From: Bacteroidia bacterium
GTDB lineage: Bacteria > Bacteroidota > Bacteroidia > J057
NCBI GenBank assembly: GCA_030430205.1
Contig: JAUIGE010000018.1
Location: forward strand, 62,001-126,000
Direction: 5' to 3'
DNA: 64,000 nt
Shown in pieces: positions 1 through 64,000 of this stretch; position 1 is the stretch's first letter, and the number at the start of each line of letters is the position of its first letter. The notes beneath the pieces are model-generated. The model was not told the origin of the DNA. It saw only the letters and a list, made by a program, of their open reading frames with translations, and did not search any database. A program made the position numbers and the translations under genes.

Positions 1-1053
1 ATCTGTTTTGCTGTAGGGAGCCACCTGCGTAGCAGGGGGGAGATGGTAGGTGATTTCGTACTCGCCTGCGAGCAGATTGCTGGCGATCAAGCTATCGCCT
101 ACGACTCCAGCACCCGAAAATGTCCCGCCTGCGGGATAGGCGCTCAGTTTGACGCCTAGGCTTTCGCCGACGCACAGGAGCTGAGGCACGCCTTCCAGGC
201 GCGCAAATTGGCTGCTGTCCACATTCATCATATAAAAGCGTTCTTGCGCATAGGTATCCAGCATGCGCTGGTGCTGGCCCGGGGAAAAGTGGTCCGTTTG
301 GCAGGGATAATAAGACATGATGTTGGTCAGGTCGGGCATATAGAGGTCGCCATTGGCGTCTCGCAGGAGGGTGTCATCATATGCGCAGCTATTGTAGTTG
401 CCATAGGTATAGGGATCGGCAGGGGTGTCGCAGACTTCATCTCCGGTGGTGGTGCAATTGCCGCCATTTACCCATTCGGCGGAAATGCCATTGAGTCCGA
501 CGCCATTGCCAAAGGTGTGGTACAGGCCGAGGTTATGGCCTAGCTCATGGGCCAGCACACGGCCCGAAATCCCTCCGAAGGTGACGATGCGGTTCGAGCC
601 GCCCGGAAAGGAGGCATAGGCAGAGACAGGAATAGGAAAGCCAGGATTGGCGAGGGTTTCAAAAACATTGATGTAGCGGGGATCTGCCACCTGGTAGGCC
701 CAGGGCACAAATGCATTGTACCCATAGCGGACAGTGCTGCTGTCATAGTATACAGGGCTGCCGCAAAGCGCGAATTGAATGCCTGAACCGGCAAAGAAGG
801 TATTGGTTTCTGCTATGGCCCGGCGAATCCGGGCATCGGATTGCAGCCCACCGACTCCGTTGTCATCACGGACAATGTGAAATTTCAGCAGGAATATTTT
901 GTCGCCGCCATGGCTTTCAGGGCCATTTGCATGCAAATGATGGTGCGGCAACAAATGAGGCGCAAAGCCACTCGTCCCGCAGGAGGAGGGATGCATTTCT
1001 TGAGAAAAAAGGAAAAGGGGAAAAAGAAAAAGGAGGAGGATATATCTTTTCAT
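1..1053 (-). CDS. Secreted zinc metalloprotease, pappalysin-like (M43) family; C-terminus runs off the window
   Basis: Not in the ORF track because it is open at the window edge. Reverse-strand reading from ATG at 1053 gives signal peptide MKRYILLLFLFPLFLFSQ and zinc motif GRVLAHELGHNLGLYHT (about 525-575), then DEVCDTPAD and NIMSYYPC. Confidence 0.85.
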   Translation of the reverse strand, partial: MKRYILLLFLFPLFLFSQEMHPSSCGTSGFAPHLLPHHHLHANGPESHGGDKIFLLKFHIVRDDNGVGGLQSDARIRRAIAETNTFFAGSGIQFALCGSPVYYDSSTVRYGYNAFVPWAYQVADPRYINVFETLANPGFPIPVSAYASFPGGSNRIVTFGGISGRVLAHELGHNLGLYHTFGNGVGLNGISAEWVNGGNCTTTGDEVCDTPADPYTYGNYNSCAYDDTLLRDANGDLYMPDLTNIMSYYPCQTDHFSPGQHQRMLDTYAQERFYMMNVDSSQFARLEGVPQLLCVGESLGVKLSAYPAGGTFSGAGVVGDSLIASNLLAGEYEITYHLPPATQVAPYSKTD

Positions 1054-1193
1054 TGAAAAAGCAATTAAGTGTTGAAAGGAAAGACTCAATTGCCTGTTTG
1101 CTCTAAAACAAAACTAAAGAAGTTTCAGTTGAAAGCAAATCGGATGAGAATCCCCTATGTGTTATATTTGCAACATCTCAAAATAGAAAAAAC

Positions 1194-1661
1194 ATGACAA
1201 AATACACCTGGTTTTATTCCTTCGCCCAAGCCCTCAGTGTGGATCAAATCATTGCTTTGGAAGCTGATTTTGAGGCTTTTTTAAGTCAATGGAAAACCCA
1301 TGGTACGCCGGTGCAGGGCATGATTCAGATACGCTATGCGCGTTTTGTGATCATCCAGGCTGATCCCCGCGAAGGCCGCCCTTCGGGCTGCTCCATAGAC
1401 AGCATGAGGCATGCTGTCGAGCAGATACTCACGGCCCATGGCCTCTCCTGGCTCGACAACTCCCACGTCTTCATCGCCGATGAAGAAGACGAAATCCTCG
1501 CCCTCAACTTCCGCGACCTTCCGGCCCTCGCCGCCGCCGGCAAACTCAAAGCCGATACCCTGGTCTTCGACCACACCCTCAGCCAAACCGACGACCTGAG
1601 CAAGTGGGAAATGCCTTTGGCTGATACCTGGTTGCGCCGTTACCTTTCTGTTGAAGCTTAA
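1194..1661 (+). CDS. Conserved hypothetical protein (155 aa)
   Basis: ATG ORF with a TATATTTG promoter-like box at 1163-1170. No recognised motif. Confidence 0.7.
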   Translation: MTKYTWFYSFAQALSVDQIIALEADFEAFLSQWKTHGTPVQGMIQIRYARFVIIQADPREGRPSGCSIDSMRHAVEQILTAHGLSWLDNSHVFIADEEDEILALNFRDLPALAAAGKLKADTLVFDHTLSQTDDLSKWEMPLADTWLRRYLSVEA

Positions 1662-1674
1662 TTACCAGCCAAAC

Positions 1675-2547
1675 ATGCTATCCATAGATCCCCAATCCAC
1701 CCCAACACCACAGCTCCACCAATACCTGCTGGGCTCAGTTTCGCCGCGACCCATCGCCTTTGTGAGCACGCTCTCGCCCGATGGCGTGGCCAATTTGGCG
1801 CCTTTCAGCTTTTTCAATGTATTTAGCTCCAATCCGCCGATTGCCGTTTTTTCCGCCAACCGCACGGTAGCAAACAATACCACCAAGGATACCCTCGCCA
1901 ATGCTGAGGCTACCGGCGAAGTCGTCATCAATGTGGTGACCCACGATATCGTGCGCCAAACTGCGCTTGCCAGCGTCAACTACCCACCGGAGGTGAGTGA
2001 GTTTGAGAAAGTGGGGCTGACGCCGATAGCGTCAGACCTGGTGAAACCCTTTCGGGTGAAGGAATCGCCATCGCAGATGGAGTGCCGGGTGAAGGAGATC
2101 ATCCCTCTGGGAGATCGGGGCGGAGCAGGCAATCTGGTGATATGCGAGATACTGCGCATCCACATCAGTGAGGAGGTTTTGGATGAAAAAGGGCGGATCG
2201 ACCCTCACAAGATGGACCTTATGGGGCGCATGGGCCGCGCCTTTTACTGCCGCGCATCGGGCGATGCGGTCTCCAAAATATTTCAGCCCGTCACCCAGAT
2301 CGGGATGGGCTTTGACCTGCTGCCGGAAGGTGTCCGGCACAGTCCCGTACTCAGGGGTAACCAGCTCGCAGAGCTGGCTGCGATGGAGGAGATACCTGCT
2401 GCCGATGGCAGCATCTTTCAGGATAAGCAGGTGCAGCAAGCGATGCTTGCTACTGAATCTCAAAAAACAAAGCTGCTACATCAGTATGCAGCAGCCTTGA
2501 TTGACAGGGGCGAAGTCGCGCGGGCCTGGCAGGTCTTATTGGCCTGA
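1675..2547 (+). CDS. Flavin reductase-like, FMN-binding split-barrel family protein
   Basis: LLGSVSPRPIAFVSTLSPDGVANLAPFSFFNVFSSNPP is typical of flavin reductase-like domains. Start set at the internal ATG 1675. Confidence 0.85.
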   Translation: MLSIDPQSTPTPQLHQYLLGSVSPRPIAFVSTLSPDGVANLAPFSFFNVFSSNPPIAVFSANRTVANNTTKDTLANAEATGEVVINVVTHDIVRQTALASVNYPPEVSEFEKVGLTPIASDLVKPFRVKESPSQMECRVKEIIPLGDRGGAGNLVICEILRIHISEEVLDEKGRIDPHKMDLMGRMGRAFYCRASGDAVSKIFQPVTQIGMGFDLLPEGVRHSPVLRGNQLAELAAMEEIPAADGSIFQDKQVQQAMLATESQKTKLLHQYAAALIDRGEVARAWQVLLA

Positions 2548-2551
2548 GGCC

Positions 2552-4960
2552 TTATTCCTTACGTATTTTTAGCATTTTTCCACTGAGCAACTGCCCATCG
2601 AATGTCAGGTAGTAGAGGTAGGTTCCCTGAGGGTAGTCTCTCAGGTTGATGCGAAGCTCTGCGAGTCCAGCCTGCATTTCGCTTTCAGAAAAATAAACCC
2701 TTTTTCCGGGCAGGTCAAAGACCTCCAATTGCAGCTTGCCGGAAGCCGGCAGCAATACACGCAAGCGGGTACTTTCCTCAAAAGGATGAGGAAATACCTG
2801 AAGCAGCTGAAAATCATCGGCTGCAAGGCCGAATTTCACCTCTAGCCTTTCACTCAATAGCTGGGCAAGCCCATTCACATCTACATGCAACAGGCGGTAG
2901 CTGTTGATACCTGCCAAAGGCCTGGGATCTTTCAGCTCATAGGAGGTGACAGTATTTGCTGATCCGAAGGCTGACAGCCGACCCACTTCTACATAAGCCG
3001 AGCGTGTCGGCAAGTATTTTTGCACGATAAAGCCTTGCGTATTTTCCTCAAAAACGCTTGTCCAATTCAGCTGAATCTGCTGCTGATCCACATATCCTGC
3101 AAAATCCAGCAAAGCTGCCGGCAGGGGGTTGGCCACTGTAACTTCAAAAAAAGCACTGTCCAGGCTGTTGGTTTTACCGATTTCCCGGGCAAAAAAGCGC
3201 AGGCTGTGCAGGCTGTTGCGGAAACTGCTATCCATGGGGAGGGTGGGATAGTAATTGCGGATGCAAAAATTGCTGAGCTGCTGCACAGCGATTCCACCTG
3301 CTGCTACCAGCTCAGAAGTACTTCCGATCAGTTGTGGACTGTAGGTGTCCAGTTGGATAAAAAACTGAATATCCTGTAGATTTTCCCCTATTCCTGCATT
3401 TACGGTAAATACATCAACAGCAGGATAGAGGCTTTCAAAATCCAGCGTCCCTTCCAGGCCTTGCACATAGGGTGTAGGCAGATCAAAAAGAGCTGAATCT
3501 TTGTCCAGGATGGTACGCAGCACCGTATTGGTGCGCACGGGCACATTGAAGTCAAAATATATATCTGCGAAATTGGGGATTTCGGTTTGGTCGGCCAGGC
3601 CAGCAACGGGCTTGATCATAAACTCAATGAAGCCATTGCTTAAAGTGGGGTTGGTGCCTGAGTCAGGCAGCAAGATATTGTCAAATTGCCATCTCATGGC
3701 GCGCTTGTCATCTATGCTCAGGCTATAATCATGGCTCGCTGAAAGCATTTCGATGCTATGGATGTCGAGCCTGGCATCAAGGGTGTCTATGACATAGACA
3801 TTGAATGCGGTATCTGTTCCCGTATTTTGGAAGCGAATGCGGTAGTGCATTTGCTGTTCAGGAGTGATAAAGCCTTCGGTGCCAATGCCCGGTGAGGCTG
3901 CCTTGTCGTTGGGGTCGTAGCTGGCTCGAACTATATCAGTTGTGATCGAATAATTATTCTGGGGCGTAGTATCCCCCGCAACAGGATTCACCTGTGCGCT
4001 TTGGGTAATCGTAGTGCCTATCGAAACGGTTCCTGGCAGAAAAAAACGACTCGTCAGGTAGAGGCTTTGGGTGGGCAGGAGGTTGGTAAAGGAAAATGTA
4101 ACTTTTCGATTGCTGCCGTCATGGACTCCACTGTAGGGGTTATCCAGGTATTGGAGATGGGCGTCATAATTGAGGCAAGCCGTGCCTGACATGGGGATAG
4201 TGCCTGTATTTTTTACCCACATGCCTATGACGGCATTGGAACCCGGGCGATACCGCCACCATCTGCCAAGGGTTACCTCCAGATCCTGGATCACAGTTCC
4301 TGTCACCAGCGCAAAATCGCCTGTGTATTTCGTCCCACTTCCCGTCAAATTAAAAGTATATGTCCCTGTGGCAGGCACACCCAGTGTAAATGGCGTTGTG
4401 TCTACGAGCGAAACCGTATAGTTTCCGGGATATAGAAGAAGTTGATACCATCCCTGATCATCAGTCATGAAATAATATTGCCCCATTTGTACCCATTTGT
4501 ACCGTAAAGGGATGTCTGTTCCTGCTTCATACATCCCATTCGCATTGCCATCAAAATAAACCCTGCCCGAGATGGTATCCACGGGTTGAACACATGGACC
4601 GGGCAAAACAAAAATGTTTTTGGAAACACAATTGGTATCCAAACCGCTGCTATTCTGGTTGTATATACAATAAGTGACGGTGTAAATACCCGCTGATGTA
4701 TAAGTGTGTGTGACAAAACGGGAGCTGACAGGAGGCGTGCCCGGATTGTAACCATAGGCGAAGTCTCCATCCCCAAAACTGTAAACCGGGTAGCCGTTGG
4801 GACTCATGTTAGCACTTGAGTCTTCAAAGATTACAGGCTGTCCTACACAGGGCTGGAGCGGCTGGTAAGTGAAATTTGCAGTTGGGGTCTGACTAGATAG
4901 GGAGATAGTTGTGCCCCAAAAAAGAAGCAGGAGGTTGAGTGTTGTGTAGACGTTTTTCAT
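2552..4960 (-). CDS. Secreted PKD/DUF11-like adhesin-type protein with T9SS C-terminal sorting domain
   Basis: Signal peptide; PKD-like N-terminus; SdrD-like GRVYFDGNANGMYEAGTDIPL; DPNDK..YRIRFQNTGTDTAFNVYVIDTLD repeat; Por-type C-terminus (LLQVFPHPFEE...GTYLYYLTFDGQLLSGKMLKI). Confidence 0.85.
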   Translation of the reverse strand: MKNVYTTLNLLLLFWGTTISLSSQTPTANFTYQPLQPCVGQPVIFEDSSANMSPNGYPVYSFGDGDFAYGYNPGTPPVSSRFVTHTYTSAGIYTVTYCIYNQNSSGLDTNCVSKNIFVLPGPCVQPVDTISGRVYFDGNANGMYEAGTDIPLRYKWVQMGQYYFMTDDQGWYQLLLYPGNYTVSLVDTTPFTLGVPATGTYTFNLTGSGTKYTGDFALVTGTVIQDLEVTLGRWWRYRPGSNAVIGMWVKNTGTIPMSGTACLNYDAHLQYLDNPYSGVHDGSNRKVTFSFTNLLPTQSLYLTSRFFLPGTVSIGTTITQSAQVNPVAGDTTPQNNYSITTDIVRASYDPNDKAASPGIGTEGFITPEQQMHYRIRFQNTGTDTAFNVYVIDTLDARLDIHSIEMLSASHDYSLSIDDKRAMRWQFDNILLPDSGTNPTLSNGFIEFMIKPVAGLADQTEIPNFADIYFDFNVPVRTNTVLRTILDKDSALFDLPTPYVQGLEGTLDFESLYPAVDVFTVNAGIGENLQDIQFFIQLDTYSPQLIGSTSELVAAGGIAVQQLSNFCIRNYYPTLPMDSSFRNSLHSLRFFAREIGKTNSLDSAFFEVTVANPLPAALLDFAGYVDQQQIQLNWTSVFEENTQGFIVQKYLPTRSAYVEVGRLSAFGSANTVTSYELKDPRPLAGINSYRLLHVDVNGLAQLLSERLEVKFGLAADDFQLLQVFPHPFEESTRLRVLLPASGKLQLEVFDLPGKRVYFSESEMQAGLAELRINLRDYPQGTYLYYLTFDGQLLSGKMLKIRKE

Positions 4961-5094
4961 AGGTACAGGCTAAAAGTTTGTATAGGCGGCTTGTTAAATA
5001 TACAATTAGTTTTTTGCCTGAAAAAATCATCGCTACTGAAATATACACCTTTACATACTTATGGATTATATGAATGCCGACTACTCCATTTTGT

Positions 5095-5123
5095 AAAAAA
5101 AAGAGCCACCGATCAGGTGGCTC
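5095..5123 (-). terminator. Intrinsic terminator downstream of infC
   Basis: Perfect 8-bp stem GAGCCACC/GGTGGCTC, followed on the minus strand by a run of eight T. Confidence 0.85.
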
Positions 5124-5180
5124 GTATAAAAGGGGTATTACATATCTGTATGGAAGGAGTGATTGAAAGCTAAACACATC

Positions 5181-5786
5181 CTAATCGTCATCCTCGTCTT
5201 CGTCTCTGTCTTTTTTCTTCACCGGTGCCTGCTGGGTAGGAGCCATGATCATAATCATGCGGCGCCCTTCCATTTTGGGATGCATCTCCAATTTTCCAAC
5301 ATCTTCGAGTGCTTCAGCAAAACGCTCAAGCATATCGCGGCCGCGGTCTTTATAAATAATATTTCTACCACGAAATTGAACATAGGCCTTCAATTTATTG
5401 CCATCACTCAAAAACTTTTGTGCGTGGCGCAATTTAAAATTGAAGTCATGCTCATCGGTATTAGGACCAAAACGAATTTCTTTCAGAACAACTTTGCTCT
5501 GGTTCACTTTATTCGCTTTTTTCTTTTTCTTGAGTTCGTAGGCAAATTTTGAATATTCAATGATTCGCACAACCGGAGGGCTTGCCTGTCCGGCAATTTC
5601 AACCAGATCCAAATCCATGTCATCGGCCAGTTGCAATGCCTGCTTGGTAGGCAAAACCCCATTGAGGGATTCGTCTTCCATTCCAACCAGACGGACGTCT
5701 GAAACACGGATTTCATTGTTGATTCTGTGCTCTCGTCGGGCTACCTGCCTGACAGGTCTTCTTGTGTTTTTTCTTCTTTTTGCCAA
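5181..5786 (-). CDS. infC: Translation initiation factor IF-3
   Basis: RINNEIRVSDVRLVG...GVLPTKQALQLADDMDLDLVEIAGQASPPVVRIIEYSKF...KEIRFGPNTDEHDFNFKLRHAQKFL. Start codon read directly as TTG (5784-5786). Confidence 0.97.
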   Translation of the reverse strand: MAKRRKNTRRPVRQVARREHRINNEIRVSDVRLVGMEDESLNGVLPTKQALQLADDMDLDLVEIAGQASPPVVRIIEYSKFAYELKKKKKANKVNQSKVVLKEIRFGPNTDEHDFNFKLRHAQKFLSDGNKLKAYVQFRGRNIIYKDRGRDMLERFAEALEDVGKLEMHPKMEGRRMIMIMAPTQQAPVKKKDRDEDEDDD

Positions 5787-5851
5787 ATTTGTTTATTGAT
5801 TTAGGTAAATGATTATGAAAGATTTCATGATGCAGCAATATGCTGACCCTG

Positions 5852-5859
5852 CAAATATA
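5852..5859 (-). promoter_or_regulatory. TAnnTTTG (-7) promoter-like box upstream of infC
   Basis: Minus-strand TATATTTG matches the Bacteroidota -7 consensus, about 65 nt upstream of the infC start. Confidence 0.5.
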
Positions 5860-5903
5860 AATCCTAAAATATCAGCATATCAGCAAATTAGCAAATTCGC
5901 GCA

Positions 5904-7841
5904 TCACTCCAGCATCTTGCTGATCTCATCTTTGATGAGTTTTTCAAATGTATCCAGGGATAAAACGCCCTGGTCGCCTTCGTGGCGCTTGCGTACAGCT
6001 ACGGCTCCCAGCTCTTCTTCTTTTTCCCCTACAATCAACATATAAGGGTACTTCCCGACCTCTGCATTCCGGATTTTTTTACCGACTGTATCATTGCCTT
6101 TGTCTACTTCAAAACGAAATCCAGCGGTGCGTAATTGTTTCTGAACACTTTCTGCGTAGTCATTGTATTTTTCACTGATCGGAATGACGATGCCCTGCTC
6201 GGGAGCGAGCCAAAGCGGGAAATCTCCCGCAGTATGCTCGATAAGGACCGCTGTGAAGCGCTCCAGCGAGCCAAATGGCGCACGGTGAATCATCACCGGA
6301 CGGTGAGGCTGGTTGTCGGCACCGACATACTCCAGCTCAAACCTATCAGGTAGCTGATAATCCAGCTGGATGGTTCCCAACTGCCACTCGCGCCCCAGCG
6401 CGTCACGGACCATGAAGTCCAGTTTGGGGCCGTAAAAGGCCGCTTCTCCTGCAACGTGGACGGTCTCCAGACCCATCTCATCAGCGGCTTCTATGATGCC
6501 TCTTTCTGCCTGCTCCCACTGCTCATCTGAGCCGAAGTATTTGCTTTTGTTTTCAGGATCTCTCAGGGAGACCTGTGCTTTGTAATTTTTAAAATCCAAC
6601 ACCCGGAAGATGTACAGGACAATCTCTATGACACTTTTGAACTCCTCTTTTACCTGGTCTGGGCGACAGAAGATGTGTGCATCATCCTGGGTAAAGCCGC
6701 GCACGCGCGTCAGGCCGTGCAGCTCTCCGCTTTGCTCATAGCGGTAGACCGTCCCAAACTCCGCAAGGCGGAGCGGCAAGTCGCGATAAGATCGCGGAGA
6801 AGTCGCATATATCTCGCAGTGATGCGGACAGTTCATCGGTTTGAGCATAAACTCCTCCCCGGCATGAGGCGTCTTGATCGGCTGAAAAGAATCTTCCCCA
6901 TATTTGTCCCAGTGACCAGAAGTCTGGTACAATTCCTTTTTGCCGATATGAGGTGTTACCACCTGGCTGTAGCCTGCATTCTCCTGAACGCGCTTCAGGA
7001 AATCCACCAAAGTCTCGCGCATGCGCGCACCTTTGGGCAACCAAAGCGGCAAGCCCATGCCTACGCGCTCGGAAAAGGCGAAAAGCCCCATTTCCTTGCC
7101 AATCTTGCGATGATCGCGTTTTTTGGCTTCTTCGAGTAGTTCGAGATATTCTTTGAGTTCTTTTGCTTTGGGGAAAGAAATGGCGTAGAGGCGGGTCAGC
7201 ATTTTGTTTTTTTCATCCCCGCGCCAGTAGGCACCTGCAACTTTCAAAATCTTGACAGCCTTGATGACTTTCGAATTGGCGATATGCCCGCCTTTGCAGA
7301 GGTCAACGAAGTTGCCTGAGTAGTAAAAGGAGATGGTACCATCTTCCAGACCCTCGATCAGCTCTACTTTGTAGTCGTTGCCCTGTGCTTTGTAAAAAGC
7401 GATAGCTTCTGCTTTGCTTATTTCTTTGCGTTCAAAGGTCTCTCCTGAGCGGGCAAGCTCCAGGAAAGTATTTTCGATTTTTTCAAAATCATTGGTTCCG
7501 AAGCTGTCTTCGCCAAAGTCTACATCATAGTAGAAGCCATTTTCAATGGGTGGGCCAAAGCCCAGCTTAGCGTTGGGGTAATGCTGAAGGACGGCTTCAG
7601 CGAGGATGTGCGCGGAGGAATGCCAGAAGGCATTTTTGCCGTCGTCTTCCCGCCATGTGAGGATGGCGACTTTGTCGCCATCGGCGAGGGGACGAGCCAG
7701 CTCGCGAATCTCGCCATTGACTTTGGCCGCAAGGGCATTGCGGGCAAGGCCGGAGCTGATGGATTCAGCTACCTGAAGGGCATTTACCCCTTCATCAAAA
7801 CTTCTTACAGAGCCGTCTGGAAGTGAAATATGGATACTCAT
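5904..7841 (-). CDS. thrS: Threonine--tRNA ligase
   Basis: TGS domain start ([24 protein letters not shown]) and class II aaRS motifs ([42 protein letters not shown]). Confidence 0.98.
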
Positions 7842-8161
7842 TATTTACGAATGTTCGATAGGTTGAGAATTCGAAGGCTCGAACCTCCTTTTTCAATTCG
7901 CAAAGCTAAATAGAATGAAAGAAGGAAAAAAGCTTTCCAATTCTTTTGATGAATAGAATATGCAGCTTAATTAATGGGGGTGTAGGGAAGCTGGATTTTG
8001 GAGAGAAATGCCAATCAAACCATAAAATAAGCGGTTTGACGTGCCCTTGTACGGAGAATGGATTCATAATGTTAACTTGCAATTTCCTCTCATGCCAACT
8101 GATGCCAACAGGCACGCGTTGTAAAACAAAATTTATTGAACCCAAAATCCACACTGCTTAG

Positions 8162-11100
8162 ATGAAAACTCTACTTAAATTCTTTTTCGTTTTATTACTT
8201 TCTGCCACTTTCCTATCTGCCTCAGGGCAATCTTTTACTCTGCTGCTCAAGTCAGGAAATCGCGTTCCTACAGCGAATCTGGAAGCTTTTATAAGCCAGC
8301 CGGATGTTCAACCTGACGAAGTGGTCGATGGTAAGTTTTACCGTTTTATTCAGTTTTATGAGATGCCTTCGGATGCCAAAAAAGCGTCTCTGGCATTGAT
8401 GGGCATCGAATTGTTGGAGTATGTACCACAAAATGCTTTTGTCGCATCTATCCCATCAAACCTGGATTTAAATCGTCTGAAGTTTCAGGGCATCCGGAGC
8501 ATCAGCAGGATGCAAGCCACTGACAAAATACATGCAAGCGCCATAACTGGGCCTTATCCTGCCTGGGCCATGCAAGGCGGGGAGGTAAAAATCATTGTGA
8601 AATACCGCCAAAATATTTCGCCGACATTGGCAGCAGAGTTATTCGCTCCATGGAATAGCACCTCTTTTTTTACCTATGAACCCAATCAATTGAAAGGGAT
8701 CGTGGTGGATCCTGCCATGGTTCGTGATGTGGCTTCTCTGCCTTTTGTGGCTTATGTAGAGTTGGTGCCGCCACCTGCCGAGCCTGAAAATAACAGAAGC
8801 CGCACAAGCACCCGATCTAATGTTTTGCTTACTTCCAATGGAGCAGGCAGAGCGTATGACGGACAAAGTGTCGGCGTTTCTATCAATGATTCGGGCATTA
8901 TCGGGCCTCATATAGATTATGAAGGAAGGATAGCTACGGTAAATACAACTTCTGATAATGGAAACCACGGTGACCATGTTGCAGGTATAGTAGGCGGTGC
9001 CGGGAATTTAGATCCTTTGTTTAAAGGAGCAGCACCTGGAGTCGATTACCATGTATATAGCGGAGCGAGTGGTGCATTTAATGACTTCCCGCAAGCCTAT
9101 ACCAATAAACTTGTACGCCTTACCCAGACCTCTCTGGGAAATGGATGCAACGATGGATATACCTCAGCTGCTCAGATGATGGATCAGCAAATAAGTACGC
9201 ATGCGGGCTTAAATCATATTTTTTCGGCTGGCAATTCCGGGCAATCTACTTGTGGCAGTTTGGGTACAGGCTGGCGCACAATTACCGGTGGTAATAAGTC
9301 AGGTAAGGGCCCTATAGCAGCCGGAAATATGACCATCCATGACGATATTTCTTCCTCTTCCAGCCGGGGGCCGGCCACGGATGGGCGCATCAAGCCAGAT
9401 ATTTGTGCTGTCGGAACGGATGTTACCTCTACCATCGACCCGAATGATTATGACACGTTTTCAGGCACATCGATGGCTGCTCCAGCTATTACTGGCCTCC
9501 TGGCCCAACTCTACCATGCCTACCGCAGCCTCAATGGCGGCGCCGATCCCGATGGAGGCCTCATGAAGGCCATTCTGCTCAATACCGCCGATGACTTCGG
9601 CGAGCAAGGTCCCGACTATACCTATGGCTGGGGCAAAGCCAATGGCCTGCGCGCTGTGCGCGTGCTGGAAGATGGCCGCTTTCTGGATAGTACCATCTCT
9701 CAGGGAGGTGCCAATACCCACACCATCAATATTCCCAGCGGCATCGCCAAAGCCAAGATCATGGTCTACTGGACGGATGTTCCTGGCAGCCTGATGGCTT
9801 CTCCTGCCCTGGTCAACAACCTGGACATCGGCCTGGTAGATCCCAGCTTTAACATATTGCAGCCCTGGCTGCTGGACCCGGGCCCCAATCCTACGGTAGC
9901 TTCCGTTCAGGTACCTGCCGGTGTCGGCACCGATACCCTCAACAATATGGAGCAGGTAGAGCTGGATAATCCCCTCAATGGAGCCTATACCCTGACCGTC
10001 GCAGGCACGAATGTGCCTATGGGACCTCAAAAATATTATGTAGTCATCGAATACATCCGTGATGTAATTGAAGTGACTTATCCGGTGGGTGGCGAGAGCC
10101 TCGCTCCCGGAGATAATGTCCGCACACGCTGGGATGCCCTGGGCAATACCGGCAGCTTTACAGTTTCATATACCCTTGACAATGGCATGAACTGGACCAA
10201 TATAGGCACGGCCCCGGCGGCCCAGCGCTACCGTGACTGGATCGTCCCTAACAATGTGAGCGGTGCATGTCGTATCCGGGTGACCCGGGGCACCCAGGCT
10301 GATATCAGCGATGCCAATTTTTCCATTATTGAAGTCCCTACCAATCTGCGCGTCATCCAGGTTTGTCAGTCTTCGACAACCATAGAGTGGGACCCTGTGA
10401 CAGGCGCGACCAGCTATGATGTGTTTTTGCTGGGGAACAAATATATGGACCTGCAAGGCAGTACTGCTTTGACTTCTTTTCAGATTATGGGCACCAATTT
10501 TATGCAGGAGCATTGGTTCTCAGTCAGAGCGACAGTGCCTTCGGGCATGACCGTAGGCCGTCGCGCCATAGCAATCAAATCTAATACAGGATTGTTGGGC
10601 TGTGCTGCCCAGCAGCCTGTCAGCAGTTTCAATACTGTGCCGCCTACACCTTGTGCAGGCACGACCGTCACCCTGAGTGACCAGTCTCAAAATGCCCCTT
10701 CCAATTGGCAGTGGATCATCACACCGGCTACACACAATTTTGTAAATGCCACAAATAGCACCTCTTCCAGCCCAGACGTGAGGTTTACCGCTTTAGGCAC
10801 CTATACCATCACCCTCATCACCTCCAACTTCGCCGGAAGTGATACCCTGATCAAAACTGTGGATGTGCAATTTGATTCGCCCATAGCAGACTTTGACTTT
10901 GCCCGCGGCGGCCTGGACTACATTTTTATCGACAAATCTGTTGGCGCATTTTTCTATGACTGGAACTTTGGGGATGGCAATACAAGTAGCCTCCAGAATC
11001 CCGCCCATAGATACGCCAATAGCGGTACCTATACCGTCACTCTGACCGTCACCAACCCTTGCGGGCAGGTAAATGCCAGCAAGACCCTCAGCGTGTTTGG

Positions 11101-11377
11101 CACAGCCGTAGATGATCTGCTGACAGAGTGGGGCTTGCAGCTTTTGCCTAATCCCAACAATGGCAGATTTGTGCTGAAAGCCAAAAAGGCCCCAGCCTCC
11201 AACCTCTCTGTTGATGTATTCGACATGCAGGGACGTATCATTCGCCAAAAACAAATCCAGGCATCTGGCGGTTCTTTCCAACAGCAATTTGATTTGCGAA
11301 AAGAAGCCAAAGGCATTTATTTCCTTCGAATCAGCGATGGAGAGCGTGCTGCCAATATGAAAATTGTTGTCCGGTAG
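8162..11377 (+). CDS. Secreted subtilisin-like (S8) serine protease with PKD domains and T9SS C-terminal domain
   Basis: Signal peptide; catalytic triad motifs VSINDSGI (Asp), GNHGDHVAGIVG (His), SGTSMAAPAITG (Ser); PKD repeat FDWNFGDGNTSS-type; C-terminal LLPNPNNGRFVLK...KGIYFLRISDG. Confidence 0.93.
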   Translation: MKTLLKFFFVLLLSATFLSASGQSFTLLLKSGNRVPTANLEAFISQPDVQPDEVVDGKFYRFIQFYEMPSDAKKASLALMGIELLEYVPQNAFVASIPSNLDLNRLKFQGIRSISRMQATDKIHASAITGPYPAWAMQGGEVKIIVKYRQNISPTLAAELFAPWNSTSFFTYEPNQLKGIVVDPAMVRDVASLPFVAYVELVPPPAEPENNRSRTSTRSNVLLTSNGAGRAYDGQSVGVSINDSGIIGPHIDYEGRIATVNTTSDNGNHGDHVAGIVGGAGNLDPLFKGAAPGVDYHVYSGASGAFNDFPQAYTNKLVRLTQTSLGNGCNDGYTSAAQMMDQQISTHAGLNHIFSAGNSGQSTCGSLGTGWRTITGGNKSGKGPIAAGNMTIHDDISSSSSRGPATDGRIKPDICAVGTDVTSTIDPNDYDTFSGTSMAAPAITGLLAQLYHAYRSLNGGADPDGGLMKAILLNTADDFGEQGPDYTYGWGKANGLRAVRVLEDGRFLDSTISQGGANTHTINIPSGIAKAKIMVYWTDVPGSLMASPALVNNLDIGLVDPSFNILQPWLLDPGPNPTVASVQVPAGVGTDTLNNMEQVELDNPLNGAYTLTVAGTNVPMGPQKYYVVIEYIRDVIEVTYPVGGESLAPGDNVRTRWDALGNTGSFTVSYTLDNGMNWTNIGTAPAAQRYRDWIVPNNVSGACRIRVTRGTQADISDANFSIIEVPTNLRVIQVCQSSTTIEWDPVTGATSYDVFLLGNKYMDLQGSTALTSFQIMGTNFMQEHWFSVRATVPSGMTVGRRAIAIKSNTGLLGCAAQQPVSSFNTVPPTPCAGTTVTLSDQSQNAPSNWQWIITPATHNFVNATNSTSSSPDVRFTALGTYTITLITSNFAGSDTLIKTVDVQFDSPIADFDFARGGLDYIFIDKSVGAFFYDWNFGDGNTSSLQNPAHRYANSGTYTVTLTVTNPCGQVNASKTLSVFGTAVDDLLTEWGLQLLPNPNNGRFVLKAKKAPASNLSVDVFDMQGRIIRQKQIQASGGSFQQQFDLRKEAKGIYFLRISDGERAANMKIVVR

Positions 11378-11381
11378 GAGG

Positions 11382-14258
11382 TTAATCTTTTGGATTTTGG
11401 GGAAGAGTTTCACTAAATTTAATGAAGCTTCTTCCCAAAAATCCACCAATCAGGATAAATCCTAAAACAAACCACCACCACGACCACTGCCCGTCAATTG
11501 GAGTATTGTCCCCGATCATCACAAAATTCGCCCAATAATAAGGATGTAACTGCCCGTTTGGTGCCCCAACAAGGTAAGTGACTCTTGCTGTTTGAAGAGC
11601 TGCTGCTTTAGAAGAGCCATTGTCTAACTCTTCATAGAAAGCCTCCATTAACGCTTGAGTTGCTTGTCCATCGGCCTTCCAAAGGCTGCTTACGATACTA
11701 GGGCAACCAGCAAACCGAAATGCCCTTGCAAGGCTATAGATTCCTTCTCCCTGCTCCAACTTACCATAGCCACTTTCGCATGCGGCTAACACCGTTAGCT
11801 GCGCATTCAACTTGAGGTTGTATAGCTCGTAGGCAAAAAGCGAACTTGCTTTTGCTGTGTCTTCTCCGGCAAAAAGGAATCTCGACCTCAAGGGTGAATA
11901 TAGATTTGGTTCTCCATGCATCGCGAGGTGCAAGACTCGATAATCGGGTGCGTTTTGCAGAAATATTTGCTTATCAGCTTGTGGGCCCTTGAAAACTCTT
12001 CCACCCATTAACCTGGCAACAGCCTCTGCCTGCGGCTGATTATATGCTAAAAACAAATTACCTGTATAGGCAGGTGCAAAAGCCGCCATCTCATGTTTGT
12101 AAGCTTTAGGCTGATAAGGATTAGCCAGGAGTAAAGTTGCCGAGTAGGCATAACGCGTTTCTGCATCCCGAAAGAGGTAGGGTAAATTTCGAAATTGCCG
12201 CTCGGCATACCGATCATCAAGATCGATAATATCTACGGGAACCTGTAGCAGCAATTCAAATGGCAAATAGCTCAACTGCCCATCAGGTACAATGATCAAG
12301 TGCTCGACATCCTGACCTGACAACACAGGGGCTAACAACTGTTTGTAAATCGTATGGGCAGGCAACGTAAAGTTCTGTAATCCCTCCAGCCCCTTTTGAG
12401 GCTGCTGAAGGCTGCGTAGCAGCCCATCAAGTTGTTGGTCGAAGACAGTGTCATGTCTGATTTCATGTACCTGCATACCTTTTTTGCCTATAGCAAAAAG
12501 AAAGATCGTACTGTCCCCTTCAAAAAACTCTATCAACAACTGGCCTCGTTTAAGCTTACGCTGTACTTCCATGGCAGTTATGATCTTGTGCTCGTACTTC
12601 AATTGGTAATAATCTGTATACTGTTCTTCTAGTGCTTTCGTAAGCCTTCGAAATGCCTCCTCACTATCAAAGAGAATCTGCCGCCATTCGATCAATTGGG
12701 TACTGGTTACTTTTGAAGGTTTTCGTTCTGCTTCGAAAATTTTGTTTTGATAGAAGGCAATATCGACTTTAAGGTCGTGCTCTTTTTTAAGCAGACTATC
12801 GGGTAAACCTGCAGCCAGTTTGGCTCCTGTGTCCTGAAGAGACTGGAATAGAAGAGTGGCTTTGCTTTGCTCGCTAAAGTAGAAAGCTTTTTCCAAAAAT
12901 ACTGGATCACCTCTTTTTTTATACATCATTAGGCAGAAGTGGATAGCTCGTTCGTAAATAGGCCTAGACTTTTGGGAAAAAAAGAGTTTGGAGTCTTTGT
13001 TTTGTAGGCGGTCACGGGCTGAATCAATCAGAGAGTCAGCTGCAAGGTAACACCAGAATGCTGAATCGAGGTCAGATTGATCAATGTTTTGATGATAACG
13101 ACCTATAAGGGCCTGGGCTTTAGCATCTAGAATTGGAACAGCTATAAGAGGGTAAGGAGAATTTTGAAAATAACAATATTCTAGGGCTTCTTTTGCATTT
13201 AGAAGGCATGTATCATATTTGTGAAGAATCAATTGGACCTTTAGAAGGTCATACATTGATTCAGCTAATCTTGGATGATCAGGTCTATTCTCAAAGTATT
13301 TACACCTCAATTGATGTGTTTCTTTTAATAAAATTTCTGCCTCAGCATAATTTCCTTGATTAATATTTAAATCTGAAAGTATCTGATACTTAAGTTGATA
13401 CTTTTTTTTGCTTGAAACTTTCTCTAAGCTATCCAATATGGGAAGTAAGTGATTTAATTCTTCAAATTTATTTAGGTTTAAAAAGACATCAGCTAATTCA
13501 TAATAAGCATTTCTAAGATAATCAGTCCTTTGATGTATATTAGGATAAGTGTTCTTCAATATTTCGATTGCTTCAGAAAGGTTCTCTTTAGCATTGCTAA
13601 AATCTTTTAATTCAGATTGAATAGCTCCTATATTAATTAAAACTATAGCTCTTTCTGCTTGTTTTTTTTCTTCTGGAAGAAGATCACAAGCTTCCAAAGT
13701 ATTCATTGAAGAATAATTGCTTTTTAATGAATTATGAAAATCCCCCACTTTCTGATAACTTGTTCCAATACTTCGTAATACTTTATACATATTTTCACAA
13801 TTCTTTGCTTTATCAATAGAAAAGCGAAGCTGAACATCCAGGTATATTTGTATCGCCTTTTCGTAATCAGCTACAATAAAATAATAGGAAGCAAGATTAT
13901 TCAAAGAAAGGGTATAAAGCTGGGTTGCCTCACCTAAATACTGGTTGGCAATTGCATAGTTCTCATGGGAAATTTTCCTATACTTTTCATATTCTCCGCT
14001 TTTGTTATACAAAAGCATAAGGCCCAAATTAGCCCTGACCATATTTTCCCAGTTTTGGTCTTTAAAAAAGAATTCCTGAGCGGAGATTAAATAATATTCT
14101 GCTGAATCAAATCCATTTTCAAAATAAAAATTCAACCCTCGCTGATAAGCCTTTATTGCCTTATTTACCAGGATTGAATCTGAACCAGCTTCTTGCGCAA
14201 CAAGATTTAATTTAAATAATAAAATTAAACTTAATAGGATAAAGTATTTTGTCATCAT
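11382..14258 (-). CDS. Exported TPR-CHAT domain protein (caspase-like protease) with C-terminal transmembrane anchor
   Basis: Signal peptide MMTKYFILLSLILLFKLNLVAQ; TPR-rich N-terminus; CHAT His motif VLHLAMHGEPN and Cys motif LAACESGYGKLEQGEGIYSLARAF; C-terminal hydrophobic segment WSWWWFVLGFILIGGFLG. Confidence 0.9.
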   Translation of the reverse strand: MMTKYFILLSLILLFKLNLVAQEAGSDSILVNKAIKAYQRGLNFYFENGFDSAEYYLISAQEFFFKDQNWENMVRANLGLMLLYNKSGEYEKYRKISHENYAIANQYLGEATQLYTLSLNNLASYYFIVADYEKAIQIYLDVQLRFSIDKAKNCENMYKVLRSIGTSYQKVGDFHNSLKSNYSSMNTLEACDLLPEEKKQAERAIVLINIGAIQSELKDFSNAKENLSEAIEILKNTYPNIHQRTDYLRNAYYELADVFLNLNKFEELNHLLPILDSLEKVSSKKKYQLKYQILSDLNINQGNYAEAEILLKETHQLRCKYFENRPDHPRLAESMYDLLKVQLILHKYDTCLLNAKEALEYCYFQNSPYPLIAVPILDAKAQALIGRYHQNIDQSDLDSAFWCYLAADSLIDSARDRLQNKDSKLFFSQKSRPIYERAIHFCLMMYKKRGDPVFLEKAFYFSEQSKATLLFQSLQDTGAKLAAGLPDSLLKKEHDLKVDIAFYQNKIFEAERKPSKVTSTQLIEWRQILFDSEEAFRRLTKALEEQYTDYYQLKYEHKIITAMEVQRKLKRGQLLIEFFEGDSTIFLFAIGKKGMQVHEIRHDTVFDQQLDGLLRSLQQPQKGLEGLQNFTLPAHTIYKQLLAPVLSGQDVEHLIIVPDGQLSYLPFELLLQVPVDIIDLDDRYAERQFRNLPYLFRDAETRYAYSATLLLANPYQPKAYKHEMAAFAPAYTGNLFLAYNQPQAEAVARLMGGRVFKGPQADKQIFLQNAPDYRVLHLAMHGEPNLYSPLRSRFLFAGEDTAKASSLFAYELYNLKLNAQLTVLAACESGYGKLEQGEGIYSLARAFRFAGCPSIVSSLWKADGQATQALMEAFYEELDNGSSKAAALQTARVTYLVGAPNGQLHPYYWANFVMIGDNTPIDGQWSWWWFVLGFILIGGFLGRSFIKFSETLPQNPKD

Positions 14259-14293
14259 TATTTTGAAAATGTGTACAGCCGCTAATTCACATT

Positions 14294-15097
14294 TTAATGT
14301 TTTACCGCTTTTATGGAGATGGGTTCTCCTATATTTAACACATTAATATAATATATTCCAGGAGATAACTCATTCTCCAAAGGAATCCGTTCGCGATTCT
14401 TATCTCTGTCGAAAAATATTTTGTTCTGCCAAATTACTCTTCCATGAACGTCAAGTAATAAAACGGTCCCAATACAACTATCTGGCACTTTATATATAAT
14501 TTCAACTCCGTTTTCTATAGGACTAATGATTTTAAACTCACTATTTTCTTCGTCCTGTAAGGATGGAGTTCCAATTCTTGGGTAATTAGATCCCTCCGAA
14601 CAAATACGACCATCATATATTTTGGCAGATTTAACAACACTCCTCGTATTAATATCAACTATATCTACAAATATTCTACAGTATCCCAAATTTTTATGAA
14701 CAAATGAAATACTTAAATATGAAAATTGTATGCCACTAGAGTAATTGGAAAAAAATGAGGTCTGGGCCGTTGTGTAAATACCTAAATTCTGAACATATAA
14801 TTGTAAAACATTACCATTCAAATCTTGAACAGAAATTGACGCAAAAAATCGAAACCCTGAAATAGGAGTCTTGTAATAAATGTGGCAATTATTAAAATAT
14901 GCAAGATTATGCCCATAAATGAACCATGGGCAGCCCCTGATTTCATCTAAAGGATCTGGATCAACGTCTTGAATAACCTGTAAATCTGCATCCGAATAAA
15001 TTATGTCATTATCTTGAGCCGCTAAATATCCCCAGGATATAAAACAAATCAAAATCAACAAAAGTCCAGATTTCAGAAAATAATTTACCTCATTCAT
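14294..15097 (-). CDS. Secreted protein with T9SS-type C-terminal region, same strand upstream of the CHAT gene
   Basis: Signal peptide (SGLLLILICFISWGYLAAQ) and C-terminal beta-rich VLLLDVHGRVIWQNK...LSPGIYYINVLN. Confidence 0.65.
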   Translation of the reverse strand: MNEVNYFLKSGLLLILICFISWGYLAAQDNDIIYSDADLQVIQDVDPDPLDEIRGCPWFIYGHNLAYFNNCHIYYKTPISGFRFFASISVQDLNGNVLQLYVQNLGIYTTAQTSFFSNYSSGIQFSYLSISFVHKNLGYCRIFVDIVDINTRSVVKSAKIYDGRICSEGSNYPRIGTPSLQDEENSEFKIISPIENGVEIIYKVPDSCIGTVLLLDVHGRVIWQNKIFFDRDKNRERIPLENELSPGIYYINVLNIGEPISIKAVKH

Positions 15098-15240
15098 AAT
15101 AATATTGATTAAAATTTAAAACCTATTTATCAAAATATCCTTTTACAATTTTAAGTAAGTGAACCTCTGTCAAATTTTCCTCCTAATGTTAGGATTATCA
15201 AAATTTTGTAAAAAAGAACAAGTAAAAACAAATAAGTAAT

Positions 15241-15287
15241 ATTTGATTTCACCTGTATTAGACGCAGCAAACATTCAACGATCAACA
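15241..15287 (-). promoter_or_regulatory. Promoter-like element shared with the RHS operon (copy 1)
   Basis: Minus strand: TGTTGAT-N13-CTGCGTCTAATAC-N4-GAAATCAAAT. Same element and spacing at 27340-27386. Confidence 0.6.
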
Positions 15288-15499
15288 GTTGTCTAGATAA
15301 AAAAACAGAAAATTTCCCAACATAAGAACAAACAACTGACAATCAGCCAATTACATACATTTCAAAAATTAACCTTTTTCAAAAAAGATCACCACCTTCG
15401 TTTTATAACCATACATAGCTACCCTTTCCTAAAAGACTAGACTTTTAGTCTAACGATCCTCCACTTGCGGAGATTTCACCTTCACCCAGACGGAGCTAG

Positions 15500-15784
15500 G
15501 CATGGAATACAGCTATCTCAGAAGCCTTCAAAGGCTTGCAACTAGGGCTCACACCCAATCCCAACAAGGGCAAATTCAGCCTGAGTCTCTCAGGCGAAGT
15601 AGCGAAAAGCTACCAGCTTCACTTGTTGGATTTGCAAGGCAAAAAGCTTTTTGAAGAGGTCCTCCAGCCGCAAGGCCAGAGCTTTGTTAAAGCTTTTGAC
15701 TTCAGCCATTTGGCTGCGGGCCTGTACTTCCTGCGCCTGAGCGATGGCGCAAGAGTCGGGACCCTGAAGCTTGTAGTAGAATAA
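15500..15784 (+). pseudogene. Orphan T9SS C-terminal sorting-domain remnant
   Basis: In-frame AWNTAISEAFKGLQLGLTPNPNKGKFSLSL...AAGLYFLRLSDGARVGTLKLVVE, preceded in frame by TAG (15497-15499). No signal peptide or N-terminal passenger. Confidence 0.7.
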
Positions 15785-15802
15785 AAAATAAGTTGATAAA
15801 TA

Positions 15803-15845
15803 AAGGGCTTGTCAGGCTTTTGAAGCTTTGGCAAGCCCTTTTTTT
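15803..15845 (+). terminator. Intrinsic terminator
   Basis: AAGGGCTTG/CAAGCCCTT stem followed by a T run. Confidence 0.7.
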
Positions 15846-15865
15846 GTTGCTTAGGGTTTGGTGGT

Positions 15866-16030
15866 TCAGATGGGTGGATTGTCGGTGTCAAATTTTTCCG
15901 ATTCACACTGGAAGCCAGCCAGGGAGGAGGCGTAGCTGTAGGCACAGAGTTCGGATACTTCTGCGCTGAGAAGGGCGCATTGGAGAAGGAGGAGCATGAA
16001 AATGCTCAGGAGTTTTTTGGGAAATTTCAT
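15866..16030 (-). CDS. Small secreted peptide (54 aa); internally deleted paralog of 17999-18265
   Basis: Below the ORF track cut-off. MKFPKKLLSIFMLLLLQCALLSAEVSELCAYSYASSLAGFQCESEKFDTDNPPI. Near-identical to the 88-aa ORF apart from a 34-codon in-frame deletion. Confidence 0.6.
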   Translation of the reverse strand: MKFPKKLLSIFMLLLLQCALLSAEVSELCAYSYASSLAGFQCESEKFDTDNPPI

Positions 16031-16051
16031 GATATTAGGGCTTGGGACTAA

Positions 16052-17149
16052 TCAGTAGTTCCTAAAGGGTCTTGCTTCATTTAGAGAATCCAGCTTGGCT
16101 TTTATTTCATCTAAACCAGGAGTTTCAGGGTTACTATATTGAAAGTTTAAAAAACCAAAGTCTATGTGTCTTATTAAAAAGCGATAATCGGTATGGCTTG
16201 TAACATAATTTATCATGAATTGGGGTTTGCAGATGAAAACCTCTCCCATGATATCTGAAAAGTCTTCTGCTGCTGACCCAAAGGAAACCAAGATGACTTT
16301 CAGCAATCCAGAAAATACTTCTCTGTTTTCATGATTGCATATTTGCTGCTTGATTATTGGAAAAAGAGGGAAGAGTTCGTTTTCCACAAAGGAGCTTCTT
16401 TTTTTTCTTAAAGAGATTACTTCATTGGCTTGATAATTCCCAGCATTGAAAATTACAACATCTCTATAATCTTGGTCAATTTTGTGGAATTCTCGGAAGA
16501 TGCGTTTGATTTCATAGCGCTCAAATGCGTTGGAATGAAGGTCTTTTACAAATTTTTTTTCTTCTTCGCTTAGATTCAATTGTTCTACTTGAAGGTTCAT
16601 TTCTTGTAACTTCTGGTCAAAACCTTCTTCCATTTGAAGATCAAATACCAGTTCCTCGATAATCAGTGAGGGGATGGATTTTTGTATGAGATTTCTGTTT
16701 TTTGTTGCCAATCTGATGAAGAATTGATTTTGAGTAAGCCATAATCTTTCCAGAGAAATGGCTAAATCTGTAGCAGCTTTTCCATCAACTTTCGTCACGC
16801 AGGCTTCCAGAAATTGATATGCCCGGATGTCTTTCTGGTGGAGAATACAGATTTCAACCTTCTTTAACAATTTAGGGAGGCAATCCAGGTCGATTTTGTC
16901 CAAATCTTGCAATATGGTATCCGGGTTTTCAAGGATCAAGTCAAATGGGGGTAACTCATTTTTGCAATAAAGATAATACTGACCAAAGGCTGGAACAGAT
17001 TTGTTATGGAGAGAGGCGGGCTGTGAATCAAGTGGCATATTGACTCCCTTTTGGCAAGAAGATGCAGACTTATTTTTATTAGGGTTATCTGCGCTTCCAA
17101 GGTTGAATAAGAGAATAAGAAGTGCGGTGAAGTTTAGGATGTTTTTCAT
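16052..17149 (-). CDS. Exported hypothetical protein (365 aa); two-module protein related to the 338-aa and 181-aa genes upstream
   Basis: Signal peptide. N-terminal module shares IRAYQFLEACV..LWLTQNQFF..SIPSLI with 18918-19907. C-terminal module shares FLIRHIDFGF..IKAKLDSLNEARPFRN with 18288-18833. Confidence 0.8.
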   Translation of the reverse strand: MKNILNFTALLILLFNLGSADNPNKNKSASSCQKGVNMPLDSQPASLHNKSVPAFGQYYLYCKNELPPFDLILENPDTILQDLDKIDLDCLPKLLKKVEICILHQKDIRAYQFLEACVTKVDGKAATDLAISLERLWLTQNQFFIRLATKNRNLIQKSIPSLIIEELVFDLQMEEGFDQKLQEMNLQVEQLNLSEEEKKFVKDLHSNAFERYEIKRIFREFHKIDQDYRDVVIFNAGNYQANEVISLRKKRSSFVENELFPLFPIIKQQICNHENREVFSGLLKVILVSFGSAAEDFSDIMGEVFICKPQFMINYVTSHTDYRFLIRHIDFGFLNFQYSNPETPGLDEIKAKLDSLNEARPFRNY

Positions 17150-17205
17150 GATTAAGGATATTGAAATTTGTTAGAGGAGTTATATTGATTGATTCTGGTG
17201 CTAAA

Positions 17206-17233
17206 ATAGCCTCATCCAAACGAATGAGGCTAT
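17206..17233. terminator. Hairpin, possible bidirectional terminator
   Basis: 10-bp stem ATAGCCTCAT/ATGAGGCTAT in the gap between the 228-aa and 365-aa genes, with a T-rich flank. Confidence 0.55.
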
Positions 17234-17291
17234 CATCTTTTTTATCTGCTAACAAACCATGAGTAAGCGTCGCTTCTAGATACTTTTGATG

Positions 17292-17978
17292 CTAATTTTT
17301 GGCTAGCGCCAACACTTTCAGTATTCCCACTCCCTCCAGATGCTTACGCATCATATCCCGCAAAAAAGGCAAAGCCTTTTCATCGTTAGCCTCCGCTCGA
17401 AGAGCCTCCTCCTCCGGCAAGGCCGGAGACTTCAGGCAGTGAGCTGCCGCTGCCCTGATCCTGGCCTCCGGCCAGAAATCTTGCAGATAGCGCAGTGACT
17501 GCGCCATCCGCCAGGCATTGGCACTCTGCCAATGGAGGAGAATTTCTGTATAGAAGATGACATCTTCCGGATAGCGTACTTCTGTGGGGAAGTGCACGAA
17601 GAGTTGGTAGAGCGCCTGATTGGCGGCCATTGGCTGTTCGTACCAGGCGTGAGGGCTGCCTTTTCCCTCCCGGAGAAAATTTCGGTAGGTGCGGTTGAGG
17701 GCTGGCCAGTCCCCTTCGGAAGCTAAAACATCCTGAGCAAGGCCTACTTCCCGGCTCTTTAATTCCAGGTCATTTTCGAAAGCGTAGCGCAGGCTGTCAC
17801 TGGGAGGCTGGATATTCATCATACCCGCGCCTTCGAGTTGGGGCATTTGGCCCTGCTGATAGGCCTTGGCGAGGCGCGCTGGTTGCGGTTCATTTTGGAT
17901 GATGGCTTCTTCTGAACAAGATGCAAGAAGCGAAAAGCCCATCAAAAGGAGGAGAATACGGTGGGGTAGATTTTTCAT
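17292..17978 (-). CDS. Hypothetical lipoprotein (228 aa)
   Basis: Lipoprotein signal MKNLPHRILLLLMGFSLLASC. Confidence 0.75.
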   Translation of the reverse strand: MKNLPHRILLLLMGFSLLASCSEEAIIQNEPQPARLAKAYQQGQMPQLEGAGMMNIQPPSDSLRYAFENDLELKSREVGLAQDVLASEGDWPALNRTYRNFLREGKGSPHAWYEQPMAANQALYQLFVHFPTEVRYPEDVIFYTEILLHWQSANAWRMAQSLRYLQDFWPEARIRAAAAHCLKSPALPEEEALRAEANDEKALPFLRDMMRKHLEGVGILKVLALAKN

Positions 17979-17998
17979 GATAATTAGGGGTTGGGGGT

Positions 17999-18265
17999 TC
18001 AGATCGGTGGATTGTCGGTGTCAAATTTCTCCGATTCACACTGGAAACCAGCCAGGGAGGAAGCATAGCTTCTGATGATGGTGCCTGTGGCACAGTTCAC
18101 CAACTGGATGTTGCCTGCGCCCGATTTGCAATCGTACCAGGAACTGTAGCAGTAACCACCGGAGGCGAAGCTACAGGCACAGAGTTCGGATACTTCTGCG
18201 CTGAGAAGGGCGCATTGGAGAAGGAGGAGCATGAAAATGCTCAGGAGTTTTTTGGGGGATTTCAT
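17999..18265 (-). CDS. Small secreted Cys-containing peptide (88 aa)
   Basis: MKSPKKLLSIFMLLLLQCALLSAEVSELCACSFASGGYCYSSWYDCKSG... Signal peptide; paralog at 15866-16030. Confidence 0.65.
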   Translation of the reverse strand: MKSPKKLLSIFMLLLLQCALLSAEVSELCACSFASGGYCYSSWYDCKSGAGNIQLVNCATGTIIRSYASSLAGFQCESEKFDTDNPPI

Positions 18266-18287
18266 GATATTAGGGCTTGGGGGGTTA

Positions 18288-18833
18288 CTAATTTCTAAAG
18301 GGTCTTACAGTGTTGAGGGAGTCTAATTTTGCTTTTAAGGTAGAGAAGTCTGAACTATCTAGATTTTGATGTTTGACGTTTGAAAAACCAAAATCTACAC
18401 TTCTTATCAAAAAAGAATATTCTGTATGCTTAGTAATATATGCCAACATAAAATCAGGTCTACATGCATATATTTTGCCAAGGATGTTAGAAAGTTCTTC
18501 TTCTGCAGACCCAGAAGTACGAATCATTATTTCCATCAATCCATCAAAGATTTCATCATTTTTATGGTCACATATTTGTTCTTGGACCAATGGAAAAATA
18601 GGGATTAGCTGGTTTTCCATAAAGTCACTATCCTTTTTGCTCACTTTTTCATATTCGGGGATTCCAGTGATAGTTTCTCTTTCTTTATAGTATTTTTTAA
18701 AAACTTCCTGCATTTCTAAGTGTATTTCAAGAAACTCAGCAAAAGTTGCCTTAATTTTTGCTTCCTCGTTTATGCTTCCGCAAGAAAGAAATACGAAAAG
18801 CAAAATAGATAGTATCATTATGAGTGTTTTCAT
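18288..18833 (-). CDS. Hypothetical lipoprotein (181 aa), paralogous to the C-terminal half of 16052-17149
   Basis: Lipobox LFVFLSC. EYSFLIRSVDFGFSNVKHQN...LKAKLDSLNTVRPFRN matches the 365-aa protein C-terminus. Confidence 0.78.
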   Translation of the reverse strand: MKTLIMILSILLFVFLSCGSINEEAKIKATFAEFLEIHLEMQEVFKKYYKERETITGIPEYEKVSKKDSDFMENQLIPIFPLVQEQICDHKNDEIFDGLMEIMIRTSGSAEEELSNILGKIYACRPDFMLAYITKHTEYSFLIRSVDFGFSNVKHQNLDSSDFSTLKAKLDSLNTVRPFRN

Positions 18834-18917
18834 AATTGAAAAATTTGGAACGGTGGGATCTTCGTATAAGAGAATATTGTAAAGTTTTTTAGGGAGAATA
18901 ATGATATTAGGAGAGGG

Positions 18918-27494: not shown

Positions 27495-30299
27495 ATGGAG
27501 AATATTCAACTCCCCCATGGGAGAACAGTATCCAGCCTACTTTTTTTTGCTTCTTTTTTTATCTTTTTCTTTTTCCCCTCCCACCTCACAGCCCAGGTCA
27601 CAATCAACGGAAAAGTGACAGATGTGAACACTTCCAGCCCTTTGGTTGGGGCCAGGATTATCATTTCGTCCCTTCAGATAGGGACCCAAAGCGATGAGCA
27701 AGGCGATTTTAGCCTGAAGGTTCCTCAAAACCCTCCTTTTGAATTGAGGGTAACCTATTTTGGTTATGATACCCTCGATATACCGGTGACAGACGCCAGC
27801 AGGCGCTTGCGGATCGAGCTAAGCAATGCAGAATTTTCTGTAGGGGAAGTGGAAATATCTGCCAGTGCCGCTGTGGAGCGCCAAAAACAGGCCGTTTTAA
27901 CTATAGAATCCATGAGCTTGCATGCGATCAAGGAAACGCCTGCTTCCAACTTTTACGAAGGTCTGGGACACCTCAAGGGTGTTGATCTGACCTCGGCAAG
28001 CCTGGGCTTCAAGGTGATCAATACCAGGGGCTTCAACAGCACTTCTCCTGTGCGCTCCCTGCAGATCATAGATGGCGTAGACAACCAGTCGCCAGGCCTC
28101 AACTTTTCGCTGGGTAACTTCCTGGGAGCTTCTGAGCTGGATGTAGAGTCCGTGGACCTGATCGTGGGTGCGAGTTCCGCATTTTATGGGCCGAATGCTT
28201 TTAATGGCGTCATTAGCATGAACACGAAAAACCCTTTTATCCATAGAGGCTTATCGGCTATGGTAAAAGTGGGGGAAAGAAACCTGGCGGAAGGCGCCAT
28301 TCGCTACGCGAAAGTATTTTCCAATAAAAACGGCAAAGACCGTTTTGCCTTCAAGCTGAATGTCTTCTATCTGCGTGCAGATGATTGGGAGGCGACCAGC
28401 TTCGATGAAGCTTATCGGGATACCGCGGCAGGAACGGGTTCTGACTATGTCGGAACCGATAATCCCGGCGGCTATGACGCCGTCAATCGCTATGGGGATG
28501 AGCGCTTCAATAAAGCGAAAGGATCTGAAATTATTACCAAGGCGGGCCTGGGGACCATTTATAGAACAGGCTATGAAGAAAAAGACCTGGTCAACTATGA
28601 CACCCGCAATTTCAAATCATCTGTAGCGATGCATTACAAAGTGAGAGATGATGTGGAAATAATCGGTTCTTCCAGTTTTAGTACGGGAACTACTGTGTAT
28701 CAGGGAGATAACAGATATAGTTTGAAAGACATCCGCTTTTTTCAACATAGGGTAGAGATTCAAAAACCCAACAAATTTTTCCTGAGAGCTTATGTGACAC
28801 ATGAGAATGCAGGCAATTCCTATGATGCTGTTTTCACAGCTTTTCGCCTGCAGGAGCAGCAAAAAAGTGACGGGAACTGGTTCAGAGATTACCGTACGGC
28901 TTATGAAAGTACACTCCGGATCCAGGACAGTGTGCGCAGGCTTGAAGGCTATCCTGCACTTCCTACGGCCCCTCCTTTCCGCTTTGATTTTGACAAAGCT
29001 GACAGCGTGATCGCCGCAAATAATTACCATCTGTCGCGATGGCATGACCGGGTAAGAACCCTGGCTGACAACCGCTACCTCGTGCCAGGCACGGCAGCTT
29101 TTGATACGGTTTTCAATGATATCATCTCCCGCCCTGTCAATGACAATGGGACAAGGTTTGTCGATCGCTCCGCCCTTTTCCATGTCCATGGGGAGTACAA
29201 ATTCAAGCCCTCCTGGGCTGAGATAACTACCGGTGGAAATATCCGCCGCTACACGCCTGTCTCGGAAGGCACGATCTTCCTGGATACGGCAGATCGCAAA
29301 ATCACCAATTTTGAATATGGTCTCTATGTGGGCATAGAGAAAAGGTTGATCAACAATACTCTGAGGCTCAACGGCACAATCCGAACGGACAAAAACCAGA
29401 ATTTTAACCGTCTTTTTTCTCCTGCGGCTTCTGCTGTCTGGAATGTAAATGAAACCCACATCCTGCGGGCATCCACTTCATTTGCGGTGAGAAATCCGAC
29501 TTTGGCGGATCAGTTTCTGTATTACAATGTGGGAAGGGCCATTTTGCTTGGAAATATAGAAGGCGTAAATGACCTCATTACCCTGGATTCATACGTTGAT
29601 TACAGCAATACTTTTAACTTCGATACACTTGAATTTTTTGATGTGGCGCCTATTCAGCCCGAGAAAGTGCGCACTTTTGAAATAGGCTATCGTGGTAATT
29701 GGGGGCAGCATATATATGTGGACGCCAGCTATTATTATAGCCGCTATACTGACTTTATTGGGTACCAATTGGGACTGGATGTGAAATTTGCCGGTGTAAG
29801 TGGAGGCATTCCTACTTCCGTGCTGGGCTACCGTGTAGCTTCCAATGCAAAAGATGTGGTGACGACACAGGGCTTTTCTATAGGCGTAAATTATTTTTTC
29901 AAAAAAGGCATTACGTTCAATGGCAATTATTCCTGGAATGTATTGAATACCCAATCTGACGATCCCATTATTCCGGCTTTTAACACGCCTGAGCATAAAT
30001 TTAATGTAGGATTAAGTGGCCGGGATGTTTCCATTGGAGATCTCAAACATGTCGGATTTAGTGTAAATTACAAATGGATTGAGGGATTTCTGTTTGAGGG
30101 TTCCCCTCAATTTACAGGCTTTATCAATACATACGACTTGCTGGATGTGCAGGTAAATCGCTATTTTTCAAGTATAAAATCTACTTTCAAGCTAGGCGCA
30201 TCCAATGTACTGAACAACAAGGTTTTTCAGGTTTATGGTGGCCCGCGCATTGGCCGGATGGCTTATTTCTCCTGGTTATTTGAATTCGACAAAAAATAA
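27495..30299 (+). CDS. TonB-dependent outer membrane receptor with carboxypeptidase-regulatory-like N-terminal domain
   Basis: TINGKVTDVNTSSPLVGARIIISSLQIGTQSDEQGDFSLKVP; plug region VKVINTRGFNSTSPVRSLQIIDGVDNQSPGLNF; C-terminal beta-barrel strands. Confidence 0.93.
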   Translation: MENIQLPHGRTVSSLLFFASFFIFFFFPSHLTAQVTINGKVTDVNTSSPLVGARIIISSLQIGTQSDEQGDFSLKVPQNPPFELRVTYFGYDTLDIPVTDASRRLRIELSNAEFSVGEVEISASAAVERQKQAVLTIESMSLHAIKETPASNFYEGLGHLKGVDLTSASLGFKVINTRGFNSTSPVRSLQIIDGVDNQSPGLNFSLGNFLGASELDVESVDLIVGASSAFYGPNAFNGVISMNTKNPFIHRGLSAMVKVGERNLAEGAIRYAKVFSNKNGKDRFAFKLNVFYLRADDWEATSFDEAYRDTAAGTGSDYVGTDNPGGYDAVNRYGDERFNKAKGSEIITKAGLGTIYRTGYEEKDLVNYDTRNFKSSVAMHYKVRDDVEIIGSSSFSTGTTVYQGDNRYSLKDIRFFQHRVEIQKPNKFFLRAYVTHENAGNSYDAVFTAFRLQEQQKSDGNWFRDYRTAYESTLRIQDSVRRLEGYPALPTAPPFRFDFDKADSVIAANNYHLSRWHDRVRTLADNRYLVPGTAAFDTVFNDIISRPVNDNGTRFVDRSALFHVHGEYKFKPSWAEITTGGNIRRYTPVSEGTIFLDTADRKITNFEYGLYVGIEKRLINNTLRLNGTIRTDKNQNFNRLFSPAASAVWNVNETHILRASTSFAVRNPTLADQFLYYNVGRAILLGNIEGVNDLITLDSYVDYSNTFNFDTLEFFDVAPIQPEKVRTFEIGYRGNWGQHIYVDASYYYSRYTDFIGYQLGLDVKFAGVSGGIPTSVLGYRVASNAKDVVTTQGFSIGVNYFFKKGITFNGNYSWNVLNTQSDDPIIPAFNTPEHKFNVGLSGRDVSIGDLKHVGFSVNYKWIEGFLFEGSPQFTGFINTYDLLDVQVNRYFSSIKSTFKLGASNVLNNKVFQVYGGPRIGRMAYFSWLFEFDKK

Positions 30300-30313
30300 C
30301 CCCGAACTCAATT

Positions 30314-30358
30314 TTTACTAATTCAACATTTACTTAATCAACATTTACTTAATCAATT
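30314..30358. repeat. Three 15-nt tandem repeats just upstream of the hydrolase gene
   Basis: TTTACTAATTCAACA / TTTACTTAATCAACA / TTTACTTAATCAATT. Confidence 0.8.
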
Positions 30359-30364
30359 GCAATT

Positions 30365-31963
30365 ATGAAGAAGCTTAACTTTTTAGTTCTCCTCTTTCTA
30401 TTAGTGGGATTTGCGCTGAGCAGCACAGCTCAGATGCGCTATTCCGAGCAGGTATTTAGCGGTGTGACGGTCACGAAAGACACCTTTGGCGTCAATATCA
30501 GTATTTATCCCATCGTTTTGGGGCAGTCTGCGACTCCGCTTCCTGTACCTTTGACCATGCGTGTGTATGAACCTACGGGAGATACGGTTTCCAAAAGGCC
30601 GCTGATCATCCTGTTACATACAGGGACATATTTTGATCCGGGATTGAATGGAGGCGCATCAGGCACCTATGATGACAGCGTATTGGTAGAGATGGCAAAA
30701 CGTTGGGCCAGGATGGGCTATGTGGTTGCCAGCATAAACAACCGCAAAGGTTGGAATCCGACTTCTGCGGACGCAGAGGTCAAACGTAAAACGGTTCTGC
30801 AAGCTACCTACCGCGCTATTCAGGATGCGCGAACAGCTGTACGCTTTTTTCGTATCACCGCTGCTGGTGCGGGCAATCCTTACCGCATCGATCCCGATAA
30901 AATCGTGATGGGCGGCGACGGAACAGGTGGATATATCACCTATGGTGTGGCTTATCTCAAGCGTTTTGAGCAGGTGAACCTCCTTAAATTTCAGGACTTC
31001 ACAGATCCTATGAATCCCGTTCCTTATGTAGATACTGCTTTGATGGGCGATCCTTATGGGCTTCTTATGCGTCCGCTTAACCTTTCTAACCATGTAGGGG
31101 TTAGTTCTGATATTCAGATGGGCTTTGCCTTAGGTGGTGCATGCGGAGACTCCAGTTGGGTAGAGGCAGGTGATCCTCCATTTGCAGCTTTACAGACAAT
31201 AGGGGATCGTCTTGCTCCCTATAAAGTGGATGACGTTACTGAGCCTATCAACAATGATGTGGTTATTCAAACTGCTTCCGGCGCTTATACCACCGTTGGA
31301 AACAGCAACCTACGTGGTAATAACAGTATTTGGGCAGGGATTCAATGGTCTGATCCTTACAACCAGGCTGCGGCCACCAAAAACGATGGAATTGATGGGC
31401 TTTTCCCACTGGACCCTCCCTTTACCCCTTGTGCCCGTCAGTGTACAACCTCTATTCCGAACGCTCCTATGGATACCTGTGAATATGATGGCGCGCCCTG
31501 GCAATGGTACAATGAGGCGATTTTTACTGCGGGCATTTACCCCTTTATCCCTCAATCCGCTGTATTCACAGCCGCAGAACTCATCTGCTCATATAATATG
31601 AGCAACCCCAATGACCCAGCCCGTTCCAAAACCTACATTGATACCATCGTCGGATTCCTCACCCCACGTATTGTCATTGCACTCGGTCTTCCCAACAATG
31701 TTGGTATCGAAGACCTGAAAGACCTTACCCAGTTGAAGGCTTATCCCAATCCTGCTTCCAGTATCCTGAAACTACAGGCAGGAGACGCTACGCCTATGCG
31801 CGGCGTGGAGGTGTTTGATGCTATGGGAAGACTGGTGTACCGCCAGGATGCTTTGCATACAAATCAGCTCACCATCACAAGAGAAGGCTGGACTTCAGGG
31901 CTCTATATGGTCAAGGTTCACTTTGACAAAGGCTCAGTTGTGCAGAAGGTGATATTTGAATAG
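30365..31963 (+). CDS. Secreted alpha/beta-hydrolase-fold protein with T9SS C-terminal domain
   Basis: Signal peptide; RPLIILLHTGTYF; IDPDKIVMGGDGTGGY at the nucleophile-elbow position; C-terminal LKAYPNPASSILKLQ...TSGLYMVKVHFDKG. Confidence 0.85.
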   Translation: MKKLNFLVLLFLLVGFALSSTAQMRYSEQVFSGVTVTKDTFGVNISIYPIVLGQSATPLPVPLTMRVYEPTGDTVSKRPLIILLHTGTYFDPGLNGGASGTYDDSVLVEMAKRWARMGYVVASINNRKGWNPTSADAEVKRKTVLQATYRAIQDARTAVRFFRITAAGAGNPYRIDPDKIVMGGDGTGGYITYGVAYLKRFEQVNLLKFQDFTDPMNPVPYVDTALMGDPYGLLMRPLNLSNHVGVSSDIQMGFALGGACGDSSWVEAGDPPFAALQTIGDRLAPYKVDDVTEPINNDVVIQTASGAYTTVGNSNLRGNNSIWAGIQWSDPYNQAAATKNDGIDGLFPLDPPFTPCARQCTTSIPNAPMDTCEYDGAPWQWYNEAIFTAGIYPFIPQSAVFTAAELICSYNMSNPNDPARSKTYIDTIVGFLTPRIVIALGLPNNVGIEDLKDLTQLKAYPNPASSILKLQAGDATPMRGVEVFDAMGRLVYRQDALHTNQLTITREGWTSGLYMVKVHFDKGSVVQKVIFE

Positions 31964-31982
31964 GATCAATGATCCTGGTTTT

Positions 31983-32025
31983 AAAAAAGGTTTACTAAAC
32001 TTTTAAAGTTTAGTAAACCTTTTTT
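31983..32025. terminator. Bidirectional intrinsic terminator between the hydrolase gene and ilvA
   Basis: Near-perfect palindrome AAAAAAGGTTTACTAAACTTTTAAAGTTTAGTAAACCTTTTTT. Confidence 0.92.
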
Positions 32026-32038
32026 GAAATCGATTTTT

Positions 32039-33331
32039 TTAAACCAACAACTGAAACAAATCCGGATCATCATTCACCAGTTGAAAGGGAAATCCTTTTT
32101 GTTCCAGCCTCTTCACCAGACCTTCCAAGTCTTCCTTTCTCTCCACCTCAATTCCCACCAAAGCCGGACCCGTATCGCGGTTGGTGCGCTTGGTATATTC
32201 AAAGCGCGTGATATCATCACGCGGCCCGAGCACTTCCGTCAGGAACTCACGCAGCGCGCCCGCGCGCTGGGGAAATCGCACGATAAAATAGTGCTTCAAG
32301 CCCTCATACAAGAGCGATCGCTCTTTGATTTCTTCTGTCCGTGTGATGTCATTGTTGCTGCCGCTGAGGACGCAGACTACATGCTTTCCCTGAATCTCTT
32401 CTTTAAACAAATGCAAGGCCGCTACTGACAAAGCGCCAGCCGGCTCTACGACGATGGCCTCTTCATTGTACAATTGCAAAATCGTGCTGCAAACCAAGCC
32501 TTCAGGAACGGTAATCACATCGTCCAGGACTTCTTTACAGATTTCGAATGTCCATTCGCCTACTTCCCGTACCGCTGCCCCATCCACAAATTTGTCCATC
32601 TCCCTGAGAGTCACGCGCTTACCAGCCTGTAAAGATTGCTGCATGGCAGCCGCGCCTGCGGGTTCTACCCCGATGATCCGGGTGTGGGGGGAGAGGTGTT
32701 TAAAATAGCTCCCCAGGCCAGAGGCCAGACCGCCTCCACCGATAGGCACAAAGACATAGTCAATGGGTCTGGAGCTTTGTTCCAAAATCTCCTTGCCGAC
32801 CGTCGCCTGGCCCGCGATGATCGCGGGATCATCAAAAGGATGAATAAACAAAGCACCGCTTTGTGCCGCTTCCCTGACCGCTGCCGCATGCGCGTCATCA
32901 AAGGTGTCGCCTACCAATTCGATTTCAACGAATTGCTTCCCAAACAAAATGACCTTGTCGACCTTCTGTCGGGGCGTAGTGGCAGGCATAAAAATTTTGC
33001 CGTATACCTGCATTTTATGGCAGGAATAAGCTACGCCCTGGGCATGATTGCCTGCGCTGGCGCAGATCACCCCTTGCCGCCTGGCGGCATCGGCCTGGCT
33101 TTTCATCTTGTTGTATGCGCCGCGAATCTTATAAGATCGCACGATCTGCAGGTCTTCCCGCTTGAGCATCAGCTCACAGCCAAATAGCTGCGACAGATTC
33201 AGGTTTTCCTGAAGGGGCGTGGGTTGCAGGATGCACCGCAGGCGCTGATCCGCTTCCAACACCTGCTCCAGGGGCAATATCCCCTTTCCTTGCTCCAATC
33301 CAACCATCTGCTCATCTGCTAATCTACTCAT
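32039..33331 (-). CDS. ilvA: Threonine ammonia-lyase (threonine dehydratase) with C-terminal regulatory domain
   Basis: KREDLQIVRSYKIRGAYNKM (PLP-lysine), ASAGNHAQGVAYSC, PIGGGGLASGLGSY. The true start may be the later ATG at 33307. Confidence 0.95.
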   Translation of the reverse strand: MSRLADEQMVGLEQGKGILPLEQVLEADQRLRCILQPTPLQENLNLSQLFGCELMLKREDLQIVRSYKIRGAYNKMKSQADAARRQGVICASAGNHAQGVAYSCHKMQVYGKIFMPATTPRQKVDKVILFGKQFVEIELVGDTFDDAHAAAVREAAQSGALFIHPFDDPAIIAGQATVGKEILEQSSRPIDYVFVPIGGGGLASGLGSYFKHLSPHTRIIGVEPAGAAAMQQSLQAGKRVTLREMDKFVDGAAVREVGEWTFEICKEVLDDVITVPEGLVCSTILQLYNEEAIVVEPAGALSVAALHLFKEEIQGKHVVCVLSGSNNDITRTEEIKERSLLYEGLKHYFIVRFPQRAGALREFLTEVLGPRDDITRFEYTKRTNRDTGPALVGIEVERKEDLEGLVKRLEQKGFPFQLVNDDPDLFQLLV

Positions 33332-33350
33332 CTGCTCATCTCTTAAGTCA

Positions 33351-34238
33351 TCATATCAACGTCCATCTCCGCTCCCGCTGCTTCACCAGATCTTCATACT
33401 TTTTCTGAAGCATAAAACCGAAAGTATCCTCCCAGCGCATCACCGGTGTCTGGTCGTCTATCGAGTGGACCTGGGTGATCTCGGCGGCTGTGCCGGCCAG
33501 AAAAACGCCATCGGCGGCTTTCAATTCCTCTAGCGTGATTTTCTTTTCCACGATCTTGATTCTCAGCTCCTTACAAAGCTCCAATACCGTAGCCCGGGTA
33601 ATACCCGGAAGGATATGCCCCGGAGCCGGGGTATACAGGACCTCGTTTTTTTCATAAAAAATATTGGCACCGGAAGCTTCTGCCACATAGCCGTCCATGT
33701 CCAGCATGACACCATCATCAAAGCCCTTGCGGCGGGCTTCATTGGTTGCCAGAATAGAGTTGACATAATGTCCACATACTTTGGCTTCTACATGAAAAGC
33801 CTGAGGATTGGGCCTTTGGTAAGAAGAGGTCATCAGTCGGGGAATCTTGTCTTTGAACAATTTCTCCCAGCGCCAGGCTGCCATAAACAGATGCGTTCGC
33901 TGAGAGCTGTTGAGGCTCATATTGGCCTCTGTATAGATCAGCGGGCGGATATAAGCGTCTGTTAACTCATTCCTTTTCAACAATTCATAACTCATCTCAA
34001 CCAACTCCTGCACAGAATAGGAAACGGGAAGCTGCATCACTTCGGCAGAATGTAAAAGCCGTTCAAAGTGGGCTTCAGCCTTAAAAATAGAAACGCCTTT
34101 ATGCGTTTCATAGGCGCGAATGCCTTCAAATACGCCATTGCCATAATGCAAACTCTGAGAGTAAAAATTGGCACCCGCATCAGCGGCCTTGAGGTATTTA
34201 CCATCAAGCAAGCAAATCGTGTTCTGATTGTAATACAT
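33351..34238 (-). CDS. ilvE: Branched-chain amino acid aminotransferase
   Basis: YGNGVFEGIRAYET, RRKGFDDGVMLDMDGYVAEASGANIFYEKN, LPGITRATVLEL, FLAGTAAEITQV. Confidence 0.95.
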   Translation of the reverse strand: MYYNQNTICLLDGKYLKAADAGANFYSQSLHYGNGVFEGIRAYETHKGVSIFKAEAHFERLLHSAEVMQLPVSYSVQELVEMSYELLKRNELTDAYIRPLIYTEANMSLNSSQRTHLFMAAWRWEKLFKDKIPRLMTSSYQRPNPQAFHVEAKVCGHYVNSILATNEARRKGFDDGVMLDMDGYVAEASGANIFYEKNEVLYTPAPGHILPGITRATVLELCKELRIKIVEKKITLEELKAADGVFLAGTAAEITQVHSIDDQTPVMRWEDTFGFMLQKKYEDLVKQRERRWTLI

Positions 34239-34260
34239 GGTTTTGTTAAAAAGTGGCTAA

Positions 34261-34288
34261 AAAAAAAGCCTTTCTCTGAGAGAAAGGC
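34261..34288 (-). terminator. Attenuator terminator upstream of ilvE
   Basis: On the minus strand GCCTTTCTC-TCA-GAGAAAGGC followed by TTTTTTT, located between the leader ORF and the ilvE start. Confidence 0.8.
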
Positions 34289-34313
34289 CGCTGTATTTTT
34301 AAGTAGATTTTTA

Positions 34314-34400
34314 CTAGAAAAAGGGCCTTTCCCGCTTCGTGACGCTAATAATCACGACAGCAAGCAGCAGACCAAGAATGTTTATGTTAAAAGGATTCAT
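34314..34400 (-). promoter_or_regulatory. Putative branched-chain amino acid leader peptide ORF (28 aa)
   Basis: Minus strand ATG...TAG: MNPFNINILGLLLAVVIISVTKRERPFF. Ile/Leu/Val-rich, immediately upstream of the terminator. Its 3' end carries GAAAGGCC, complementary to GGCCTTTC in the terminator 5' arm. Confidence 0.75.
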
Positions 34401-34601
34401 GTTTGAATTGTAATTCTGCATGCATTTTCTGAATTATTTTCTATAAATCCTACTTTTTATTACATATCATTAGATTTATCATAAAATAATTAACAATTGT
34501 TTAGAAATATTTTGATTTTTATGTCATAAAGCTTTCATTTGGAAGCTGCTTTTCACAAAGCAACAGATAGTACAGATCATTTTCACTTAACATTTTTTCC
34601 C

Positions 34602-37600
34602 ATGAGTTCTGAGTCTTTATATGTCGAAAGGCTGGAACGCGATGCATGTGGGATTGGCTTTATCGCTCAGATAAAAGGGCTAAAGTCACACCAGCTTATT
34701 CAGGATGCTTTGCAGATGCTCAGCCGATTGGAACATCGGGGGGCTTGCGGCGCTGATGCCCATACGGGTGATGGCGCTGGAATTTTGATGCAAATCCCTG
34801 ACGACTTTTTCCGCTCAGTTTGCCCTTTTTTGCTTCCCGAGGCGGGAGCTTATGGGGTCGGTATGCTCTTCCTTTCCCAGGAAGAGCAAACCGCAGAAAG
34901 ATGCTTGCGCATCCTCAGGTCTCTGGCCCGCCAGCAGCAACTCAAGTTGCTGGGATTCAGGGAAGTGCCATGCCTTCCCCTGCATATCGGCCAGACGGCA
35001 GCAGCTTCGCTGCCCCGGATCATGCAAATATTTTTGCAGCCGGAAAATCCTGCCTTCGACCTTGCGCTGGAGCGCAAACTGTACCTTTTCCGCAAAGCCT
35101 GCGAAAAAAGCATGTATGCCGAAGAGATTTCTTCGGATGACTTTTCCTTTTCCTCGCTTTCGGCACAGACCCTTGTGTATAAGGGGATGCTGACAACGGA
35201 GCAATTGGGCGCTTTTTTTCCTGATCTTCAGGATACCCGGATGCGCTCAGCCCTGGCATTGGTACATTCGCGCTTTTCAACCAATACCTTCCCACGCTGG
35301 CCACTGGCACAGCCCTTCAGCTTTCTCGCTCACAATGGCGAGATCAATACCATCCAGGGGAATGTCTATAAGTTGAAGTCCAAAGAGAATCAGCTCGCAT
35401 CGGATATTTTTAGTCCGGAAGAGCTCGAATGGATAAAACCGATCGCCGATCCCAGCGGATCGGATTCTGCCAACCTTAACCGCATCGCGGAGTTTTTATA
35501 CCTCGCCGGCAGGCCGCTGCCGCAAGTGATGATGATGCTCATCCCGGAAGCATGGCAGGGCAATCCGCTGATGCCCAAAGAAAAACGGGCATTTTACGAA
35601 TACCATTCGGCATTGATGGAGCCATGGGATGGCCCGGCTGCCATCTGTTTTACAGATGGAAAAATCGTGGGTGCAACCCTCGATAGAAACGGCCTGCGCC
35701 CCTCGCGCTATTTCATCACCCAGGATGATCGCGTTATCCTTTCCTCAGAAGTCGATACGCTGGACCTGGACCCCGCGATGATACGCGAGCGTGGTCGGCT
35801 GGAGCCGGGCCGAATGTTTGTCGTGGATTTGCAGCAGGGACGCATCATCAGCGATGATGAAGTCAAGCAGCAGATTTGCCAGCAACAGCCCTACGGCCAA
35901 TGGATAGCCCAACATAAAGTCCAATTAGACAAACTACATGAGGTTGACAAGGAGGTTATTTCTGCAAAGAGTGACCTCCTTTTGCATCAAAAAGCTTTTG
36001 GATATACAAGAGAAGATCTCAAGCTGATCCTTGCCCCCATGGCGACTACAGGCAAAGAACCGCTGGGTTCTATGGGAGCGGATACACCTCTGGCAGTGCT
36101 TTCATTTAACAGCCAGCATGTCTCCAGCTATTTCAAGCAGCTGTTTGCCCAGGTAAGCAATCCGCCTATCGATCCTTTGCGGGAAAAGATGGTGATGGCT
36201 TTGGAAAACCTGTTGGGTCCCTGCCTGAACATCCTTCAGGAAACACCCGAGCATTGTCGGCATATCTGCCTGCCTCATCCTGTGCTGGATAAAGCGGCTT
36301 TTCACAAAATCCGCCACCTACAAGATTCCTATTTCAAGCCTGGCGTCCTCTCCCTCTGCTTTTCAACGCAGGGAACCTTGCAGGAAGCGATCCACCGCCT
36401 GCTTACCAAAGCAGAAGAACTCATCCTGAGCGGTGTCAACATCCTGATCCTATCGGATCGGGGCATAGCTGAGGGTCAGCTTCCCATCCCTACCTTACTT
36501 GCAACGGGAGCCGTGCATCACCACCTGATCCAGTGCGGTCTTCGGGCTGAAACGAGCCTCATTGTAGATGGAGGTGATATATTGGAGACCCATCATTTTG
36601 CCTGCCTTCTTGGCTATGGTGCGGAAGGCATTTATCCCCGTCTGGCTTTTGGAAGCATGAAGGACCTTGTTGATCGTCAGCTGGTTAGCGGGGAGATGCA
36701 GGTAGAGGATTTGGAAAAAACCTATGTAAAAGCCATCAATTATGGTCTGCTGAAAATATTCTCCAAACTGGGAATCTCCACTTTGCAATCCTACCGGGCC
36801 GGGCAGGCTTTTGAAATACTGGGCCTGAATGATGAGGTCGTGGAACGTTGTTTCAAAGGCAGCATTTCCCGGATCGGAGGGCTGGATTTTGCAGGCCTTG
36901 AGCGGGAACTGCGAACCCGTCATGAGCTGGCTTTTGAGGAAAATGACTGGATGGAAGAATTGCCGGAAGGTGGTTTTTTTCAATGGAAACAAAAAGGAGA
37001 AGCACATGCTTTTAATCCCGAAACCATCCATTTGCTGCAATATGCTGCCCGACGCAATGATGCGAAGCTTTATAAAAAATATGCAGCCAAAATTAATGAC
37101 GCCAGCAAAAAAGCCTTCACCCTGCGCGGACTCATGCAATTCCAGCAATTGCAGCCTTCTATTCCGCTTGCGGAAGTAGAAAGCAGGGAAAATATTTTCA
37201 AACGGTTCGCCACAGGCGCCATGTCTTTTGGGTCCATCTCCTACGAGGCGCATGCCGCGCTGGCTGTAGCCATGAACCGCATCGGCGGCAAGAGCAATAG
37301 CGGCGAAGGCGGCGAAGACGAAAGGCGTTATACGCCTTTGCCCAATGGCGACTCGGAGCGATCTGCGATCAAGCAAGTGGCCTCCGGCCGCTTTGGCGTC
37401 ACCAGCTACTACCTCAGCCAGGCTGATGAGCTGCAAATCAAAATGGCGCAGGGCGCAAAACCCGGCGAAGGCGGCCAGCTTCCCGGCCACAAAGTGGACG
37501 AGTGGATCGGCAAAGTGCGTCATGCGACGCCCGGTGTAGGGTTGATCTCTCCACCTCCTCATCACGATATTTACTCCATTGAAGACCTTTCCCAATTGAT

Positions 37601-39119
37601 CTTCGATCTCAAAAATGCCAATCCCCATGCTCGCATCAGCGTCAAACTCGTCGCCAAAGCAGGCGTCGGCACCATCGCCGCAGGCGTCGCCAAAGCGCAT
37701 GCTGACCTGATATTGATATCAGGAGGAGCCGGAGGCACGGGCGCTTCGCCCATCAGCTCGATCCGCCATGCGGGTCTGCCCTGGGAGTTGGGCCTCGCGG
37801 AGGCACACCAGACCCTGGTAAAAAACAAACTCAGGAGTCGTGTCAGGCTCCAAACCGATGGGCAGCTTCGCACAGGTAGAGACCTGGCAATAGCAGCCCT
37901 GCTGGGCGCTGAGGAGTTTGGCATTGCCACCGCTGCACTGATCGTGGAGGGTTGTATCCTCATGCGCAAATGCCACCTCAACACCTGCCCCGTGGGCATC
38001 GCAACCCAGGACCAGGAGCTGCGAAAGCGATTTGAAGGAAAAGCCGAGCACCTCGTCAATTTCTTCACCTTCCTCGCAGAGGAGCTGCGGGGGATCATGG
38101 CCCAATTGGGCTTTCGTACGGTCGATGAGATGGTTGGACAAACACAGTTTTTGGCACTCCAGCCTGAATTTTCCCACTGGAAAATAGAGCAGCTCAAACT
38201 CGATCCGATTTTGTACAAAGCGCCAGATCAGGAATCTACAGGCCTTTTTAAGCAAATAGAACAGGATCATGGTCTGGAGCATGTGCTGGATCATCAATTG
38301 ATACAAGCGGCAGCGGAGGTATTGGAAAAGGGGGAAGGCCATCTGGAGGCATTTTTTCGGATAAAAAATACGGACCGGAGCACGGGGGCCATGCTTTCCT
38401 ATGAAATCTCCAAAAGATTTCAGCAAACGGGGCTACAAGCAGGAAGTCTTCATTTCAAATTTCAAGGCTCTGCCGGTCAAAGCTTTGGTGCATTTGGTGC
38501 GCCGGGCATCCGTCTGGAGCTGGAAGGAGAGGCCAATGACTATGTTGGCAAAGGTCTTTCCGGGAGCCAGTTGATCATATATCCGGCACCTACTCCTGGC
38601 TTTGTGCCGCATCAGCATGTGATTTTGGGAAATGTCGCCTTTTATGGCGCTACCTCAGGCGAAGCCTTTTTGTACGGTCGGGCGGGCGAACGCTTTTGCG
38701 TGCGCAATTCGGGGGTCACGGCAGTGGTTGAAGGCGTAGGCGATCACGCCTGTGAGTATATGACCGGGGGGCTGGTCCTGGTCCTGGGCCCCACAGGCCG
38801 CAATTTTGCGGCGGGGATGAGTGGAGGCGTAGCTTATGTCTACGACCCTGAGCAGCAGTTTTCTCAAAAACTGAACCGTGAATTGGTTGATCTCGAAGCC
38901 ATCACTGAGGAGGATCGTGAAAAAATCAGGAGCCTGATCAAAAAACACCATCATTTTACCCAAAGCCAAACCGCTATCCAGATGCTCACGCATTGGGATG
39001 AGGCGGTCTTGTCTTTTGTAAAAGTGATGCCCCGCGAATACAAAGCAGCACTCCTGAAACGAGATCCGCAAAACGCAAAACACAAAACGAATTTTCATGG
39101 GAAAGCCAACGGGATTTAA
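34602..39119 (+). CDS. gltB: Glutamate synthase large subunit
   Basis: Mature Cys motif [48 protein letters not shown]; FMN domain [29 protein letters not shown]. Start set at ATG 34602. Confidence 0.97.
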   Translation: [1505 protein letters not shown]

Positions 39120-40557
39120 AGAATACCAACGGGAAACACCGCCAGTGCGCCCGCCAGCGGAGCGAATCCAGGATTTCAGGGAAATCTACCTGAAATTTGG
39201 CAAACTGAAAACGCGGCAGCAGGCCGCCCGTTGCATGGATTGCGGCATCCCCTTTTGCCACCAGGCTTGCCCCTTGGGCAACGACATTCCCGACTTCAAT
39301 GACGCGATCTATCGCGGAGATTGGGCCTATGCCTACAAGGTATTGGCTTCGACGAACAATTTTCCTGAATTCACAGGTCGCATTTGCCCAGCACCCTGTG
39401 AGGCTTCCTGTGTATTGAACATCAATCAGGACCCGGTTTCGATAGAGTTGATTGAAAAAAAGATCATCGAAGAAGCCTTTCAAAGAGGCCTTGTCAGGCC
39501 TCATCCTCCCAAAAGGCGCAGCGGCAAAAAGATTGCCGTGGTGGGTTCCGGCCCGGCCGGCATGGCCGCCGCCGCACAGCTCAACCAGGCAGGTCACTGG
39601 GTGACTGTCTTTGAGCGTGATGAGCAAATTGGAGGCCTCCTGCGATTGGGTATCCCTGATTTTAAACTCGAAAAACGGATCATTGATCGCCGTATTTCCC
39701 TGATGGAGCAGGAAGGCATTCGCTTCAAAACGGGCGTCAACGTCGGTTTTGACCTAAGCATGGCGGAGTTGGAAAATCAATTTGATGCAGTCCTGCTGTG
39801 CTGCGGCGCGCTTGCGCCCCGGGACCTGCCGATACCCGGCAGGGAGTTGGATGGCGTGGAGTACGCCATGGATTTTTTGACAGATCAAAACCGGCAGATT
39901 GCCGGTTTGGTAGAGAATCTGAATATCCATGCCTATGGCAAAGATGTGATCGTGATCGGCGGCGGCGATACGGGCGCCGACTGTGTCGGCACCGCCAACC
40001 GACAGGGAGCCCTGTCGGTCAGTCAATTGGCCTACCGGGACCAGCCTCCGCTGGAGCGCTCCGAGGACAATCCCTGGCCGGAATGGCCCATGGTCCTGCA
40101 AACGACTTCTTCCCATGAAGAAGGCTGCGAAAGGCAATGGGGCATCCTCACCAAGGCATTTTTGGCGGATGAAAAAGGCCACTTACGGGCCCTGAAAACA
40201 ATAGAAGTGAATTGGGAGCAAAATGAAGCCGGGCAGAGAGGGAAAATGACAGAAATTCCCGGAACAGAAAAAGAAATGCCCTGCCAACTGGCCCTTCTGG
40301 CTGTAGGCTTTTTGCATACCGAACACACCGGTCCGGTAGATCAGCTTGGGCTTGAACTTAGCAGCAGAGGGCATGTAAAATGCACCCAATACCAGACAAG
40401 TCATGAAAAAGTCTTCGCCGCAGGCGATATGCGCAGAGGTCAATCTCTGGTTGTCTGGGCTATACACGAAGGGCGGCAAGCCGCCAGAGCCATAGACACC
40501 TTCCTGACAGGAAGTTCAAAATTGCCATCAAAAAACAGTTCCAAGCTGCAAGCATAA
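39097..40557 (+). CDS. gltD: Glutamate synthase small subunit
   Basis: RCMDCGIPFCHQACPLGNDIPDFND, ICPAPCEASCVLNI, GSGPAGMAAAAQL, GGGDTGADCVGTANRQGA. Overlaps the gltB stop by 23 nt. Confidence 0.97.
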   Translation: MGKPTGFKEYQRETPPVRPPAERIQDFREIYLKFGKLKTRQQAARCMDCGIPFCHQACPLGNDIPDFNDAIYRGDWAYAYKVLASTNNFPEFTGRICPAPCEASCVLNINQDPVSIELIEKKIIEEAFQRGLVRPHPPKRRSGKKIAVVGSGPAGMAAAAQLNQAGHWVTVFERDEQIGGLLRLGIPDFKLEKRIIDRRISLMEQEGIRFKTGVNVGFDLSMAELENQFDAVLLCCGALAPRDLPIPGRELDGVEYAMDFLTDQNRQIAGLVENLNIHAYGKDVIVIGGGDTGADCVGTANRQGALSVSQLAYRDQPPLERSEDNPWPEWPMVLQTTSSHEEGCERQWGILTKAFLADEKGHLRALKTIEVNWEQNEAGQRGKMTEIPGTEKEMPCQLALLAVGFLHTEHTGPVDQLGLELSSRGHVKCTQYQTSHEKVFAAGDMRRGQSLVVWAIHEGRQAARAIDTFLTGSSKLPSKNSSKLQA

Positions 40558-40619
40558 GCATCCTCTAATCTTCTCATTTTCTAATTCTCTAATTCTCTCA
40601 TAATCTTTTATCCCACATC

Positions 40620-42122
40620 ATGAGTGACAAAATTTTTGTATTTGATACCACCCTCCGAGATGGAGAACAGGTGCCAGGGTGTCAGCTCAACATGCATGAA
40701 AAAATCGAGTTGGCTTTAGCACTCGAAAGGCTCGGTGTTGACATCATTGAAGCTGGTTTTCCGATCTCCAGCCCTGGAGATTTTCAGTCTGTTTTGGCTG
40801 TTTCCAAGGCTGTAAAAGAATCAGTTGTTTGTGGCCTGACCCGGGCAGTCAAAAAAGACATTGATTGTGCTGCGGAGGCGCTGCAGCCAGCTCGCAGAAA
40901 ACGCATCCACACAGGCATCGGGGCTTCTGATATGCATATCGAACATAAGTTTCGCTGTAGCCGGGAGGAAATCCTCGAAAGAGCTGCGGACGCCACGAAG
41001 TACGCCCGAAACTATGTAGACGATGTGGAGTTTTACTGCGAAGATGCAGGAAGAGCTGATCATGCGTTTCTGGCTCGCATGGTTGAGACAGTTATTGCAG
41101 CCGGTGCCACTGTTGTCAATATTCCAGATACAACGGGCTACTGTCTTCCTGAGCAATATGCGGCAATCATTAGCTACCTTATGAACAATGTGCCCAATAT
41201 TGATAAGGCCATTTTATCTGTGCACTGTCACAATGACCTGGGGCTGGCTACCGCAAACTCTTTGGCGGGCCTTTACGCAGGAGCAAGACAATTGGAATGC
41301 ACCATCAACGGTATTGGTGAACGCGCAGGGAATACTTCTATGGAAGAAGTTGTCATGGCCATCAGAAGCCATCGTCAGAGCCTGAATCTGCATACAGACA
41401 TTCAAGTCAACCAGATTTATGGCATGAGCAAGATGGTTACCAGATTGATGAAAATGCCTGTTCAACCCAATAAAGCTATAGTAGGCAGAAATGCTTTTGC
41501 CCACTCCTCCGGTATTCATCAGGACGGTTTTCTCAAAAACCGCGAAAACTACGAAATCATCAACCCACATGATGTTGGGATTTCACAATCTCTGATTCTG
41601 CTCACGGCACGCTCGGGCAAGCATGCCCTAAAACATCGCTTGCAAAAGCTTGGATACATGCCTACACAGGAAGAGCTATTAGAAATCTATGACAGGTTTC
41701 TTGTCATGGCTGATGAGCAAAAAGAAATTTTTGATGACGATCTTAGAACCCTCATGGGAGAAGGAGCTGACTCATCAAATCAGGAAAGACAGCTGGAATT
41801 AGAAGAACTGACGGTTGTTTGTGGAAAAGGAAAACCCGCCACAGCCTCTGTTTCCATCAACCATAATGGGAAATCTTTCAAAGCTGAAACCACTGGCAAC
41901 GGACCGGTAGATGCCACCATCAAAGCCATTGATGAAGTAATGAAATATGAAGTGAAATTGGAAGAATATCTGATTCAGGCTATCACTGAAGGCAGCGACG
42001 ATCTGGGCAAAGCCCATATTCAGATCTCCATGGATGGTGCCTACTATTATGGTTTTGGGTCTGATACGGATACCATTCATGCTACTGCTAAGGCTTATTT
42101 GGATGCATTGAGTAAAGTATAA
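40620..42122 (+). CDS. leuA: 2-isopropylmalate synthase
   Basis: [63 protein letters not shown]-terminal regulatory domain. Confidence 0.95.
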
Positions 42123-42202
42123 GAATAGAGAGGAGAGAACAGAGAATAGAGACAAATCCCGAATGGTCCCTCTTCTCTACTCTCTGCTCTCTCATCTAAA
42201 CT

Positions 42203-43600
42203 ATGAAAAACATATTCGACAAAATCTGGGATGCACACATCGTACAATCCGTCCAGGACGGACCAGATGTATTTTATATAGACCGCCACTTCATTCATGA
42301 AGTGACCAGCCCTCAGGCCTTTACAGGCCTGCGAGAGCGCGGTCTTCCGGTCTTTCGACCGAAGCAAACGATCGCCACCGCGGACCACAATGTCCCTACG
42401 GAGGATCAGGACAAACTCATCAAAGAAGCGCTTTCGCGCCTGCAGGTGGATACGCTGGTAAGCAATTGCAAAGAATTTGGTCTGGAGCTGTATGGGCTGG
42501 GCCATCCTTATCAGGGGATAGTGCATGTCATCGGGCCAGAGCTTGGCATCACACAACCGGGTATGACCATCGTCTGTGGCGACAGCCACACATCGACGCA
42601 TGGTGCCTTTGGCTGTATCGCTTTTGGAATCGGTACCAGTGAAGTGGAGCAGGTACTTGCTACCCAATGCATTTTGCAGCAAAAAGCGCAGAGCATGCGC
42701 ATCACCATTGATGGTGAATTAGGCAAAGGCGTTACCGCCAAAGACCTGATACTGTATGTGATCTCAAAATTGGGAACTGCTGGTGGCACAGGACATGTGG
42801 TGGAATATGCAGGTTCTGCTATTCGGTCATTATCCATGGAAGGTCGCATGACCGTCTGCAATATGAGCATCGAGATGGGTGCCCGGGGGGGGCTGATTGC
42901 CCCGGATCAAACCACCTTTGATTACATCAAAGGGCGTGAATTTGCGCCTCAGGGCGTCGACTGGGAAACCGCCGTGATGAAATGGAAGGAACTTCCTTCT
43001 GATCCCGGTGCCACTTTCGACAAGGAATACCACTTCGATGCAGCAGACATTGAGCCTATGATCACCTATGGTACCAACCCAGGCATGGGATTGGGCATTA
43101 GTCAACGTATCCCTCAAAAAGAGGATCTCGCTTCTGAGCGGGATGGCAGACAGCTGCAAAAGTCATTGGCCTATATGAACCTACAGGCAGGCCAGCCGAT
43201 GTTGGGTCAGCAGATAGATTATGTCTTCATCGGCTCTTGTACCAATTCCCGGATAGAGGATTTGCGGGAAGTAGCTGCCTTTGTGAAAGGCAAGAAGAAA
43301 GCAGATCATGTACAGGTGCTGATCGTTCCGGGCTCTCAACAAGTGAGAGAGCAAAGCCAAAAAGAAGGTCTCGATAAGATTCTCGCAGAAGCAGGCTTCT
43401 TCCTTCGTGAACCCGGCTGTTCAGCCTGTTTGGGCATGAATGAGGACAAAGTTCCTCCGGGGAAGTATTGCGTTTCCACTTCAAATCGCAATTTCGAAGG
43501 GAGACAAGGACCAGGTTCCCGCACCTTTTTGGCGAGTCCGCTTACGGCTGCTGCGGCAGCTGTCGCAGGTAAGATTGTGGATGTAAGGGAATATTTGTAA
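42203..43600 (+). CDS. leuC: 3-isopropylmalate dehydratase large subunit
   Basis: [84 protein letters not shown]. Confidence 0.97.
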
Positions 43601-43608
43601 AACAAAAT

Positions 43609-44187
43609 ATGACAATGAAAGCATTTACTACTATCCATAGCAGCGCAATTCCGTTGCCGATAGAAAATATAGATACAGATCAAATCATTCCCGCCCGTTT
43701 CCTCAAAGCGACTACGCGCGAAGGTTTTGGTGAAAACCTCTTTTGCGACTGGCGCTATCACAAAGATGGAAGCGAAAAAGCTGATTTTGTGCTGAATGAT
43801 TTGACTTATTCAGGTGAGATTCTGGTTGCAGGAGCCAATTTTGGATGTGGGTCCAGCCGGGAGCATGCTGCCTGGGCGATAGGCGATTATGGCTTCCGGG
43901 TAGTTGTGTCCAGTTTTTTTGCAGATATTTTTAAGAATAATGCCTTGAACAATGGCATCCTGCCGGTTCAGGTTTCTGAGGATTTTTTGCAAAAGCTTTT
44001 TGCCAGCATTCAGCAAAATCCGGGAACGGAGATCACTGTTGATTTAGATAATCAGAAGATCAGTTTTGAAGGAGGGAAAGCCTCTTTTGACATTAATTCT
44101 TATAAGAAGATGTGTCTGCAAAAGGGGTATAGTGACCTGGATTTTTTGTTGAGTTTGAGGGAAAAGATTGGAGCTTTTGAAATGTGA
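43609..44187 (+). CDS. leuD: 3-isopropylmalate dehydratase small subunit
   Basis: [37 protein letters not shown]. Confidence 0.97.
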
Positions 44188-44222
44188 GCCTTTGTGCGGT
44201 CAAATCACCAAAATTTAATTTT

Positions 44223-45308
44223 ATGAAAAAATCATTCAATATAGCCGTACTGGCCGGGGACGGAATCGGCCCCGAAGTCATGCAGGAGGCGATCAAGGTG
44301 CTTCACGCTCTTGAAGAAAAAAGCGGCATTGCCTTCCATTTTAATGAGGCCCTGATCGGTGCCGCAGCCATAGACGCCACTGGCGACCCGCTCCCACCAG
44401 CTACGCTTGAGGCATGCCTGGAAGCTGACGCTGTCCTTTTCGGCGCTATTGGCGATCCCAAATACGACAATGCTCCTGACCTCAAGGTCAGGCCGGAGCA
44501 GGGCCTGCTGGGCCTCCGAAAGGCCCTGGGCCTCTATGCCAACCTCCGACCGGTGGTCTGCTACCCGGCACTGGTGCAGGCTTCTCCGCTGCGCGAAGAG
44601 ATCGTCTCCGGTACGGATTTATTGATCATCCGGGAGCTGATCAGCGGTATTTACTTCGGGCAGCCTCGTGGCCGCAGCGAAGATGGCAATACCGCCTTTG
44701 ATAGCTGTGTCTATCATCGGGATGAAATCGAGCGTATCGCTCATCTCGCCTTTGGCTATGCCAAAGGGCGCAGAGGCAAGCTGACGCTTGTCGACAAGGC
44801 CAATGTGCTGGCGACATCGCGGCTGTGGCGCGAGACGGTGACAGCCATGGCACCTTCTTATCCTGAAGTACAGTTTGAAACGCTTTTTGTCGACAATGCA
44901 GCGATGAAACTGATTCAGCAGCCAACGGCTTTTGATGTGGTACTTACGGGAAATTTGTTTGGCGATATCCTCTCTGATGAAGCTTCGGTAATAACCGGCT
45001 CCCTGGGTACCCTGGCTTCTGCTTCTGTAGGCATCGAGACATCGCTTTTTGAACCGGTGCACGGTTCGTATCCGCAGGCGGCCGGTCAAAACCGGGCCAA
45101 TCCTATGGCGATGGTCCTTTCAGCAGCGATGCTGCTGGAGAGCCTGGGCCTAACTGCCGAAGCCGGGCATATACGTCAGGCTGTAGATGCCGCGATCCAG
45201 GCCCAGGTCATGACAGAAGACCTGATGCAGGGCAAGGCAAGTACCACAGAAGTGGGCGATTTCATCGCCCGATACATATCGGAACGGGCGATGACGAGCA
45301 ATTTCTAA
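44223..45308 (+). CDS. leuB: 3-isopropylmalate dehydrogenase
   Basis: IAVLAGDGIGPEVMQEA, VDNAAMKLIQQPTAFDVVLTGNLFGDILSDEASVITGSLG, EPVHGSYPQAAGQNRANPMAM. Start set at ATG 44223. Confidence 0.96.
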   Translation: MKKSFNIAVLAGDGIGPEVMQEAIKVLHALEEKSGIAFHFNEALIGAAAIDATGDPLPPATLEACLEADAVLFGAIGDPKYDNAPDLKVRPEQGLLGLRKALGLYANLRPVVCYPALVQASPLREEIVSGTDLLIIRELISGIYFGQPRGRSEDGNTAFDSCVYHRDEIERIAHLAFGYAKGRRGKLTLVDKANVLATSRLWRETVTAMAPSYPEVQFETLFVDNAAMKLIQQPTAFDVVLTGNLFGDILSDEASVITGSLGTLASASVGIETSLFEPVHGSYPQAAGQNRANPMAMVLSAAMLLESLGLTAEAGHIRQAVDAAIQAQVMTEDLMQGKASTTEVGDFIARYISERAMTSNF

Positions 45309-45394
45309 CAGATTGTTAGTGATTCGCAATAAAGGTTGAAATAATTTCATCAATTATTACTTTTTGATTGATAATTTTAATAATTATATACTTA

Positions 45395-45429
45395 ATTGCA
45401 GTTGTTTTAATAACAACTGCAATTTTTTT
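45395..45429 (+). terminator. Intrinsic terminator after leuB
   Basis: 12-bp stem ATTGCAGTTGTT/AACAACTGCAAT followed by a T run. Confidence 0.92.
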
Positions 45430-45457
45430 GCTATAAAAATCAACAAATCGTCAGAAA

Positions 45458-46822
45458 ATGGATATTCCTATGCTGGTTGGAGATAGTCTTTCCACACTAA
45501 GAGAAATTCAAGAAGCTGTTCTTCACCTACAAGAACTCTCAAACTCTGCAGGTAATCAGGCAGAGCAAGGCATCTTCACAGCGAATAATGAATGGATGAT
45601 GGTTTGTACAGCGCTGGTATTCATCATGCACCTGGGGTTTGCCTGCGTAGAATCGGGCTTCACACAGGCCAAAAACACAGTCAATATTTTATTTAAAAAT
45701 ACCCTGACGCCCGCCATAGGCCTGATCACTTATGCCCTTTTTGGATTTGCTTTGATGTATCCGGGATTTGCTGAGACAGCCTCTGGCTGGTTTGGATTTG
45801 GGGGCTGGGGATTGCATGCCGGTGAGACAGGCACAGGTATCCAATATGCTGATGGCAGGTATACATATTGGTCTGATTTTCTTTTCCAGGCTATGTTTGC
45901 CGCTACTGCTGCAACGATCGTATCGGGTGCGGTAGCTGAGCGTATCAAAATCAGTGCATATCTGATTTTTACTGTCTTTTTGGTGGGTTTTATTTACCCC
46001 CTGATCGGTTCCTGGAAATGGGGCGGTGGGGTACTTGATATGACTGAAAGCTGGACGTTTATTTCAGATGCCGGGCTTTCCTTTTATGATTTTGCAGGAT
46101 CTACGCTCGTCCACTCGGTGGGGGGCTGGGCCGCCCTCGTTGGTATTGCGGTCCTCGGCCCGAGAATCGGCAAATACAAAAATGGCAAAGTCAATGATTT
46201 TCCGGGCTCATCTGTTCCTTTGTCCACGATAGGGGTATTTCTGCTTTGGTTGGGTTGGTTTGGGTTCAATGGCGGTTCTGTCCTCTCGGCTGATCCGGCA
46301 GCGACTTCGCTGGTGCTGGTCACAACATGCCTTTCAGCGGCGGCTGGCGCTTTGGCAGGTGTCACGACAGGCAGCCTGATGTTTAACCGCCTTGACCTCG
46401 GTATGGCTCTCAATGGTATCCTGGCGGGCCTGGTAGGCATCACTGCCGGCGCAGACCAGATGAGCTATATGGATGCAATCCTGATTGGCCTTATTTCAGG
46501 TGTACTGGTGGTCTTGTCGGCTGTTTTGCTTGACAAACTCAAGTTGGACGATTGTGTAGGGGCGGTTTCAGTACACCTTACATGCGGGATTTTTGGAACG
46601 CTGGCTGTAGGGATTTTTGGTGCGATGGCAAGCTGGGATCAGTTTCTGATCCAGTTGATAAGCGTACTTACGATTGGCGGAACTACTGTGGTCGCTTCAT
46701 TTGTCGCATTGTATGCGCTGAAGTACACCATAGGCCTGCGGGTCACGCCTGAACATGAAGAAAACGGCATGGATAGCCATGAGCACGGCATCCGTGGATA
46801 TACCATTGTTTATGACAGTTAG
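45458..46822 (+). CDS. amt: Ammonium transporter
   Basis: ACVESGFTQAKNTVNILFKN, SGAVAERIKISAYL, DFAGSTLVHSVGGWAALVG, LTCGIFGTLAVGIFG. Confidence 0.95.
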   Translation: MDIPMLVGDSLSTLREIQEAVLHLQELSNSAGNQAEQGIFTANNEWMMVCTALVFIMHLGFACVESGFTQAKNTVNILFKNTLTPAIGLITYALFGFALMYPGFAETASGWFGFGGWGLHAGETGTGIQYADGRYTYWSDFLFQAMFAATAATIVSGAVAERIKISAYLIFTVFLVGFIYPLIGSWKWGGGVLDMTESWTFISDAGLSFYDFAGSTLVHSVGGWAALVGIAVLGPRIGKYKNGKVNDFPGSSVPLSTIGVFLLWLGWFGFNGGSVLSADPAATSLVLVTTCLSAAAGALAGVTTGSLMFNRLDLGMALNGILAGLVGITAGADQMSYMDAILIGLISGVLVVLSAVLLDKLKLDDCVGAVSVHLTCGIFGTLAVGIFGAMASWDQFLIQLISVLTIGGTTVVASFVALYALKYTIGLRVTPEHEENGMDSHEHGIRGYTIVYDS

Positions 46823-47123
46823 GGCCATCTGGCTCCTATATACCTGCTGAAAACCCAAAACAGCACTCCTCCTTTCAAATAAAATCGTTCTTTTTTCCAG
46901 GGATAAAAGAGAGGCTAAGCAATATGCTTGGTCTCTTTTTTAGCTTATATAGGGTATTATTACCCGATTATTGTCAATTTTGCAAAAAAAATTACCTCCC
47001 CCTAAAAAAATTGTCGCATTTTCAGCAAATCGGATTTCCCCAATCCCACTATATTTTTCTAAACAATCCCTTGCTTGCGTCGTTGAAAGAGGGCTTATTG
47101 ATGAACAATACTTTTAAATAAAT

Positions 47124-47867
47124 ATGAAATCAAACGAAAAACCCTGGCCATTAAACCCCAATAACGGCAATAGCGCCAATGGAGTGAATGGCCTACACCT
47201 TTCGTCTCATGCCAGTGATCATGTCCATGATGAGATCGGAGATGATCATATTTCTACTTCTGTAGATACCCCCCTTCGTCCGGATGCATTTGAGTTAGAT
47301 GATAAAACGAAGATATCCCTTATTGCAGATCATTTTGAGCAGATTATGCATATTTTGGGCTTGGATTTGACAGATGATAGCCTGCAAGGCACACCTCGTC
47401 GCGTAGCGAAGATGTATGTAAAGGAAATCTTCAGTGGGCTGAATCCTGAAAATAAACCCGATGTAAAAACCTTCGCTAATCATTACAACTACAAAGAAAT
47501 GTTGGTGGAGAAGGACATTACCTTCTACTCTCAATGTGAGCACCATTTTGTGCCCATCATAGGCAAAGCCCATGTGGCTTATATTTCGAGTGGGAGAGTC
47601 GTTGGCCTCTCCAAACTCAATCGCATCGTGCAATATTATGCACGGCGCCCGCAGGTACAGGAGAGGATGACCCGACAGATAGCCGAGGAGTTGAAGAAGA
47701 GTTTGAAAACAGAAGATGTGGCTGTTATCCTTGCTGCAGACCATCTTTGTGTAGCATCCAGAGGGGTGCAGGACACGGGGAGCAGGACTATCACAGCAGA
47801 CTACTGTGGCCGTTTTGAATCCAACCCCAAGATGAAAGAAGAATTTTTGAAATATCTGGAACTTTAA
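47124..47867 (+). CDS. folE: GTP cyclohydrolase I
   Basis: GTPRRVAKMYVKEIFSGL, DITFYSQCEHHFVPIIGKAHVAYI, VVGLSKLNRIVQYYARRPQVQERMT, HLCVASRGVQDTGSRTIT. Confidence 0.96.
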   Translation: MKSNEKPWPLNPNNGNSANGVNGLHLSSHASDHVHDEIGDDHISTSVDTPLRPDAFELDDKTKISLIADHFEQIMHILGLDLTDDSLQGTPRRVAKMYVKEIFSGLNPENKPDVKTFANHYNYKEMLVEKDITFYSQCEHHFVPIIGKAHVAYISSGRVVGLSKLNRIVQYYARRPQVQERMTRQIAEELKKSLKTEDVAVILAADHLCVASRGVQDTGSRTITADYCGRFESNPKMKEEFLKYLEL

Positions 47868-47882
47868 TCGTTCCATTTCTCT

Positions 47883-47922
47883 AAAAAAACACCGGAGGCG
47901 TACTTGTCTTCGGTGTTTTTTT
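47883..47922 (+). terminator. Intrinsic terminator after folE
   Basis: AACACCGGA...TTCGGTGTT stem followed by a T run. Confidence 0.75.
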
Positions 47923-48002
47923 ATATTTATACTAAAGATCGAAAATTTTTTCTTTGTCTGACTAAGCTGAAAGCTTATATTGCCGTAGATAGTTTGTTCA
48001 TT

Positions 48003-48635
48003 ATGAAACGGTTATTTTTCCTCATACTCATACTTACCCTGCCTCTGATTGCATTTTTTGAATGGGCTGCTTATAAGCGGGCTAATTTTCCTGCGGACTT
48101 TATCTATACCACTTCAGACAGTGTTGACCTGGATTATCATCGGCCCGAAGTTGTGGCTGACTATTTCCAGTCGGCAGCTGCAATAGAGCGCTTTGGACGC
48201 TACTGCTGGAAGGAGTATAAAGTAGATGTGCGCGCAGATGAACCGATGGAGTCTCCTGAGAAGGAGCTGGTGGCTTCATACCTGAAGCAGTTGGTTCACC
48301 TCAGGCAAACAGAGGCTCGCCTGAAACAGTCCTATTCACTCAAGCAGCAAGGACTCGATGCAGAAACCATTCAGCGCATGATAGAGAATGGCTGGGATAA
48401 AACGACCTATGAGGCACAAACATTTTTAGGGGATAAAAAGGTACTTGTGTTTGAAGATCAGGGTGAAGCTGTATTCAAGGTACAGCAACTCCTCAAAAAG
48501 AAAGGCTATGATCTGCCAGTAGATGGCTATTTTGAACGAAAAACCCTGGATGCTGTGAAAGAATTTCAGAGGAAAGAGGGTTTATTCCCTACGGGAAGAA
48601 TTGGCGATTTGACAGTCAAAAGACTATTGAAATAG
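48003..48635 (+). CDS. Membrane-anchored protein with C-terminal peptidoglycan-binding (PG_binding_1-like) domain
   Basis: VFKVQQLLKKKGYDLPVDGYFERKTLDAVKEFQRKEGLFPTGRIGDLTVKRLL. N-terminal TM segment; start set at ATG 48003. Confidence 0.8.
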   Translation: MKRLFFLILILTLPLIAFFEWAAYKRANFPADFIYTTSDSVDLDYHRPEVVADYFQSAAAIERFGRYCWKEYKVDVRADEPMESPEKELVASYLKQLVHLRQTEARLKQSYSLKQQGLDAETIQRMIENGWDKTTYEAQTFLGDKKVLVFEDQGEAVFKVQQLLKKKGYDLPVDGYFERKTLDAVKEFQRKEGLFPTGRIGDLTVKRLLK

Positions 48636-48684
48636 AAAAACCTATACCAAAACTCATTAACTTAACAATTGAAACCTGAGAGAT

Positions 48685-49032
48685 ATGGCGAAATCGAATC
48701 CAGCCGAAAGCAGTAACCCGCTAGCCCAGCTCAATAAACTGGATGCAATAAAGGAGATTATTTTTGGGGAAGAAAAACAAAATCTCGACCTCAAGTTGGG
48801 AGAATTGGAAGATAAGTTTACCAAAGATAATGACCTGATTCGCAAAGAAATACAAGCGCTCAATGAGTCCCTCAGCAAGCAAATTGAAGCTTTGCAGGCA
48901 AATATCATGCAGCAGATGCAGCAGCAGCAGGAGGCTGTAAAAGCAGAGGTCAGCCGCATTGATCATGAAAAGACCAATAGGGCTGACCTTGGAGATTTGC
49001 TGATTGCCATGGGCAATCAATTGAAGAAATAA
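48685..49032 (+). CDS. Hypothetical coiled-coil protein (115 aa)
   Basis: ATG ORF with heptad-like and Gln-rich composition. Confidence 0.65.
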   Translation: MAKSNPAESSNPLAQLNKLDAIKEIIFGEEKQNLDLKLGELEDKFTKDNDLIRKEIQALNESLSKQIEALQANIMQQMQQQQEAVKAEVSRIDHEKTNRADLGDLLIAMGNQLKK

Positions 49033-49040
49033 AACAAGCC

Positions 49041-49691
49041 TTATGGCTTGAGTTTCAGATCATTCAGAATTCTCATGTTGGAGTGTATAACACTTTCACA
49101 GCTTTCCAACAATTCTTCATGACGATCCAGTTCGTCTTCATTACTCTCAATTTCAGTTTCAGCATCCAGGATCTGACTGTGTATTTCAGTCATTTGATCC
49201 TCAATTTTGCTGATTCGGACTTCAAGTTCATTGATTTTTCTCAGGTTTTGGTTAACAGAAGCCTGATCTTCTTCTTCTGTTTGGGCCTCTCCATCGGAGA
49301 GCTCTGCATTTTCAGAAAGGAGCATTTCTGTCTGACGACGGAGGCGGCTGCTTTCTTTGACAAGTTTTTCCAGCTCTAATTCGAGTCGGTAAATTTTTTG
49401 TCCCAAAATCAGGTTTTCATCTTCCACCATGGCCATCTCTGCCTGCACTCGAGCCATGAGGTTCTGTGCTTGTTTGCTTTCCTGTTCCAACTCTGCACGG
49501 GTCAGGTTATTCATTTCTTCATCAAATGCCAATAACCGCATACCGATCAATTCTTCTTCCTCCGATTTCAAGAGATTCTCAATGTCTTCTTCGGGGATGA
49601 GACTGTAATCATGAGACTTGGATTGTTGAGCAAAGGAGAAAGAAAAAAAAGTAAAGAGAAAGGAAAAGGAAATAAACTTAATGAGCTTCAT
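49041..49691 (-). CDS. Exported coiled-coil protein
   Basis: Signal peptide MKLIKFISFSFLFTFFSFSFAQ, then a long Glu-rich helix. Confidence 0.7.
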   Translation of the reverse strand: MKLIKFISFSFLFTFFSFSFAQQSKSHDYSLIPEEDIENLLKSEEEELIGMRLLAFDEEMNNLTRAELEQESKQAQNLMARVQAEMAMVEDENLILGQKIYRLELELEKLVKESSRLRRQTEMLLSENAELSDGEAQTEEEDQASVNQNLRKINELEVRISKIEDQMTEIHSQILDAETEIESNEDELDRHEELLESCESVIHSNMRILNDLKLKP

Positions 49692-49930
49692 AATAAATAG
49701 CTTTTAAGTAAAAAAAAGGTTGAGCAATATAATAAATGCTTGCCTCATTCTGAAACGTTGTTTTGCCAGATAAATTTTTTTTTGACATCAATCTCTTCCG
49801 ATTCTTATTTATTTCGCATTTAAAAGGGAATTGTGCGCTAAACATTTTGCGAAATAGCTGACTTTTGCGAATTTCCTGCGCCAAGTAAGGCGCAACATTA
49901 ATTACATAATTTATCTAAACATTCTACAAT

Positions 49931-50314
49931 ATGAATTTTCCTAATGATCTTTTTTATACAGCAGAACACGAATGGGTTCGCATAGAGGGCAATATAGCCA
50001 CTGTAGGCATCACCGCCTTTGCACAGGACCAGTTGGGAGACATCGTTTATGTTGAAATCGAAACAGAAGGTGAAGAAATCGCCCAAAACGAAGTTTTTGG
50101 GACAGTGGAAGCTGTAAAAACAGTCTCTGATCTGTTTATGCCTTTGTCGGGAACCGTGGCTGAGTTTAACTCTAGCCTGGAAGATACGCCTGAACTCGTT
50201 AATTCAGATCCTTATGGAGACGGCTGGATGATCAAAATTGAGCTATCCAACCCTGACGAGAAGGCCGGGCTGCTCAGTGCCGACGCATACAAAGCAAGCC
50301 TGTCAGAAGCATAA
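49931..50314 (+). CDS. gcvH: Glycine cleavage system H protein
   Basis: [58 protein letters not shown] (lipoyl Lys), [14 protein letters not shown]. Confidence 0.97.
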
Positions 50315-50593
50315 CTCTCTTTCTGGCTGCCGTTAGTGATCGACCCTTTTGTCAGCAAAGGGGTCGATTTCGTGTTTTTTCGGGCCAATTTTACTTTTTT
50401 TAAGGGAGTCTGATGGATAAAAGGAAAGTGATGAGAATGGTTAACTTTCTGATATTCAGTAGTATATATTTTTATGGACTCATGGTTTCCGCTTTTTTTG
50501 TGATTTGTTGAAGCATGGAGGGAAGTCTATTTTTGACGTAGATAATGTCGAGAATACTTTACTAACCTTAACCTTCACCTACCTTTTTGCGCT

Positions 50594-50860
50594 ATGACTG
50601 CAAAAAACAAGAATCACAAAAATCCTTGCGCTTTTCGGGCTGTTATGCAGCAAGATTATGCAGCAAATGTCTACCGAAAGGTATTCCAGGTGCTTCATGA
50701 TCCAGTCAAGTCTCATGATCTGGTAGGAGAAATAATCGAAGAAGCTTGTGAGCGTTTTACTACTTGTCCCCCAGCACGAGAACTCAAAGTCTACCTTTTT
50801 ACCCTCGCGTACAACAAAAGTATCGAATACCAAAGAGCAACGCTTTGGCACTCGTATTAG
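50594..50860 (+). CDS. Sigma region-2-like short ORF (88 aa) overlapping the ECF sigma factor ORF in another frame
   Basis: VYRKVFQVLHDPVKSHDLVGEIIEEACERF...LKVYLFTLAYNKSIEYQRATLWHSY aligns with region 2 of the next ORF. Confidence 0.55.
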   Translation: MTAKNKNHKNPCAFRAVMQQDYAANVYRKVFQVLHDPVKSHDLVGEIIEEACERFTTCPPARELKVYLFTLAYNKSIEYQRATLWHSY

Positions 50861-51482
50861 CCGTGAAACTTCCACTACCCAACAGGGTTTTGTACCATTA
50901 TCTGAATTCAATCTTAATAGCACCTTGCTGAAAACCAGAAACAAATTATCGGACGAAGAGTTGATCCATGCAATCACTCAGGAAGGGCGATCAGACCTTT
51001 TTGGACAGTTGTATGACCGCTACGCCAATAAGGTTTACCGCAAGTGTATCGGATTTTCCAAGGATCATGATATTGCTCAGGATATGGTTCAGGATATCTT
51101 CCTGAAAGTATTCTTCCAACTCCCCAAGTTTCAGGGAAAAAGCCGCTTTTCAACCTGGTTGTATACCATTTCCTATAACTTTTGTGTAGAATATTATCGC
51201 CGGAACAGTAAGCACAGTTTTGTTGATATAGAAAATCAACCTGATGCTATAGATGAGTCGGCAGACGAAAAAGAGCTGCTTAAGACCCGCACAGATAAAC
51301 TGCAAAAGGCACTTGAGCATATAGCTCCTGAGGATCGGGCTATCCTGCTGATGAAATACCAGGACCAAATTCCAATCAAAGAAATCATGGATGGCCTGGA
51401 TATCTCTGAAAGCGCCGTCAAAATGCGCCTTGCTCGTGCGCGTCAGCGCGCCAAGGAGGTCATAGACCAGATGGAGGACTAG
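50748..51482 (+). CDS. ECF-type RNA polymerase sigma factor (true start uncertain)
   Basis: Region 2 LYDRYANKVYRKCIGFSKDHDIAQDMVQDIFLKVFFQLPKFQGKSRFSTWLYTISYNFCVEYYRR and region 4 LEHIAPEDRAILLMKYQDQIPIKEIMDGLDISESAVKMRLARARQRAKEVI. The listed start is GTG, with no ATG upstream of region 2. Confidence 0.88.
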   Translation: MSVLLLVPQHENSKSTFLPSRTTKVSNTKEQRFGTRISRETSTTQQGFVPLSEFNLNSTLLKTRNKLSDEELIHAITQEGRSDLFGQLYDRYANKVYRKCIGFSKDHDIAQDMVQDIFLKVFFQLPKFQGKSRFSTWLYTISYNFCVEYYRRNSKHSFVDIENQPDAIDESADEKELLKTRTDKLQKALEHIAPEDRAILLMKYQDQIPIKEIMDGLDISESAVKMRLARARQRAKEVIDQMED

Positions 51483-51518
51483 GAAATTGATCCCATTTAC
51501 CCCAAACTACCTCTCCGC

Positions 51519-51725
51519 ATGAACGCCTTTGAACAAATAGAATCCAATGAAAATATTCCCGACCATGTGAAAGCAGAGATGCTTTCCAGTTTGGATACTT
51601 TTAAGTTGATCGCAGATGTGGTCGACTTATTTTTTGTAAAAAGCGGACAAGCCACGGCCCAACTTCTCTCCTCCCAAACCAACGAAAACACAGCCTTAGC
51701 GCCCGAAAAAAAACTTTCTACATAA
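51519..51725 (+). CDS. Hypothetical small protein (68 aa) downstream of the sigma factor
   Basis: ATG ORF in same-strand context. Confidence 0.5.
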   Translation: MNAFEQIESNENIPDHVKAEMLSSLDTFKLIADVVDLFFVKSGQATAQLLSSQTNENTALAPEKKLST

Positions 51726-51778
51726 GTTTTAAAGGGTTTCTTTTGCTTCATTAACCTTCAACTCAACCTACTTTATTC

Positions 51779-52573
51779 ATGAATGAACTGGAGATATTGA
51801 ATCAACTTGGAGAATTAGTTATTCCATTTGGCCTTTTTGTCCTGATTCTCATCATTGGCTGGATAGCGGCCAAACTCCTTACTTCTGTACTGCGGCGCAT
51901 CCTCAAAAAACTAAAAATTGATCGCATAGCCGAGCCTCTGAATCGCACCGAGCTCCTTAGCAAGTACAAAATTCAGATCAAGCCTTCTGTGGTTCTGGCA
52001 AAATTTATCTTTTGGCTGATCATGCTTGTCACGTTGGTGGCGGCAGCCAATTATCTGCAACTCGACCAGATCTCTGCCCTGGTGATGCAGTTCATTGCAT
52101 TCTTGCCGGAATTGCTCAAAGCCCTAACCATTCTTTTGGCAGGGATATATATAGCCAGTTTGATAAAAAATGTAGTTGGAAGTGCCTGCAAATCCTTCGG
52201 CATAAAATCCTGGAATGCGATCAGCAGCGTGGTATTTTCCCTGCTTTTGATCATCATTTTCATCACAACGCTGGAACAGCTCAATCTTGAAACAGCCCTT
52301 ATCGCGGATATCGTCCGCATAGTGGTCGCTGGTGCCATGCTGGCATTTGCCATCGCCTATGGTATGGCTGCGAAAAATGTGCTGGCAAGCATCCTTTCGG
52401 GTTTTTATTCTAAAAACAAATACGCTCCCGGACAAGTGATCGAAGTGGATGGCATGAAAGGCACCATCATCGCGATGGACGGCATCAATTTCACTTTGGA
52501 TATGGGTGAGAAAAAGGTCGTGCTGCCTCTTAACCGATTGGTGAATGAGGCTGTGGTGGTTTATTCGGGATAG
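51779..52573 (+). CDS. Small-conductance mechanosensitive channel-like (MscS/TM-helix repeat) membrane protein
   Basis: Multiple TM helices; AYGMAAKNVLASILSGFYSKNKYAPGQVIEVDGMKGTIIAMDGINFTLDMGEKKVVLPLNRLVNEAV resembles the MscS beta domain. Confidence 0.75.
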   Translation: MNELEILNQLGELVIPFGLFVLILIIGWIAAKLLTSVLRRILKKLKIDRIAEPLNRTELLSKYKIQIKPSVVLAKFIFWLIMLVTLVAAANYLQLDQISALVMQFIAFLPELLKALTILLAGIYIASLIKNVVGSACKSFGIKSWNAISSVVFSLLLIIIFITTLEQLNLETALIADIVRIVVAGAMLAFAIAYGMAAKNVLASILSGFYSKNKYAPGQVIEVDGMKGTIIAMDGINFTLDMGEKKVVLPLNRLVNEAVVVYSG

Positions 52574-52700
52574 TCCTTTTCCACTTATCCACATTTCTAC
52601 ACATTGTATCATTTTCTTTTTCACCCTACCTTCGCGGGAACAATACGGCCTACAATAAATCCTGAACATTATAAACCCGCAAATCCACCTACAACTTAAC

Positions 52701-54737
52701 ATGACCCATATCGCAAATCGTTGTGCTGACAACATCCGCATCCTTTCGGCAGCTATGGTAGAAGCTGCCAACTCCGGTCATCCCGGAGGCGCCATGGGCG
52801 GCGCTGATTTTATCAACATCCTGTACACCGAATTTTTGAACTTCGACCCCGACAATCCTCAATGGATTCATCGGGATCGTTTCTTTTTGGACCCCGGACA
52901 CATGTCTGCCATGCTTTATTCACAGCTGCATCTATGTGGCTGGTTTGAGATGGATGAATTGCGCAATTTCCGCCGTTGGGGAAGCCCAACGCCAGGTCAT
53001 CCCGAGAAGGATTTTGCCCGGGGCATCGAAAACACTTCTGGCCCCCTGGGCCAGGGGCACACCAATGCCGTAGGCGCTGCCATCGCAGAGCGCTTTCTGG
53101 TAGCTCGCTTTGGCGAGTGGATGGCACATAAAACTTATGCTTTTATCTCGGATGGCGGAATCCAGGAAGAGATAGCGCAGGGAGCAGGGCGGATTGCAGG
53201 CCACCTGGGCCTACACAATCTCATCATGTTTTATGATGCCAACGACATCCAGCTTTCTACTGAGGTAGATGAGGTGATGACAGAAGATACGGCGAAAAAA
53301 TATGAAGCCTGGGGATGGGAAGTTGTGACCATAGACGGCAATGATGCCGATGCGATCCGTGGCGCTTTGCGCCAGGCGCAAACAAGTACCAGGCCTTTTC
53401 TGATCATTGGAAAGACGGTGATGGGAAAAGGAGCTGTGACAGCTGATGGAGAAAGTTTTGAAGGAAAAGTCTCAACCCACGGGCAACCATTGAGTGATGC
53501 TGGCGCTTCTTTGGAAGGCACCATCGCCAACCTGGGAGGAGATCCAGAGAATCCCTTCCAGGTGTTTCCTGAAGTGGCAGCTCACTATGGGCGGATCCTT
53601 GCAGCAAAGCGTGCCGAGATTGTGCGCCGTCAGCAGGTAGAGGCCCAATGGGCCTCCGGGAATCCCGCTCTCGCGGCCAAACTGGCAACCTTCTTCTCCG
53701 GCAAAGTGCCGGATATTGACTACGCTGCCATCGAACAGTCAGCCAATGGCTCGACACGCGATGCCTCCCGCAAAGTCCTCGGCATCTTTGCCGGGCAGGT
53801 TGAAAATATGATCGTCAGCTCTGCTGACCTGAGTAACAGTGATCGTACAGATGGCTTTTTGAAAAAAACCACTGCCTTCCAAAAGGGCGACTTCAGTGGC
53901 GGATTCCTGCAGGCAGGTGTTTCAGAGCTCACCATGGCAGCGATCTGCAATGGCATAGCCCTGCACGGAGGGGTAATCCCTGTATGTGGCACCTTCTTCG
54001 TTTTTTCAGATTATATGAAACCGGCTATCCGTCTTGCAGCGCTGATGGAGCTTCCTGTAAAATATGTCTGGACACATGATGCCTTCCGCGTTGGAGAGGA
54101 TGGGCCAACCCACCAGCCGGTTGAGCATGAGGCGCAAATTCGCCTGATGGAAAAGTTGAAAACCCATAGTGGGAATAGCTCTTTTCTGGCTCTGCGTCCC
54201 GCAGATGTAAACGAAGCAACCGTTTGCTGGAAGCTGGCTCTCGAAAATACCAAGGGCCCGACGGGCCTGATTTTCTCGCGCCAGGGCATCAAAGACTTGC
54301 CCGCAGTAGCAGGGAAGAGCAGATATGAGGCTGCACTGGAGGCCGCCAAAGGCGGCTATATCGTCTCCGATGATGGCGGTACGCCTGATGTCGTCCTGGT
54401 AGCTAGTGGCTCAGAGGTTGCTACCCTGGAAGCTGGCGCAGCCCTGCTGCGCACAGGCCACGGACAGAAAGTCCGTGTGGTATCTGTCCCATCGGAAGGC
54501 CTCTTCCGTCAGCAGACAGCGGCCTATCAGGAATCTGTGATTCCGGCAGGATTGCCTTGCTTTGGTATGACCGCGGGCTTGCCCGTGACGCTGGAAGGCC
54601 TGGTAGGTCCCGGAGGAAAAGTCTATGGTCTGGACCATTTTGGCTACTCTGCCAGTTATAAAGTGCTGGATGAGAAGTTTGGTTTTACTGGAGAAAATGT
54701 CTGTAAGGAGGTGCTTCAGTACCTGGGCAGAGGCTAA
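52701..54737 (+). CDS. tkt: Transketolase
   Basis: AANSGHPGGAMGGADF, GPLGQGHTNAVGAAIAERFL, SDGGIQEE, THDAFRVGEDGPTHQPVEHEAQIRLM. Confidence 0.95.
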   Translation: MTHIANRCADNIRILSAAMVEAANSGHPGGAMGGADFINILYTEFLNFDPDNPQWIHRDRFFLDPGHMSAMLYSQLHLCGWFEMDELRNFRRWGSPTPGHPEKDFARGIENTSGPLGQGHTNAVGAAIAERFLVARFGEWMAHKTYAFISDGGIQEEIAQGAGRIAGHLGLHNLIMFYDANDIQLSTEVDEVMTEDTAKKYEAWGWEVVTIDGNDADAIRGALRQAQTSTRPFLIIGKTVMGKGAVTADGESFEGKVSTHGQPLSDAGASLEGTIANLGGDPENPFQVFPEVAAHYGRILAAKRAEIVRRQQVEAQWASGNPALAAKLATFFSGKVPDIDYAAIEQSANGSTRDASRKVLGIFAGQVENMIVSSADLSNSDRTDGFLKKTTAFQKGDFSGGFLQAGVSELTMAAICNGIALHGGVIPVCGTFFVFSDYMKPAIRLAALMELPVKYVWTHDAFRVGEDGPTHQPVEHEAQIRLMEKLKTHSGNSSFLALRPADVNEATVCWKLALENTKGPTGLIFSRQGIKDLPAVAGKSRYEAALEAAKGGYIVSDDGGTPDVVLVASGSEVATLEAGAALLRTGHGQKVRVVSVPSEGLFRQQTAAYQESVIPAGLPCFGMTAGLPVTLEGLVGPGGKVYGLDHFGYSASYKVLDEKFGFTGENVCKEVLQYLGRG

Positions 54738-54747
54738 GAGCGCCTGC

Positions 54748-55401
54748 TCACATTACCATAAGTCCATCTTTAATATGATACTGGCGGTCAGCTTTGGCCG
54801 CCAGTTCCTGATTGTGGGTCACAATGAGGAAGCCTACCCCTGTCTTTTGAGCCAGCTCAAAAATCAGGCGATACAGCTCCTGGCTGGTATGGGTGTCGAG
54901 GTTTCCGGTAGGTTCATCTGCCAAAATCAATTTGGGCTGGTTCATCAGCGCACGGGCGATGGAGACGCGCTGCTGCTCTCCACCGGAGAGCTGGCTGGGT
55001 TTGTGTGCGGCCCGGGCTGAAAGCCCGAGCTGATCGAGCAAGTCGTATGCGCGGGCGGTGCTCTCGCTTTTGCTCCTGCCTTGTATAAAGGCAGGGATAC
55101 AGACATTTTCCAATGCCGTAAACTCCGGCAGCAAATGGTGAAACTGGAAGACGAATCCGAGGGAATCGTTGCGGAATTGCGCCTTTTGCGCCTCACTGAG
55201 TTTCAGGATGTCCCGATCCTGAAAGTAAATCTGCCCGCTATCTGGCAGGTCAAGGGTGCCAAGGATCTGCAAGAGCGTGCTCTTGCCAGCGCCCGATGAG
55301 CCCACCAGGGCTACAACTTCCCCTTCGTTCAACTCGACACTCACTCCCTTCAACACCTTCAGGGAGTTATAAGACTTAAATATATCAATGGCTTTCAGCA
55401 T
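54748..55401 (-). CDS. LolD-like ABC transporter ATP-binding protein
   Basis: Walker [16 protein letters not shown], signature [15 protein letters not shown], Walker [13 protein letters not shown]. Start set at ATG 55401. Confidence 0.92.
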
Positions 55402-55430
55402 GGCGCAAACATACAAAAGATCGGCTATAT

Positions 55431-55772
55431 TCAGAGACGATCTATGAAGCGCATGACTTTTTCGTAGATGGGATCTACGAAAAATAGGAAGCCAATTCCA
55501 AGCCCGGCAAATAAACCCAAAGGATGAGCGGTGGAAGCAGTAATGCCCAGCCCAATAAAGAGGGAACAAAGGAAAAAAGCCCATCCATATTTGTTCTTGC
55601 CTTTATGGCGGCTTCGTTCTACCCGATGCACCCGTGTGCGCTGTCGTGTATGCTGTTTCTGTCCGTTTTCCTGGTCGTAAAACTCGGCTGAGGACAAATC
55701 CTCAACTTCCTGATCGGAAATTTCTACTTCATTAATGTCAAAATTTTCAGAATCGGAAAAGCGAGAAGGCAT
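55431..55772 (-). CDS. Hypothetical small membrane protein
   Basis: MPSRFSDSENFDINEVEIS... with two C-terminal hydrophobic segments. Confidence 0.65.
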   Translation of the reverse strand: MPSRFSDSENFDINEVEISDQEVEDLSSAEFYDQENGQKQHTRQRTRVHRVERSRHKGKNKYGWAFFLCSLFIGLGITASTAHPLGLFAGLGIGFLFFVDPIYEKVMRFIDRL

Positions 55773-56033
55773 ATGTTTTTTTGTTAATAGGTAGCTCAAA
55801 AACGGACAATCTTACAAACGGCAAATAGAGGCACCATTAGCCAATTTTACGCTGTTTTGTTGGAGATATCAACTTCACAAAAGGAAGTTAAGTACAAAAA
55901 TAGCTATTTTTTCCTTCCAAAAAAGGAAATTTACACGCTCATATATTCCTACCAATAGCCGAAACATTTTTCATTCAAAGACAATCATCGGCATACTTTT
56001 AGCTAATTACTAAGGAAAATGAGAAAGTAGCGT

Positions 56034-56477
56034 ATGCATTTTTTTGACTTAAACGAAACTCAGGTACGGGACTTAAATTTGTTCAATCTCATCCTGGAAG
56101 CCCATGGATGGCATGACTCTGATGAGACGGAGAAGAGGATTTTGGCCGGCGAAAATCAGTGTCCCGAAGGGAAGCAGACAATTGTCCATGGGACAAGCTG
56201 TCTTGAAGCACAATTTCATGCTCCCCTAAATATGATTACCCTTCAAATCAAAGATATAATAGATCATGACCGGATTCGCTTTTACTTTTTTTATGATGAA
56301 AAGGTAGAGCGGATTTTGGAGTGGTTGGCTGCGGTCAGTGAAAGACTGAATATGGACAGCTATATCGAATGCCTCAAAGAGGTTTTTGGCAAATGCGAAA
56401 TGATCCTCCTGGAACTGGCCAAAGATGAAATCTATGAGGTAAAGCCACCTGAAGAAACGGTGGGGAGTAGAGAGTAG
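56034..56477 (+). CDS. Hypothetical protein (147 aa)
   Basis: ATG ORF, no recognised motif. Confidence 0.6.
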   Translation: MHFFDLNETQVRDLNLFNLILEAHGWHDSDETEKRILAGENQCPEGKQTIVHGTSCLEAQFHAPLNMITLQIKDIIDHDRIRFYFFYDEKVERILEWLAAVSERLNMDSYIECLKEVFGKCEMILLELAKDEIYEVKPPEETVGSRE

Positions 56478-56526
56478 AGAGTTGGCAGTTGGTAGTTGGC
56501 AGTTGGTAGTTAGCAGTTGGCAGGGG
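56463..56526. repeat. Degenerate heptamer tandem repeat (GAGAGTA then AGTTGGC/T)
   Basis: ggagtagagagtagagagttggcagttggtagttggcagttggtagttagcagttggcag. Confidence 0.8.
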
Positions 56527-56563
56527 GTGATTTTGTATTTAAATTAAATTTTTTCAGTAAAAT

Positions 56564-56594
56564 TTTGCAATCCTTAACCCTTGGTGTACATTTG
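56564..56594 (+). promoter_or_regulatory. Bacteroidota-type promoter of the SRP RNA
   Basis: TTTG (56564-56567), 19-nt gap, TACATTTG (56587-56594). Fits TTTG-N19-TAnnTTTG. Confidence 0.8.
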
Positions 56595-56597
56595 CGC

Positions 56598-56694
56598 CCG
56601 GGTAAGGCTGTACGACCAGCTCCTTCTGAACTCCGCCAGGTCGGGAACGAAGCAACGGTATGAAGTCGAGCGGTGCGATATGGTTCTTACCCGC
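56598..56694 (+). ncRNA. ffs: Bacterial signal recognition particle RNA (4.5S type)
   Basis: Closing stem GGGTAAG/CTTACCC; conserved apical CCAGGTCGGGAACGAAGCAACGG with GGAA tetraloop; distal AGTCGAGCGGTGCGAT; trailing T run. Confidence 0.88.
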
Positions 56695-56714
56695 TTTTTT
56701 TTATTTCATTTTAC

Positions 56715-57818
56715 ATGACGATTCAAGCCGCACAAGATGCGCTTTTCCTTGCAAGATGCAACCAACTCGCCCGTCTAGGCGGTCGGCATGTTTTTCCCAA
56801 TCCATGCGTAGGTTCTGTAATTGTACATGATGGTCACATCATCGGTGAAGGCTGGCACCAGCAAGTCGGTGGGCCACATGCTGAAGTGAATGCTGTCCAC
56901 TCTGTGAAAGAGCGTACACTCCTTTCTCAAGCTACGCTTTATGTCAACCTGGAGCCTTGCAGCACACATGGCCGTACACCGCCCTGTGCAGATTTAATTT
57001 TGGAGTCGGGCATTCCCCGGGTGGTAATAGGCTGCATGGATCCCAATCCCCAGGTGGCTGGAAGGGGTATAAAAAAATTAAGAGAAGCAGGAGTTGAGGT
57101 GGTATTGGCAGAAGATCCCCAGCCTTTTATTGATCTGAATAAACGTTTTTTTGTGAATCAGTTGCTGAAGCGACCCTATATTTCGCTAAAGTGGGCACAG
57201 TCTGCCAATGGGCAGATAGCCAGCCATCATACAGATGGCCAGTTGAAAGCAGTCACCATCACGGGCTATGAAGCCCGCTGTCTCACCCACCGCCTGCGGG
57301 CGGAGCATCAGGCCATCCTCGTAGGCCGCAATACTGCGGCCATAGACGATCCCCTGCTCAACAACCGCCATTATTATGGCGGGCAACCCTTGAGGCTTGT
57401 CCTTGACAGGCATGGAAAATTGTCAGAGAGCCTGCGGCTGTTTCATTCTCCCCCAGACCCAGTCTGGCTTCTTACAGAAAATTCCCGGCAGGCGCTGCCG
57501 CCTCATGTGGAAGTGAAGATTTTTTCTCCCTGGCCGGACTCTCTGACTCTTTTATTTCAAAAGCTCTATCAGGAGTTGGGCGTTTGCAGTATTCTCGTAG
57601 AAGGGGGACAGGAAATTCACGAGCAGTGTCTCGCAGAGGAATTGTTTGATGAACTCTTTGTCTATCAGGGAAATACTGCCATTATGCAGGGTTATCCGGC
57701 TGCTCGGGTCCCAACTGGCCTTAGCTGGCCTCAGCCTCAATCTTTGGGAGCAGATCACCTCTGGCACTTTTCATTAACTCGATTTCATCCACTTATGCCA
57801 GATCGCGTTTCATGCTAA
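56715..57818 (+). CDS. ribD: Bifunctional riboflavin biosynthesis deaminase/reductase RibD
   Basis: PNPCVGSVIVHDGHIIGEGWHQQVGGPHAEVNAV, LEPCSTHGRTPPCADLIL, RPYISLKWAQSANGQIA, VEGG. Start set at ATG 56715. Confidence 0.94.
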   Translation: MTIQAAQDALFLARCNQLARLGGRHVFPNPCVGSVIVHDGHIIGEGWHQQVGGPHAEVNAVHSVKERTLLSQATLYVNLEPCSTHGRTPPCADLILESGIPRVVIGCMDPNPQVAGRGIKKLREAGVEVVLAEDPQPFIDLNKRFFVNQLLKRPYISLKWAQSANGQIASHHTDGQLKAVTITGYEARCLTHRLRAEHQAILVGRNTAAIDDPLLNNRHYYGGQPLRLVLDRHGKLSESLRLFHSPPDPVWLLTENSRQALPPHVEVKIFSPWPDSLTLLFQKLYQELGVCSILVEGGQEIHEQCLAEELFDELFVYQGNTAIMQGYPAARVPTGLSWPQPQSLGADHLWHFSLTRFHPLMPDRVSC

Positions 57819-58045
57819 TTATTGTAGAATTACAAAAAAATGTCTTTGCATTTTATCCAAATAATTTGCTTTATTGCGCTCACAGAAGTCATTTATTATA
57901 GAATATTTACATTATTTTCTTTTGCATCTCCCTTACCGTTTGACGCACAATATTTCCTAATATGTGCCCGTAAGGGAAAATAAAACATTAATCTTTTAGG
58001 AATGACAAAGCCATCAGGCTTTTGCTTAGTTATTCTTGTATAATC

Positions 58046-64000: not shown

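Follow-up and report, generated by a model that had tools for sequence, protein, structure and literature searches.

Genes and Features around ilvE

The window analysed here (the whole stretch of DNA, 64,000 nucleotides) carries ilvE and ilvA one after the other on the minus strand, preceded by a short ORF and a terminator hairpin. The next gene upstream of ilvE, gltB, is divergent, and there is no co-directional upstream gene for the terminator to serve; it therefore sits in the 5′ leader of ilvE, and no other gene seen in that stretch ends at it. The features on which the analysis is built are the following.

32039..33331, minus strand: ilvA, encoding threonine ammonia-lyase; follows ilvE in the unit (above cut-off for NCBIfam TIGR02079 and NF006390)
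33351..34238, minus strand: ilvE, encoding branched-chain amino acid aminotransferase; the structural gene that comes first (above cut-off for NCBIfam TIGR01122 and NF005146)
34259..34267, minus strand: T9 tract of the intrinsic terminator (read from the sequence)
34267..34276, minus strand: region 4, GAGAAAGGCT, 3′ arm of the terminator (terminator scan and fold)
34280..34289, minus strand: region 3, GGCCTTTCTC, common to the antiterminator (2:3) and the terminator (3:4)
34314..34400, minus strand: ilvE leader-peptide ORF, MNPFNINILGLLLAVVIISVTKRERPFF-stop, 28 codons (read from the sequence)
34324..34333, minus strand: region 2, GGGAAAGGCC, 5′ strand of the antiterminator, leader codons 23–26 (duplex with region 3)
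34341..34376, minus strand: control-codon run LGLLLAVVIISV, codons 9–20 (read from the sequence)
34369..34373, minus strand: region 1, GGTCT, outer 5′ strand of a protector helix, pairing with 34328–34324 (minimum-free-energy fold)

Further along the window, at 39097–45308, a gltD-like gene is followed by leuA (TIGR00973) and by ORFs resembling leuC, leuD and leuB, all co-directional with gltB and divergent from ilvEA; ahead of leuA, which here comes after gltBD, no leader peptide was seen.

Leader ORF, Terminator and Antiterminator

Direct reading of the minus strand places the leader ATG at 34400 and its TAG stop codon at 34316–34314, exactly the 28-codon ORF quoted in the original prediction. 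Its 28 codons include 4 Ile, 4 Leu and 3 Val, and at its densest the ORF has I, L or V at 9 of 12 positions. Starting instead from an in-frame ATG at 34421 would extend the leader by 7 codons (MQNYNSN); no Shine-Dalgarno sequence was seen. When the 200 nt before the hairpin were shuffled 10,000 times with dinucleotides preserved, an ORF at least as ILV-rich and suitably spaced arose in 0.13% of the shuffles (P = 0.0013); among 33 terminator-like hairpins across the window, such an ORF precedes just the one before ilvE.

The leader stop lies 24 nt from the hairpin of an intrinsic terminator (34289–34267) consisting of a 10 bp stem, then T9, with ilvE 28 nt downstream; its arms, GCCTTTCTC (34288–34280) and GAGAAAGGC (34276–34268), enclose the loop TCA. 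The predicted order of hairpin, T run and ilvE ATG at 34238 agrees with our reading. The complementarity claimed between the end of the leader and the terminator, GAAAGGCC with GGCCTTTC (34331–34324 with 34289–34282), is also exact and reaches further than claimed, as region 2 (34333–34324) pairs with region 3 (34289–34280) over 10 bp, including one G-U, at −18.0 kcal/mol. In 200 shuffles of the leader, not one gave pairing with this arm as good as that of the real sequence. The 2:3 antiterminator and the 3:4 terminator are mutually exclusive, both using the 5′ arm of the terminator.

The whole leader folds more stably than shuffles (z = −2.8), with helices 1:2 and 3:4 in its minimum-energy fold; the leader folded alone reaches only z = −1.4. 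Before region 3 is made, folding predicts region 2 to be paired upstream with P = 0.79.

Comparison across the Class

Our searches with the IlvE of the window covered 60 relatives and 396 genomes of the class, with named genomes added, and an upstream region was deemed to hold an ILV-rich leader if an ORF with at least 8 such residues in some 12 consecutive ones ended 12–50 nt before a terminator. Of the regions upstream of ilvE, 62 have a terminator, and 37 of these carry such a leader, where shuffles lead one to expect 0.9; leader, terminator and complementarity between the two recur together in the class sample, at some 40 loci of ilvE and several of ilvD. The leader sequences differ widely from one genome to another while the ILV content stays, as illustrated by MNVDLLVLFIVVVVIISPPWERLL, MQTLQIIIIRILLVVLLVPSE and MKLNNIIILIVVISVVIITSPAMRMV among relatives, by MANKLHNAIFNNSTAIIAVIIIVIIIPVFRGG with its GTG start in Hydrotalea sandarakina and, before ilvD in other families, by similar leaders such as MIALHTSINLAILHIIRVVVVSSGM. 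One genome of the same genus held no close IlvE.

Co-variation was examined in 58 leader–terminator units at 51 loci; one has to keep in mind that an ILV filter picked these, so that the pairing counts as independent evidence and the leader content does not. (Two ilvD units, L108 and L113, have the look of a membrane-protein ORF, which probably makes them false positives; they were kept in the counts.) The gap from stop codon to hairpin has a median of 24.5 nt and falls within 17–35 nt in 52 of the 58 units, where the filter allowed 8–110. The terminators vary between lineages (GCCTTTCTC, AACCCGCC, CCATTCC, GCCGCTCC and others), and the ends of the leaders vary along with them so as to stay complementary. 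Pairing of regions 2 and 3 beats 95% of shuffles (P ≤ 0.05) in 48 of the 58 units, and across all 58 the leader end pairs better with its own terminator than with those of other units (Wilcoxon P = 8e-11, a value that overstates independence because some loci are closer relatives than others). The two comparative checks proposed with the original prediction, a conserved leader and compensatory changes in the stems, thus both came out in its favour.

No such leader adjoins ilvE at 12 loci, 10 of which belong to Sphingobacterium (L037, L038, L040–L046 and L048); in these ten, the nearest upstream terminator is apparently that of atpC. The crude ILV filter had caught there the end of the upstream gene (apparently atpC, by sequence) together with its terminator, and these candidates were excluded. 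Regulation of ilvE at the Sphingobacterium loci seems to differ.

The promoter consensus of Bacteroidota includes a −7 box, TAnnTTTG. At 20 of the 51 loci, a perfect copy is found in the 150 nt preceding the start of the first leader, mostly 16–42 nt before it, and only 2 of the 51 loci show a copy in the interval from terminator to gene. The window shows no recognisable box of this kind either upstream of the leader or between the hairpin and ilvE, and a classical Bacteroidota promoter, looked for ahead of its leader, did not turn up; a start downstream of the hairpin, which would have left the leader out of the message, likewise finds no box there. The leader would belong to the ilvE transcript, all the more because only 28 nt part the hairpin from the gene.

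Modelling the Position of the Ribosome

In our folding model, the RNA hidden under the ribosome was moved codon by codon along the leader, the window RNA being transcribed through region 3. The model leaves the antiterminator free with the ribosomal A site on codons 6–19 (I6–S19): 2:3 pairing is predicted at about 1.0 for codons 6–18 (I6–I18), then falls to 0.65 at V20, 0.40 at T21 and 0.02–0.03 from K22 to the stop codon. Setting the edge of the footprint anywhere between 11 and 15 nt moves the modelled switch by only one or two codons. The model thereby agrees with the proposal that a ribosome reaching the stop codon covers region 2. In all 58 units, it gives more 2:3 pairing with a ribosome stalled in the ILV core, taken at its best position, than with a ribosome at the stop codon.

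At equilibrium with no ribosome, the model also favours 2:3 (0.99), and either helix 1:2 therefore holds kinetically or termination needs translation of the leader. As far as the model goes, this ribosome-free preference is the sole point where the anatomy departs from the plain textbook case. An anatomy with helix 1:2 absent was considered and dropped, region 2 being paired upstream in most units upon folding.

A Probable Ribosome-Mediated Attenuator and Its Alternatives

Judging from the sequence, ilvE-ilvA is very probably under the control of a classical ribosome-mediated transcription attenuator. RNA polymerase would transcribe the leader, which a ribosome would translate at the same time. 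With Ile-, Leu- or Val-tRNA scarce, the ribosome would stall in the LGLLLAVVIISV run, breaking the 1:2 helix and freeing region 2, which would pair with region 3 as an antiterminator, block the terminator and let ilvE-ilvA be transcribed by read-through. With Ile, Leu and Val plentiful, the ribosome would advance to the stop codon and cover region 2; regions 3 and 4 would then pair and transcription would end in the T9 tract. Such an attenuator would respond to all three amino acids, and the genes below it, by their NCBIfam assignments, are makers of the very amino acids presumably sensed. The ilv/leu type of attenuation put forward in the original prediction is the reading that the class comparison strongly supports and with which the folding model agrees.

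Other readings have to be weighed. T-box and riboswitch RNAs also form terminator/antiterminator pairs before amino-acid genes. Conservation here concerns codons that keep their spacing, not an RNA fold; moreover, no Rfam family was matched at gathering score in the window (26000–40000 and 34200–34620) or at seven loci, the matches in the window stretch and related loci being sub-threshold, unrelated or of a generic leader type. A protein- or ligand-sensing RNA in place of a ribosome-sensing leader is, in our view, the least probable of the alternatives, hardly to be expected. The hairpin could, on the other hand, be an ordinary intrinsic terminator guarding against stray transcription between divergent operons, with a chance ORF ahead of it: the stretch does lie between the divergent gltB and ilvE, and a hairpin with a T tract is in itself common, as the 33 terminator-like sites of the window illustrate. 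Such a terminator would, however, end nothing annotated on the minus strand, and chance fits poorly with the ILV leader (P = 0.0013) and the antiterminator (P < 0.005) in the window alone, let alone with their recurrence, with co-variation, at about 40 ilvE loci, so that we hold this to be very unlikely.

We give as little credit to a leader acting on the translation of ilvE or via Rho, by reinitiation or coupling, and not through the intrinsic terminator. Genes of Bacteroidota are indeed commonly preceded by short ORFs, for which a role in reinitiation has been suggested (PMC4833913), yet the leader stop lies about 75 nt from the ilvE start, against a peak at 11–14 bp in that study; every unit listed has a U-tract after its hairpin, and the start region of ilvE lies outside the hairpin.

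Other Leaders in the Same Genome

The attenuator of ilvE is not the only candidate in this genome. Its ilvD is preceded by an ILV leader, MLLWVINNVIIVLVGLIPHP, and a terminator (L103, G000:C66), and the ilvEA and ilvD units may therefore respond in parallel. Before hisG lie a His leader, MFTQFHHIHHHTTTDSSGG (FHHIHHH), and a terminator (L119, G000:C65), and before a trpE-like gene a Trp leader, MNTFSQNMSFNWWWHTSIPLVGHRRIL (NWWWH), with a strong terminator (L135, G000:C68), which no Rfam family matches at its gathering threshold. With ilv, his and trp leaders in one genome, leader-peptide attenuation appears to be a general device of the organism. His-rich leaders similar to that of hisG were also observed in relatives (L120, L122, L125, L126, L128 and L129). 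No leader was evident at two aspartokinase loci.

Known Systems

The closest textbook likeness is the ilvGMEDA leader (ilvL) of E. coli, which shares the multivalent Ile/Leu/Val peptide, a terminator with an arm in common with the antiterminator, and ilv genes downstream; it belongs to another phylum, whereas here region 2 lies within the leader end and the operon comprises ilvE-ilvA only. The peptide core here looks like that of the E. coli ilvL peptide (VVIIS / VVISVVVIII), a likeness that may be convergence imposed by the Ile and Val codons. The ilvBNC attenuator of Corynebacterium glutamicum, as described in PMC11857589, likewise combines a leader and a three-hairpin attenuator before an Ile/Leu/Val operon, in a different phylum and before a different operon.

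Within Bacteroidota, the Bacteroid-trp motif (RF01692), listed in PMC2864571, is similarly a cis-regulatory leader of an amino-acid operon, the amino acid being trp; at the gathering threshold, not even the trp leader of the present genome matched it. For Flavobacterium psychrophilum, PMC9723704 reports strong signs that leader peptides attenuate amino-acid operons, which its main text does not name, and leader-like sORFs are mentioned in B. thetaiotaomicron (PMC7366714). To call such leaders sparsely documented in Bacteroidota, as the original prediction did, is thus fair; to call them undocumented would be wrong, given PMC2864571 and PMC9723704. The mechanism is classic, and amino-acid leaders as well as a trp attenuator motif have already been reported in Bacteroidota. 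We found no direct report of an ilv leader in Bacteroidota in the literature covered, which included few subscription papers.

What the present comparison brings is base-level evidence for a coupling of transcription and translation in Bacteroidota close enough to permit ribosome-sensing attenuation of ilv, his and trp operons, in a phylum whose leaders of this kind are rarely annotated and escape Rfam.

Tandem Units in Relatives

The less expected part is the tandem arrangement found in relatives. At least 7 loci (L005, L051, L063, L071, L073, L081 and L084) carry two complete units in series before ilvE, each with its own terminator and its own complementarity between leader end and terminator; the ilvE locus of the window has a single unit. 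We lean towards regarding the window element as one member of an uncatalogued, class-wide set of Bacteroidota BCAA attenuators, in which some lineages would have serial double units acting as two consecutive Ile/Leu/Val checkpoints before one operon. By analogy, the mgtCBR leader of Salmonella, with two leader ORFs in one leader RNA, may be taken as the nearest precedent that we found; it senses ATP and proline, whereas the Bacteroidota tandems repeat the Ile/Leu/Val signal with one terminator per unit (PMC3641672). What is gained by adding a second checkpoint for one set of amino acids could be read, as from a natural experiment, in the tandem ilvE attenuators of the relatives.

In several tandem loci, the first leader is immediately preceded by a TACATTTG box, and both units would therefore share one transcript. 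The first leaders sometimes end in TGMV and the second often in PPG or similar; at L083, the second leader looks degenerate.
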